Source of the DNA: Branchiostoma floridae
Lineage: Eukaryota; Chordata; Leptocardii; Amphioxiformes; Branchiostomatidae
Direction: 5' to 3'
DNA: 64,000 nucleotides
NCBI RefSeq assembly: GCF_000003815.2
Contig: NC_049992.1
Span: forward strand, 10,622,728 to 10,686,727
In this document: one piece after another, positions 1 through 64,000 of the stretch
Numbering within the stretch: the first letter of the stretch is position 1
Layout: each line of letters begins with the position of its first letter
Translations under genes and position numbers: made by a program
Notes under the pieces: model-generated
What the model was told of the DNA's origin: nothing
The model's input: only the letters and a program-made list of their open reading frames with translations
Database searches by the model: none

Positions 1-59
1 TACAAAATTTTCACACAATTTGAGATGTTAGATCTTCAAGAAATTATCATCTTATTTAC

Positions 60-2647
60 CTATCAAGTCAATCTGGACCTTCTGATTGGCCAGGATCCAG
101 TTGAACCACTCTGTAAGGACCACATACTCTGCATCTGTCATATTTCCACTGGGGAGACAAAAACACAAAGTTAACATTACATGCTGCTACTATATGTGTG
201 ACATCTGAAGCTGAACAAGTAAACATCATATGCCACTGGAGCTAAGTCAATACAGCTTATTTGAATAGAATTTTTCTCTGAAATAGCTTTGGTAAAAATA
301 ACAGGCTCAACACTATCTACATTAGTTGGACAATTTACAGACAGTGACACACAAAGATATCATAACACATTTTGGTATCATAGCACAGTTCAATTTGGAC
401 TATAATATGTCCCCACCTTTCATGCATGTTCTCCACAAAGCAGTACTTTGCACTGTAGATGGAACGTTCCATCATTCTGATAAGGGCTTTCTGAAAGGTG
501 TGAAACAAAATACCAAACGTTACACATTTTCAACATACACATTCAAGGAAGGAAGATATTAAAGGTTTTCAAATCATCAAACATTATGACAAAATCATTC
601 CGTGATGTAAAAATCACTAGGAATAGTAGGATGCTCTAATATTAATGATTGTGCTTAACTTTTACAGAAATGGAATTCTAAAGGCATCAACTCCAATTCT
701 CACAGGCAGAAATGTATTTACCCCTTTTTACTAAATTTTAGGCATGTATTTTTACACCTTAGAATGTTATAAGTGAACAGAGGACTTGCCTGTTGTCTTG
801 TGTGGATGTCTAACATGGTCAGCTGTACGTACGACTGGAAAGCAAAACTCCACCTCTTTGGGTCCGAATACATCAGAGCCTGAAGGCGGATAAAAAAATT
901 TAATGTAATTTTCAGGGTGAGTTACTGACACAAACAACATGTTTATATATCCTGTCAGTATCTCATTCACTGATACATATACCATGACCCCTGAGGTTGA
1001 ATTTAAGCATCTTTAACTTAAGGTCATTAACAGTTACTTCTTTAATAGGTAGATGAAGGCAGAGAAGGATGCAGAAAGGAGACTTAAAATACACTGGTCC
1101 TGATTGACAGAAATAATAGTGTATATACATAATTTCCTGTACTCACCAATGTGTTGTGCCCTCTCACATTTCTCCACATGTCCACTGGTTCTTGTATCAC
1201 CTACAAACGTACATGTGTATGGGTGAATAATATCACTAATATCAGTCAATAAGGGTATAAATCAAACAATTTGAATCCAATTAATGAGTGCAACAGGATA
1301 CATTCTTAAGTTATATCAGAGGCACAAAGTTTTAAAAGTCAAACTCTCATCTCTATGTCATAATGTCAAGATATGATACTAATACTAGGAGGTAAAACAA
1401 AATAAAAGATAACTAAAATATAGTCAGCTCTTCTTTCATCCACTGTCAAAACAGTTCCTTGCCTCAATTCCTTTGGTCTTTGCAAAATGGTCCAGGAATG
1501 TTGTCTTCCCACTGCCAATGTTACCCTCTATTGCAACCGTTATAGATCTGGATGGACGAAGTGTAGTCATTTTCCCGGTAACAAGCCTCTGTGCTAGAAT
1601 GTCATAAACAAAAGAAGTCAACGGATCATGACTGATAACAATGATAACAAGTATTCAACTGTAACGTGACCAACATTACATACATTGGACCATTAGGACA
1701 TACATTGGACTTTTTAGCTTTCCTAATTTTTTGTATGTATGCTTGTATGTTTGTGGTTGCATTCCATGATTGATATGTCATATGTAAGGCCACAGCAAGT
1801 AAATTTTATGGATGACATCCGCGCGCTCATTAATTTTCGCCTGATTTCAGAAAACAAAACAAGAATTTTTTTCTTCTTCAGGGAAGGCCTAATAGATTAA
1901 AATGGGTAAAGGTTGTGTTGTAACCTAATCATTGAATGTAGAATTGACACTAGAGACTCTGTACATAGCATTGACTGTAGTTGCAGAGGTGCAACTTGAT
2001 AGATAGTTGTAAACTATGGAAGCTATCAGTGTAGTTGCCAACATGATACCAGTCTACCACACTAGTGTCACTTTAACTACACTGGTGCACTTCTTAAATA
2101 CAGGAATGAATACCTTGTTGGCTGTGATGCCATATTTTGTCACTTCAACTTAGTTCAAGTCTTGTTACAACGTCTATTTTGAAAATTTGCCATTTTGTTT
2201 TTTTTACCCATCTTGTTTTTTTTCGCCCTATCTCATTATTTTTGCAGTCTGCAGAGGATGTCATCCATAAAATTTACTTGCTATGGCCTAACTGAGAAAG
2301 AGAGAAAAATTGACAGATAGAAATTACGCAAATAAGACCTAATTTGCATGATTGGTGAGATAATAATCAAAGTAGTGCCAAATGAACATGAACATCTATG
2401 GATGTAATTCTTGCAAATGAGGACCCAACTTACACAACTGTCCTCATTTCAATACCTGATCAGAAAATGCCTTTAATACTTCTGTAACCTTCAAAATCGA
2501 AACATGTGCTCTAGTCTGACAAGTAACATTGCATTTGCAATCATTTCTTCATATCAAGAGATCAAAGTTCTACTACAAACCTTTATCCAACGACGTTCTT
2601 GACCCAAAGATCGTCCAGCTCCCACGGAATGCTGCTTTCATGAACAT
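60..2647 (-). CDS. TK2: TK2-like mitochondrial deoxynucleoside kinase, 3' end beyond window
   Basis: Phosphorylates pyrimidine deoxynucleosides for mitochondrial dNTP salvage (family knowledge). Minus-strand exons: 2581-2647, 1463-1593, 1147-1200, 790-879, 417-490, 60-148, all joined in phase; the last exon continues off the left edge. Visible motifs: P-loop GNIGSGKT in exon 2; [11 protein letters not shown] in exon 3; the substrate-site segment with [10 protein letters not shown] in exon 4; [15 protein letters not shown] (the ERS motif) in exon 5; LTEWFNWI in exon 6. These follow the order and spacing of TK2/dNK. The first 20 or so residues are rich in Arg, Lys and Ser with few acids, as expected for a mitochondrial presequence; two in-frame Met codons (2647 and 2641) could start it. 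Introns 2 and 4 use GC donors (GAG|GCAAGG and CAG|GCAAGT). Starts 460 bp from ACTL6A, divergently. dCK/dGK are alternatives, but the motif set fits TK2 best. Confidence 0.9.
1785..2291. mobile_element. Non-autonomous inverted-repeat element, about 0.5 kb (copy 1)
   Basis: The left end (AAGGCC-A-CAGCAAGTAAATTT, continuing through GGATGACATCC) is repeated inverted at the right end, about 35 bases with one or two differences. No coding potential in between. It lies in intron 1 of the TK2-like gene. A related copy is at 31801-32293. Confidence 0.8.
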
Positions 2648-3107
2648 TGTCCTAAATATGAGGTTTATCAAGCTTTTATGTACGTTCTATCTGTCCACGG
2701 TACCTCACCCAGGCATGCCCGCACTGTTTTGTAACATATGAACTTTCACCTCACTTCCGGGTTATAGAATTTGCTATAAAAAGACGAAAAACACAGTAAC
2801 TTGGCTAGGAAATAAGGGAAAACGACAGATAAGAAACAGTATTCAAAACAGCGCAGTTATGGTCAAAGTCTTTAAGCCTTAAATCCGAAGGGTGACCACA
2901 TCTGAAGATATATAACTGTTAATGCATGTGTTAGACAGGCGGACATGCAGCGACAATATTAGTGACCTTTTGTTCATCAGGTTCTCGAAAAGGCTGACGG
3001 GTAACGCGGGGTCATCTGAAGCGTGTGTTCCGAGTCGGCCTTTGTTGTGTTTTTCTGAGTCTTGTTGACAAATATTTGGCTCTGTACGCTATTTTCCAGC
3101 ACCAACA
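2648..3107. promoter_or_regulatory. Shared intergenic region between divergent TK2-like and ACTL6A genes
   Basis: The 460 bases between the two ATG codons must contain both 5' UTRs and both promoters. A TATAAAAA string lies near 2774 on the plus strand. The segment is more GC-balanced than the flanking introns. No other element was recognised. The bidirectional-promoter reading is inference from the head-to-head layout. Confidence 0.5.
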
Positions 3108-9010
<5,903 letters not shown>

Positions 9011-12000
9011 ACATGCCTGTCATAAACGTACACCTACTAAACTCTGTATTTAAGCACCAAACACATGAGGTAGCCATATGGGATGAACATTTTACAAAGT
9101 AGTAATGCTTCCATCTGACATGTCGGCCATTTCCCCAGGCAAAGGTAGCTGATATGGGTGGACAATTGGGGTAGTCAGTTCCTAAACTTTTCAAAGGATT
9201 TCAAGGGTACCAGACAGCTCCGTTTAGCATCTTGTATCATAAGTAGAGTCTACTTTCATAATATTGCCACTAAAAGCATAATGGCACCAAATATAATAAT
9301 GAAACGATAAATTTCAAGAGATCTACTAATGCAGAATCTCTGAGTTATGTACACTTAACATATATTCTGGTGTTCAAGACATTCTTTAGAAGGCTTTGAT
9401 TACCAACCATGCATTGTATGACAACAAGGACAAAGGTTTACGGTTCTATGTCAGGACAAGAGAGGGTAAAAAACATTCCACCACTTGCCAAATGACATGG
9501 AAGTTATGGGCAGTGTATGTCTGTTTCCCATGATTTTTGTGTCTGTAGACATCTTTCTACTGGTATTTCAGGTACTCTCTTCCAGCCAAGAAAAGAACAA
9601 CGGCTGTATAGAACTGATATAAAACCAAGATGATTCTCTTACTAATGGCTTATGTAACACCTTTATGAGCTCACCTTTTCCCAGTGCATTTTGGCAGTAT
9701 CTAAGAACTGTAATATTTTGTCATTAATAAGAGTAAGGAGTCAGTAAAAGCATGAGCATCCAAGGTAAATAGATTACAGTACATGGACACTAACTGGGGG
9801 AAACGGTGGGTTGCTCCTATGTCAAATTGGCATTACTTGTGAAATTGACATAACCATTGAGGTATGATGAGCCTCGATGAGAGTAGACATTACATGTAAA
9901 TATATCTAAGTGCTTGTATTTCTGAATTTTAGTACCATAATGATTATAAGGCATCAATGCATAACACAGAAGTTCTGCAAAGTACCTACTGTGCAAGCAA
10001 TTAGTTTGAGCAAGGAGGTTAAAAAAGACCCATGGCCCCTCTTATAAAATCCATTTTCTCATGGAAACAGTGTGATTACAGTGGTCTGGTGGCTTTTCAG
10101 TACATAGGACAAAATATATATCAAGTTTTGACAGAAAGTTCTAATGTTGATCTTTACTTCTAGCCCAGTTTACATTAAACATTATGTATTTCTGGAAGTG
10201 CTTGGGCTGTCTGTGGTCTTAGTTTATATAGCAGTCATAGAATTGCGTAGAAATCCATATGTCTCATCTATATGGGAAGGAAAGCTGTTTAACGTTTGGG
10301 GATGTATGGTGTGTGTTTTGTAGAATTTGCTTTCCACAATGTTAATACATATAAGTCATAAACATGATCTATCCGCTTGTACTATTTCTATATTGATTAT
10401 GCTTATGAAGTTCTATTTTCATATAACTTATAGGTATTGTTGTTTATGTAAAACTATACACCTATAAACATAATGAAAAAAAACATTCATGACTTTGATT
10501 TTCTTCTGAAGGAGGTAAAACAGAACACACAGCTTCAGTTGAACTGTAAGTCCATCGTCCCCCAAATCCAACCATTTCTTTCATTCCAAAAATTGTAATA
10601 AAATCAATCCAAATCTTTTTTATGTTATGCCTCTGAAATTGAGGTAGTAATCTTGCTATGTTACTGCTAGTAATAGAATGCTTTCATTTGTTGATTTTGT
10701 CAAATGTCTCACCTTCATGTACATGTGTATCAAGCAAGTACTATATATGAATCACGAAACATTCGCAGTGTTTTTGATGAGGGGTCACCGCTAACTCATC
10801 AAAACTCAAATACGAGTTCTGTCTGACGTTGTATTACTACGGTTATTTCAACCGTGAACTGACAACTCTCTTTCCATTCCTACCACGAAATTGCGTCCCT
10901 ACAAACTAGCGAGGAGTTAAGCCATTTCTGTACCGATGTAAACAGTTCATTTTTCTTCTCCCCTTGCCACTGTTTTTATATAATCAGCTCCCAAATCAGA
11001 CATTCAGGCTCGGAAGCTTAGTATTCTGCTACGTACTCTAAAATGGTACAGAGGTGAAGCATGTTGAGCTTTTAGACCAGCGCTGTAGGATTTTCAGACT
11101 CAGTGTCTGGACGAGAGCCAGAAGCAGGACTTGCGAGCTGATTAGACAGACGTCCCAGGCTCTTAGCTTCTTTTACAGGGAGTCTCTTGAGATTGACGTC
11201 TTGGAGTTGACATGACTTTGCCCTTAAAAGCTTTCCAGAATGGGATTAAGAAGTGCATGATAATACTGGATTTTAGATACATTGTGCATATATGAGAAAG
11301 GAGTGCCTTTTACTCCACTCTATTTCTAGTATGCGTTATTAGGAACGCAGTTTGCACTCAACATGTGGTCACAATCATGTTTTCAATGTCCTCGAATTTC
11401 GTAGTTGGGGAAGAAAGTTGAGTGAAATGCATGCATAAATATGGCGAATTCTATGAATTGCATGCATTTTGGTGGCGTTTGGTAACTGTTGATGCCAACT
11501 GTAGTTGATTGGATGTTTTAAGCACTTTGGAGTTCATGATTATATCAAATTAGAAAGAAACAAGGAAGAACGAATGGCCAGGCTGGGTAAGGGGCAAATT
11601 TAAAAAAAAAACACAGACTCGCTCTCATCTTGTCCCATCCCCAATCAAGGTCTATATGGTACTTCCAGCATCAGATAAGGATTTGCCTGAAGCAGCTTAC
11701 GCTTTCTAACGGACTTAAATTCGGTACTTCATCTAGGATCTCTTTGAGGCCGGCCATAGCATCCACAGATCTTTAGAACAGTAATACGTCGCTGAGTTTC
11801 AAGACACCTAAACTCATTAAGTGTCGCACAAGGCGGCTATTGTCAATTACTAACCCTGACAATTACTAATGCCATCTTAAATCTATCTTTAGTTTTCTAT
11901 GACTCCCTTGCGCTTCCTGTGGGGAAAACTATGGAGGATGGCACCTAGGCTACTAGTAGTATTGTGTCAGTATGCTGAATTTATGACCAAAGATATGGGT

Positions 12001-12471
12001 TTCGATTGCTATATAGAAGACTATAAAGATATGATATGGGTGTTGAAAAAAACAAACATTACGGTACTTTCTCCGGCTACTTTCTTTTCTCTAGACAAAG
12101 TTTTTTTTCGGTATTCATCTGTAGTCTGTGACCAGGAATATAATTGACATGTCAGTTAAAGCTTGGTGCATATTCCATTCCCAATTGCAAGCTCGTTTTC
12201 GAGTAACGTAAGCTGTGCATGTCGTATTTCATAATTGCCCACAAAAAGCCCTTTCCTCACCTTGTACATTTCGTTTCCTCCATGTGTCCCATAAACATTC
12301 ATTATTCAACTCTATGTGTGACGTACTTAGAGTATTCTCATTACTGTCAAATAGATGCTCTCGATTTCGGGCAGCCGTCGGTTGGTTCTTTGTATCTTCT
12401 GTAGCTTGTATTTTCAATTTGCATAACATTTACACGGATTTCTAGATAGTTTCGTTCGTTTAAGCGGACAG
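9011..12471. other. Intergenic, no gene recognised
   Basis: Between ACTL6A and the GPCR. It should begin with the ACTL6A 3' UTR and end with the GPCR 5' UTR or promoter. AT-rich, with only short isolated open frames (for example 11899-12147, no family resemblance). Homopolymer A tracts occur near 10478 and 11602. I see no exon chain, RNA gene or clear repeat. Confidence 0.5.
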
Positions 12472-14683
12472 ATGATCCGGAGAAACGTAACAGGTGCCAT
12501 CGCCCAGGCGGTTCGGGACGTCACGGAAGTGGTCGGAGTCTGCGAAGTCTTGGGTAATGTGACCACGGGTAACAACACCTTGACTGCCGTGGTTTTTGAG
12601 CCGGCCTTCTGTGGTCTGTACGGGGCAGTACCGTCCCTAGCGCCGCTGCTGATTCTGGTCATGGTCTGCTTCCTTCTCCTCTCGCTGTTTGGTAACAGCT
12701 GCCTGGTGGGAGTCATCTTAACTACGGATTACATGAAGGTAAATGTGTACCTTTCCATTCAAACGTCTAGATCTACTACTAGTGTCAGTGTGTCTTCTTC
12801 AAACGTGAGGTGAATGTAACAGCCGAGGTGTGTAGCAATAACAGTCCCGCCCGTGTTATGTTTTTTAAAGGTGGATAAAAGTGTATTTTTGTAGCTTTAG
12901 AAATAATTACAGAAATGTGGACGATTGCACGTAAAAATGGATACTGTAAATCATGTCAAGTGTTGTTAATAAGAACTGCATGGCAAGACTTTGATTTGAT
13001 ACATTATATTCCATCGTCATACCGTTTTAAATAGTAGCCTGATTCATATCATGGCCCATACTGCACACTAAAATGTACGAGCCTGGTTCTGCAGACAGCC
13101 TCTATTTCAGGGGTGCCTAAGCATTTGCACGAACCCTATGAAATTCGTACGAATATTATGTGATACACACGAATCACTATGCGAAAACGCACGAATATTA
13201 TGAAATTCGCACGAATCACTATGCGAAATCGTACGAATTTTATGAAATTCGCACGAATCACTATGTGACACACACGAGCCTTATGTGATTTGCACGATCC
13301 TTATGCAAAAACGGCGGCCGGGAGGAGGCATGATTTTGAGCGTTTCTACCCGAGATATTTATATTTCAAGGCATGGAATGGACATTTACCGTCGCAAAGA
13401 TGTATTTGATAGCCTGTGAGCTACTGTTTAGCTTCATTTCGGCGTGTTACATCGTATTTTCAGTCGGCGAAGCGGCGAAGCCGCCATCTTGAAAATCCCG
13501 CTCCGTTTGTCACGTGACCCCGCCAGTGGTTGCGCAATTTCGCATAAGGATCGTGCAAATCACATAAGGCTCGTGTGTGTCACATAGTGATTCGTGCGAA
13601 TTTCATAAAATTCGTACGATTTCGCATAGTGATTCGTGCGAATTTCATAATATTCGTGCGTTTTCGCATAGTGATTCGTGTGTATCACATAATATTCGTA
13701 CGAATTTCATAGGGATCGTGCAAATGCTTAGGCACCCCTGTATTTGCAAGTTCAAAATACTGTATAGTGATAGGGGGTTTGGACAAGTCCGTAAAATGTC
13801 CGCTTATTACAAAACAACAATGCTAATTCTTATATCATATATCTAGCTCACACCGTCCTACTTTCAGGAACCCGGTAACTACTTCCTCGCCGCCATGGCC
13901 ATCACCGACACATCACTAGCCATGGCCTACAACCCCATAGCGATATACAGTTTAGCACATGGTGAATATCCGGCCGGGCCATGGTGCAGGCTACAGGCCT
14001 TCTTCATCATTTTCCTGTCCATCTTGTCCATTCACTCGCTTCTCTGTGTGTGGATCTGTCGCTACATCCACATCGCATTTCCACTTCACTACAAGAAAGT
14101 CCTGACCCGTCGGCGGATGGTACTAGTCATGTGTCTGTGTGTCCTGATCGCAGTCATCCCCGCCGCCGTAGGAGTGTCTCCTATCCATAGCCTGGCAGTT
14201 GGGGCTGCTGAGGAAGTCCTCAGAGGCTTTGAGAAACCACAGACTTTGATGACACCGTGCTTGGCTGGCCCCGAGGGCCTAAAACTAGCCTTAGTCATCA
14301 ACCTTCTTGCCATGGTAGGTATCGTCTTCCTAGTCAGTCTCATTTACTGCGAGACCAGACGAAGCCAGAAGAAACACGACCAGAAGGTGACGTGGAACGC
14401 CCAGGCTGAAGATCAGGAATCCAAGATGCAGGCGGTCCACACGCTGCTCATCATCGTGTTGGTCAACTGGATCACGTGGCTACCGGCGTTTGTTGTTAGC
14501 GTCTCGATGAAGGCCGGCTCGATATCCCTGGCTACCGCCGCTCCCTGGTGTGACATCACCACCATTGTCCTGCAAAGCGCGACGTTCTCCGACTCTCTCG
14601 TCTACGCGTTTCGCTACCGGATTTACCGTCGGGCGCTCAAGAAAATGTATGAAAATATTCATTCTATTTTCACTAAAACCTAG
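12472..14683 (+). CDS. Orphan rhodopsin-class (class A) GPCR, two exons
   Basis: Exons 12472-12738 and 13868-14683, joined in phase 0, give 360 residues. The extracellular N-terminus (about 1-60) has two N-glycosylation sequons (NVT, and NNT before the first membrane segment). TM1 (about 62-84) has the GN motif; TM2 carries the conserved Asp (LAAMAITDTSLAM); the Cys before TM3 is present (PWCRLQAF). The E/DRY box reads CRY (WICRYIHIAFPLHY). TM4 lacks the usual Trp. TM6 has NWITWLPAF in place of CWxP, and TM7 ends DSLVYAFRYR in place of NPxxY. A short basic tail follows. These are class A features with three altered microswitches. The single intron falls in intracellular loop 1, right after TTDYMK, and contains a large foldback element. 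The ligand cannot be inferred; it resembles lancelet-type orphan receptors rather than a named vertebrate family. Confidence 0.85.
13108..13740. mobile_element. 633-bp foldback element in the GPCR intron
   Basis: Two arms of about 200 bp (13108-13310 and 13537-13740) are near-perfect inverted copies, starting CAGGGGTGCCTAAGC and ending with its complement. Each arm is itself built of alternating units such as ACGAATCACTATGCGAAA and ACGAATATTATGAAATTCG. The 226-bp centre is unique and more GC-rich. TATTT flanks both ends (likely target duplication). Confidence 0.85.
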
Positions 14684-16134
14684 CTACTGATCGTATCTGT
14701 GTAGATTTTACAAGCATACATGAATATTGGAAGCATATGTGACCTTGTAAACTCTGTAAAGGTTCTACATAATATGTATTGAGCTCGGGACCAAAAATTC
14801 AACTATAGTATTCAGACAGTTGCTTAAGTTACCAATTTTGATGTATTGTCTAATGATTATGTTCAAAATGTTTATATCTCAGTATCTGTGAAGTTCTTAT
14901 CGTCAAGAAAATAGTTATGATTTCCCATGATTTGGGGTTGTGATATATTGAACAAAGTGAATGATAAATCAATGCCAGGCATTATAATTACTACAAAAGC
15001 GATGAATAAGTATGTAATGTTATGATGACTGAGCTAACAGCAGGAATGGTTTTTGATTGTATTTTGAACAGATTCAACGTCACAATAACCTGTGCATGTA
15101 TGTGTGGACTAACATTGTGATGATATCTATGTCAATGTATCATCATCATCAAATCCACTTTAAAAGTTGTTGACATATGAATTATGACATAACGTTATCT
15201 GTGTTTTCAAGCCGTTATTGATTGGGACATCTTACTTTGAGAAATATTACTCTTGAATTTGTTGAGCTGTAAATGTTTGGTTTGCGTGTGAAAAGTTTAT
15301 CAAGAAAGTTGACCCCAAGTTTGAACTATATATAGCTTAGTTAGTAGTAAAAATTCGTTCATTGACTCCCGACTGTATCATTATCAGTTGCACGCATTAT
15401 ATAGATACAATCTACGTACTTCACTTCAGCCATTCGGATACGCACTTACTGCAGTCCATTGTCGTTAGTAAGCTGATAGAAGTATGACTCTACGCATTGT
15501 CATCATAACCATTCTACCATACCATGTTACATGTGCCAGGCTCCCTGGAACTCAGCCTGTCTTAGAATGGCCGAAATGTACACAATTAACAACTGAGAAG
15601 TGATGTATGCAAACTTGAAGCACGGATGTGAACATATATAATAGGCACCCCACGCCAAATTTCATTTATTTTGAATACAGAAATGTACATTTTTTTTGTC
15701 TAAAATGGCTACAAATCACAAAATCAACCACAGTGATGTGGCCGGTGTGTGCAACAAGCGTGGACTCCGAAGCAACTTTTATGTCATTTGGTTTGAATGC
15801 TAGGACACATAAGCCCCGGGCCCCAAACCTACATTTTGGTTAAAACATTCGTTAAAATCAATTATGGGCAGAAATTGAGTAGTCTGTGTAACGCAAACTC
15901 CGCTATCCGGAGCTTGTAGACTCCTCCCCGCGGAGTATGATCGGCGCGGCAGTATGACGGGCCTGAGAAGCACGGTTAAATCAGGCTAACCCGAAGACTG
16001 GCTCGGAATCCAGCTGTTTTCCGACAATTTCCTTATTTGGGGAGCGTTTCTGTCATGCGCAGATGCACAGCAGCACAGCAGCAAATGGCGGACATTTTGG
16101 TTTTTGTTTGATCGTCGCGCGTCGCAGGACAGTC
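14684..16134. other. Intergenic, no gene recognised
   Basis: AT-rich sequence downstream of the GPCR. The last 250 bases become GC-richer with CpGs and precede the first exon of the zinc-knuckle gene, so they probably hold its promoter and 5' UTR. A short upstream open frame of eight codons starts at 16085. No repeat family was recognised. Confidence 0.45.
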
Positions 16135-19100
16135 ATGGGTGAGTTTACAGACGTTTTCGTCCAAATCTCTAAATGTTCTCGTCCTAAAATGCACAGATTT
16201 ATGTTGCTATAACATAAGCACGCAACCTTTCCTGTTTTTGATTGTGAAAACTTTCCTATGAAAGTACACGGCCCCTTTTTTCTACATTCCTCTAGAGTAA
16301 GGAGGTTAAAGAAACCTTTAACCTCCTTGGTTAGAGTAGACATCATTCCTGCATGCATAAGTATACATGTTTGTTTGGATCTGATCTCTGTTGACTTTTT
16401 GTGATCGCAGAGCTCATACATAATTTCTAACAGACAGTGTTTTACTGTAACAAAATTCCGTAGACGACCTTGCATGGGAACCAACAAACTAGTAGAATGG
16501 GGGTGGCGTAACTTATATCGGTTTTGTTTGATTTTTATAAATACGGTAATTATTAATTAGGAATATCAAGTCGAATGCGGTGGTTTCAAATTATTTTCAA
16601 CTTGTTGCAGTTTAAAACCAGCATCCGTAGAGTCGATATTCCTAATAGTAATACTTTTTTAACGTAACATATATAAATATAGGTTACCCCGAGGATAAAG
16701 GTGAACTAGGCGTTACTTTGGCATTGTTTTGAGCGGCACCGCACCGAGAGCAAGTCTATGCATCTTTACATGTAGGTTTCCAATCGTATTAATAAATCTC
16801 ACTAGTAAGTCCCTGTTTTTTTTCTTTTGTTTTCAGATCACAAACAAAAGCTCGCAAGATTTTGTAGAATTTGTTGGGATTAGATTTTTAGAAAAGGTTA
16901 TAAAGGGTGAGGCTGTGAATACTATGCTATCCGACAAGCTTCAAGATTTTGTTCCACATGGAGACAGTTGCAACATCTGTATGCCAAAGAAACCTGGAAG
17001 GCCAATTAAAAAACACCCAGGGTTGCGAGTGAAATCAGAAGTATCCATGAAGGATGTGCCATTGACATCTAAGCTCTACCCTTGTACACCTGAGCGATCA
17101 ACAGAGCCCTGTGTACCTGAACGATCCACAACAGAGTCCTGTGTACCTGAGAGATGCAAAACAGAGCCCTGTGTACCTGAGCAATCCACAACAGAGTCCT
17201 GTGTACCTGAGCGATCCACAACAGAGCCCTGTGTACCTGAGCGATCCACAACAGAGTCCTCTGAGCGATCCACAACAGAGTCCTGTGTACCTGAGAGATG
17301 CAAAACAGAGCCCTGTGTATCTGAGCGATCCACAACAGAGCGCTGTGTATCTGAGCAATCCACAACAGAGCCCTGTGTACCTGAGCGATCCACAACAGAG
17401 TCCTGTGTACCTGAGAGATGCAAAACAGAGCCCTGTGTACCTGAGCGATCCACAACAGAGCGCTGTGTACCTGAGCGACCCAAAACAGAGTCCTGTGTAC
17501 CTGAGCGATCCACAACAGAGTCCTGTGTACCTGAGAGATGCAAAACAGAGCCCTGTGTACCTGAGCGATCCACAACAGAGCGCTGTGTACCTGAGCGACC
17601 CAAAACAGAGTCCTGTGTACCTGAGCGATCCACAACAGAGCCCTGTGTACCTGAGCGACCCAAAACAGAGTCCTGTGTACCTGAACGATCCACAACTTTA
17701 TATAACGTCTTTGGCATGGGCGAACAATCTGAAGCCAAGCAGGGAAACAAAACTGAACTACCCCAAACCAAAGAACCCACCCTTACCCAACAACCTCAAA
17801 GGAAGGAGCCTACCCTAACCCAACAACCTCAAAAGAAGGAGCCTACCCTGACCAAACAACTTGAAACTATGGAGGTCAGTTTGACCCAACAATCCCAAAC
17901 CATGGGGCCCTACACAACTGAACAACCTCAAACCAATGAGCCGACTGTGACTCAGTGTCAAACAATGGAGGTAATCTTGACTCCACAACCTCAAACCAAT
18001 CATGCCGAGATGCAGACAGTGATGCCCAACATTGCTTCCAAGAAAACCTGTCTGTTTTGCCAGAAGGTGATTACTTGTAGAAATTATCGGTCCATATTTA
18101 GTGAGGCTGTAGTGGAGGTCCATCCACAGATTCAACAGATCTTTAATCTATGGCCTGACAAGGAAGTCTGGACTAGGAAAGGGCTGTCCAACATCGTGTG
18201 CCAGCCTTGTTTTGGAAAGCTGAAGAAGCTTGTCAAGATTGATGAGGAATTGTCAACAATACTACAAAGACTACAAGAAGAGAAACAATCCTTGATAAGG
18301 ATATTACAGAGCAATGCCAAGATACCCACCAGCCTAGAGGATACACCTGTACACACAACTCCTACAGAACCAAAGTCAGCAGGTGTGAAGAGAAAGGGGA
18401 GGGAGAAAACAGAAATTCCTCCAAAAGTGATTAAGAGACATCTAGCCAAATATGTGCCTATTGCTCCAGCTGGGATCCCCTCAGAATTGGAAAAGCGACA
18501 TCTAACAAAATATGTACTAATTGCACCTGCACCAGTACCACCCCCAGCCCCAGACAAAAATATGGCTCCTACTACTAGACTTACTAGTGACAGTTGTATT
18601 CCACTGAAGAATGAGCAGGACAACCTGATACAAGATAGCACTGGCTCGCTAATGGACACAGTTGACACAGCAAAGGTAAATGGCTTTCTTCATTTGATTC
18701 AGACACACAACTTTCAAACTGCATGATTCTTCTTACCATGTCCGAAGGTCTAATAGAATTATGCTTGTTTACCAGGCCTTCATATTGTACATGTATTATA
18801 TAGTTGAAGCAGTGGCTATGGTAAACCAGCATGCATTCGGTTCTAGGGGTATTGATTACAATTGACCTGAGCTGTCATGAAATCAGATACTCCTTCAGCA
18901 TACATGTTTGTCTGACTGTTAAAATAGGGGGGGGGGGGGGGTACCTGTTTGTGTTTGCCCGTAGTGACAATGTTTATAGTGTGTGACAGGATGTGAGGCA
19001 GAAGATGGTGTTAGTGGAGACTGACAGGATGGGAAGGTTGGCTTGGCCTGGGCCTGAGGTCAGTTGTGCAAGCTGGCAGGATGGGATTGGGAGGATTGGC

Positions 19101-19410
19101 TGCGCCAGATCAAGTTGTGTGCCTCTAGGCAAGAATGACTGGAACCATTAGTCTCAATAGTATGGTAATTGTTTGTCTAGTGATGGCTGTTATAGTGTAA
19201 ATTTGAAAAAAAAACAAACAAGAATTTTAATTTCTAAACTTTTATGTCTTTTGGCAGGTGATAGCCACAGACCCATCAGTCCAGAAGTGGGTTGTACAAG
19301 ACGCTGGTGATTCTCAGTACCTCAAGGCTTTGAATGGCGACACATCAACAGAACCTGGAGCAGCTTCTCAAAATCTCATGAATATTAAGTGCAAGGAAGA
19401 ACCTCTTTGA
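16135..19410 (+). CDS. Zinc-knuckle / ZAD-like repeat protein, probably frameshifted
   Basis: Model: exon 1 16135-16138 (ATGG), exon 2 16837-18675, exon 3 19258-19410. The 2-3 junction is in phase. Splicing exon 1 to exon 2 gives 16 codons ending in a CRIC zinc knuckle, then TAG at 16881; the long open frame is shifted by one base. An intact frame can start at Met 16924 (634 residues). Along it: a second knuckle CNIC; a Lys-rich stretch with a VKSE SUMO-type site; about 21 ten-residue repeats (CVPERSTTES type, 17086-17695); a second repeat array based on EPTLTQQPQ (17770-18000); a ZAD-like domain with CLFC and CQPC about 46 residues apart (18044-18250), then a coiled-coil-like stretch; a doubled KRHLxKYVxIAPA motif; C-terminus IKCKEEPL. 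AATAAA signals lie at 19582 and 19777. Nuclear or DNA-binding function is a guess; no named orthologue recognised. Confidence 0.7.
16499..16709. mobile_element. MITE of the GGTAACCTATATCCG family (degenerate copy 1)
   Basis: The right end (TATAGGTTACCCCGAGGATA then AAGGTGAACTAG) matches the right ends of the elements at 37591 and 56185. The left end is degenerate. The internal AATATCAAGTCGAA also recurs in those copies, and its inverted partner is near 16632. It lies in the first intron of the zinc-knuckle gene. Confidence 0.6.
17086..17695 (+). repeat. Coding minisatellite, 30-bp unit, about 21 copies
   Basis: The unit encodes ten residues of the CVPERSTTEP/S/R type, alternating with CKTEP and PKTES variants. 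A 120-bp four-unit block at 17401-17520 is repeated exactly at 17521-17640, showing a recent higher-order duplication. One unit near 17260 lacks its first codons, without breaking the frame. The unit contains no stop in five of six frames, so long antisense and shifted open frames here are artefacts. Confidence 0.95.
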
Positions 19411-20222
19411 TTGGCTTGGACCTGATTATATGTCTGTGTTTAGCACACATCTTTTATGTTCTTCTGACAAAATTTTTGTATATGGGACATTGGGTACCCG
19501 GGTGCCAAGTTGATGTTATTTAGGACTGTTAATGTTCTATTATACATGTATTATGTTAGGTATGACACAGTAAAAAAATGCAATAAATGCCAGCACACCA
19601 TGCTATATCTTGTAATGCATTGAATAATATCTCTCCCAATCTAAGGTATCACTCCTGTATAACCAAACACCATAAGTTCTCTATTGTTATATACATGTCT
19701 CCTTCCTTTTTGCATTTGTAACAATTCTTGGTTTTACCATTGGTTACACTTGGTGCTTGTAGTTTTTTGTTTGTTAAATAAACACATCTTACTTATTCTT
19801 GACTGATTCATGAATGCGCTATTGTTGAAAAAATTTTTCAACCAACACTGGTGTGAAGATATCTTTTCTTAAACATACAGATATGACTAATATTGCAACA
19901 TGAGTATAGCCATTTAGTATATTTTCTTTCATCTATTCTTAAACCTGATTTGGACTGCAATGCGATAAATGCAAGAAGGTACAACATTATGATTGATTAT
20001 ATCGAAAAAATGCAAGACAACTTTGAAACAAACATGCAAGACAACTGAAAAATATCAATTCTACGACAAATTGAGTAACAATATCACCATCAATCTATGT
20101 TACAAAATCAGGACTGCTAAGTTGTAAAACATGTAGGCAGTTCGAACTTGAGATTCCATTTTATAATTATACAGCAAGATCCATTCTATATAGTTGTGAC
20201 CATTGCAGTGGCATCATACTCT
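19411..20222. other. Convergent 3' intergenic region
   Basis: Lies between the 3' ends of the zinc-knuckle gene (+) and the modular Cys-loop receptor (-). The first part holds the 3' UTR with AATAAA at 19582-19587 and 19777-19782. AT-rich; nothing else recognised. Confidence 0.6.
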
Positions 20223-23200
20223 TTACCTGCTCAAATACATGGTCATCGGAATGGCTGCCGCGATGCTGATGAGGTACACGACAAGACACAGCCTGTCCAG
20301 GACCCTAGCCAACAAAGTGTAGTCGGACACCTCTTCCTCGTTCTTAACTGCCTTGGTCAGCTCATCCATCCCTTTCTTCACCACGACAGTCAGTTCCTCC
20401 ACACTGGAGATCAGGGGAAGAAATCCACGGGAGTCAGCGGACTGAGGATCTGTGAAAGGCTTTGGTGACCGTTTGGTTGTCGCTGGGTCTTTGCTGCTTG
20501 TAGAGTACCACATTTCAGAGGTACTCTCCCCTTCGGACACTTTTGCATCAGTGTTGGAGGAGTAGTTGATCAGCTCTATGGCAGAGTGGATATATGTACG
20601 CTCCTCTGTGAGGTCTCCCAAAAGTAGAAACCTTCACAGACAGTAAAAGAAGGAAAGGGAGAAAGAACATTGTCATCTTTACCATAAAGGGGCATTTTCA
20701 TTGAATTGCATTTTTCATTGCTCCTTGCAAGGTGCTCCTTGGCACCACTCAGGTTTGAAATGTGATGTGTTCGGAATGATACCGACAGTCTTGACACCCG
20801 TTTTATCTCTTCAGGATTAATGTTTAACTTTGGAAGACAGTATAGATAAGGTTTATGTGAACCACTGAGACATTGAGTGATGTACTTTCAGGTTAGTCAT
20901 ATTCATTATAAACATCCACGATGTTGAAATGAAAAGTTCCTACCTTGCCATGTAACGGAGAAGAAAACTTCTCGCCATTGCAGACATTTGTCCCTTCTTG
21001 TCGTGAACAAAGATGATGGCGATGGTGAAGAAGAGGAAGAGCCCCATCAGGCCCATGCACACGATAATCAGCGTGGCTGTGCAAAACAAATGAAGCATTA
21101 CCAGAATGCAGGGGTTTTGCAAGTTCAATCATATGTTGACCCTGTCGGCTTTGTATGGTACTGCAGCAGAACTTTTGGTTTTCATCAGTCTTCAACAAAT
21201 GTTTTAAAAATTGCTTTCTTTCTAAATCATAGATAATCACTAAATATATACTTACCAAAAAATGGCAGAGCCCCCTTGACTGGAATAACGTCTGTAACAA
21301 ACACTAGAGAGACGACCATAGAGAGCTGAATGGTCACTCCAAAGGAGATCCGGTCTCCCTTGTCCATAGGCATGATGAAGGTGATGGTCATCAGCACAAT
21401 CAGGATGATGCAGGGTCCAACAGTGGTGGCGATGTGGAACGTGGGAATCCTGGACAGTTGTAGAGCAAAGCACGCTTCCTTCTTGTCTTTAGTGAAGATC
21501 TTATCCCTTCGATACCATTCTCCCTCCGGTATTGCAGGGGAGTAAGAGCCACAGGGATGGCTTTCCTTGTGTGCATCTGATGGCGAGCTTTCCCCGTGGC
21601 ATTCTGTAATCAATATACAATTGCTGCAGATTACTGTCTCTAGGAGCTTTTTAAAAACATATTGCATATAGGACTTGTGTGCGAAATACTATTGGCGTCT
21701 GAAGATTTGCTCACTCATGCATTGTCTCTGAGAGATATCGATCGTGAGTACTTCCCATTATTAGTACTTACTCTTCAAGCTAAGGCTAGATTGCTAGGAA
21801 AGGGTATAGAGAGTACTTTCATGTAGACTATTGCATCAGCAAAAGTAAAGGAACGTGCTGTGTCGTATAGACAAGCGTATAAGGTTCGTCAAAGTCTTAC
21901 GAATGGTTTGTTCGATCGCTGACGCTGCAGAAAAGCAGATGTGACAATCCATGGTGTCTGCAGGGAAGTAGAAGGGGTCAGCATCACACACGGTTGTGGT
22001 CAGGGTTTCCACTCTCCACTGCACCAGGCCGCTGCTGCTGATGCGGATCGGTATGTCCTTTGGTAGGCCTTGGCGGAGGCGATTAGCACTGGAAGGTAAA
22101 AAAAAAGACATTTATTTTGCATAATGAAAAAGACACAACGTCTTGCCAGAGAGTTTTTGTCTCTTTGGTCCTGCCAATCTTTTTCTCTGAAAAGTTTAAA
22201 CATATATTCTACTGATATGTGCTTTTGATCAGGGTACAGCCGTGTTATGTATGAAAAAAAAATGTTAGGTTGGCGAAATTTTATTGCCTTTTTTGTATTA
22301 TCTGTCTTTGGTTAGTTGTAAAGAAATCGTGACACCTACTTCCTCTTCAGGGTAAATGATGGAGTCCAAATATCGTCACCAGGGACACTGAGCGTCTGGA
22401 CACCACCGTAGTGCCGCGGGTTCCATTTCAGTCGACTGTCGTGCCATGACTAGGAAAGATAGATGTCTTTTTGTGCGATACCGAATGGAAAATTGCAATA
22501 AAAAGATCTACTGATCATTGCAATCCAAATGAACGTGACCGAAAGCGGCCTCAGAGATACGAAGCCTGTGCAAACTTACGAGGATGATGATCATAGAGGC
22601 GATAAGCCGCTCCTTCTTTTCATCCTGAAATAAAAATGATAGCTGTTATTAAAGCTGTGATGCATGTTTCTCCTACATATTCAAAGTGTATTTGTTGACA
22701 ATTAGAAAAGACAAGGATTTCTATTTCAGATAGTACGTACCAAGTCGACGATTTCCTCCACATCCCCCGTGAAGTTGATGGTAACATTTTCAGGCGCCAG
22801 ACCAGCACTGTAGGCCTCTAGCAGCTCCTTTCGCAGCTTTTGCTTCTGGTTGACTGAATGTATAAAAGATACATATTAGTGAGTTGTTAGAAAGAGATTT
22901 TGATGATCTGTGTCTATCAAAGGCTGTGTACAATTAGCAAGTGTAAATTTTACAAAGACTCCGTACGTAGCAATCACCTAGGCAAACGGGCTTGTCATAT
23001 TCCCAGGTTCCTCCTTCAAGGCAAGTCGCTTCTCTCGGGGAGCCGTACTCAGGCGTGTAGCCATCGTTGCACGTGTACGTGACCTTCTCTTCTAAGAAGT
23101 AGAACCTCTTACTGGGAGTTCTCTTGCCGTAGTTTGGAGGACCTCTGTCCCAACAGCCAACAAAATCTAAGCGTAGTAAGATATACAAAATACATGGTCA

Positions 23201-26200
23201 AAATCATCGTGTAGCTGTATTGAGTTTTGTGATATTCGATATGCTTCAAGAAGTCAGCAACACACCATTCCCATGACGTAAGTGTTTTGAAACATCTTAG
23301 CTAAACTATGTTTACGTTTATGAAGATATCCATCCACGTGAACAATATTCAAATGCAATCTATTTCTATAGCTGGATAAAAACGGAGATTTACTTCCAGA
23401 CGTTTCGAGTGACATCCATCACTATTCTTCAGTGTCACTTATCTACTAAGAATGGATTAAATGGTTCTAGTGACGCTGGAGATGAGTGATGGATGTCACT
23501 CGAAACGTCCAGAAGGAAATCTCCGTTTTTATCCAGTTGTAGAGATTGAATTGTATTTGAATAAAGTACGTTTAGTGTAGATCACCTACTACCGTTTATG
23601 AACAGACAACTTACTGCACGGAATGACGTCACATTCCTCCTGGCTACCGTCTCCAGTCAAACAAAATGGCCGTTGGATTCCGGTCGGGTTGCGGCAGTAG
23701 TTCCTGTCCAGGTTAGCCCAGGGGTACTCGGCCGTGTAGTAATCCGCTTGCCCAGCTGACCACTGAAGGCAAGCTGCCCCGGACGCCGTTTTACTCCATG
23801 TTCCAAGGTAGTTCATGCCAATGCCGTGGTAGCAGACTGAGGAAAAGAAAAAAATCATTAATTTACCTAGTTTTCTTTAAAGAAATTCTGAATAAATGGC
23901 CTATTTTATGAACGTTTTGTAACGACCATGAGATGCCACTGAATTGTCCCCGCACACAGTATGAGCAACTCTGCAATAGGTAAAGTTGATGTAGTTTTTA
24001 AAAAGTGAAAAAGATATGATATATAATCAAAATGTAATATGAAGCTCTGATTCCCACCTTCCGTGCCGATAACATCTGGTTCCGGGTTCCAACAGCCGTG
24101 CTGTGATGACGGGAACACATCACATGGCGGCAGCAGGTCCCTCATCAGATCATCACTCATAGTCATACTGAACACTTCCTCACACCAAGAGCGGCACGGC
24201 AGAAGTTGTGTACCACTGTTATACAAAAAACCCAACTAAATTCAGTACCACATGATAAACATGTTTGAGTGCTACCACTACAAGACATTTTTGACTACCG
24301 TGCATACAAGTCTGTACGATTAAGCCATATGGTAAAAGTTTTTAGTCTATTAGAAGCACTTCTTATGAATAAATGTAAGCATCAATGACTGTTGGTCAAT
24401 ATTGGAAACTTCCTAAATGAAGAGCAGATACTCTACGTATAGCCTCCTTCGCAGACTTTGAGCGGGACTGGCTGGTTCGTGATTTTCGAGGTGGGGCGAA
24501 ACACTCTTTCATGGAAAAATCTCCCTTTTTCGGAAAACTCCCTTTCCCGGTATTAGAAAACCTTAGTCAACGTTGAAAATCGCGAACCAGTTTCGCTCGA
24601 AGGAGACGAAAAAGGCTACCATACGTATTGAGAATGAATCATATTGTACTCCAATAGACGTATTGGCTACTCACACACATGAGGTCGTGGTGTTTGAAGG
24701 CGGGCGCAAAGAACACTGGGACATGTCTTCTTCAGGAACGTTGCATCGTGGGAAAATGGCGATAGACAGGAATTCTCGTAACTGCGGATGGTGTTCTCCC
24801 TGGACGCTGTTGGAATTGTGGAGAAGTTCCACGACAGAGGAATTCTGTATATCATCGAATGTCGTCTGGTTCAGTGGATTTGGTAACATTGTGAGTCTGC
24901 TGCCGAGCTGGAAAATCTCCGGGATGTGGAAGCAACCTATAAATTGAAGAACAAAAAAGAAATGGCTTTCAGTATACATGTCTTTGAGGGCAACGTAAGA
25001 AGTTTTCACTGGTGAAATAAGGATGCAAACTTTATTGTCGGTAAATATTCCCGTGTTCTTATATGTCAGCTAATTTTTTTTATGGTGGTGACACCAACTT
25101 ACCACAATTTTCCTCGTCACTCTTGTCCGAACAGTCTGCGGTTCCATCACAGCGCTTCCATGACAGGATACAAGAATATCCTTCTCCACAGCGGAAGTAT
25201 CCAAGGTCGCAATTGACTTTCTCTGCATGGAAAAATCAACAGTTCGTAAATTGTGTTGTTCGTATTCGTAGCTTTCAATCTCTCGCGCTGATGAGAATGG
25301 AATATTTTCCGTTTCTAGTAGTTTTTTACTTCTCCAAAGAAGCATATGTGTCTAAGAAAGTAATCAAAAAAACAAACAGACTTTTTGGATAACATGTACT
25401 CAATCCCTCCATAGGTCTATGTCTGGTATACGTATATATTTAGTTCTCATGATCTTTGCTTGCAAGCTTTTGTTCTTATATGAATGTTAGAAGGCAAGTT
25501 CTTATCGAAGATGGTCACAACACAAAGATTACCTCTGACTCCGTACAGCTCCACTTCCCGAACCCACGGCTGATACCCTGACCATGTGCGGGAGATGAGG
25601 AGTCGCCAGTACCGCGCCGTGGCCCGGAAGCCGCCGTACTCCTGTCTTGCGTCGGTTCCCGCTTCCACGTCAGTGACGGTCGTGACGTCTACCCAGACGT
25701 ACGTCGGGTCTCCGGTCAACGACTTCTGGAGGCTGAAATCCTTGATGTCGTGCGTGGTGTCTCCAATATGGCTGATTCCGATACGGGAGAGTGTGTAGCG
25801 TGCGGTGAGATCAAGCACGAAGTTCCATTGGTTGTAATACTGAGGAACTCCGGAAGGATTCCAGTAGCTGTAGGTGTTTCCGTCCAGGGCGTTGCCGGGA
25901 CCTGTTGTCCCGGAATAACCAACAACCCATGACACATCTCGTGTTAGCCAATCAGCTGTGGAGGAGGCGTGGATCAATTATCAAACATTTATGCAGTAAC
26001 GATTGCAGGCATATAATTCATTTCATGTTCGTTAGAAGTTATTTAGCATTGCCAGCTAAAAGCATGAAACCACTTTTGAAATTTCATGTTTATTCGGTCT
26101 TTAGGAGCAATGGAAAACATACGTACATATATGATTATAAGCATTCCTTCTTCTTTAAGAATGGGTGAAATATACTTGATGTAATGAATTTCTGTGTGGT

Positions 26201-27223
26201 TATACATAATGAACCATGTTTTACCTACTCTTAATAATGTTTGATACATTGACATGGAATCTTCCCCGGTTACTTAACGGATGGAATGTGCTTAAGTAAA
26301 GTTTTACAGTGTACTGTTGTCTAATGTCGTCTCTGCCTCTGGGTATTATTTGTACTTAGTGTTGAAAATTAATTGCTGTAATATTTCATGTTTCAAGCTG
26401 CCATATTTGTAGCTATCCTATTTCTGTCGACACACCCAATGGAGTTGATTATTGCTTTGCATTGGGTGTGTCCGTCTGGGCGATATAATTATTCTGATGA
26501 TTATATTCGAGACCAAATTATCAGCAGCAAAATATACACAAATAAAAATCATGTCAGAATTTTGGCAGATATACAAACAAACGGTGCCGTGAAAGAAAAT
26601 CGAAACACACTAACATATTTGAGACAAGGAAACTGATACTCAAACGCCCATTATATTTGAGTGTGATATTTGAGTTAAAGGGCAAGGTGTGTAATTTTGT
26701 TTTGGGGATGGAGCGAGGGTGTTGTAGCATCTGTGTTAAGGAAATAAGCAGTAAGAACAACAAGAGACCATCTGTGCATTGGCTATAAAACAGGTGTGTG
26801 CAATAGATTTTGATTTTGCGTGCGCTCTCTATCATTTTGAGCATGCTAGCACAAAAAGATAATTCATATATGTACATGTATAGATATTGAGATCATCAGA
26901 TAATTATAATGGCACTTACCTCTCACGATCATATGATTATAATTTTGTGTGTTAGTGCATGTGTGTGTGTGGTTGTGTGTGTGGTTGTGTGTGTGTGTGT
27001 GTGGGGGGGGGGGGATTGTGTGTATTTGTGTGGTTGTGTGTGTCTGTGTGTGGTTGTATGTGGTTGTGTGTGTTGTGTGTGTGTATCTGTGTGTGTGTGT
27101 GTTTGTGTGTGTTTGTGTGTGTATGTTTGTGTGTGCCTGTGTGTGTGTCCTGTCTATACCGCCCTTACCTGAGACAAACAGCAGACAGCAGGTGACCACA
27201 ACGATGACAAGTTGGCCTCTCAT
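20223..27223 (-). CDS. Modular Cys-loop receptor: discoidin-like, LDLa, Frizzled CRD, kringle, sushi, nicotinic-type channel
   Basis: Fourteen minus-strand exons, all in phase, encode 924 residues: 27169-27223, 25533-25955, 25103-25222, 24675-24936, 24058-24215, 23615-23836, 22978-23166, 22741-22853, 22580-22624, 22340-22449, 21901-22088, 21256-21603, 20944-21076, 20223-20631. Domains: signal peptide 1-18; F5/8C (discoidin)-like 19-159; LDLa 160-199 (CDGTADCSDKSDEENC); Frizzled CRD 200-339 (GCFHIP...PLNQTTFDD...LPCRSWCEEVF); kringle 340-413 (CYHGIGMNYLGTWS, NYCRNP); sushi 414-476; ligand-binding domain from 477 (LSWHDSRLKWNP, DDIWTPSF); Cys-loop CDADPFYFPADTMDC; M1-M3 in 629-788; a long M3-M4 loop; M4 near the end. 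M2 is preceded by GDRIS, like the GEKVT of cation channels and unlike the PAR of anion channels. Expected to be a plasma-membrane pentamer subunit. Fused neighbouring genes are unlikely because all junctions agree in phase and there is one signal peptide and no internal stop. Confidence 0.9.
23346..23565. mobile_element. MITE, 220 bp, CTGGATAAAAACGGAGATTT arms
   Basis: Arms of about 75 bp, containing GACGTTTCGAGTGACATCC, are inverted around a short centre; the ends read ATTCAAAT and ATTTGAAT. It sits in the intron between the kringle and sushi exons. A degenerate relative is at 52905-53026. Confidence 0.8.
24433..24627. mobile_element. Inverted-repeat element in the Frizzled-CRD intron
   Basis: Left TACGTATAGCCTCCTTCG and right CGAAGGAG...AGGCTACCATACGTA are inverted, with CTGGTTCG-GATTTTC shared further in. 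It separates the two exons that together encode the Frizzled CRD. Confidence 0.65.
26945..27155. repeat. TG-rich microsatellite with a poly-G tract
   Basis: About 200 bp of interrupted (TG)n on the plus strand with a run of G near 27003, lying in intron 1 of the modular receptor. The open frames across it are low-complexity artefacts. Confidence 0.95.
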
Positions 27224-30200
27224 ACCTCAGCAGTCGTACCCAGCCCAAATGCGCCTATGATGTGCACCTTTGCTGAATGTGATAAAGGTGAGGCCTCCTG
27301 TACAGAAGACCTTACTCAGTAGCTCCTATTCCACACAGGCACTTTTCTTCCTTATAATTATTTCCATCCAACACAAACAGTTCTAGGCAGCCGGCCACAT
27401 GTCAGGTAGGGGCTTTAGACTGTCCCAAACTGCGGAACAGCTAACTGTTTTTCGTCTATTAAATTCTACAGGTGTTCCGAGTGAAAGATTACGTGACCCA
27501 GACACACGGCATCAATTATTTAACGTTCCTCATCATATTTCTATTACTTTCATAATGATGCATATGATTACAAGTCCATCTAGCTAAAGCGAGAATACAA
27601 CTTATAATTGGGTTTGTCATTACTCGATATAAAGATGTATGTCGTCACTTTGAAAAAAAAGTGAAGCAGTCACTCAAGTCTTCTGTGTAACGTACAATAA
27701 AAGAGCTAATCAAGTTAATGGTAACTTTCATTAACAGCCCTTTAAATATTGATATTATATTACTAAAGGTTTGCCATTATACCATTCACGCTAGTCTGAC
27801 GTTATTATCAAATTGTCTCGTGGTCTCTTAATGGTGGTTTATTACACAGTCTAAACAACCTAAAATATGCACATTCCGACTTTCCATAGTAACAGTGGCA
27901 AGTGAATTTCACACAATTTCACCATTACATTATACCTGCCTGCCTAAGTGCTTAGGCCAGGGACTGGCCCCTTGCCCCTTATATAGATACATTATAACAT
28001 ACATAATTGTCATGAATAAATCGAACACTGCTCTTTGATCTGCATTCAACGTTACAAACTAAAAATATCCGCATGAATAAGTTCTGATGGATAGCATATA
28101 ACTTTTTCCATAAATCACCAGTTTTATCACATAGCATAACGTTATGTGTTGTTTATAACAGCTCGAGACCGGATGAACACGACTTAAGCAAGTAAGCATA
28201 ACGTTATAGTTGGCCGTCAATTTGCTTTCCATGCTCTTATTTTGGCATTTTCAAATTGTTAATATCAAAACATCAACTTCTACACTAACGCCCACGAAGT
28301 CTTGTTCTTTCAGTCCACAGCCCAATCAAATGATTCCCCCGTGCGCTCAAGGTTATATTGCACCTACTCGTAATTAACACACATAAGCAATTGAAATTGC
28401 ATGTTGAAAGAAGAACTATACCTATTGATTGATAAACGGGACCATTACATTTATTTAACACCTTCTTGTTTCAGAAGTACCTCCAATTGAATGTGGAAAA
28501 GAACGTGTACACTTACAGGCATGTACAGTTAGAGTTAGTTCTGTTGTTGAATTGTGTGTACGTGTCATTTATGACGCAATATTTCATCATTTTGTTCCTG
28601 AGATGGCTTACACATACGTATTCTTGATTCTAAATGTTGCATTTGTGAAAACAAGGACACATAAGTCCTAAACATTCGAACCCCCTTTCGAGTCTTTCGC
28701 GATTTCCCCATTCCCGAAAAGACGGAAATTGGCAATTTTGACGGTCGTTTTAACCACTTTTCTGAACGCGGCCGGGAGTGGTACTGCAGATTGGGCTATG
28801 ATAGGGTACGTGGTCCTGACTTGTGAAATGTCAAAAGATACAGGACATTAAGCTTAAAGCTGGTAAAAACTCTCCCAAAAAGGCCCAGACATCTTTACAT
28901 AATTCTAGAATGACGGTCAAGACATTAGTCGGCGTAAAAAGGGTTGATTTTAGGTCCGCCCGGGGAGTCCATGTAACGCCAATAACACCCGCCGAAGCGC
29001 CCCCTTCATTCATGTACAACATCATATCCGGTACGTAATGAATATGTTAAAGATATACTAGTATCTCGCCATGGATGACCGTTTTACCTTCGGCCTCTTA
29101 CTCATATATCCATCTGCTTATATATATGTGACAAGATACTGTCAGAGAAGCCCTGCCACCCAGAAGACATATTAACTATCTTTCATATATCAACTTCTGC
29201 TTGGAGACATCCACTTTGCAATGACAACGTTGGTCTTTTAGCTGACCGTTCACCCATTTACAAAATGAACATCTGGACGCCAGACCACAGAATGATATGA
29301 CAAGGAGGTATACGGTCATAGCCACAACCTTCTCCCTGGTGATAGATCACTAAGAGAAGATTCATTGTTATCCCTTGGCCATGAAAAAAATGGAGGTATA
29401 ATTGCTGTCAAATATGTATGTGTGGGGGTTTGTTTGTGTTCCTGGATATTTGATGACATCTGATTACAATGATATTTGGTATATGTAGGTAATTCTTGGG
29501 AAGGCGAAGGTGAGGGTTGCTTACAGGTCTCCTGGCATCTGGCCTTGGTGCTGAAGCAGAACTTCCAACATGAACTAAATTTCTTTTTCATTCAATGACC
29601 TTTTATACGCTTTGGTCGTGTAAAAACTTCAATCTATTTGAAAGTAATTTTCGATATTTAGTAAATTACTATCATCTTAATCACAAAAGAACTCATTCAA
29701 ATTGCTGGGTTTTAAAATTAAACAGTTTATTTCATGTTTGCCATATGCAGTGGGATTTCCACAACTCTTACCTATGTAACCTTCTATATAAAATTTCATC
29801 TACAAAAATGTAGGTCTAACCTTAAAGTTTGTATGTATACATTAGAAAACCTTGAATACTTCAACAGTGTTAAACTTTACACCAAATACTCTATAGTGGT
29901 AACGTTACTTCAGAAAAGTCTGAAGTTATGATACAGAAAAATTAAATAGTCAAACTGATGATGATTGTGAACACGAAAAAGGAAAAACCCTGTTGCTACA
30001 AAAACAGAATGATGCACTCATTCAATGAAAACTAGCGTATTTTTCTTTCTTAAGTAATAACCACAACTACTTAAATGAGAAAATGTCTTAAGTACACAAA
30101 ATATACTTCAATATATCTGTCATGGGTAAACTTGGAGCATCGATTATGTACATTTTGACAATGTAATTCATTGCACAACAAGATTGTATATTTGCGGTAA

Positions 30201-32438
30201 TAGGAATATACATGTACTACAATGTAATACCTTATCAACAACCTACATCTATTTGTACTGTTCAGCACTCAAAGTTTTTTTTTATTACGTTGCAAAGCAG
30301 CATTTGTTGCAAGTATTCACCGTTTCTGCATTTCTAAAACTCTTGCTTGTTAGAGCATACAGTATAATGTTTCACAGACCTCTACATCAAGCACTGCTCT
30401 CTGGAACCAGCCTATGATGGCAATACATGAGAAAGAAACAAAACATGCCTGGATATAGCATGGCTAAGACAATAATTGTTTTAGGCAGGGGCATCCACAA
30501 TGTACCTCAATGTACTTGCTGAATGATGAAAAAACAAAGAACTTGATGAGACGTAAAACAAAAGGAAATCATACACAACCAGCAATGAAGACGGAAACTT
30601 TATGATAATGAGACTTTTTCACTTTGATGTCTTATGATGAATCTTTCAGAACCGGAGAAGTTGCTGTGATTACCATATTATCATGTCTATTGCTTATCTA
30701 TCAATGTATTTTCCTCATATCTTTTTTTGCTGTGTTTTACAATACATCATTCTACAAAACCATCTATAGATTTGTACTTCCATATGCCCCTATAGCCTTA
30801 AAAAAATTCTTACAACTGCACAGAGCTTCCCTAAACCACACAATGGTTTGTCTCTATCAAACCTTAACATGAACCCTACATAGTAATCTTCATAGTAACC
30901 AAGAGAAGTTAACATCCTGCACCAAGAGAACAACTGGAGGTTCCACAGGAACAATAAGGTACAAACGTACATGTGACCACTAAAGACTCCATAGAATGTT
31001 GTATTCACAGTCCTTTCTACAAATCACAGAATCCTGTGTAACTCAAGGGGCAAGTGACATTGCTATGACAATGCATATGGAGCAAATATCTACTGCATCT
31101 GGTACTGTATCAGTTGTCATGACAATGTCTTTTTCCCACGCACTGTGTTACCAAAAGTTCTCCAGTTTTGCTAGCATGTGAAGGGATCCAGATTAAGATC
31201 TATTCACAAGTTTCCATAGCTCCGTCTACCTCAAACAAAACATTAGAAATGTAAAACAAAACTTAACAAAAGAAGACACCCCTACTGGTGAACTTCTAAT
31301 CATGATAAGCGGTCTCGGAACGGTCTTGAGCATCCTTTTAAAGTAAAATAATGATAAACTAAAAGGAGAAAAAACTACAAATTTCTTGATGAGCACACTC
31401 CATCAACAAATGGAAGTTTCTATTGCAAAAGCAGACTTATCAACTTTCTAACTACTGTTGGACAGTAGTAGAAATCTACAGAGCTTGTATATGAGAGTAC
31501 CACAGTCTATAACATTATGTACAACATGTATCATCTTGAACATTTTCATGATTGTAACAGTTTCAATACCTTATTACATAATGAAACTTCTATAAACTCT
31601 TGGTATATTTTGTGATGAAACTTTAATTTGTTAATGGTGATTAGTGCATAACTTTATGTATTAGTTTTTTTCCTCTTTGATGAATTATCTTTAATTGAGA
31701 GTTTTCATTTTTTTAACAATGAAAAATTACAAGCATGAAATGGAACCGTCCAATCCCCAATAAAGTAATTCTCACTAATTTCCATACTACCCTTATAATG
31801 CCTTAATTAACACAGCAAGTAAATGTTACAGATGACATCAGCAAGCTCATTAATTTTTGCCTGATTTTGAAGAAAAAAAGAAACAAGAATTTTTTTCCCT
31901 CAAGATGGTGAACATGACGAGAAAGTACCAAAATGGGAAATATAGTGTGTGGTAGCCTTGATTGTACTAGTCTTGTAGAAGTGACACTAGTGAGGAACAT
32001 GTAGCCAAGATCATAGTAACTGTTGTAGAAGTGAAAATAGTTAAATTATAATAGAACTGACACCAATGTGGTAGCTTTACTATAGTTGTCTACCACACAT
32101 ATATAGTGTTACTTAGTGCACCTCTTGAATCTTGTTTTGTTAATATTTGTTACCAAAAACTCCCTTGTTGTTACATTGTTTAATCTTTTAAGGTGTCTAC
32201 TTTGAAATTCCAGATATCTTATTTTTTGCCTTCTCTCGTCAAATTTGGAGTCTGCAGAATGTCATCCATAAAATTTACTTGTTTTTGGCCTAAGGAATAA
32301 AACACAACTCCTACAAATGTACGCAGAGAATGGTTACTAATCAATTATACCAGATATGGACTGATAGGGACTAATAGACTTTCAATACAAGGGTGACTGG
32401 ACAGCAGCGGTTATATGTGGAATGCTGGACTAATGCCA
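27224..32438. other. 5 kb with no gene recognised
   Basis: Right of the modular receptor start and left of the GOLIM4 stop. The first part should hold the receptor promoter; the last part the GOLIM4 3' UTR. AT-rich, only short open frames without family resemblance (for example 28823-29038 and 29316-29591). A GC-richer patch at 28680-29035 stands out but gave no protein I recognise. It contains one mobile element (31801-32293). Confidence 0.5.
31801..32293. mobile_element. Non-autonomous inverted-repeat element, about 0.5 kb (copy 2)
   Basis: The right end (AATGTCATCCATAAAATTTA, then CTTG...TTGGCCTAA) and the left CACAGCAAGTAAAT match the element at 1785-2291. The interior also resembles that copy (CCTGATTTT near the left end, ACAAGAATTTTTTTC). 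The left arm is more diverged. Confidence 0.75.
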
Positions 32439-35400
32439 TCATCTAGCATGTCTGTTAAGGGGATGTGAAAGTGGCTGTCTCCTCCCAAAGCCACGGTCGT
32501 TTTGAAACTCATCTTGGTCTTCTCTTTGCCTGATGTCACCGCCAGCCTGAAAAAAAGGGACAATCAAAACATGCACTTCAGTCTGTTTGACTTTTTTGGG
32601 ACTACATACTACATATTTGATAATGAAAACTGCAAATATAAATTCTCAATCTTTTGCCATGACCTAAATAGACCTTGTGCTCGCGGCAACCATGGTCCCC
32701 GACACTCTTGATGAGGATGGGACTAGGTGAGGTGAGGAATAGACTATCACTAATGCTGGGTCTTGGATGGTATAAATTCAAAGAATCTGGATTCTTCTTT
32801 TGTGAACTGAACAGAAAGAACATGCATCTGAAAATGTAGGTTGAACAACAGTTACCCTTGATATAAAGCCAAGCAAAATAGATAAACACAACAACCAGGG
32901 GATATAAGAGTGCCCCACACACTCTTCAAACTACTTGGTTAAGAAGCACAACAGTAGTGGAAATACAATGGAGCACAACATTACTACAAACAGCTACCAA
33001 AAGTCCAAACAGACATGCAATTCATCTAGAGACTTGAGTTTGAGTTTGCAGTTCAAGAAAGCCATGCACCTTGACCTGGGCTATGCCATCATGAATCTCT
33101 CTATCATCATCATCATCATCATCATCGTCACCATGTCCGTCACCCACACCCCCCTCCACCTGATCGTTAGCCTGGTCCTCGTTACCATCATCAAAGTCCT
33201 TGTCCACGTCTTGCATGCCGCGGTTGTCGTCATTTACTGGGTCCGCCATATTATCGCCATCTGCCAGTGTGGGCACAGCGTTAGCATGCATTGTGAGCTA
33301 AAGACACTACATTGTCAATCATTCAAGCAAAACAGTCAGGGCACTGTATGTGAGGCATGCACACAGTTTACATCGTTTTGTTTAGTAATAAATCTTCATT
33401 GTCAAATGCAATTTGCAAATGCAAGAAAAAACTGTAAATCGTAGTAGAGAAGCTAAAAAGTAGTGTTTTAGTTGACTAATTGACTCACCTCTGTTTTGTA
33501 CTGGCATGAGGTCGGGCAGTTGCACCACTGGCTGGATGTTGTTGTCAGCCACCTGGCCGCCACCCGCCAACGGGTGGTCCACCTGCACCTCATGATCAAC
33601 TGCCACCTGGTGTTAGCACAAAACAACATTCAGCTGTCTAAGTCCCATCTGGTTAAACTTGCAGGAGTGCTCGAAATACCCACTTGCACACTTGCAAATG
33701 CAACCACATTTTGCTTGGCATAACTTCAACCCAGGTAGCGCAGTGTGCAACCTGAAATTTTGCAGTTGGAATACCACTTTTTCCCCACCCACGTGCATAA
33801 GCGTTTGTATTTATTTCTTGATGATGACACAAATTGCAGTTAAGGTAATAGAAGTAGGTAATTTGGAGAAAGTAATAACTTGGAAGTGGGGCAACCTAAA
33901 ATATTGATGGTACAACCTGGCTTTTGACCCAGGTTGCCACCTGTGCAACCAGGCTAAAATACGTATTTCGAGCATTACTTGCAGTCACATTTGTTGTATG
34001 ATTTTCAGCATGGTAATGACAGAAGTGACTGTGGACTAGATTTTGCTGTTGTAAAATTATAATACTTCATACATGATAATTTTTTTAAATAATATCCGTG
34101 TTATTTTGTATATTGCTCAAAGAAATGGTGATAATGTTTCCACAGGCTGGCTATGAGTCATATTCATATTTCTCTAAAAACAATTTTAGAGTATTTCAGG
34201 AGTTGACAGAAATATGAAAGGTTGTGACCTGTGGTAAGTTCTGGTCAGGCCTCTCCACCTGCATCATCTGTTGGTCACTCTCCTGACCACCTGGCACCAG
34301 AACTTCTACCTCATGTTTCACCTGCAGGAGAGCAGAATAAGACAGAAACATATCAATGTAGGGATGTCGTGTGTGGAAAAAAATGGTAGAGTGTTGGGCT
34401 CGGAAACTAGAGGTCCTGAGTTGGATACTCATTGTGCCACAGATGTGGTGTCATTTGGATAGGCACTTAACACAACCTTCCTCACTTCAACCAATTGTAA
34501 GAATGCAGGGCTCGAAATATTTTTTTCTGCATACCTGCACTGGTTCAGGTAACATTGAAAATTACCTGCACCAGACATGTTTTGCCTTCACCACTCAGAA
34601 TTTAGGAAGTATTGATCATACTATAATTGTTAAGTTACATCATTGCTATTTTCTTCTTTCATGCTTTATAGTTGGTAACAGTCAATGCAGCTAATAACAA
34701 TCCAACACCTACATCAAACTTCATAGGACATTAATACATAAAACCCAGTACATGGACCAGTGCAGGTTAGGTGCAGGTAGATATCAGAAATACCTGCACA
34801 GCTCCAATTTTACCTGCACTAACCTGCATATGCAGGTGGTATTTCGAGTCCTGGAATGGGTACCTGACTTCAGTCAGGGAGGTAATATACTACCTTTACC
34901 TTCTGTCCTGTCCGTGCTTTGTATGTGGCACTGTTAAAATAAGTTACTAACTTTCTAGTTCATTATGTCTTTGACCCCTCCTTACCAGTGGTTGGTCTAT
35001 TCCAAGCGGTGCTGCCCCCTGTTGTTCTGGTTGGTCCTGGTCCATGTCCTGTCCCACAGCAAAGGGCCCCTGATCTCCAGGTTGGGCATCCTGTCCACCC
35101 TCTGCCTCCTCCCCAGCCTGGCCCAGGGGCTGCATACCCTTGTCCTCAAGGTCATCCTGTGGGTCAGAAATGAAAGTAGAATATGTGTTGTGGGAGATAT
35201 ACATGTACTGAGTAAGAGGATGAGAAGATTTGTAGCAATAAAGGAAAATGGTGTATTCTCTGGCTTTCTCAGAGGATGAAAACATAAAATCACGTCAGAG
35301 TTGAAGACTGCATGTGAGCATGAATTTGTAGTGGTCAATCTAGATTTTCCAATTTTGTCAGAATCTGCTCCTGACGGTAAGAGAGCCCAATGACACTATT

Positions 35401-38400
35401 AGAAAATTAGAAGCTACATGTACCTCACCACGTCTAATCGTGGTACTCTTCAGAAGCTGCATGTGTCCGTACCTGATCTAGAAGTTGTCTGTGTCCGTAC
35501 CTGATCTAGAAGTTGCCTGTGACAGTACCTGATCTAGAAGTTGCCTGTGACAGTACCTGATCTAGAAGTTGCCTGTGACAGTACCTGATCTAGAAGTTGC
35601 CTGTGACAGTACCTGATCTAGAAGTTGCCTGTGACAGTACCTGATCTAGAAGTTGCCTGTGACAGTACCTGATCTAGAAGTTGCCTGTGACAGTACCTGA
35701 TCTAGAAGTTGCCTGTGACAGTAACTGATCTAGAAGTTTCATGTGTCAGTACCTGATCTAGAAGTTGTCTGTGTCAGTACCTGATCTAGAAGTTGTCTGT
35801 GTCAGTACCTGATCTAGAAGTTTCATGTGTCAGTACCTGATCTAGAAGTTTCATGTGTCAGTACCTGATCTATAAGTTGTCTGTATCAGTACCTGATCTA
35901 GAAGTTTCATGTGTCAGTACCTGATCTAGAAGTTGTCTGTGTCAGTACCTGATCTAGAAGTTGTCTGTGTCAGTACCTGATCTAGAAGTTTCATGTGTCA
36001 GTACCTGATCTAGAAATTTCATGTGTCAGTACCTGATCTAGAAGTTTCATGTGTCAGTACCTGATCTAGAAGTTGTCTGTGACAGTACCTGATCTAGAAC
36101 TTTGCCATCCTCATTCTTTTCCTCATCATCATCCTCATTCCCAGCGTCCAGTGGGTGATGCAGGTTGCCATCAGCCTGCACCTGGTTCCCTTCATCCACC
36201 TGATGCAGCTGCAGCTGCTTGTCTGGGTCGACTCCAAGTGGTTGTAACCTGTCCCCCCCTGCCAGCAGTTGGTCTGCTCCGTCCTGCTGGTCACCTGCGA
36301 GCTGCTGACCAATGAAGTTTGATCTTCCTCGCATACTCTGTGATGAAAAATATGACATAACTAATAAGTTGTTTTATCAGAACAAAATAGTCACAGGCAC
36401 ACAACAAGTGATATGTCATTGAAGACATTGTCCATCATCTTTTGCCTCATGATCATTTTGGATATGTCTAATGCAAAATTCCTGTTCATATTATTGTTTT
36501 AGGGTGACATCCACCCCACGCATGTCATACATAGTTCCAAAAATAAGAAGTTAAAGTTAATCCAAATGTAAGGTTTTTTATCAGGTTAGGCGATTCTCAC
36601 TCAATCAACAGGCATGTCAGCAACTGAAACATTCAGAAAAAAACAGAAAACCATAGAGGATGTAACAAAAAAAAGGTTCTTCTTTGATGACCAAATGGTT
36701 AGAATACAGGATAGATGAAATAAGATGCCAGGAGATGAGAGATGTTAAAAAAGGTACAATAGTGCCTTACCTGAATGCCATCCTGGTCATCTAGGTCCTT
36801 TCCATCCCCATTCCCCACCTTTCCCACTTGATACTCGTCTGGCAAGGCAACAGGAGACAATTTGAAAATACAACTAAGTATTCAACATGTGCTGTAAATG
36901 CATTTAAGTTTGTGGGGATTTACTTTTGCAGTAGCAGGAAAATGGAGTATTTTCATTTGTGGTAGCGCCATAGACTGTAGTCACATACTATAATGGAAAA
37001 TGTTCTAGGTGGTTTTAAGTTCGCGGTGAAGTGGCCACTGCAAACAACTACTGTGAATATTTCTGCATTTATACAGTATCTACTTCACACCTGAGGTGTT
37101 GTAAAAAAAAAAGAGAGAAAAACAAGTTCTTGTCACTTATGGTGTATGGATACATGTGCAACAGTTAGGTGTGAACAGGTCATTCTGTCTTATGCATGAA
37201 GGGTAGTGATACAACATTGGCCAGCTAGATATCAATGTTCATCATACATCATATTCAATGTCATAACTCATATTAACAATATGTATAAAAATAGAACATA
37301 CCTTGGTGTATAATTTGATTGTCATCATTGTCTTTCTTGTCTCCTAGCTTGTCTTTCTGGATGGCATTTTCATCTGGCAATCCCTGGAAAAGAAAAGTTC
37401 ATGACTTTAATTTGTATCATGTCTAAATTCCACTGCTACATTGTAGCTGATGCTGAAAAAACTTTGTTTAACTGGCAAAAATTTCCTTTTCTGCAACACA
37501 TGTTTGTCATGTAAGAAACACATATATTTGTCATGTAAGAAACTCTGTTAGTGGTCAAGACAAATATAGAAAATAAAAATATAAAACGCTTGTTCACCTT
37601 TATCCGTTGGGTAACCTATATCCGTTGCTTTTAAAAACGGTATTTGGGGATATCACGTCGACAGACGTAGGTTTCAAATTGCAATATTTTTAGTATATTG
37701 CTGTTTAAAACTACCACCTGTCGGCTTGATGTGCTACATACCCTGTTTTTAAAAACAATGGATATAGGTTACCCCGTGAATAAAGGTAAACTAAATTTTA
37801 AATTAATCGTTAGTCAATATCAAATTGATAGGGTACAGACTACTCCAGAGTAGGAAAAAGTGCCCACCAAGCCACCCCTGAACTGGTTCTGTAGCTCCTG
37901 TCGTCTCTTCTGAGCCTCCAGAAGTTGTTTGTGTGTCTCGTCCAGCCCAGGGTGCAGCCCCCCTCCCACCTCCAGGTCATCCCCACCTGCACCTGGCACC
38001 TGCACAAACAATGGCTGCTGTGCACCTGGCTGATCAGCGGTCTCCTGGAAGATAACACGCAGCCATTGTTAATTATGTTATAATTTAATCAACTTTCATG
38101 GGGATTACTTCGATGAAGGTTAGACATCCAGGTAATAAGATAATGTAAATGCATTTAAATTTGTGGAAATTTAATTTCACGGCAGTGGGGAAAATGGAGT
38201 GATCGCAGTGGTTTTAAGTTCAAAGTAGCGCCATAGACAGCAGTCTCATAGTATTACCATAATGGAAAATGTTTGCGGGGTTTTAAGTTCGCAGTGAAGT
38301 GGTCACCGTGAAAACCAGGAACATAAAACCACAGAATGAATATTTCTGCATTTATAGTATGCCAAAAAAAAACAGTTCGTCAAGCAACAGGACATAATTT

Positions 38401-41400
38401 TGGAAACAGTCATGATATTTCAGATCGTATCCACTATCTATTGACAAAAGATAGTGGATACTATTTGAAATGTCTGTTACCAAAATCATATCCAGTTTGA
38501 GTAACAGCTTTTAGGTAATATGGGTATTATTAAAACATTGAAGTAGTTATCAAAATATAATTGTCACACTTAAAGAAAGGCTTCCTAAAGTTTTGTGATA
38601 ATACTTCAAGCTAGTTCCAGTCAATTATCATCAAAGCAGCAAGCAAGTAAAATGGATAGAACATTAAACATGTGTAAATCTGTCCTAGTAAGAACACTGT
38701 AGTATAATTTGTTACATAACACAATTAGATTAGAGATTTTAGAGGTAGAGATAGAGGACATACTGTATGTAGTAGAGAATAGATTGTGGTTAGTACTCAT
38801 CTACATTTACATGTAAATACCAATATTTATTAATGAGCTGTCAAAAAAACATTTATTAGTATGGAAGATACAAACATGAAGTTAGTATGAATGGCAAAAA
38901 AGTGTTAGAATTTGAGGTGATACAGTCTATGACATTTGGTAAATGATGTAAATAATGTTAAGTAGTGCAGTAACTACCAAAAAGTGAGGCACTGGGCCAT
39001 CACTTTGGAATATACAGTCATGTAGCTCTTTCTGTAATGAAGATATGTAATGAAGATATGAGATGATCATAAAGATATGAGATGAAATGTCCTGTGCACA
39101 CCCTACTGAATACTGAATACAGAGGAAAGTTCTGGGTTAGTGTGTTATTTGTGCCATTCACACGTGCAGCTCAGCAACCCCACCCACCTTTTGCAGCAGC
39201 TGTTGTCTGCGTACAGGGTGCCCTCTCATGTACGCTCCAGCTACATGCTTCTACCAGCACAATACAAGAATGCTCTTTCAGTCCATATAGATGTGAAACA
39301 AGCACTGCACAATTAATGAATATGCTTAACATTAGTGCTACACTCGTAAAAGCCCTTTCTGTATGATTGACCCATATTTTTCTTATGTTCATGTCTACAC
39401 TTTTGCAATTTCTTAAAACTTTTTTGGTCATGTTGCTCCATATTTTTCTTCCAAAAAAAGACAAATGAAATTGGTGTGGCCTTGCAGTAGTTTGAAATTG
39501 ACAAAATGCAGCTACCTAGTTGTGATTGAAAATAAAGAGAATATTGAAATATTTGATTTCAAGTGGCATAGGATGTCTTGGAAAATTTAACGAAAATGTT
39601 TCCAAACTGAGTTATAAAATCTACAGTTTTTCTTAACGTTAGTAATAGTTGTAACATACTTTTCTGATAATGATGGCAAAAGTCTGACAAAAAGAGCCTT
39701 CACATTATGTCAAACATAATCTGATACGCTCCAGCTAGCTTTGCATTTGACGATGACTTCCCATGTTGACTAGCTGTGATGTTCATGCTGTTGGCTGGAA
39801 TACATGCTGTTAGAGTCAAATGATGGCATTATGATGACAATGAGCTTATCACAGCCTTGCAGACACTATCATTTTTGTAGTAATCATTGTGTCTAATCAT
39901 AATTCTGACTGCCAATATAAACATTTGAAACAATTTGGTTGGCAATGTCTTCTTGCTACCGAGACATAACAAAGAAATAAATTTAAATTTTTAAAGATAA
40001 GATACAAAAACTGTTCTATTGCCTTTTTTGAGGAGATTGTTACATTCCACACAGTATTGGTAGAGTCCATACCTCTCCTTTCAACATCTTTTACATACAA
40101 AACCAAAGTGAAGTACCCATTTTAACATCTGGGTGGATTGAGAAAAGCCATGTACGTGTAACATGCATTGGCATAATACCGGTCATAAGCCTTATACCGG
40201 TCGATTAAAAATAGTGGAACTTAAAGAGATCTACACATGCAACAATAGTTATTTCTGAGGTATGCACACTTCAGACATCTAGGTGTCCAATACATCATTT
40301 ACAAAGCATCGATAACAATGCATTCGAAGACAACAAGGCCAAAAGTTTTCAGGTCATTTTCGGGGCAGGCGAGCTCGTCGTGGGACAAACACACTGTCAC
40401 ATTCATCGCCAGATTTGTAGATAATAATCACATGTGCTCACGGCACAAGACGAGCATGATTCAACAGCAATCTTGAATTTCTTTTGGTGACCTACAACTC
40501 GTGTAAAAGTGTGAGGAACCGTTGCATTATCGCCCGGATCTACGGCTGAATGGGTCAAATTGAACGTACGCCGCCATTTTCCCGCCATTTTTAATGCTAC
40601 GGCCAGCAGTAAAGTTTTACGTCATAGCGGTTGTGACGGACCAAAATTAAATGAAAATTCTTGTCAGTATACGCCCATTTTCTCATGACTTTTTGTATGC
40701 CCATGCAGATTTTTGTTTTGTGCAACTACTAACAGGAAAGAAAGGAACAACAGAGGATGTATAAAGGTACATAGCGGCAGTTAATTGTGCCGTGTTTCGT
40801 TCGACCGGTATAGTGCACCCCCTTCCAACCACGCGCCCGTTCTCCGTGCAATTCCGCGGTGTGTTCCAATTACGATATTATGTTTTTAGCAGGACCAGAG
40901 AGACAAAATAATTTACACAGAAGAAGTGGCAAAGGTACATGTAAGCTGTAACAGCAACATGTAACTGGAGAAAATGATGCGTTGATCATTTGCCAAATTA
41001 GCATTGCTTGAGAAATTGCAGTAAACCGACCGGTATTATGCCAATGGATGTTACAGTGTCTTTGTAAAGGACAATGTCACAACATATAGCCAGACAGGCA
41101 TAAGGAATGAATCCCATGAACTCTCAATCTTGAGTTTTGAGCCTAGCCTCTTTACCATCAGACACCACAAGAAACAAAATGAATGGAAATTATCTGAAAG
41201 GCTGTCATAATGGGTAAGCAGAGAAAAAAAGGTGTTTCACAGTCGGCAGCTGCATCACCTGCGGCACCTGTTGCCGTGGCAACACCTGCACCTGCGGCTG
41301 CCACTGCTGTCGTTGCCAGGCCACTGGAACTGCAGCTGCACCTGGCACATACCGCTGTCCATGCAAAGCAGAAGTGGGGAGAAACCTTAGACTTACATGT

Positions 41401-44400
41401 ACCTCTAATCTTAACTAAACAGAAACCCTACAAGTGTCATGTGCCAGGGTCTTATATATTCAGCTGTGACACATGGACAGTTATTTACGCTCGTGTTGTT
41501 GGATCATGAGGTAAGAACAGATCTAAAGACCGTTTTTTTATCAAGTGGACAAGAAAAAAATGTATTGACTTGTGTATTCTATAATTGTCTAGATGAAGAC
41601 TTTGATTTGGTAAAATAACATTTGTTTAATACATTGCTATGGACAGTGATGTTCTGAGAAGCATTCTTTCAACTATTTTAAAGGAGGACCAGGCAATAAA
41701 GAGGGCATACCATTCAGTGATTGACCTGCTTTCTACAATCATGCATTCCTGGATAATACCCTCACTATATTGCAACTAATCACACCCACTTCCTGTCAAC
41801 ACTAACTCTGGCCACACCCATTTGTTGGTTCACCGATTTTCAAAACATTTAAACAAAATATATCATCATGAAAACTAAGCTCGAGGACCAGGTGTATGCC
41901 TTGGTGCACTCAGGTTTATGGAGCGGACATGGTCATATTATAGTTTTCCTCCCGGCAGGTTGCATTTATGACGTTTGCTAATATATTTTCACTTTTAAAA
42001 ATCTGTGAACCAACAAACTAAATTGGTGTGGCCTGAGCAGTAAACAAAGAAAGACTATATATAGAATGATATCAAATAAAATACCTTTGAATTTAAATCA
42101 GGCTGTTTCTGAGCCACCTGTGCAACATGATCCTGTCTATTCATCAGCGGCTTTTGCACAGCCTGCTGCTGTCCTACGTGCTGTTGCTGAAGGGGATGTT
42201 GCTGTCCAATCAAATGTTTCTGCCCAACGTTGAGCTGTCCTACCCCTGCCAGTTTCTGCTCCAGCTCTGCCTGTGCTGTCCGGTGTTTCTCCTTCATCTG
42301 TTTCTGTACGACAGCATGATTGTCCAGCTCAGCTTGTTGCTGTTCCAGCTCAGCCTGCTGCTGTTCCAGCTGGGACTGGGCAGCAGCCACAGCTGTCCGC
42401 TGTTCACTGATCAGCTGTAGCAGCTCCTGTTTTTCCCCCTCCAAGCGCCTCTGTCCATCCTTCATAAGACGTACATGTACAAAGTACACTCAGTCTGTTG
42501 ATATCTATGGTTCAACTTTGGGCAGCTTTTAAACCAATGTTGACTGACCCCTAACAAACTACTGTAAATGCAGAAATGTTCGCGGTGGATTAATGTTCGC
42601 GGTTTTCGCGGTGACCACTTCACCGCGAACTTAAAACCACCGCGAATATTTTTCTATTATGGTATTAGACTGCAGTCTATGGTGTTACCGCGAAATTAAA
42701 TCCACCGCGAAAAGTCCCTTTTCCTGCTACCGCGAAATTAAATTCCCGCGAACTTAAATGCATTTACAGTATGTTATAGTAATGAGGGGATAAACTAGCC
42801 TCCGTAGCAGGCTCTCTGGGGCTTTTTTTCGGCTCATAATACATTTTTGCTGGCCATTTCTTTTTGTACTGGGTTGCTGATTGCCAACCGTCGCTGATTC
42901 ATTGGCCCCTGAAGCCTGCGTGATAAAAGGGCCAATGAATCAGCGACAGCCAGTAATCGGCAACCCAGTACAGCAAGAAATGGCCAGCAAAAGTGTATTA
43001 TGAGCCAAAAAAGGGCCCCAGAGAGCCTGCTATGGAGGCTAGGATATACTGTAAATACAGAAATGTTCCTCATGCAAAATTTCCATAACCCTGCATATGC
43101 ACCCACATATTATCTTTTTTATCTTTTCTCATTTTTTATTTTGTATAGATACAGATCAAACTCACCTGAGATATTGTAATCTGTTTAACAAGTTCCTCCT
43201 GGTCTGCCTGAAGTTGTGCATTTCTTTCTTTCAAGTTCTGAATGACCTCTGCAAATGAAAAGTTATGAATACATGATGTGTATGTCCAAAGTCTGACCAA
43301 TATACCATTTATTATAGGGTTTTAGTTGAAAATTGGAAAAGCAATGGAGAAAACAGAGCTGCAAAAGGGAGGGAAGATGAATTCAAGCAATAGCAGGAGA
43401 AAGAATAGATAATATGGGGGGTGCGATGAAAACTGCAACATTACAGTGTAGTAAAATTGAATGTTTTCTCCTTTAAGCTAAAAATATTTTCAAAAGCAAA
43501 TATTAAATGATAACCAATGAAACATAACGTGCTGTCTAACTAGTGTGCGCCCACTGGACAGAGCCATATTGAAGCCTGGTGTGAAGACTAGCGGACTGCT
43601 GCCTACCTGTGTGTCAGAGAGCCAGCTGCAGTATAATCAGATCATCAAATATACAATGTGGGATACTACAGTAACTACTACTACATTGTGTACTACTACT
43701 ACCATTATGATAATGATTTGTTTACATAAAGGGTAGCAAACATTGACGAATGAATATTAAAAGGCATAGTCACCTTTGAGTCTTTGAAGATCTGTGTCCT
43801 TTTGGTCCTTTAATTTCTGGTAGTTGTCCAGATGTTGGTCCACAATTTTTTTGTGCTCGTCCCCGAGGCGGACATGCTGGTCCTGTAGTGAAGCATATTC
43901 CCGCTCCAAGTCCTCATGCTGATTCTAGGCATGGTACAAAAAAAAAAGAGAATTTCATGTGTTGGGAACTGTGGAAGCCAGCACACGGGTATACACATGC
44001 AGGGCGACCCCGACTAACCTACATAGACCAGCTTGCTCGTGATGTGGGGTTAAGGGTCGAGGACTTAGAACAGGACTTAGAACAGGACTAAGAACGTTAT
44101 GGGGGACAGAGACGTCTTGTAGGAGAGGGTGGACCTGGTCCCGGCAAGTAGCCCGCGATGATGATGATGGTGGGAACTTATTAAACTTAAGAATTAGTGA
44201 TCTGTGAACAACATCTAAGATGATATAACTGTTTCAAACGTTTCAAATCAGCATCTGTTTCATCATTATGGATTCTGAAGAAACATAATTGATTTTACAA
44301 AATAAATCAAATAAAAATACACATTAAGCAACTATGCTCAGCAATACATCCCATCATTGTGATTCACATATCTTTTCAGTCCAAGTATTTACTTACCCTT

Positions 44401-47400
44401 AGCATTTTATATTGCTGGTTCAGAGAATCATATCTGTTTTCTGCTTCTTGCTGTAAGAAATTGAATGCAAATGTCAATTAGAGAAAAAGAGACGAACATA
44501 CAGTCAAACCTGCCCCAGTCGACCACCCGGGGGACCGGAAAAAAAACGGCGATTTGAACAGGTGGTCGCTGAGAGGAGTATCGACTCAAAACATGNNNNN
44601 NNNNNNNNNNNNNNNNNNNNNNNNNNNNNNNNNNNNNNNNNNNNNNNNNNNNNNNNNNNNNNNNNNNNNNNNNNNNNNNNNNNNNNNNNNNNNNNGAACC
44701 TGTTCTGATTAATCTGCTTCTGTTCATATTCTGAAAATGAGAGAATCACAAGATTATGACAAGCTATGGCGACAGGTTTAATCTTTTATCCTTGTAAGAA
44801 ACAACCCCTTCTGCTTAACTTTAATACACTGGAATAAGTATGTGTAATCACTGACAGCTAAAAGGAAGATACTATAGTGCAGATGGAAGTATCTGCCAAA
44901 ATTGCCCAACACTATTTATTTCACACTATGAGTTGAAGACGGCACAACATCCCAGATATACACAAATCAAAATCTCTTAACATGTGTAGTTCAAATCATT
45001 TATCATCTGCAATACCCATTGCACATGCACGGCGGTCTATATGTATGTTTATGACCCAGTCAGAGAAAATCATACTAAAGTAAGTGTGAACTTGTAACCA
45101 TGTGAAACAGCATTTAGCTTTGAAATTATACCTGATCACAAGCACTTATCCTAAGTCAGCAGGGAAAAGGTTAGACTTAGAGTGATATGTGAACATGTAT
45201 GCTTTATGCCATGGCCTGCCTTCAAATCCGGGTCATGAAAGGTATACAACCAACACTGCTATTTACTCAATGCCTTTTTCTCCATAGAGACAAACGCAAT
45301 CACTAAAGGCTCAGGTGTTCTTGCATATACATGGTATTAGCTAATGCTAGTTTCACTATATACAGGAAAGCCAGTTGACAACAACCCAGTTGAAATACAA
45401 GTAATATCATATTACAGTCAACATTACACTTTTTTCAACTATATCAACAAAAGTACAAAACCAAATTTTATTTCAAGAAAAAACATTGAGATTTCAAATT
45501 TCAAATTTGTATGAAACACTGAAAGTTAAATTTTTTGGGGGGTTGAGAAATAATTCTTCTGTTATTTCTTAGCCACTTATACAAACCCTTATACAAATGT
45601 GTTATGTGTTTATGAAGAATGCATACTTGCACTTCCGTTAGACATTTCTTTCCAGATAAAATGTGAACTCTTTTGGGAATTGGCCAAAAATGAAAGCTTG
45701 GCATACTGAAGAGTAGACAGCAAGGCCCAGTGTCTGATGAGTGATCTAAGTCAGGGCTCGAAATACCACCTGCATGCATATGCAGGTTAGTGCAGGTAAA
45801 ATTGGAGCTGTGCAGGTATTTCTGGTGTCTACCTGCACCTAATATAACCTGCACTGGTCCATGCACTGGGTTTTATACATAAATGTCCTATAATGCAAGT
45901 GTATATGGAAATTGTTACTAGCTGCATTGACTTTTACCACCTATAAAGTATAAAAGAAAAAATAGCAATGATTCCTGAACAATTTTAGTATGATCTATAC
46001 TTCCTAAATTCAGAGTGGTGCAGGTAAAAGTTGTCTGGCGCAGGTAATTTTCAATGTTAGCTGTACCAGTGTAGGTATGCAGAAAAAAGGATTTCGAGCC
46101 CTGTGAGTTGTCTCTAATGTCTACGCCTAACCAGTATTACATAATGTGCTGACTGTCATGAGTGATCTGAGTTGTCTCTAATGTCTACGTCCAAACAGTA
46201 TTACATAATGTGCTGACTGTCATGAGTGATCTGAGTTGTCTCTAATGTCTACGTCCAAACAGTATTACATAATGTGCTGACTGTCATGAGTGATCTGAGT
46301 TGTCTCTAATGTCTACGTCCAAACAGTATTACATAATGTGCTGACTGTCATGAGTGATCTGAGTTGTCTCTAATGTCTACGTCCAACCAGTATTATATAA
46401 TGTGCTGACTGTCAATCATGAGTGATCTGAGTTGTCTCTAATGTCTACGTCCAACCATTACAAAATATGCTAACTGTCAGTGATTGTAAACAATGTTAAC
46501 TGATTCTTCCAGCCTCCCATGAATTGTTTACCAACCTGTTGAACCATGATACTCACTGTGAAGTACAGGAAAAATGGGAGATTAACTTGTGTTTTCTATG
46601 TGAGAAAGCAACATACAATGTTGCCTTGTGCTATATACCCCTGATGAAGTAGTATCTAGGTCCAAAATCTGACCTTCTTTTGTTTTCTTGTGCTCGTTCC
46701 TTTCCTTCTGTAGAGATTTTTCCAGTCTTGACCGATGTTCATAGACAACTGAGAAGGCAAAAGGTCAAATTATTTCATGTACAAATTACAGACAAAATAA
46801 CAACATAGAATATCATATTAGGTAAATTTCACAATGAAAATTTGAAATATCAAAAGTTGAATCTCTAACACATTTTTTCAGTTCAACTTCAAGTACATGT
46901 ACCACAAAGCAATTCTTTGGCAGAAACTGAGTCTGTGTCTGTTTAGATGCAAGTGTCACAAGTTTAAGTTACAACAGCTGTACTTCTGGTTCTGTTTATA
47001 CCTAGAACTCAACAGTGCCTAATGTTTACATAGGTCTGCTGCAGGCTATGATCATTGTTAATTGACAATTTCTACACCCGAAATACTAGGCCATTTGTGA
47101 CATAATTGAATTTTACCATCTGACGTTGTTACACACACACATATCAAGGGTTGCTGATTGAAGTGTATCAGCTTTCCAAAGAGCAGTCATGTGATACAAA
47201 ATGTGGTGGTATTATGGCACCCGGTGGAATTCTTAATTATCATTCTGAAAATGAGTAATTAATAAGACCCAAAAGTCCTGAGTACAAAAATAAGTATTCT
47301 CGTCTAATTATAATTACTTAATCTTAATTACTTAAAAATGGCTTTCAGCACATGGTATATATATATATGTTTAGCAGCTGTACAAGAATGATATGTATCA

Positions 47401-48604
47401 GGTATCTGAAGTGTTACCTCCACAAATATGATATTGTTTGGGGTATGTCTGCGTGTGTTTGTTTGTGCTTCCACATATGTCACTGTGTAGTTAGAATAGC
47501 TTAAGTAGGTTCAGATGGATTGTGATATCTAGCATGTGGGTACAAATGTAGGTCTGGGGAATAAGATCACGGTCAATTTAAATAAAGTCGGCTTTCCTTG
47601 TTTGCCATTGTAATTACAGTGTCTGCAAGTACTAGACAACATTATAAATATTTGGATTCAGATTTTGTTTAATGATAGTCTGGTATATAAACAATCATTA
47701 ACAGACAATGAATGAAAGAAGTATGATGTTTCTTAGAGTCAGGGCCTTTGGTCAGAAAATCTTTTTCTTTGTAACAATGTGAGCACTCAGCAGGACAAGG
47801 GTTTGAAATCAAACATTCTAAGTCTGGCCTGTAACATAGAAGGTAAACCAAAGACAACTCTCTGGAACATGTTTTTTTGTACATACTCAACAAATAATAC
47901 AAAAATCAATAACAGTTTATACCATTACAAACTAGCTAATGGAGTGTTTGCCTGACCCCTTCCCAAGAGGACAATACTTTTGTGTTGAATACAATGGCTA
48001 CTGAAGAGCAATTGGACTAACAAACAATATTGATTATGTGGCTTAGTAGAAAAGGTTTCGTGGTACTAAAGTAGTACTTCTAAAAGGTGATCAATTAGCA
48101 TCAATTACTGTCAATGACACTCCCCTTATTTGCATATTATTGTCTAGTGATGCATAGCATATGCCTGACTTATAAATTCTACAATCCAATAGAACAAAAT
48201 TAATATTCAGAAAGTTGAAATGAAATGTAAAGTACATACAAAATGTCGCAGTGTAGTTTGTTTACGACCACATGATCATAACCTCCTTGGTAAATGTAAA
48301 TGTCCGGCCAGCTGTGTAAATAATGTTACAGAAAAAATAGAAACATGCAAGAAGAACAGGAAATAATCTGAACTGTGTACCAACCTTGTAGCTGTGCGGA
48401 GAGTGACTCCTGTTGTGACTGGTATTTCTGGGACCTATGCTCGGCGTGTTGATGTCTGATCTGTAGCTGGTTGTACTCGTAAACACCGTACCCAAACCCG
48501 ACTAGCACCAACACGAACACCAGTGTCTGCCATTTCCCCTGGCCACGACGGGCGCAAATCATGCTGACGTCCTCTCTCATCCAAACGTCTCTGTGGTTAG
48601 GCAA
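32439..48604 (-). CDS. GOLIM4: Golgi integral membrane protein 4 (GPP130) orthologue, interrupted by assembly gap
   Basis: Type II cis-Golgi protein; in vertebrates it cycles through endosomes and binds manganese. Exons in transcript order: 48385-48604, 46674-46748, 44696-44730 (enters the N gap), 44397-44450, 43774-43924, 43166-43248, 42085-42459, 41259-41354 (tentative), 37868-38044, 37302-37383, 36771-36838, 36089-36337, 34986-35156, 34229-34321, 33489-33606, 33076-33260, 32439-32546. The first exon has a short cytosolic part and one membrane span (TLVFVLVLVGFGYGVYEY), then KYQSQQESLSAQLQ|VVYEHRSRLEKSLQKER, nearly identical to vertebrate GOLIM4. Coiled coil follows (to about exon 42085), then a Gln-, Asp- and Gly-rich lumenal tail including a run of nine Asp. 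Phase agrees at all junctions except around the gap. The start is uncertain: in-frame Met at 48604, 48580 and 48562; an upstream 5' exon is possible. Confidence 0.9.
33666..33975. mobile_element. MITE with GCTCGAAAT termini (copy C, diverged)
   Basis: AGTGCTCGAAATAC at the left and GTATTTCGAGCATT at the right bound about 310 bp. The internal iterated motif here is TGCAACC/GGTTGCA rather than the TGCACCCA or TGCAGGTA of related copies. It lies in a GOLIM4 intron. Confidence 0.65.
34506..34853. mobile_element. MITE with CAGGGCTCGAAAT termini (copy D)
   Basis: Ends CAGGGCTCGAAATA and ATTTCGAGTCCTG; GAATG on both sides suggests a 5-bp target duplication. Internal TACCTGCA/TGCAGGTA iterations. 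It is the reverse complement of copy E at 45752 over most of its length. Confidence 0.8.
35460..36100. repeat. 28-bp minisatellite, 23 copies, containing the GOLIM4 splice donor
   Basis: The plus-strand unit is CAGTACCTGATCTAGAAGTT plus eight variable bases. On the minus strand every unit carries TTCTAGATCAG|GTACTG, the exact exon end and donor of GOLIM4 exon 36089-36337. The unit nearest the exon is the donor itself. Unit spacing is 28 bp throughout. One unit (near 35722) has lost the donor GT, and one reads CTATAAG. Confidence 0.97.
36892..37079. mobile_element. MITE, CTGTAAATGC termini (copy 1)
   Basis: The ends CTGTAAATGCATTTAAG and TGCATTTATACAG are inverted. GTTCGCGGTGAAGTGG and TAGACTG are shared with copies at 38143, 42561 and 62080. 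Intronic in GOLIM4. Confidence 0.75.
37591..37793. mobile_element. MITE of the GGTAACCTATATCCG family (copy 2)
   Basis: Left GTTCACCTTTATCCGTTGGG and right CCCCGTGAATAAAGGTAAAC are inverted, and GGTAACCTATATCCG recurs inverted as GGATATAGGTTACC. Intronic in GOLIM4. Confidence 0.75.
38143..38360. mobile_element. MITE, CTGTAAATGC termini (copy 2)
   Basis: Same family as 36892-37079 in the same orientation, with the shared GTAGCGCCATAGAC and TTCGCAGTGAAGTGG segments. Intronic in GOLIM4, next to exon 37868-38044. Confidence 0.7.
40158..41054. mobile_element. About 0.9-kb element with 27-bp terminal inverted repeats
   Basis: The 27-bp left end (starting GTAACATGCATTGG) and right end (ending CCAATGGATGTTAC) are inverted with one mismatch. 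Inside is a 61-codon minus-strand open frame (40403-40588) starting MAGKWRR, next to CpG-rich sequence with a CRE-like TGACGTAA. Intronic in GOLIM4. Confidence 0.65.
42561..42770. mobile_element. MITE, CTGTAAATGC termini (copy 3, best preserved)
   Basis: ACTGTAAATGCAGAAATGTT at the left and AAATGCATTTACAGT at the right, with TA on both sides. The interior iterates ACCGCGAA/TTCGCGGT. Intronic in GOLIM4. Confidence 0.85.
42795..43042. mobile_element. 248-bp near-perfect palindrome
   Basis: Arms of about 115 bp, starting CTAGCCTCCGTAGCAGGC and ending in its near complement, share GGCTCATAATACA, TGGCCATTTCTT and CGCTGATTCATTGGCCC. The loop is about 15 bp. A fragment with TAGCCTCCATAGCAGG lies near 61670. 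Confidence 0.9.
44500..44595. mobile_element. Fragment of a CpG-rich inverted-repeat element next to the gap
   Basis: CAGTCAAACCTGCCCCAGTC at the left and GAACAGGTGGTCGCTGAGAG before the Ns contain matching GACCACC/GGTGGTC. The other end is lost in the gap, which suggests the assembly broke in a repeat. Confidence 0.45.
44596..44695. other. Assembly gap of 100 N
   Basis: Exactly 100 N, the usual placeholder for unknown length. It removes the 3' part of the third GOLIM4 exon and possibly another exon. Confidence 0.99.
45752..46103. mobile_element. MITE with CAGGGCTCGAAAT termini (copy E)
   Basis: Perfect inverted ends CAGGGCTCGAAAT / ATTTCGAGCCCTG. The interior has TGCAGGTA repeats and matches copy D in reverse complement. 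A 64-bp tandem repeat starts two bases after its right end. Confidence 0.85.
46105..46470. repeat. 64-bp tandem repeat, about six copies
   Basis: The unit begins GAGTTGTCTCTAATGTCTAC; successive starts at 46105, 46169 and 46233 are 64 bp apart. The fifth copy has a small insertion and the last is truncated. Intronic in GOLIM4. Confidence 0.95.
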
Positions 48605-49649
48605 AGGTTGACTAACTACCAGGTTTGTACAGGTAGCTGTCAGCTGATGTAGGGGGGAGGGGGGCGTTCACAGGTGCAGCCGCAAAACCTTCCTTCCGTC
48701 AAAACTCAGCGTCTGTTTACATGCCAAAATAAATATATCCAGAGCTAAAACCGGGTGGGATACTTACAATATCGCTTGCAAAGACGTATCAGATACTGAA
48801 GAAGCAATAGAGAAGTGATCGAGTCTTTGTCCAGCGCTAGTTGAGAGAATTTAAAGGGAAGTGAAAACTTCTTTCCACAAGTCTCGCTCTACCTGCATGT
48901 CAACATGGCGACGTGTCAGCGCGCTGCATGCCGGGAGCTGGGGAAGTGGGCGGGGCAATCCGAGAACTTTCACTTGTGAACTTCGGACTAGGGAAAGTTC
49001 TCCACCGGTGCAGTTGGAGATCAAACAACACTGAAAGGGGCCCAGTAGATGTCTTAAGAGTTTATAAGTTTAAGTTTATAATCAGGCATTTTTTTTTACT
49101 TCTTATAATCTTAATCAGTGAAGGAAAACAAAAACTATGTTATTTGCATGACATGAATAAGTATCTTTATTTTGGCATTCATATAACACAGATAAACTTT
49201 ACAGAAGTTGACAGATGACTAATGATCACCGTTGATTTGCAAATCAGTGTTCGCCAATATAACAGTTAATAGCAGTCTAGAATAAACGAAACCAATTATA
49301 AGGAGTTGACAGAATACAGGCGAGCGTCTCAGTATGTACACAAGATTATATACATTAACAATATGTGATCTATTTTGCCGGGTCCTGATGACTAGTAACT
49401 CTACAACATTTACATAGACAGGACGCACTAGTAGCAAATTTCAATTGTAAGTAATGAAAGTTGCAAGACGTGAAATATACTTAATTGGAAAGTGGCTTAA
49501 AACGTTATTTAAGTGGCGCAAAATCACATGCCGCCGTGCTTTGATGATTATGATGCAAAATGTACTACTTAGACAGCATTGTTTTAAACTTATAAATTAA
49601 TTAGAAATATTACACGATTATGTACATAAAGTTATAACTATTTATCACA
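48605..49649. other. Intergenic between GOLIM4 start and the Tie-like gene 3' end
   Basis: 48605-48930 is GC-richer and should contain the GOLIM4 promoter. 49172-49649 would be the 3' UTR of the Tie-like gene, with a minus-strand AATAAA at 49166-49171. The plus-strand open frame at 48913-49218 has no family resemblance. Confidence 0.55.
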
Positions 49650-52600
49650 TCACGAGTGTTGCCACCAGGCCATGGCTACAAAGTTGGCCACGACAGCGAG
49701 GCTGACCACCAGGGCAAACACCTGGAGAGGGAGAGTGGACGTGGAATCATCCGGAGGGTCATCTTCCAAACCTGGAGAACATGGTACTCGTCAGTTAAAC
49801 GGCCAGACTTTGTAGCTTGAAAAACAGCGCTAAAATTCAAGGAGACAGCAGACACACGTTGCTAGAACGTAAAAGTGTGACATTGGGACACTTTACTGAC
49901 GGTTATTCCTAGCGTAAGAAGAATTGTATCCTTTGTCTTAGACTTAGGCCTACGTCACATTTCCAAAACGAAGCCCGGCCGGTCGGGCAGCTTTCAGGAA
50001 CGGTACACAAGACGTCAAGAGAATAGTTGTAGGCATTTTTCTGTAACGTATATGTAATACTCCACCGTTGACGTTTTTGGTTGACATCGACAACTGTTCT
50101 TGGTAAAGACGCTTCGGTTTATTTGTATATATTGTTTGTTGTCCTCTGGTTGTCTTACTGAATGTAACACGTTTCGTTTTTGTTATTTATGTAGTGGGCC
50201 CCCCTTGGAAATCAACTTCAAACAAGTTGAAGGGGCTACCCACATGTTTTGAGATGAATAAATAAATAAATAAAACTGTTACATTTCAATTTTTCGTTTC
50301 CACAAACAGCCCGAACGGGTCCCGGTATGGAAATGTTGCTTTGGCATTAATCGGAATAAGCGAGTCCGGTCCATCCAAGTTGTCAGAGAAGGCACCTCTC
50401 TACATCTCTACTATCGGTCATGTACTAGTATATACATGCAACTCACAAATCAGCGAACTGTTGGGTCCCGCCTCTAACTTGAAGATGGTTCCGTTACATT
50501 CCGTCTGAAGAAGCTTCTCCCAGTCTTGAAGATAGCTGTCGTTCCAAGATGACAAGTTACCGATGATCTGCTTATAGGGATAGGTAGGGTACTCCCCAGG
50601 GGTAGATTGCGCTAAAGAATAGAAAATACAGGTCTCGTTATACATGTATAGTATTGTTTACGCAATCACAAGTCTTGATCAGTTTTTTGTACCTACCAAA
50701 GATGTATAGATACATAGTATTGGGTAGGCTTCAATAGGTCAGAAAATCGCTAAAAAAAGACATTTGATACTGGTAGTGTGATTGTATGTATGATGGATGA
50801 TTTAGAGTATAGCACAATGTCAAATCGTATGATAAATATATATCGATAAACGTAAACTTGATATCTAATTCTTGCAAAACAGCAGAAGTCCACATGTCAT
50901 AAGTATCGACTTGACGGTTTATCGACGTCATTCTTAAAGTTCGAAATCAGCTGTCATGATGTTGTAATGTAGTTTCATCCATAATTGGAATCTATTGTAT
51001 AGTGTTCTACTGATCTGGTAGTACCTGTTTGATCTGTAATATCAAACGTTGTGTTGACTCTAGACGACTCGGTACCGTTGAACATGGTGGCATCGTTGTC
51101 ACCACTAGAAGTACTGGTCCTGTTCAACGTGACGTTCTTGACCACAACATTCTGATCAGAACCAAGGACTGTGACGGCGAGAAACGTTTTGATCTCACTT
51201 CTGCTTTCCGGCTCCTTTGTTGCGGTGAGAATTGGAACGTTGTCTTCAAGGTCGATGCTTGGAACGTCAAGGTCACTGATGTTGGGTTCAGTGACCTGAC
51301 AGAGGTCACCGCCGAAGCCGTGAGGACAGAAGCAGGTGAAACTTGCCACGGCGTCACGACATGTTCCGCCGTTATGGCAGGGTTGGGACAGGCACTCATC
51401 TGTCTCTGGAAAATAGAGATTCGGTAGGTCTATATATATATGTTATCTTAAAACTGAGGGTGGGGTGGAAAATCTTAACGTTTCATTGCATATTGCAACC
51501 TTGTTTTTCTGAGGAAAATGGCACACAATGGTTGCGTGCACATGTTGGAATTGTTCCTAAAATGTTATCGTTTACAATATCCAACAACAAGTAGCTCATC
51601 TTGCCATCAGTTGAATCTACGTATACGCATACGTACCTTCCTCACACCTGTCTCCTTCGTACCCGTCTGCACAGTTACAGAAGAACTTGTTAACTCCGTC
51701 TGAACACTCGCCATTGTTTAGACATGGAGAAGATTCGCACTCATTGATGTTTTCTGTGAGTAGAAAAGAGACAAATCTAGTAGGGACGATACCAAAAATT
51801 ACCACAGATGATCACTTAGAATTTGTTTCCCGTCTACGTATGGGCACATTAAAATAAAACTATGCTTATTTTAATGTGGATATAACTGATTTGATTGATA
51901 ACAAGAGAAAAAAAAGCGGTGTACCGAGACATGTCTGCCCACTAAAACCCGGCGAACAGACACAGGTGAAATTGTCGATCCCATCCTCGCAGGTACCTCC
52001 GTTTGCGCATGCGTCCAAGTAGCAATCATCCACGTCTAAAACCACGAAAGAAAAATCATTTGTAAATTCATTCAGTTTTCTAAGTAATAAGCCCTATGTG
52101 GTACAAGCAGAAGCTTCAACAATCAATCTGTATAAATTCTTTCAGATTATAGGAAAGGTATACATTTACAGTAATCGACCGAGTGGTATATCTAATTTAT
52201 TAAATCCTCGCCAGTTTAGCTTATAGTGTTTAACTAATTGCGTAGCTATTAACTTCTGCGAAGGGCTGTAAAATTGCTTGCTCAATATTATACAGAGTAC
52301 AGCACAAATTATGATGGTGGACAATAAGTTTAACTCACTTATCTCACAGTCCGTCCCGTTGAATCCCGGCAGACACGCACAGCTGTAGGAAGCCACGCCG
52401 TCAGTACAATTTCCGTCATTCAGACATGGGTCCGAGGCACACTCGTCTACTTCTAAAGTTTGCAAGAAATTAGTTTTCAGACTGATTCACAAAATAGCTA
52501 ATTGTATATCATTAGAAAATAAAAATGAAACTAGGTTATGAATCGTTGTAAAGTTTAAAAACTTTGTTCCAACACAAAAGAAATGATGAACTCACCATAA

Positions 52601-55600
52601 ATTTTCGGTCAAACTCGTCTATGAAAAATGAGATTTCATTCGTAGATTATGAATCGATTGTCGAAATTAAGAAAGAAGTGTTAATATATAACATTAAAGA
52701 GAGGACACAAGTATACCTTCCTCACACCTCTCTCCTGTATACCCATCTGTACAGTTACAGAAGAACATGTGGATCCCATCTATACACGTGCCGTTGTTCA
52801 GGCAGGGAGAGGACGCGCAGTCATCCGGGTTTTCTATTTTCGGTGTAAAGATTATATATAACTCATGAAGACACGTGTATGAAGGTTAGACATCCAGGTA
52901 TAAACAACATTCAAATCAATTCGATCTCTAAAACAGCATAAAACGGAGATTTCCTTCCGGACGTTTTGACTGAAATCTCCGTTTTTATCCTGTTATGGAG
53001 ATTGAATGCATTTGAATAACACATGAAGACTATCAACACAACCAGTGTATTTTTTTCTTGCAGCCGTGAGTCATAAGCTTGTTGTCTATTTCAATATCTA
53101 AGACATAACAATCCTAGTATTAGCTGAGAAATCACATGGCACAAATGTACCTTTTCCTGCCTCTCTGTGATTTTCATTCATCTCTTGATAGATTATGTTA
53201 CGCAAGCACCTAGATGTAATTGTAAACAGAGGAGGAAGGCAACTATCACCTGTACAGGTCGGCCCGGTGAATCCTGGGAAACAGAAGCAGGTAAAGCCGT
53301 TGATGCCGTCCTCACAAATCCCTCCGTTTGCGCATGCGTCTTTGTGGCACTCATTTATGTCTGGAATCACGGCAAAGGAAACAGTCACTTTGTTAACTAA
53401 CAATTGAACAGCACAAAAACATCATGGATCCTACGAGCTAAAGTTTTGTAAGGTACTGAATATCAAAACAGATCAATAGCAAAAAAGTCTGAGCGGCGGT
53501 CTGTGAATATCGTAATGGTTTGTGTAACAAAGTCAGAGAAAGAAGAAATGGCCGAACGTTACAGAGAGGTTGATAGATGAAACACTTACTTATCTCACAA
53601 TCAGTCCCGTTGAATCCCGGCAGACACGCACAGCTGTAGGAAGCCACGCCGTCAGTACAGTTGCCGTCATTCAGACACGGGTCCGAGGCACACTCGTCTA
53701 CTTCTAAATAGGGAATAAGAAGTCATGTATCGTTCACGATTCTGCGACGTCTAGTGATAATTGAGTAAAATGCATATTGGAATATATGGGACAATCAACA
53801 TTGATGTTGATTGGCTAAGACCTAAACTCTCGCTCACGTGATTGGCTAAAATTTCAGCACCATGGCCAGTGGCAGGTACTTCTTCTGACAGGTGAGTCAA
53901 AAATTTACCGTTGGTTTGTATGTGCTGTGCTTTCGTTGATTCTACAATTTGTACGTTGACGACCACGAAGTTTGACTTACAATGTCTGCTATACGTACCT
54001 ATAGAACAAGTAAAACCCATGTATCCCTCCGGACAGAAGCACATGAACGACTGAGGAGCGGTAACACAAGTTCCACCATTCTTGCAAGGATCGGACTCAC
54101 AAAAGTCCCTGTCTGGAAAAGAGAGTGTTTCTGAGACAAAGCATTTGAGATTTTTCGGATGACATGGTCCTTGAATTTTGAGGAAGAAAGCTTTCAAACA
54201 TGTACGGATATTGTTCGAAGGTTTCTAACGTACCTTCCTCACAGTTGACTCCTGTATACTCCTGCGGACACACGCACACATAGGACCCCACCTCGTCATA
54301 ACACACTCCGCCGTTTTGACACGGAGTCGACTCACATTCGTCAATTTCTGAAAACAAAGTGAACAGAGGTGCCTCGGTCATTTCTTGGCTTATTTGCAAA
54401 AAGATGATTAGGTCAAAATGAGATACTAGTATACCATCCAGCCATATGCGATAGGTCATGAAACGGGTACGACAATCGGAGAATCAATGTGTTCATTGAG
54501 ACTTGCAGTTTGACATTTTCCATGACTTTACGATGCCTTGAAAGATATATGTACATCTTCGTAAGAAATCAAATATAGCAGTTGATAAATCTTTGTTCAG
54601 CAATACAACGTTTTAAAGAAGACCTAGAGTGTAGAGGACAGGGTAGTACCTTGCTGACATTGTTGTCCTGTATAGCCTGGCTCGCAGACGCAGGAGAAGG
54701 CGCTAGTTGTAGGGTCCGGGGAACATGTACCTCCATTCCGACACGGATTCGGGATACAGACTTCACGAAACGATGTCAGTTCTAGTGCAGAAATGAAATA
54801 CGAATAGCTCTCAATTATAACATCAAATAAAGCAACTAGAACACTTCTAAAGAAAATTGGTAGAGAATTCTTGAAAAAACGTTTCCCATACTGTACATGT
54901 CTAAAAAAAAGTTAAGCCGCACCTTCCTGACAGTTGGGACCAGTCCAGCCGGAAGCACACCCGTCCCGACATTCCCCTGTGTAACGGTCACACGCCTCTG
55001 GACCAATACTGGAGCAGTGACAGGTGGACTGACAGCCAGAGCCGAATGTGCCCGGACTGCAGACTACATGTACAGGATCAACAGTGTTTTACACGGCATT
55101 AGCTTCCGTAGATAGTTTCATCAGGTTGGTATACACTCAAATAAATAGCAGTGATAAGTAGATCCAGCCATTCTACTCTTATGATGGTGTCTGATAGACA
55201 CCGAAACGTTGGAAATGAGTACTATTCTGGTTGTGTTAGAAGAACTTTACTATAAAGTTATTAGCTTGTTCTGAAGAACATTTAACAGTTTAACATGTTC
55301 TCTATCAATAGTTTAATCATCTCCCCAAGGTATCGCCCTTCCAATTCCTCAAGAGTCGCTAGTCTTCTGACCATTTTCTATTTTCTCACCTCGCTGACAG
55401 AGGAGTCCAGTGAAGCCGGGGCCGCAGGAGCAGCCGTACGGCTCGGGCAGACAGAACAGGTGGCCCGAGCAGCCTGCTGGGTCGTCCCGCCCCGACTCGT
55501 CACAGCGGAAGCTGCAGTCCCGCCCAAACCTGTTACCTCCACAAGCTGTTGGTAAAAGTCACAAGAAGTTCTCAAGAGCAAATAGAGTATGAAAAGGGAC

Positions 55601-58600
55601 ATTTATGAGGTAAGTTTTACTTGACTTATTTGACTTATGTCGAGTAAACAAAAGTGAAATACTTTGGGAAAACTACTTTTGTTCAAAAATTGCCGATTCA
55701 TTGGGGGTGTCCGAGTCTACAGATAAAGTAAAATGACAACTGCACCATTCTATGTGAATTTCTAACGCAACACAACACCAAGGGGGTAACTTTCTCAATG
55801 ATAAATACTCTAACTAATGAATAATGAAATAATTGCATGTAAAGGTGACAAATTAGAAAAAGCCTAGTTGTACATACGTGTCTGACAGGTGGGCCCCCTG
55901 AACCCCGGGGCGCACACACACTCCCCAGTCTCCACCTGACACTGGCCGCCGTTCAGACAGACTGGACACGACAGGTCACACTCCTGCCCCCACAGTCCCT
56001 CCGGACAGGCTGGACGGTAACAACAATGAGTGGTCAGTCTCCAAGCAGATGTTGAAATGCCAAAATAGCAACGTTTTCTGGCTGTCCAATTTTCTTATAT
56101 TTTTCAAACTACGTGCTCAAACCATTTTTTTTCAAATCTTTATGTCAGTATACAATACATGTACATAAAACACACAAGCGGTAACGCTAGTTCACCTCTA
56201 TCTGCGGGGTAACCTATATTCGTTGTATTCAAACAGGCATTACGGGTATCAAGTCGAAGTTATATTGAAAGACCTTTATTGCACATTTTTGCCCCACTGG
56301 GCTAAGTACAGGTCACATGGTAAGAAACACATATATGTAACAATGGAAACAATCATACACATCTATGTATGCAGATATGCGTCTAATCTATTATAAGACA
56401 TTCGACTTCCTCTCGCTTCTTGGTAATTGCATAAATGTAGCTAGCTGTATATTGCACTCTGAAACCACCATCTATCGTCTTGGTATCCCTTTAAATACCT
56501 TGTAATGAATACAACGGGTATAGGTTAACCCGCGGATAAAGGTGAACTAGCGTGATAAACACGATTTGTTAAACTCACATCTAATGATGAGCAGAGAAAT
56601 GGCGTGGCGTTTCTCGCTGTAGTCGCTAGGGTAGTAACACTCGTAAACCCCGGCCTGGAAACGCGGGTCCAGGGACGTCAGCTCCAGGGTGTACTCTGTC
56701 GGACCGAACAGCGGAAAGCCGTTTCTTCGCCACCGGACACCGTTCTACCACAGAGGATACATAAGGTAATGTTATTAACACGGTGGAAGTATAGATTCTA
56801 CTGTATGGTCAACTACATCATTTGGAACGCCTGGTCTCCAGAAAATGGTTGATAGCTAGTCTCATTACAGATATATTATATAGCACTTGCAAATGATACG
56901 GGACAAAGTGTACAATACCTCAATGAAGCAATGGATACTAGGTGCATGCGCGTGTAACTACAAATGAGGCTGAGGACATTTAACAATTCGATAAAAACAC
57001 GTATTTCAGTACTACATTTGTCACACAGGATTAGATTGAGCATATTTCAGTATCTAGCAATATGTACTTCAAACCATTTTCCATGCAGATACATGGAGTG
57101 GGAAAATACCAACAGTAGAGCAGAAAAAAGTATCCCTAACCTGTCCTGTTTGTTCCACAGCTTGTGTATACAGTGTCACGGAATCTCCCTTGTTCGCCGA
57201 TACAGTGAAATACTTCGGATAGATGTCGGCTATGTTCGGAAAAGAGACTGATTAGACCAAAATCAAAGTTTGAACACCGTTAGCAATGTCGTAAAAAAAT
57301 AGACAGTCACACCCAATCATAAAAGATGGTATGGATATGATTATATTGATACCCCTAAAATAGCTGATTTTGAACGATGGATCATCTGAGAGCAACTAAA
57401 TACAAAATTAAGTTTATGCATATGTAAAGTTAAACAAAACCGGTTCAAATCCAACTACCAAATCGATTGCTTATGTGCGAGCCTGGCTGAAGAGACAACT
57501 TACCGTCAGCTGACATCCCAACGGTTGTGACCTTGACTTTCTGACCGTCTGGGAAGGTCACTGTACTTGAGAAGACGCCCACCCTGTCGGAGCCACCTGT
57601 AAGTCAGCATCAGGTTATCAGAATATGTCATTAAATGTTGACCTAATCTCCCAAACAGATTCCCCGTGGCATAAGATACTAGTAGTATCAAAGCTGGCCA
57701 ATGAGTATAGCCGGCCAGAGGAGGTCCGCCGCCTACCGGGGTCCACCTGGCTGCCTTTAGCTATACTCTTGGCCAGCTTTGATACTATCTTATGCCACCA
57801 TAGGATCTGCTTGGAGATTATATATAACTTTATTGCACAACAATTGTACGAGGTACAAAGTATGGCATCTACATAACTACATTGCTATAGCTTAACTTAT
57901 CTAACTAATACAGGAGTTGTAGTATGAGATAAGTTTATTACATTCATTGGAGGCTTTTACAATCATTTGAGGGATTATATGTTGCCCACCGAGGTACCTT
58001 CATTGTCTCTAACCTTAACTACAAAATCTTTTTGTTTCAAAATCTCTTAGTCTCTGAAATTCCCAATGACACTATAATAAAGATACAAAGGCCAGACCTT
58101 GCGGAAAGAACGTCACCATACGCCCTGGCCATGAAGCATCATCGATGGCTGCTATACTGCTGCGGGCCGCTGGGAGGCGCCAGTTCCGCTCGGCGTTGAA
58201 CTCCACCTCACTAAAGTCTCCTCCGACAACACATTTAAGAGATGTGTTTTGACCGGTGGAGGCATCAGGTACAAACTGGTACTCAGTGACCAACGTAACA
58301 TCCGGAACAGCTCCTGTAATTCCTAAACGAAATTAAATAAAAGATATCTTGACCCAGGTTGGCTTTCACAATTTTTGATAGTAGAAAGATGATGATAACT
58401 AACCGGATTGAAACATAAAGCACAGAAAGCTGCGCTCAAATGAAGGGTCGTATTTGATAACTGGAAGATCACAAAAGACATATACAATTCTCTTAACCTG
58501 TTTTGCATTTCTGTAATAAAGCTTTTTTATTGAGTTCCAGATATGTATACCCAATAAGAAATATGAGAACCTGGCTTCCTTACTTTCTGTGACTGCAAAG

Positions 58601-58901
58601 GTATCTTACTCGGCATACATTTGTTTTGTCTCCTTGGTACCGCAAAGACTAAAGTAGGACATGTTCTTCAAACTTCCAGGTCGGAAAAAGAGAGATGACG
58701 ATACAGATGGATGAAATAGTTTAACAGGTGGAGATTTATACATTTCAACAGCGAACATACATATTGAACCTCTCATCCAGACAAAAGGAACTTCAATTTA
58801 AAAAAACACACACAGTATTCTAACGTTTGAAAACGACGCTAAACATACGTACCTATACTAAATAGCAAAAATATGGATATCCACAGCGGAGCCTGCACCA
58901 T
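49650..58901 (-). CDS. Tie-like ectodomain protein with Ig and EGF modules, no kinase, probable GPI anchor
   Basis: Twenty in-phase minus-strand exons encode 920 residues: 58853-58901, 58098-58322, 57504-57596, 57141-57229, 56579-56744, 55878-56009, 55390-55545, 54923-55063, 54650-54781, 54234-54347, 53999-54112, 53590-53703, 53250-53360, 52717-52833, 52339-52452, 51925-52035, 51637-51753, 51025-51405, 50447-50611, 49650-49771. A signal peptide ([15 protein letters not shown]) is followed by an Ig-like region to about 207 ([20 protein letters not shown]). Then three EGF modules of Tie type (NRFGRDC...[22 protein letters not shown] closely follows Tie1/Tie2), and ten EGF modules, several with D/N-x-DEC calcium motifs. 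A Thr/Ser/Asn-rich stretch with sequons and a 55-residue unknown exon follow. The C-terminus is a hydrophobic segment ([20 protein letters not shown]) plus about five residues. There is no kinase, Ig2 or fibronectin region. MEGF/SCARF-type scavenger receptors are an alternative, but the PEPYGCSCG motif and Ig favour Tie. Confidence 0.85.
50190..50275. mobile_element. LINE 3'-tail-like fragment with (AATA)n end
   Basis: GTAGTGGGCCCCCCTTGG, then GGGGCTACCCACATG and a terminal AAATAAATAAATAAATAAA. This resembles the 3' tails of CR1-type LINEs in lancelets (recalled pattern, not searched). It lies in the intron between exons 50447-50611 and 49650-49771. Confidence 0.5.
52905..53026. mobile_element. 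Degenerate relative of the 23346 MITE
   Basis: ACGGAGATTTCCTTCCGGAC followed within 15 bases by its inverted GAAATCTCCGTTTTTATCC, with flanking ATTCAAAT...ATTTGAAT ends, as in 23346-23565. Most of the central region is deleted. Confidence 0.65.
56185..56553. mobile_element. MITE of the GGTAACCTATATCCG family with a nested insertion (copy 3)
   Basis: CGCTAGTTCACC at the left and GGTGAACTAGCG at the right are perfectly inverted, with GGGGTAACCTATAT against TATAGGTTAACCCGC inside. It is about 165 bp longer than copy 2; the extra sequence from about 56262 begins near ACCTTTATTGCAC and looks like a later insertion. Confidence 0.8.
57639..57826. mobile_element. Inverted-repeat element, about 190 bp
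   Basis: TAATCTCC-AACAGAT...TGGCATAAGATA...TATCAAAGCTGGCCA at the left is repeated inverted at the right, around a GC-rich centre (GGAGGTCCGCCGCC). It lies in the intron upstream of exon 57504-57596. An (ACTTTATTGCAC) segment of another repeat follows directly. Confidence 0.8.
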
Positions 58902-59415
58902 CGTTCATTTTGTTGCCTGCGTCCGTCAGGCGTCTGTTGAAGTTGAACTTTCACGGATACAGTATGGCTACATTTGCTAAGAGGATGAGAGAGGCACTCT
59001 ACATCTAATGTTCTACGTCCTTCAGACAAAAACCGTGCGTTTTCTATTCATCGAAGGTTCCACTTACGGTTGGAGAGGTGCGATTTGGGTCAGTAATTTG
59101 TGACTGTTCATCAGCGTCATCTAGCGGTTCAAATAAAAACGTGACGTTACCTTGAACAACACTTTTACCTCAGTCTGTATTTTAATGACATTTAAACAGT
59201 GTGGCACTTCTAAAACATTCCATCGTGCACATGACATCTATAGTCCTTAATGCCATCAGGAAAACGATGCTAGAACCAGCCAATCAGATGTTAGTGAAGG
59301 GGATGTGTGTAGTAAACAGGTCGAACTGGTGTCACACGGTAAAATAAACCCCGGGGCGATGTGTCCTCTTACGGTGTGTTGAAATCCCGGCTGGTGCACA
59401 GTTAGCGAGGTGAAC
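58902..59415. promoter_or_regulatory. Shared upstream region between Tie-like gene (-) and first exon A (+)
   Basis: 514 bases separate the two divergent start codons. The region has a few CpGs and no recognised element. The bidirectional-promoter reading is inference. Confidence 0.4.
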
Positions 59416-59495
59416 ATGTCGGCAGAAGAGTCAGGTAGACCTAAAAGCTGGCCCCGGCCATCCTCCACTGGGTACCGGCTTGCCAGCAACATTTT
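59416..59495 (+). CDS. First coding exon A of an unrecognised gene
   Basis: ATG at 59416 opens 26 codons plus two bases (MSAEESGRPKSWPRPSSTGY, then RLASNI) before a GTGAGT donor at 59496. The segment GRPKSWPRPxSxGYRLA is shared with exon B at 63424, and both leave phase 2. No family was recognised. The similarity between the two is the main support; downstream exons must lie beyond the window or were missed. Confidence 0.6.
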
Positions 59496-62400
59496 GTGAG
59501 TATCACCTGTTATACACCGCTGTTAGACTTAAGATCAGGCGCCTGTCACAAATCAGGCACAATTTACGACCAGCATGTTGACTCCAATATACACAACATA
59601 CATTGTACTGTAGTACTTAGCTAAACCTAAGAAAGCCGGTGTTTCTGTTTGTGATTTAGGAAGAATATCACAGTTGTGGTTCCTCACAACAGTTAGGCGT
59701 TCGTTTCGTTCTGAGAGTTAATCGTAACACGATTATAAAACTGCTATGTTCGTGTAATTGAGAAATGTCGTGGGAAACTGTGTAAGCTATAGCATATATC
59801 CACCAAAAGCCCAAGCTGTTTTGCCTACCACAGACAGACGTAGATTGTATGTTTGACACAAAGCCATGATAGCTGCGGCACTAGACTAAGACCTGACATG
59901 TACCTCCTTTGTGTCACAAAAGTCTTGCATCAGAATTTACACTCGTATTGATGTTAGTCCGGCTGTAAACAGTTTAACGTTTACCAGTGGTCATGGTCAT
60001 ATATATTCACGAGTGGACCTGGTGTAGATACATCTTTGTCTCTAAACAACATGCCCAAGGCAAACTGCTGGATCAAGTTACACAACACAGTCAAAAGGGC
60101 TTGCATGCCTAGCTTTGTCTGTGTGACTACTTGTAATGCAGTCTTGTCAAATGTTGGGCTAATGAAACATTCCAGGTGGTAGTTGTCAACTTGTATGTTC
60201 CCCGTGAATACCTTGCTTAACCGAACATGCAACGTTCATCGCATCATTGCATTGCCATAAAACAGATAATTCGCATCACTAGTAATGCTTTGTACTGTGT
60301 GTGGCGATCCAGTTCAAAAATCCTGCAGGTCAGATTATCACTGAATGTGTAGTTTAGCTTCGTGATGTTGTGCTATATATGTAGCGACTCTGGTAGCATG
60401 ACTAGTATTAGGTACATATATGACTTCAACTATATCTAGAGACTCACTGAGATATCGTCTCTTTTCGAGTTGAAGTGTCAGCAGTGACAGGTAATTTATG
60501 TTTAGCTTGTCTACTATATGTTTATCTTTTTTGCTTGTTGTGTCCTTGTATCCTGGTGTGTTAAGTCGAAGGGCGGTTATACCGGCTATATAGATACAGG
60601 TATCCTGGACAGCGAGGGAGCGCGAGGTTTAACATTATTATTCGATTAGGGCTTTCACACACACAACAAAAACAAAATACCGCGTTAAGGGAAAACAATG
60701 TGCTTTTGTGGTGGGTTGTGTGCATCGTGTAAAGGACTGTGTTGTATCAGCAGTTCGTTGTTCCGGACGGTTTGTTACAGGTTGGCCGATGTCGGGTCAC
60801 GCCCGGACAAACGTACCCTGGGGCATAAATACCACAATACTTCTTCTTGTAGAAGCACGCAAGTAGGAGGGGCCTAGTATTGTTAAAGTTCATGCCTCCT
60901 GGGAAGCTTCTTTAAGACACAGAACAATTAAGAGATGCGATCTGTCATATTGTGGTGAGAACAGTAGCAGGATTATATACTTTAACGTAGATAACGGGGA
61001 AAATGGAGTAGACAATAAAAGTTATAATATTCTTGAGCTTATCTTGTGAGAAATATTAGAGGTCTACATATCTTGACAGTTGTAGAATTATTATTTTATC
61101 ATGAGCTTTTCTTGAGTTATGCTGTGACATCGGCAAAATCATACCGACCGAAGCTTGCAGGTAATAATGCCGCCTAGCGGAATTTATTCGACGTGAACTT
61201 CCGCCGTACTTTTGGATTCCTCCAACACTAAACGGGCACTCATAAAACTCTCAGAGCTTGTGTGAATTTAGCCGTTGTTTGACGACATTATCGATGAAAT
61301 AACCTCTATACTTCTTTTCAGGAGCAGGAAGGGGCAATGGGTATTCTTCAAGCAGATATTTCTGTCGGGGTCTGGGGCTACATGTAGTAATGGCCGCAAT
61401 TTATTTCATTGGCCTCCCGGCCCTCTAGAGAGAATCATTAGTAGGTAACAAGACTCTACCAATCTTCACAGATTGATATAATTATGGTAAAAAAATGGCA
61501 AAACTATACATGCCCGAGGATGTAGCCAGGAATAGGAGTACAGTTTGGAACCTTCATTTTTCAGTGTATTTGGACAATTTCTACTACTACTATTTTTCCT
61601 GCAACATGAAGCCCAGTGGTAGAGGCTAGTATGTAGGGCTGAACTCCTGTTGAACCAGCATAGATTTTCACTAGCCTCCATAGCAGGATTCGTGGTATAA
61701 GTGACAGCCGTCCAGGCTACGTTAATTTTAGATACCATTTGGCTGCTTTGATTGTAACATTGAGGGGCCAAATCTCACCTCACCGAATAAGACCAAAGGG
61801 TCTAAAATCTTCATGTGTTCACCAAGAAGGTTCAATTCATGCCTCCTTGTTTACATTAGAGGTGTGTTGATACAATACTAGTATACACATCGCGCGATCG
61901 GAGTGCCAATCAGACAAGCCAGTTCCTTCTTAGATCACTCATCAAAAATGGGAACCAGAAACAAGTAGGTAACATTTTGAATTTATAACTCTGCCAAATG
62001 CCTGCGAAGTTAGATAAAGAACTAACCTATTACACTAACGGTACTAGGCAATGTGATTATGTGAGTAGTAAAACAGGTACTGTAAATGCAGAAACTTCCG
62101 CAGTGGTTTAATGTTCGCGGGTTTGCGAACACTTTTCCATGGCAGTAATAGACTACATTGCATGGTGCTACCGCGAAACCACCGCGAAAAGTTCTTTTTT
62201 CCTGCTACCGCGAAATTAAACCCCCACGAACTTACAATAAAATAAATTTACAATAACAGTTGATAGTGTATAAACCACAACAGTTTAAGGCATAACATAT
62301 GTGAAGGGTACAGTACATGTGTATTCACTGGTGAAGGGAATTGTTACTGTATACGTAATTGCGACGATCAATATGCTATCAATATCAACTTGATATGTAA

Positions 62401-63423
62401 CAAGCAACCACCCTTAAGTAAAAAATGTACACTACTACATTTGTACGTATACCAATAATGAATCATTGAAATCTGAGGGGCAATGAGCTGAATACTTATG
62501 AAAGCCTGTATGCATATTCGCCGATATTGGAAAATAAAATACTATATATCTTTGACGAGAAGATCACATTTTTGTTGAATCATGATATCGAAAATCAATT
62601 GATATTTTTGTGATCCTCTTAACAGATTCTAACAGCCTGTACATTTTCATTGAAAAATATGATGTTTGATGTTTGATTTTTAAGACACGAAATTTCTGGA
62701 TCATTAAGACAGCGATAGGCTTGAAGGCTGATAGCAAATATAAAGCTATCATACCAGAATGACTATCACATGAAGATATATACTACCACAGACCTTCTGC
62801 TATCAAAACATCACATGGAGAATTTGCCACCTCTGGCCCATGGAATAGTACGCCCAGTAACATAAACCGGGTGCATGTAAGGTTGGGCTTGTTTTGTAGA
62901 TCCACGTGAGAACACATCGAACAAAGGTATTGTCATTACAGGTATCGTGTATCAATGTGAGGTTGTAGTTGCCTTACATGTCCGCATCGAAATGTTACCT
63001 ACTCAAGAACTGAAAATATCAAAAGATCAATCTAAAGAATGGCATACAACGCAGTCCTCAGATTTGACACGAACGTCGATAAAAATCATGCTTAGATAAT
63101 TTTGCCATGGATCTTTTTGCAACAAATGTGTCATATGTTTTAGTATAGTTTCATTAAAAAAAAACACAGCGAATCTTTCTCCTTGACCAGACACTTCTAC
63201 CCGTATACATACACCCTAATTTCCATGTGTCACCACCGGTACTTCAAGTTAGTTAATTGATTTACCACAAGCTAGTAACGCCCTAACCATAAACCGCGTT
63301 AACCAATCAGAAGGACGGGTTGCGCAGGATGAGAGGAGTGTAAACAAACCTTAAGAGACGGTCACGCTGTAAAGTCTCCCTGTCGGGAACTTCTCGCTCC
63401 ATTTCGCACGGGAACAAGAAGCG
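59496..63423 (+). other. Putative intron or spacer between first exons A and B
   Basis: No exon continuing exon A was found here. The region is AT-rich with one MITE (62080-62252) and a fragment of the 42795 palindrome near 61670. The minus-strand open frame at 61466-61771 has no recognised family. Confidence 0.4.
62080..62252. mobile_element. MITE, CTGTAAATGC termini (copy 4)
   Basis: CTGTAAATGCAGAAACTTCCG at the left, TACCGCGAAATTAAA and ACTTACAAT at the right. Shares CTACCGCGAAA and TAGACT with the copy at 42561; the right end is degenerate. Confidence 0.7.
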
Positions 63424-63506
63424 ATGCTGACCAAAGAACACGCGGGGAGACCCAAGAGTTGGCCCCGGCCGGACTCGGCCGGCTATCGGCTGGCTAACTA
63501 CATGTT
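63424..63506 (+). CDS. First coding exon B, paralogous to exon A
   Basis: ATG at 63424 opens 27 codons plus two bases (MLTKEHAGRPKSWPRPDSAG, then YRLANYM) before a GTGAGT donor at 63507, the same phase and same splice position as exon A. A GC-rich, CpG-containing stretch directly upstream is consistent with a promoter. The remainder of the gene is off the right edge; 63507-64000 looks intronic. Confidence 0.6.
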
Positions 63507-64000
63507 GTGAGTACCAGGGTATCATATAAGGCTTCGGGATCTGTCCTATGGTCGTGTACTTAGAGGCTGAGTTGTTGCATACATTTTTAGGCATGATTTG
63601 CAGCAATGTATCGTCAGAGTTTGTTCAGTTTTAGGTCAGTGGCAGTGGGTTGAATAGCCTGTACAAAGTTGTCATATTAGGATTACTACATAGTTGAAAC
63701 TAAGATTACAGAAGGGAGTTGAAATAAGTGAATAGAAATTGTTAAGAAGGTGACATTCTATCGAGCTACGTACGTAAATGAGAAGCTTACAAATCCTCGT
63801 CTCACCGTTTTATATGAAGCTATGACACTTCAATTTACGGGTTCCTTGTGTTTTGTGATTTAGTAGATATTCATTGCTGAGATTTAGACTGCAGGAACTT
63901 GGCTTGGTGTAACTCCACACGTACACACTCCGGTGGCCATAGTTATAAATCTGGGCCAGTATCGTATGTCTTTATATGTTTTTAGTTCGGCTCGCAGGAG

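What the first reader, a model, noticed from the sequence alone, without database searches (positions are those of the whole stretch)
20223..27223. Cys-loop receptor channel with a five-module ectodomain (discoidin-like, LDLa, Frizzled CRD, kringle, sushi)
Seen directly: 14 minus-strand exons with consistent phase, a single signal peptide and a single stop encode these modules followed by a complete nicotinic-type ligand-binding domain and four membrane segments. Known Cys-loop receptors have only a short leader before the ligand-binding domain. I know of no named receptor with this architecture; novelty is therefore inference and needs a search. It would be a ligand-gated channel with large adhesive or ligand-capturing arms.
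Basis: partly seen in the sequence, partly recalled or inferred. Interest (0 to 1): 0.95.

Follow-up and report, generated by a model that had tools for sequence, protein, structure and literature searches.

The report
Nicotinic-type channels with modular adhesive arms
This genome, apparently a lancelet's, carries dozens of genes in which a neurotransmitter-type ion channel is fused to a chain of adhesion-type and lectin-type modules, which might let such channels sense surfaces or large molecules instead of a small transmitter.

Summary
Fourteen GT-AG exons (27223 to 20223, minus strand) encode one 924-residue protein: signal peptide, F5/8C (discoidin), LDLa, Frizzled-type CRD, kringle, sushi, complete Cys-loop ligand-binding domain, M1-M4. 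It does not look like a gene-prediction chimera: of 58 M1-M2 places matched in the same genome, 56 have a kringle upstream on the same strand, detected modules in the same order; 0 of the 29 best Pfam LBD places do. Splice positions and purifying selection (median dN/dS 0.21-0.28) are alike in module and channel exons. Best reading: a large family of orphan cation channels with exchangeable heads on an LDLa-CRD-kringle-sushi stalk. Transcripts, ligand and conduction are untested; no other animal genome was searched. A 2022 paper says N-terminal domains are not observed in eukaryotic homologues; bacterial relatives have others.

The parts
27169..27223 (-). exon 1: ATG and signal peptide, ends in phase 1
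   Evidence: in-frame stop just upstream
25533..25955 (-). exon 2: F5/8 type C (discoidin) head, symmetric 1-1 exon
25103..25222 (-). exon 3: LDLa module, symmetric 1-1 exon
24675..24936 (-). exon 4: Frizzled-type CRD, first part
   Evidence: family member L049
24058..24215 (-). exon 5: Frizzled-type CRD, second part (exons 4+5 together symmetric 1-1)
23615..23836 (-). exon 6: kringle, symmetric 1-1 exon
22978..23166 (-). exon 7: sushi, symmetric 1-1 exon
22854..22977 (-). 124-nt intron between sushi and ligand-binding exons; little room for a separate promoter and leader
22741..22853 (-). exon 8: LBD, start
22580..22624 (-). exon 9: LBD, 45 nt
22340..22449 (-). exon 10: LBD, 110 nt; same exon borders in the 4 of 8 other nicotinic-type loci where the exon was found
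21901..22088 (-). exon 11: LBD with the Cys-loop (C-x13-C) and FPAD
21256..21603 (-). exon 12: end of LBD, M1, pore helix M2
20944..21076 (-). exon 13: M3
20223..20631 (-). exon 14: intracellular loop, M4, stop

Best explanation
SHOWN from sequence: one gene model encodes a Cys-loop (nicotinic-branch) channel subunit with a row of phase-1 modules between its leader and its ligand-binding domain. It belongs to a family: 56 loci with channel and kringle, 41 of them with four or more of the five stalk modules LDLa-CRD1-CRD2-kringle-sushi, and, where a head was found, an outer F5/8C, F-type lectin or C-type lectin domain. INFERRED: subunits assemble as pentamers with arms standing on top of the ligand-binding domains, where the N-terminus of this fold lies. 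The pore is cation-selective. Acetylcholine is not the ligand. The heads bind glycans or other surface molecules (self, microbial or matrix) and either pass strain through the stalk to the LBD or bring a second ligand to it, opening the channel: a contact- or glycan-sensing receptor family (chemosensory or immune), diversified by head swapping and gene duplication.
For: Gene model and domains. 56 of 58 M1-M2 places with a kringle upstream, 56 of 56 in order; none of the modules downstream on the same strand among loci without a family neighbour there; 0 of 29 other LBD places with such a kringle. Splice sites exactly where predicted: 179 of 206 starts, 175 of 189 ends. Median dN/dS: LDLa 0.21, CRD 0.26, kringle 0.24, sushi 0.25, LBD 0.23, TM1-3 0.28. 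Distant paralog L049 (M1-M2 exon about 53% identical) keeps LDLa-CRD-kringle-sushi-LBD-TM. Heads: C-type lectin 79-86 bits in the 3 scanned, EPN and WND in 4 of 4 read (meaning of the motifs recalled); the 14 best of 150 scored matches (1161 candidates) all lie within 15 kb upstream of family channels; an F-type lectin head matches FBP32 at 2.9e-41 and eel lectin 1k12 at 1e-11. Tree: head labels need 7 changes against 12.1 in shuffles (the label 'unknown', 6 rows, counted as a state), and starred branches force at least 2 for the F-type head. Tested ACh positions (loops A, B, D) not aromatic in 12 of 12, no vicinal CC in 12 of 12; -1' Asp and 9' Leu in 12 of 12, 20' Asp/Glu in 12 of 12.
Against: No transcript, protein or current was examined. 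30 of 58 loci have no head found with the seeds used. Some copies may be dead: in the automatic models 4 of 10 complete ectodomain blocks carry stops (one also an N gap), against 0 of 16 channel blocks (4 of the 20 loci gave no complete channel block). Five further channel blocks were not in the 12-row alignment; one of them, L044, and the distant L049 have Gly at 20'. The F-type head read has Gln where the fucose motif wants His (alignment; motif from PMC5712786 passages), so sugar binding may be altered. The kringle lacks the usual lysine-site residues (site recalled). The window gene's own head is F5/8C, with only weak PDB matches, so its ligand cannot be told. I know of no Cys-loop receptor shown to open on a glycan (recalled, not searched).
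Confidence: 0.6

Rival explanations
1. The arms anchor or cluster the channel rather than gate it. In other animals sushi, LDLa and CRD-kringle proteins act in trans on acetylcholine receptors (nematode LEV-9, LEV-10, CAM-1/ROR; MuSK; all recalled). Here the same module classes would act in cis, holding channels at matrix or synapse while an unknown small molecule opens them through the LBD.
For: Module classes coincide with those clustering factors (recalled); CRD next to kringle in that order as in ROR (order recalled; the kringle matches ROR1/ROR2 at about 7e-9); LBD and Cys-loop intact.
Against: Does not by itself explain why the outermost module is exchanged for lectin folds, nor the loss of the aromatic positions in 12 of 12; the kringle scores better against plasminogen than ROR.
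Confidence: 0.27
2. Gene-prediction fusion: a module protein and a channel are neighbours, not one gene, the error described for lancelets in PMC4967905.
For: That paper shows such an error in lancelet annotation and names a Neur_chan_memb architecture among those it treats with caution. Modules of the family also occur without a listed channel exon at two places.
Against: Same order at 56 of 58 places on 19 contigs; no Met in the first LBD exon and only 98 (L047) and 124 nt (window gene) between sushi and LBD exons; conserved splice phase; without the upstream leader the channel could not enter the membrane in the usual way.
Confidence: 0.04
3. Mostly a non-conducting adhesion or immune receptor (or an accessory subunit) that keeps the pentameric channel fold as a scaffold.
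For: ACh positions lost and four extra invariant LBD cysteines could lock it.
Against: Pore-lining residues, FPxD, pre-M1 Arg and M1-M3 are among the most conserved parts.
Confidence: 0.09

Closest known systems
Nicotinic acetylcholine receptor subunits (Cys-loop family)
   Same: LBD plus four TM segments, C-x13-C Cys-loop, FPxD, cation-type M2; borders of the 110-nt LBD exon as in L005-L008 of this genome; best PDB matches are nAChR beta, alpha-7, alpha-4, with 5-HT3A close behind
   Different: about 458 residues of modules before the LBD; tested aromatic positions and vicinal CC absent; extra LBD cysteines
DeCLIC and other bacterial pLGICs with N-terminal domains
   Same: extra domain in front of the LBD in a pentameric channel (PMC9897478 abstract and introduction; PMC549065 passages)
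   Different: bacterial, no Cys-loop, other domains; PMC9897478 states that such a domain is not observed in any eukaryotic homologue
Octopus and squid chemotactile receptors
   Same: lineage expansion of nAChR-derived channels that left acetylcholine (PMC11526382 passages)
   Different: conventional extracellular part as far as I recall; sequences not compared here
Alpo4 of Alvinella (orphan nAChR-like)
   Same: orphan, no CC tip (PMC10338036 passages)
   Different: keeps the aromatic cage; no modules mentioned in the passages seen
ROR / MuSK receptor kinases
   Same: Frizzled CRD followed by kringle (recalled)
   Different: kinase instead of channel; no LDLa or sushi (recalled)
Lancelet adhesion GPCRs with kringle, LDLa, discoidin, C-type lectin N-termini
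   Same: same module classes on another receptor type in Branchiostoma floridae (PMC2246102 passages)
   Different: 7TM receptor; orders not compared

Membership tests
Cys-loop receptor / pLGIC | LBD and four-TM domain in one chain | tested here: met
   profile 2-196/216 and 2-225/233
Cys-loop receptor / pLGIC | Cys-loop C-x13-C with [F/Y]PxD and pre-M1 Arg | tested here: met
   both Cys, F131, P132, D134, R204 invariant in 12 of 12 rows (12 of the 17 channel blocks in hand)
Cys-loop receptor / pLGIC | pentameric ligand-gated ion conduction | not testable with these tools
   needs expression and recording
nAChR, cation pore | acidic -1' ring, Leu 9', acidic 20' ring | tested here: met
   12 of 12 each; outside that alignment L044 and L049 have Gly at 20'
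nAChR, acetylcholine site | aromatic residues of loops A, B, D and loop C vicinal CC | tested here: not met
   no aromatic at the A and D positions in 12 of 12, at B in 11 with 1 gap, no CC in 12 (loop C tyrosines and loop E not scored); other loci L001, L002, L005 keep loop B Trp and L002 keeps YECC
nAChR gene descent | shared LBD intron positions | tested here: met
   110-nt exon borders identical in 4 of 8 loci (L005-L008; not found in the other 4); start of the next exon identical in 3 of 8 (L006-L008)
DeCLIC-type pLGIC | extra N-terminal domain before the LBD | tested here: met
DeCLIC-type pLGIC | no Cys-loop cysteines | tested here: not met
   Cys-loop present
DeCLIC-type pLGIC | homologous N-terminal domain | not tested
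   the two kinds of N-terminal domain were not compared
Frizzled CRD | Fz profile and ten cysteines | tested here: inconclusive
   window gene 8 conserved Cys and sub-threshold; paralog L049 ten Cys and 64.4 bits: descent supported, window copy degenerate
Cephalopod chemotactile receptors | activation by hydrophobic contact ligands | not testable with these tools
   no assay; sequence comparison not done
ROR/MuSK | tyrosine kinase domain | tested here: not met
   none

The most novel reading that the evidence does not exclude
The first eukaryotic Cys-loop channels with large N-terminal accessory domains: a family of about 50 lectin-gated cation channels in which exchangeable heads on a fixed stalk turn contact with a glycan-bearing surface directly into current, an ionotropic counterpart of pattern-recognition or chemotactile receptors.
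Probability: 0.3. Interest if true: 0.97.

Novelty: new variant of a known kind. Interest (0 to 1): 0.9.

Why it matters
Animal Cys-loop receptors are regarded as architecturally uniform: PMC9897478 (2022, introduction) says the N-terminal domain is not observed in any eukaryotic homologue, and PMC549065 (2004, passages) calls the known forms stereotypic. A family of dozens of such genes in what appears to be an invertebrate chordate would break that rule, points to exon shuffling into the leader intron of a nicotinic gene, and offers a way to ask whether binding of a surface or polymer can open a pentameric channel. It also bears on the doubt in PMC4967905 whether lancelet domain novelties are prediction errors.

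Tried and rejected
Prediction artefact: considered first and held unlikely. Canonical nAChR with acetylcholine as ligand: rejected on the residues tested. Frizzled label: doubtful on the window sequence alone (no hit; no PDB hit at E<=10) and accepted only after the distant paralog. Lysine-binding kringle: not supported by the residues (site recalled, read by eye). ROR as source of the kringle: plasminogen scores better, left open. No structural model was made: structure prediction accepts sequences that the DNA gives letter for letter, and a spliced protein or a whole-genome paralog is not clearly among them, so none was sent. Ten paper searches were made: searches returned no paper; some searches returned lists (one search showed 12 of 60), of which I looked into nine papers; none of the text I saw describes this family, apart from the one mention in PMC4967905. 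PMC6071037 holds none of the six terms asked. No animal proteome or transcript set was available, so novelty and lancelet-specificity rest on these searches and one genome. The organism is named by no tool; 513,431,437 bases with chromosome-sized contigs fits Branchiostoma floridae (recalled).
Full report
1. Observation. The minus-strand exons were rebuilt from the bases: 14 exons, 13 GT-AG introns, joined phases, 2775 nt with stop, 924 residues. Module borders follow exon borders. Entry phases of exons 2-8 are 1,1,1,2,1,1,1, so F5/8C, LDLa, CRD (two exons), kringle and sushi are each symmetric phase-1 units lying between the leader exon (55 nt, ends in phase 1) and the first LBD exon (starts in phase 1). 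This is the classic mark of exon shuffling into the leader intron (established knowledge).

2. Domains. The weak point was the Frizzled CRD. In the ten family members aligned, eight cysteines are invariant. The distant paralog L049 has ten, and a strong Fz match. Read by eye, the window type lacks the cysteines at positions 2, 3, 4 and 8 of the Frizzled pattern, which are two whole disulphide pairs in the known structure (recalled), and has two new ones. I take it as a derived CRD rather than a chance likeness.

3. Not a chimera. The channel half was searched in the whole genome (102 matches, 94 of 504 candidates scored). I took the 58 places covering M1-M2. With module positions (capped lists), and limits of 12 kb for sushi, 35 kb for the other stalk modules and 45 kb for F5/8C, 56 of 58 have a kringle upstream on the same strand, 47 a kringle and LDLa, 41 at least four of the five stalk exons; taking the nearest match of each kind, 56 of 56 are in the order sushi, kringle, CRD2, CRD1, LDLa going away from the channel. 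Controls in the same call: on the same strand downstream, none, counted only for loci with no other family channel nearby downstream; on the opposite strand within the same limits, kringle at 5 loci, CRD2 4, CRD1 4, LDLa 3, sushi 1, which I read as neighbouring family genes but did not check one by one. The two exceptions are C16:2345465 (sushi only) and C13:11568861 (31% identity, also among the general LBD places). The 56 lie on 19 contigs, 49 of them on contigs numbered 1-19 and 7 on C221, C230 and C256, which may be alternative haplotypes; L032 and L033 have identical channel rows. As a further control, of the 29 best Pfam LBD places, 0 have a listed family-like kringle within 35 kb upstream.

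4. Twenty paralogs were fetched and modelled automatically. Exon starts fall on the predicted AG in 179 of 206 cases and ends on the predicted GT in 175 of 189. Of 20 loci, 16 gave a complete channel block to M3, all 16 without a stop (the start of each exon was chosen so as to avoid one; last exons run to a stop by construction). Ten gave a complete five-exon ectodomain: six open, three with stops, one with stops and an assembly gap. dN/dS medians between paralogs are alike in module and channel exons (0.21-0.28). Exons with stops, gaps or no splice site were dropped beforehand, as were pairs with dS over 2 or under 0.15, so dead copies are under-represented there. Highest values among pairs used were 0.77 (kringle) and 0.71 (sushi); the L029-L030 kringle pair, dropped for its dS of 0.04, stood at 0.97.

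5. No hidden second gene seen. Between sushi and LBD exons lie 124 nt in the window gene and 98 nt in L047; the median of 18 copies is 536 nt. The first LBD exon has no Met. PMC4967905 (section 12 read) describes how a lectin gene and a neighbour with its own leader were wrongly fused in lancelet annotation; I see no such inner leader here. The same passage mentions a conserved lancelet architecture with Neur_chan_memb (269420_PRF0), which may be this family; its table could not be opened, so this is a lead only. If it is, the architecture is shared by two species.

6. Exchangeable heads. Upstream of LDLa, other paralogs carry other outer modules (nine loci looked at). L037, L039, L041 and L047 have a C-type lectin domain; three were scanned (79-86 bits) and all four show EPN and WND, which in known lectins mark calcium-dependent sugar binding (recalled). 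In the four, the exon is flanked by AG and GT in phase 1 (bases printed, phase read by eye). Used as a query (150 of 1161 candidates scored), its best 14 matches all lie 4.7-11.3 kb upstream of a family channel. L032, L033, L035 and L038 have an F-type-lectin-like domain; Pfam gives it only as F5_F8_type_C_2, but the joined L032 exons match FBP32 at 2.9e-41 and eel lectin at 1e-11. L032 and L033 have an extra kringle (93 bits for L032), and L035 also pieces of a C-type lectin (29 bits). The window gene and its relatives L029 and L030 have F5/8C. By: C-type lectin at 15 of 58 loci (one also with a remote F5/8C), F-type at 9 (three also with F5/8C; one, C3:9265565, 35 kb away), F5/8C alone at 4, none found at 30. 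On a channel tree of 22 rows head labels need 7 changes against 12.1 in shuffles, with 'unknown' counted as a state; the F-type head sits in two supported clades (one of them L035 with L045, whose head is the remote one), so heads have probably been swapped at least once.

7. Channel. Descent from the nicotinic branch is indicated by PDB matches and by the 110-nt LBD exon, whose borders coincide with those of L005-L008 of the same genome (not found in L001-L004). PMC6354393 (section 6 read) says three introns are common to all vertebrate nAChR genes. In 12 aligned members the A and D positions are not aromatic, B is not aromatic in 11 and a gap in 1, and no CC pair occurs, whereas -1' Asp, 9' Leu and 20' Asp/Glu remain in 12 of 12, and four further LBD cysteines are invariant. 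The 12 were chosen from 17 blocks; L044, left out, and the distant L049 have Gly at 20'. Thus a cation-type channel without the acetylcholine site (inference).

8. Mechanism. The modules should stand above the LBD, as does the N-terminal domain of DeCLIC (established for the fold; PMC9897478 seen in abstract and introduction). Two lectin folds and a discoidin fold in the outer place, on an otherwise constant stalk, point to recognition of glycans or surfaces, with the pore as the output. The expansion and loss of the acetylcholine site parallel the cephalopod chemotactile receptors (PMC11526382 passages). The main rival is anchoring or clustering in cis. Both leave the agonist open. Steps shown from sequence: gene model, family, heads, lost positions, kept pore. 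Steps inferred: transcript, assembly, conduction, ligand, gating.

9. Novelty. Bacterial relatives fuse other small-molecule domains to the LBD (PMC549065 passages), while the known forms are described there as stereotypic. In the text seen from my ten searches nothing describes this family beyond the PMC4967905 mention. Hence a new variant of a known kind, with a case for more if gating by the head is shown.

Noticed in passing
G000:C5:4743573-4749095 and G000:C8:9515978-9519575: Sets of stalk modules (with a C-type lectin at C5) for which no channel exon of their own is listed (positions); soluble or broken relatives, or channel exons not scored.
   Followed up: no
G000:C1:24529789-24530693: LDLa and C-type lectin matches with the same scores as those at C5:4744361 and C5:4743573; perhaps a detached duplicate of two exons.
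   Followed up: no
L049 2120-2499: The first 18 residues of the kringle exon occur three times at 163-nt spacing before the full kringle exon.
   Followed up: no
family loci: Intron-bearing copies are scattered over 19 contigs rather than in one tandem cluster; how whole genes were dispersed is unexplained.
   Followed up: no
23359-23549: 81-nt inverted repeat (86% complementary, 29 nt between the arms) in the intron between kringle and sushi exons; perhaps a small mobile-element hairpin.
   Followed up: no
26952-27166: Long CA-rich simple repeat directly behind the signal-peptide exon.
   Followed up: no
13847-14680: Rhodopsin-type GPCR sequence on the + strand (7tm_1, 9.2e-20).
   Followed up: partly
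16705-18723: 673-codon open frame with many near-identical short repeats; no Pfam match at E<=0.01.
   Followed up: partly
50978-54911: Minus-strand frames with EGF-like modules (by eye; EGF 1.7e-9 for the one piece scanned), another modular extracellular gene.
   Followed up: partly
L047 159-2669: Two similar frames upstream of the C-type lectin (one scanned, no Pfam family) and a further sushi frame (48.6 bits); part of that gene or of a neighbour.
   Followed up: partly
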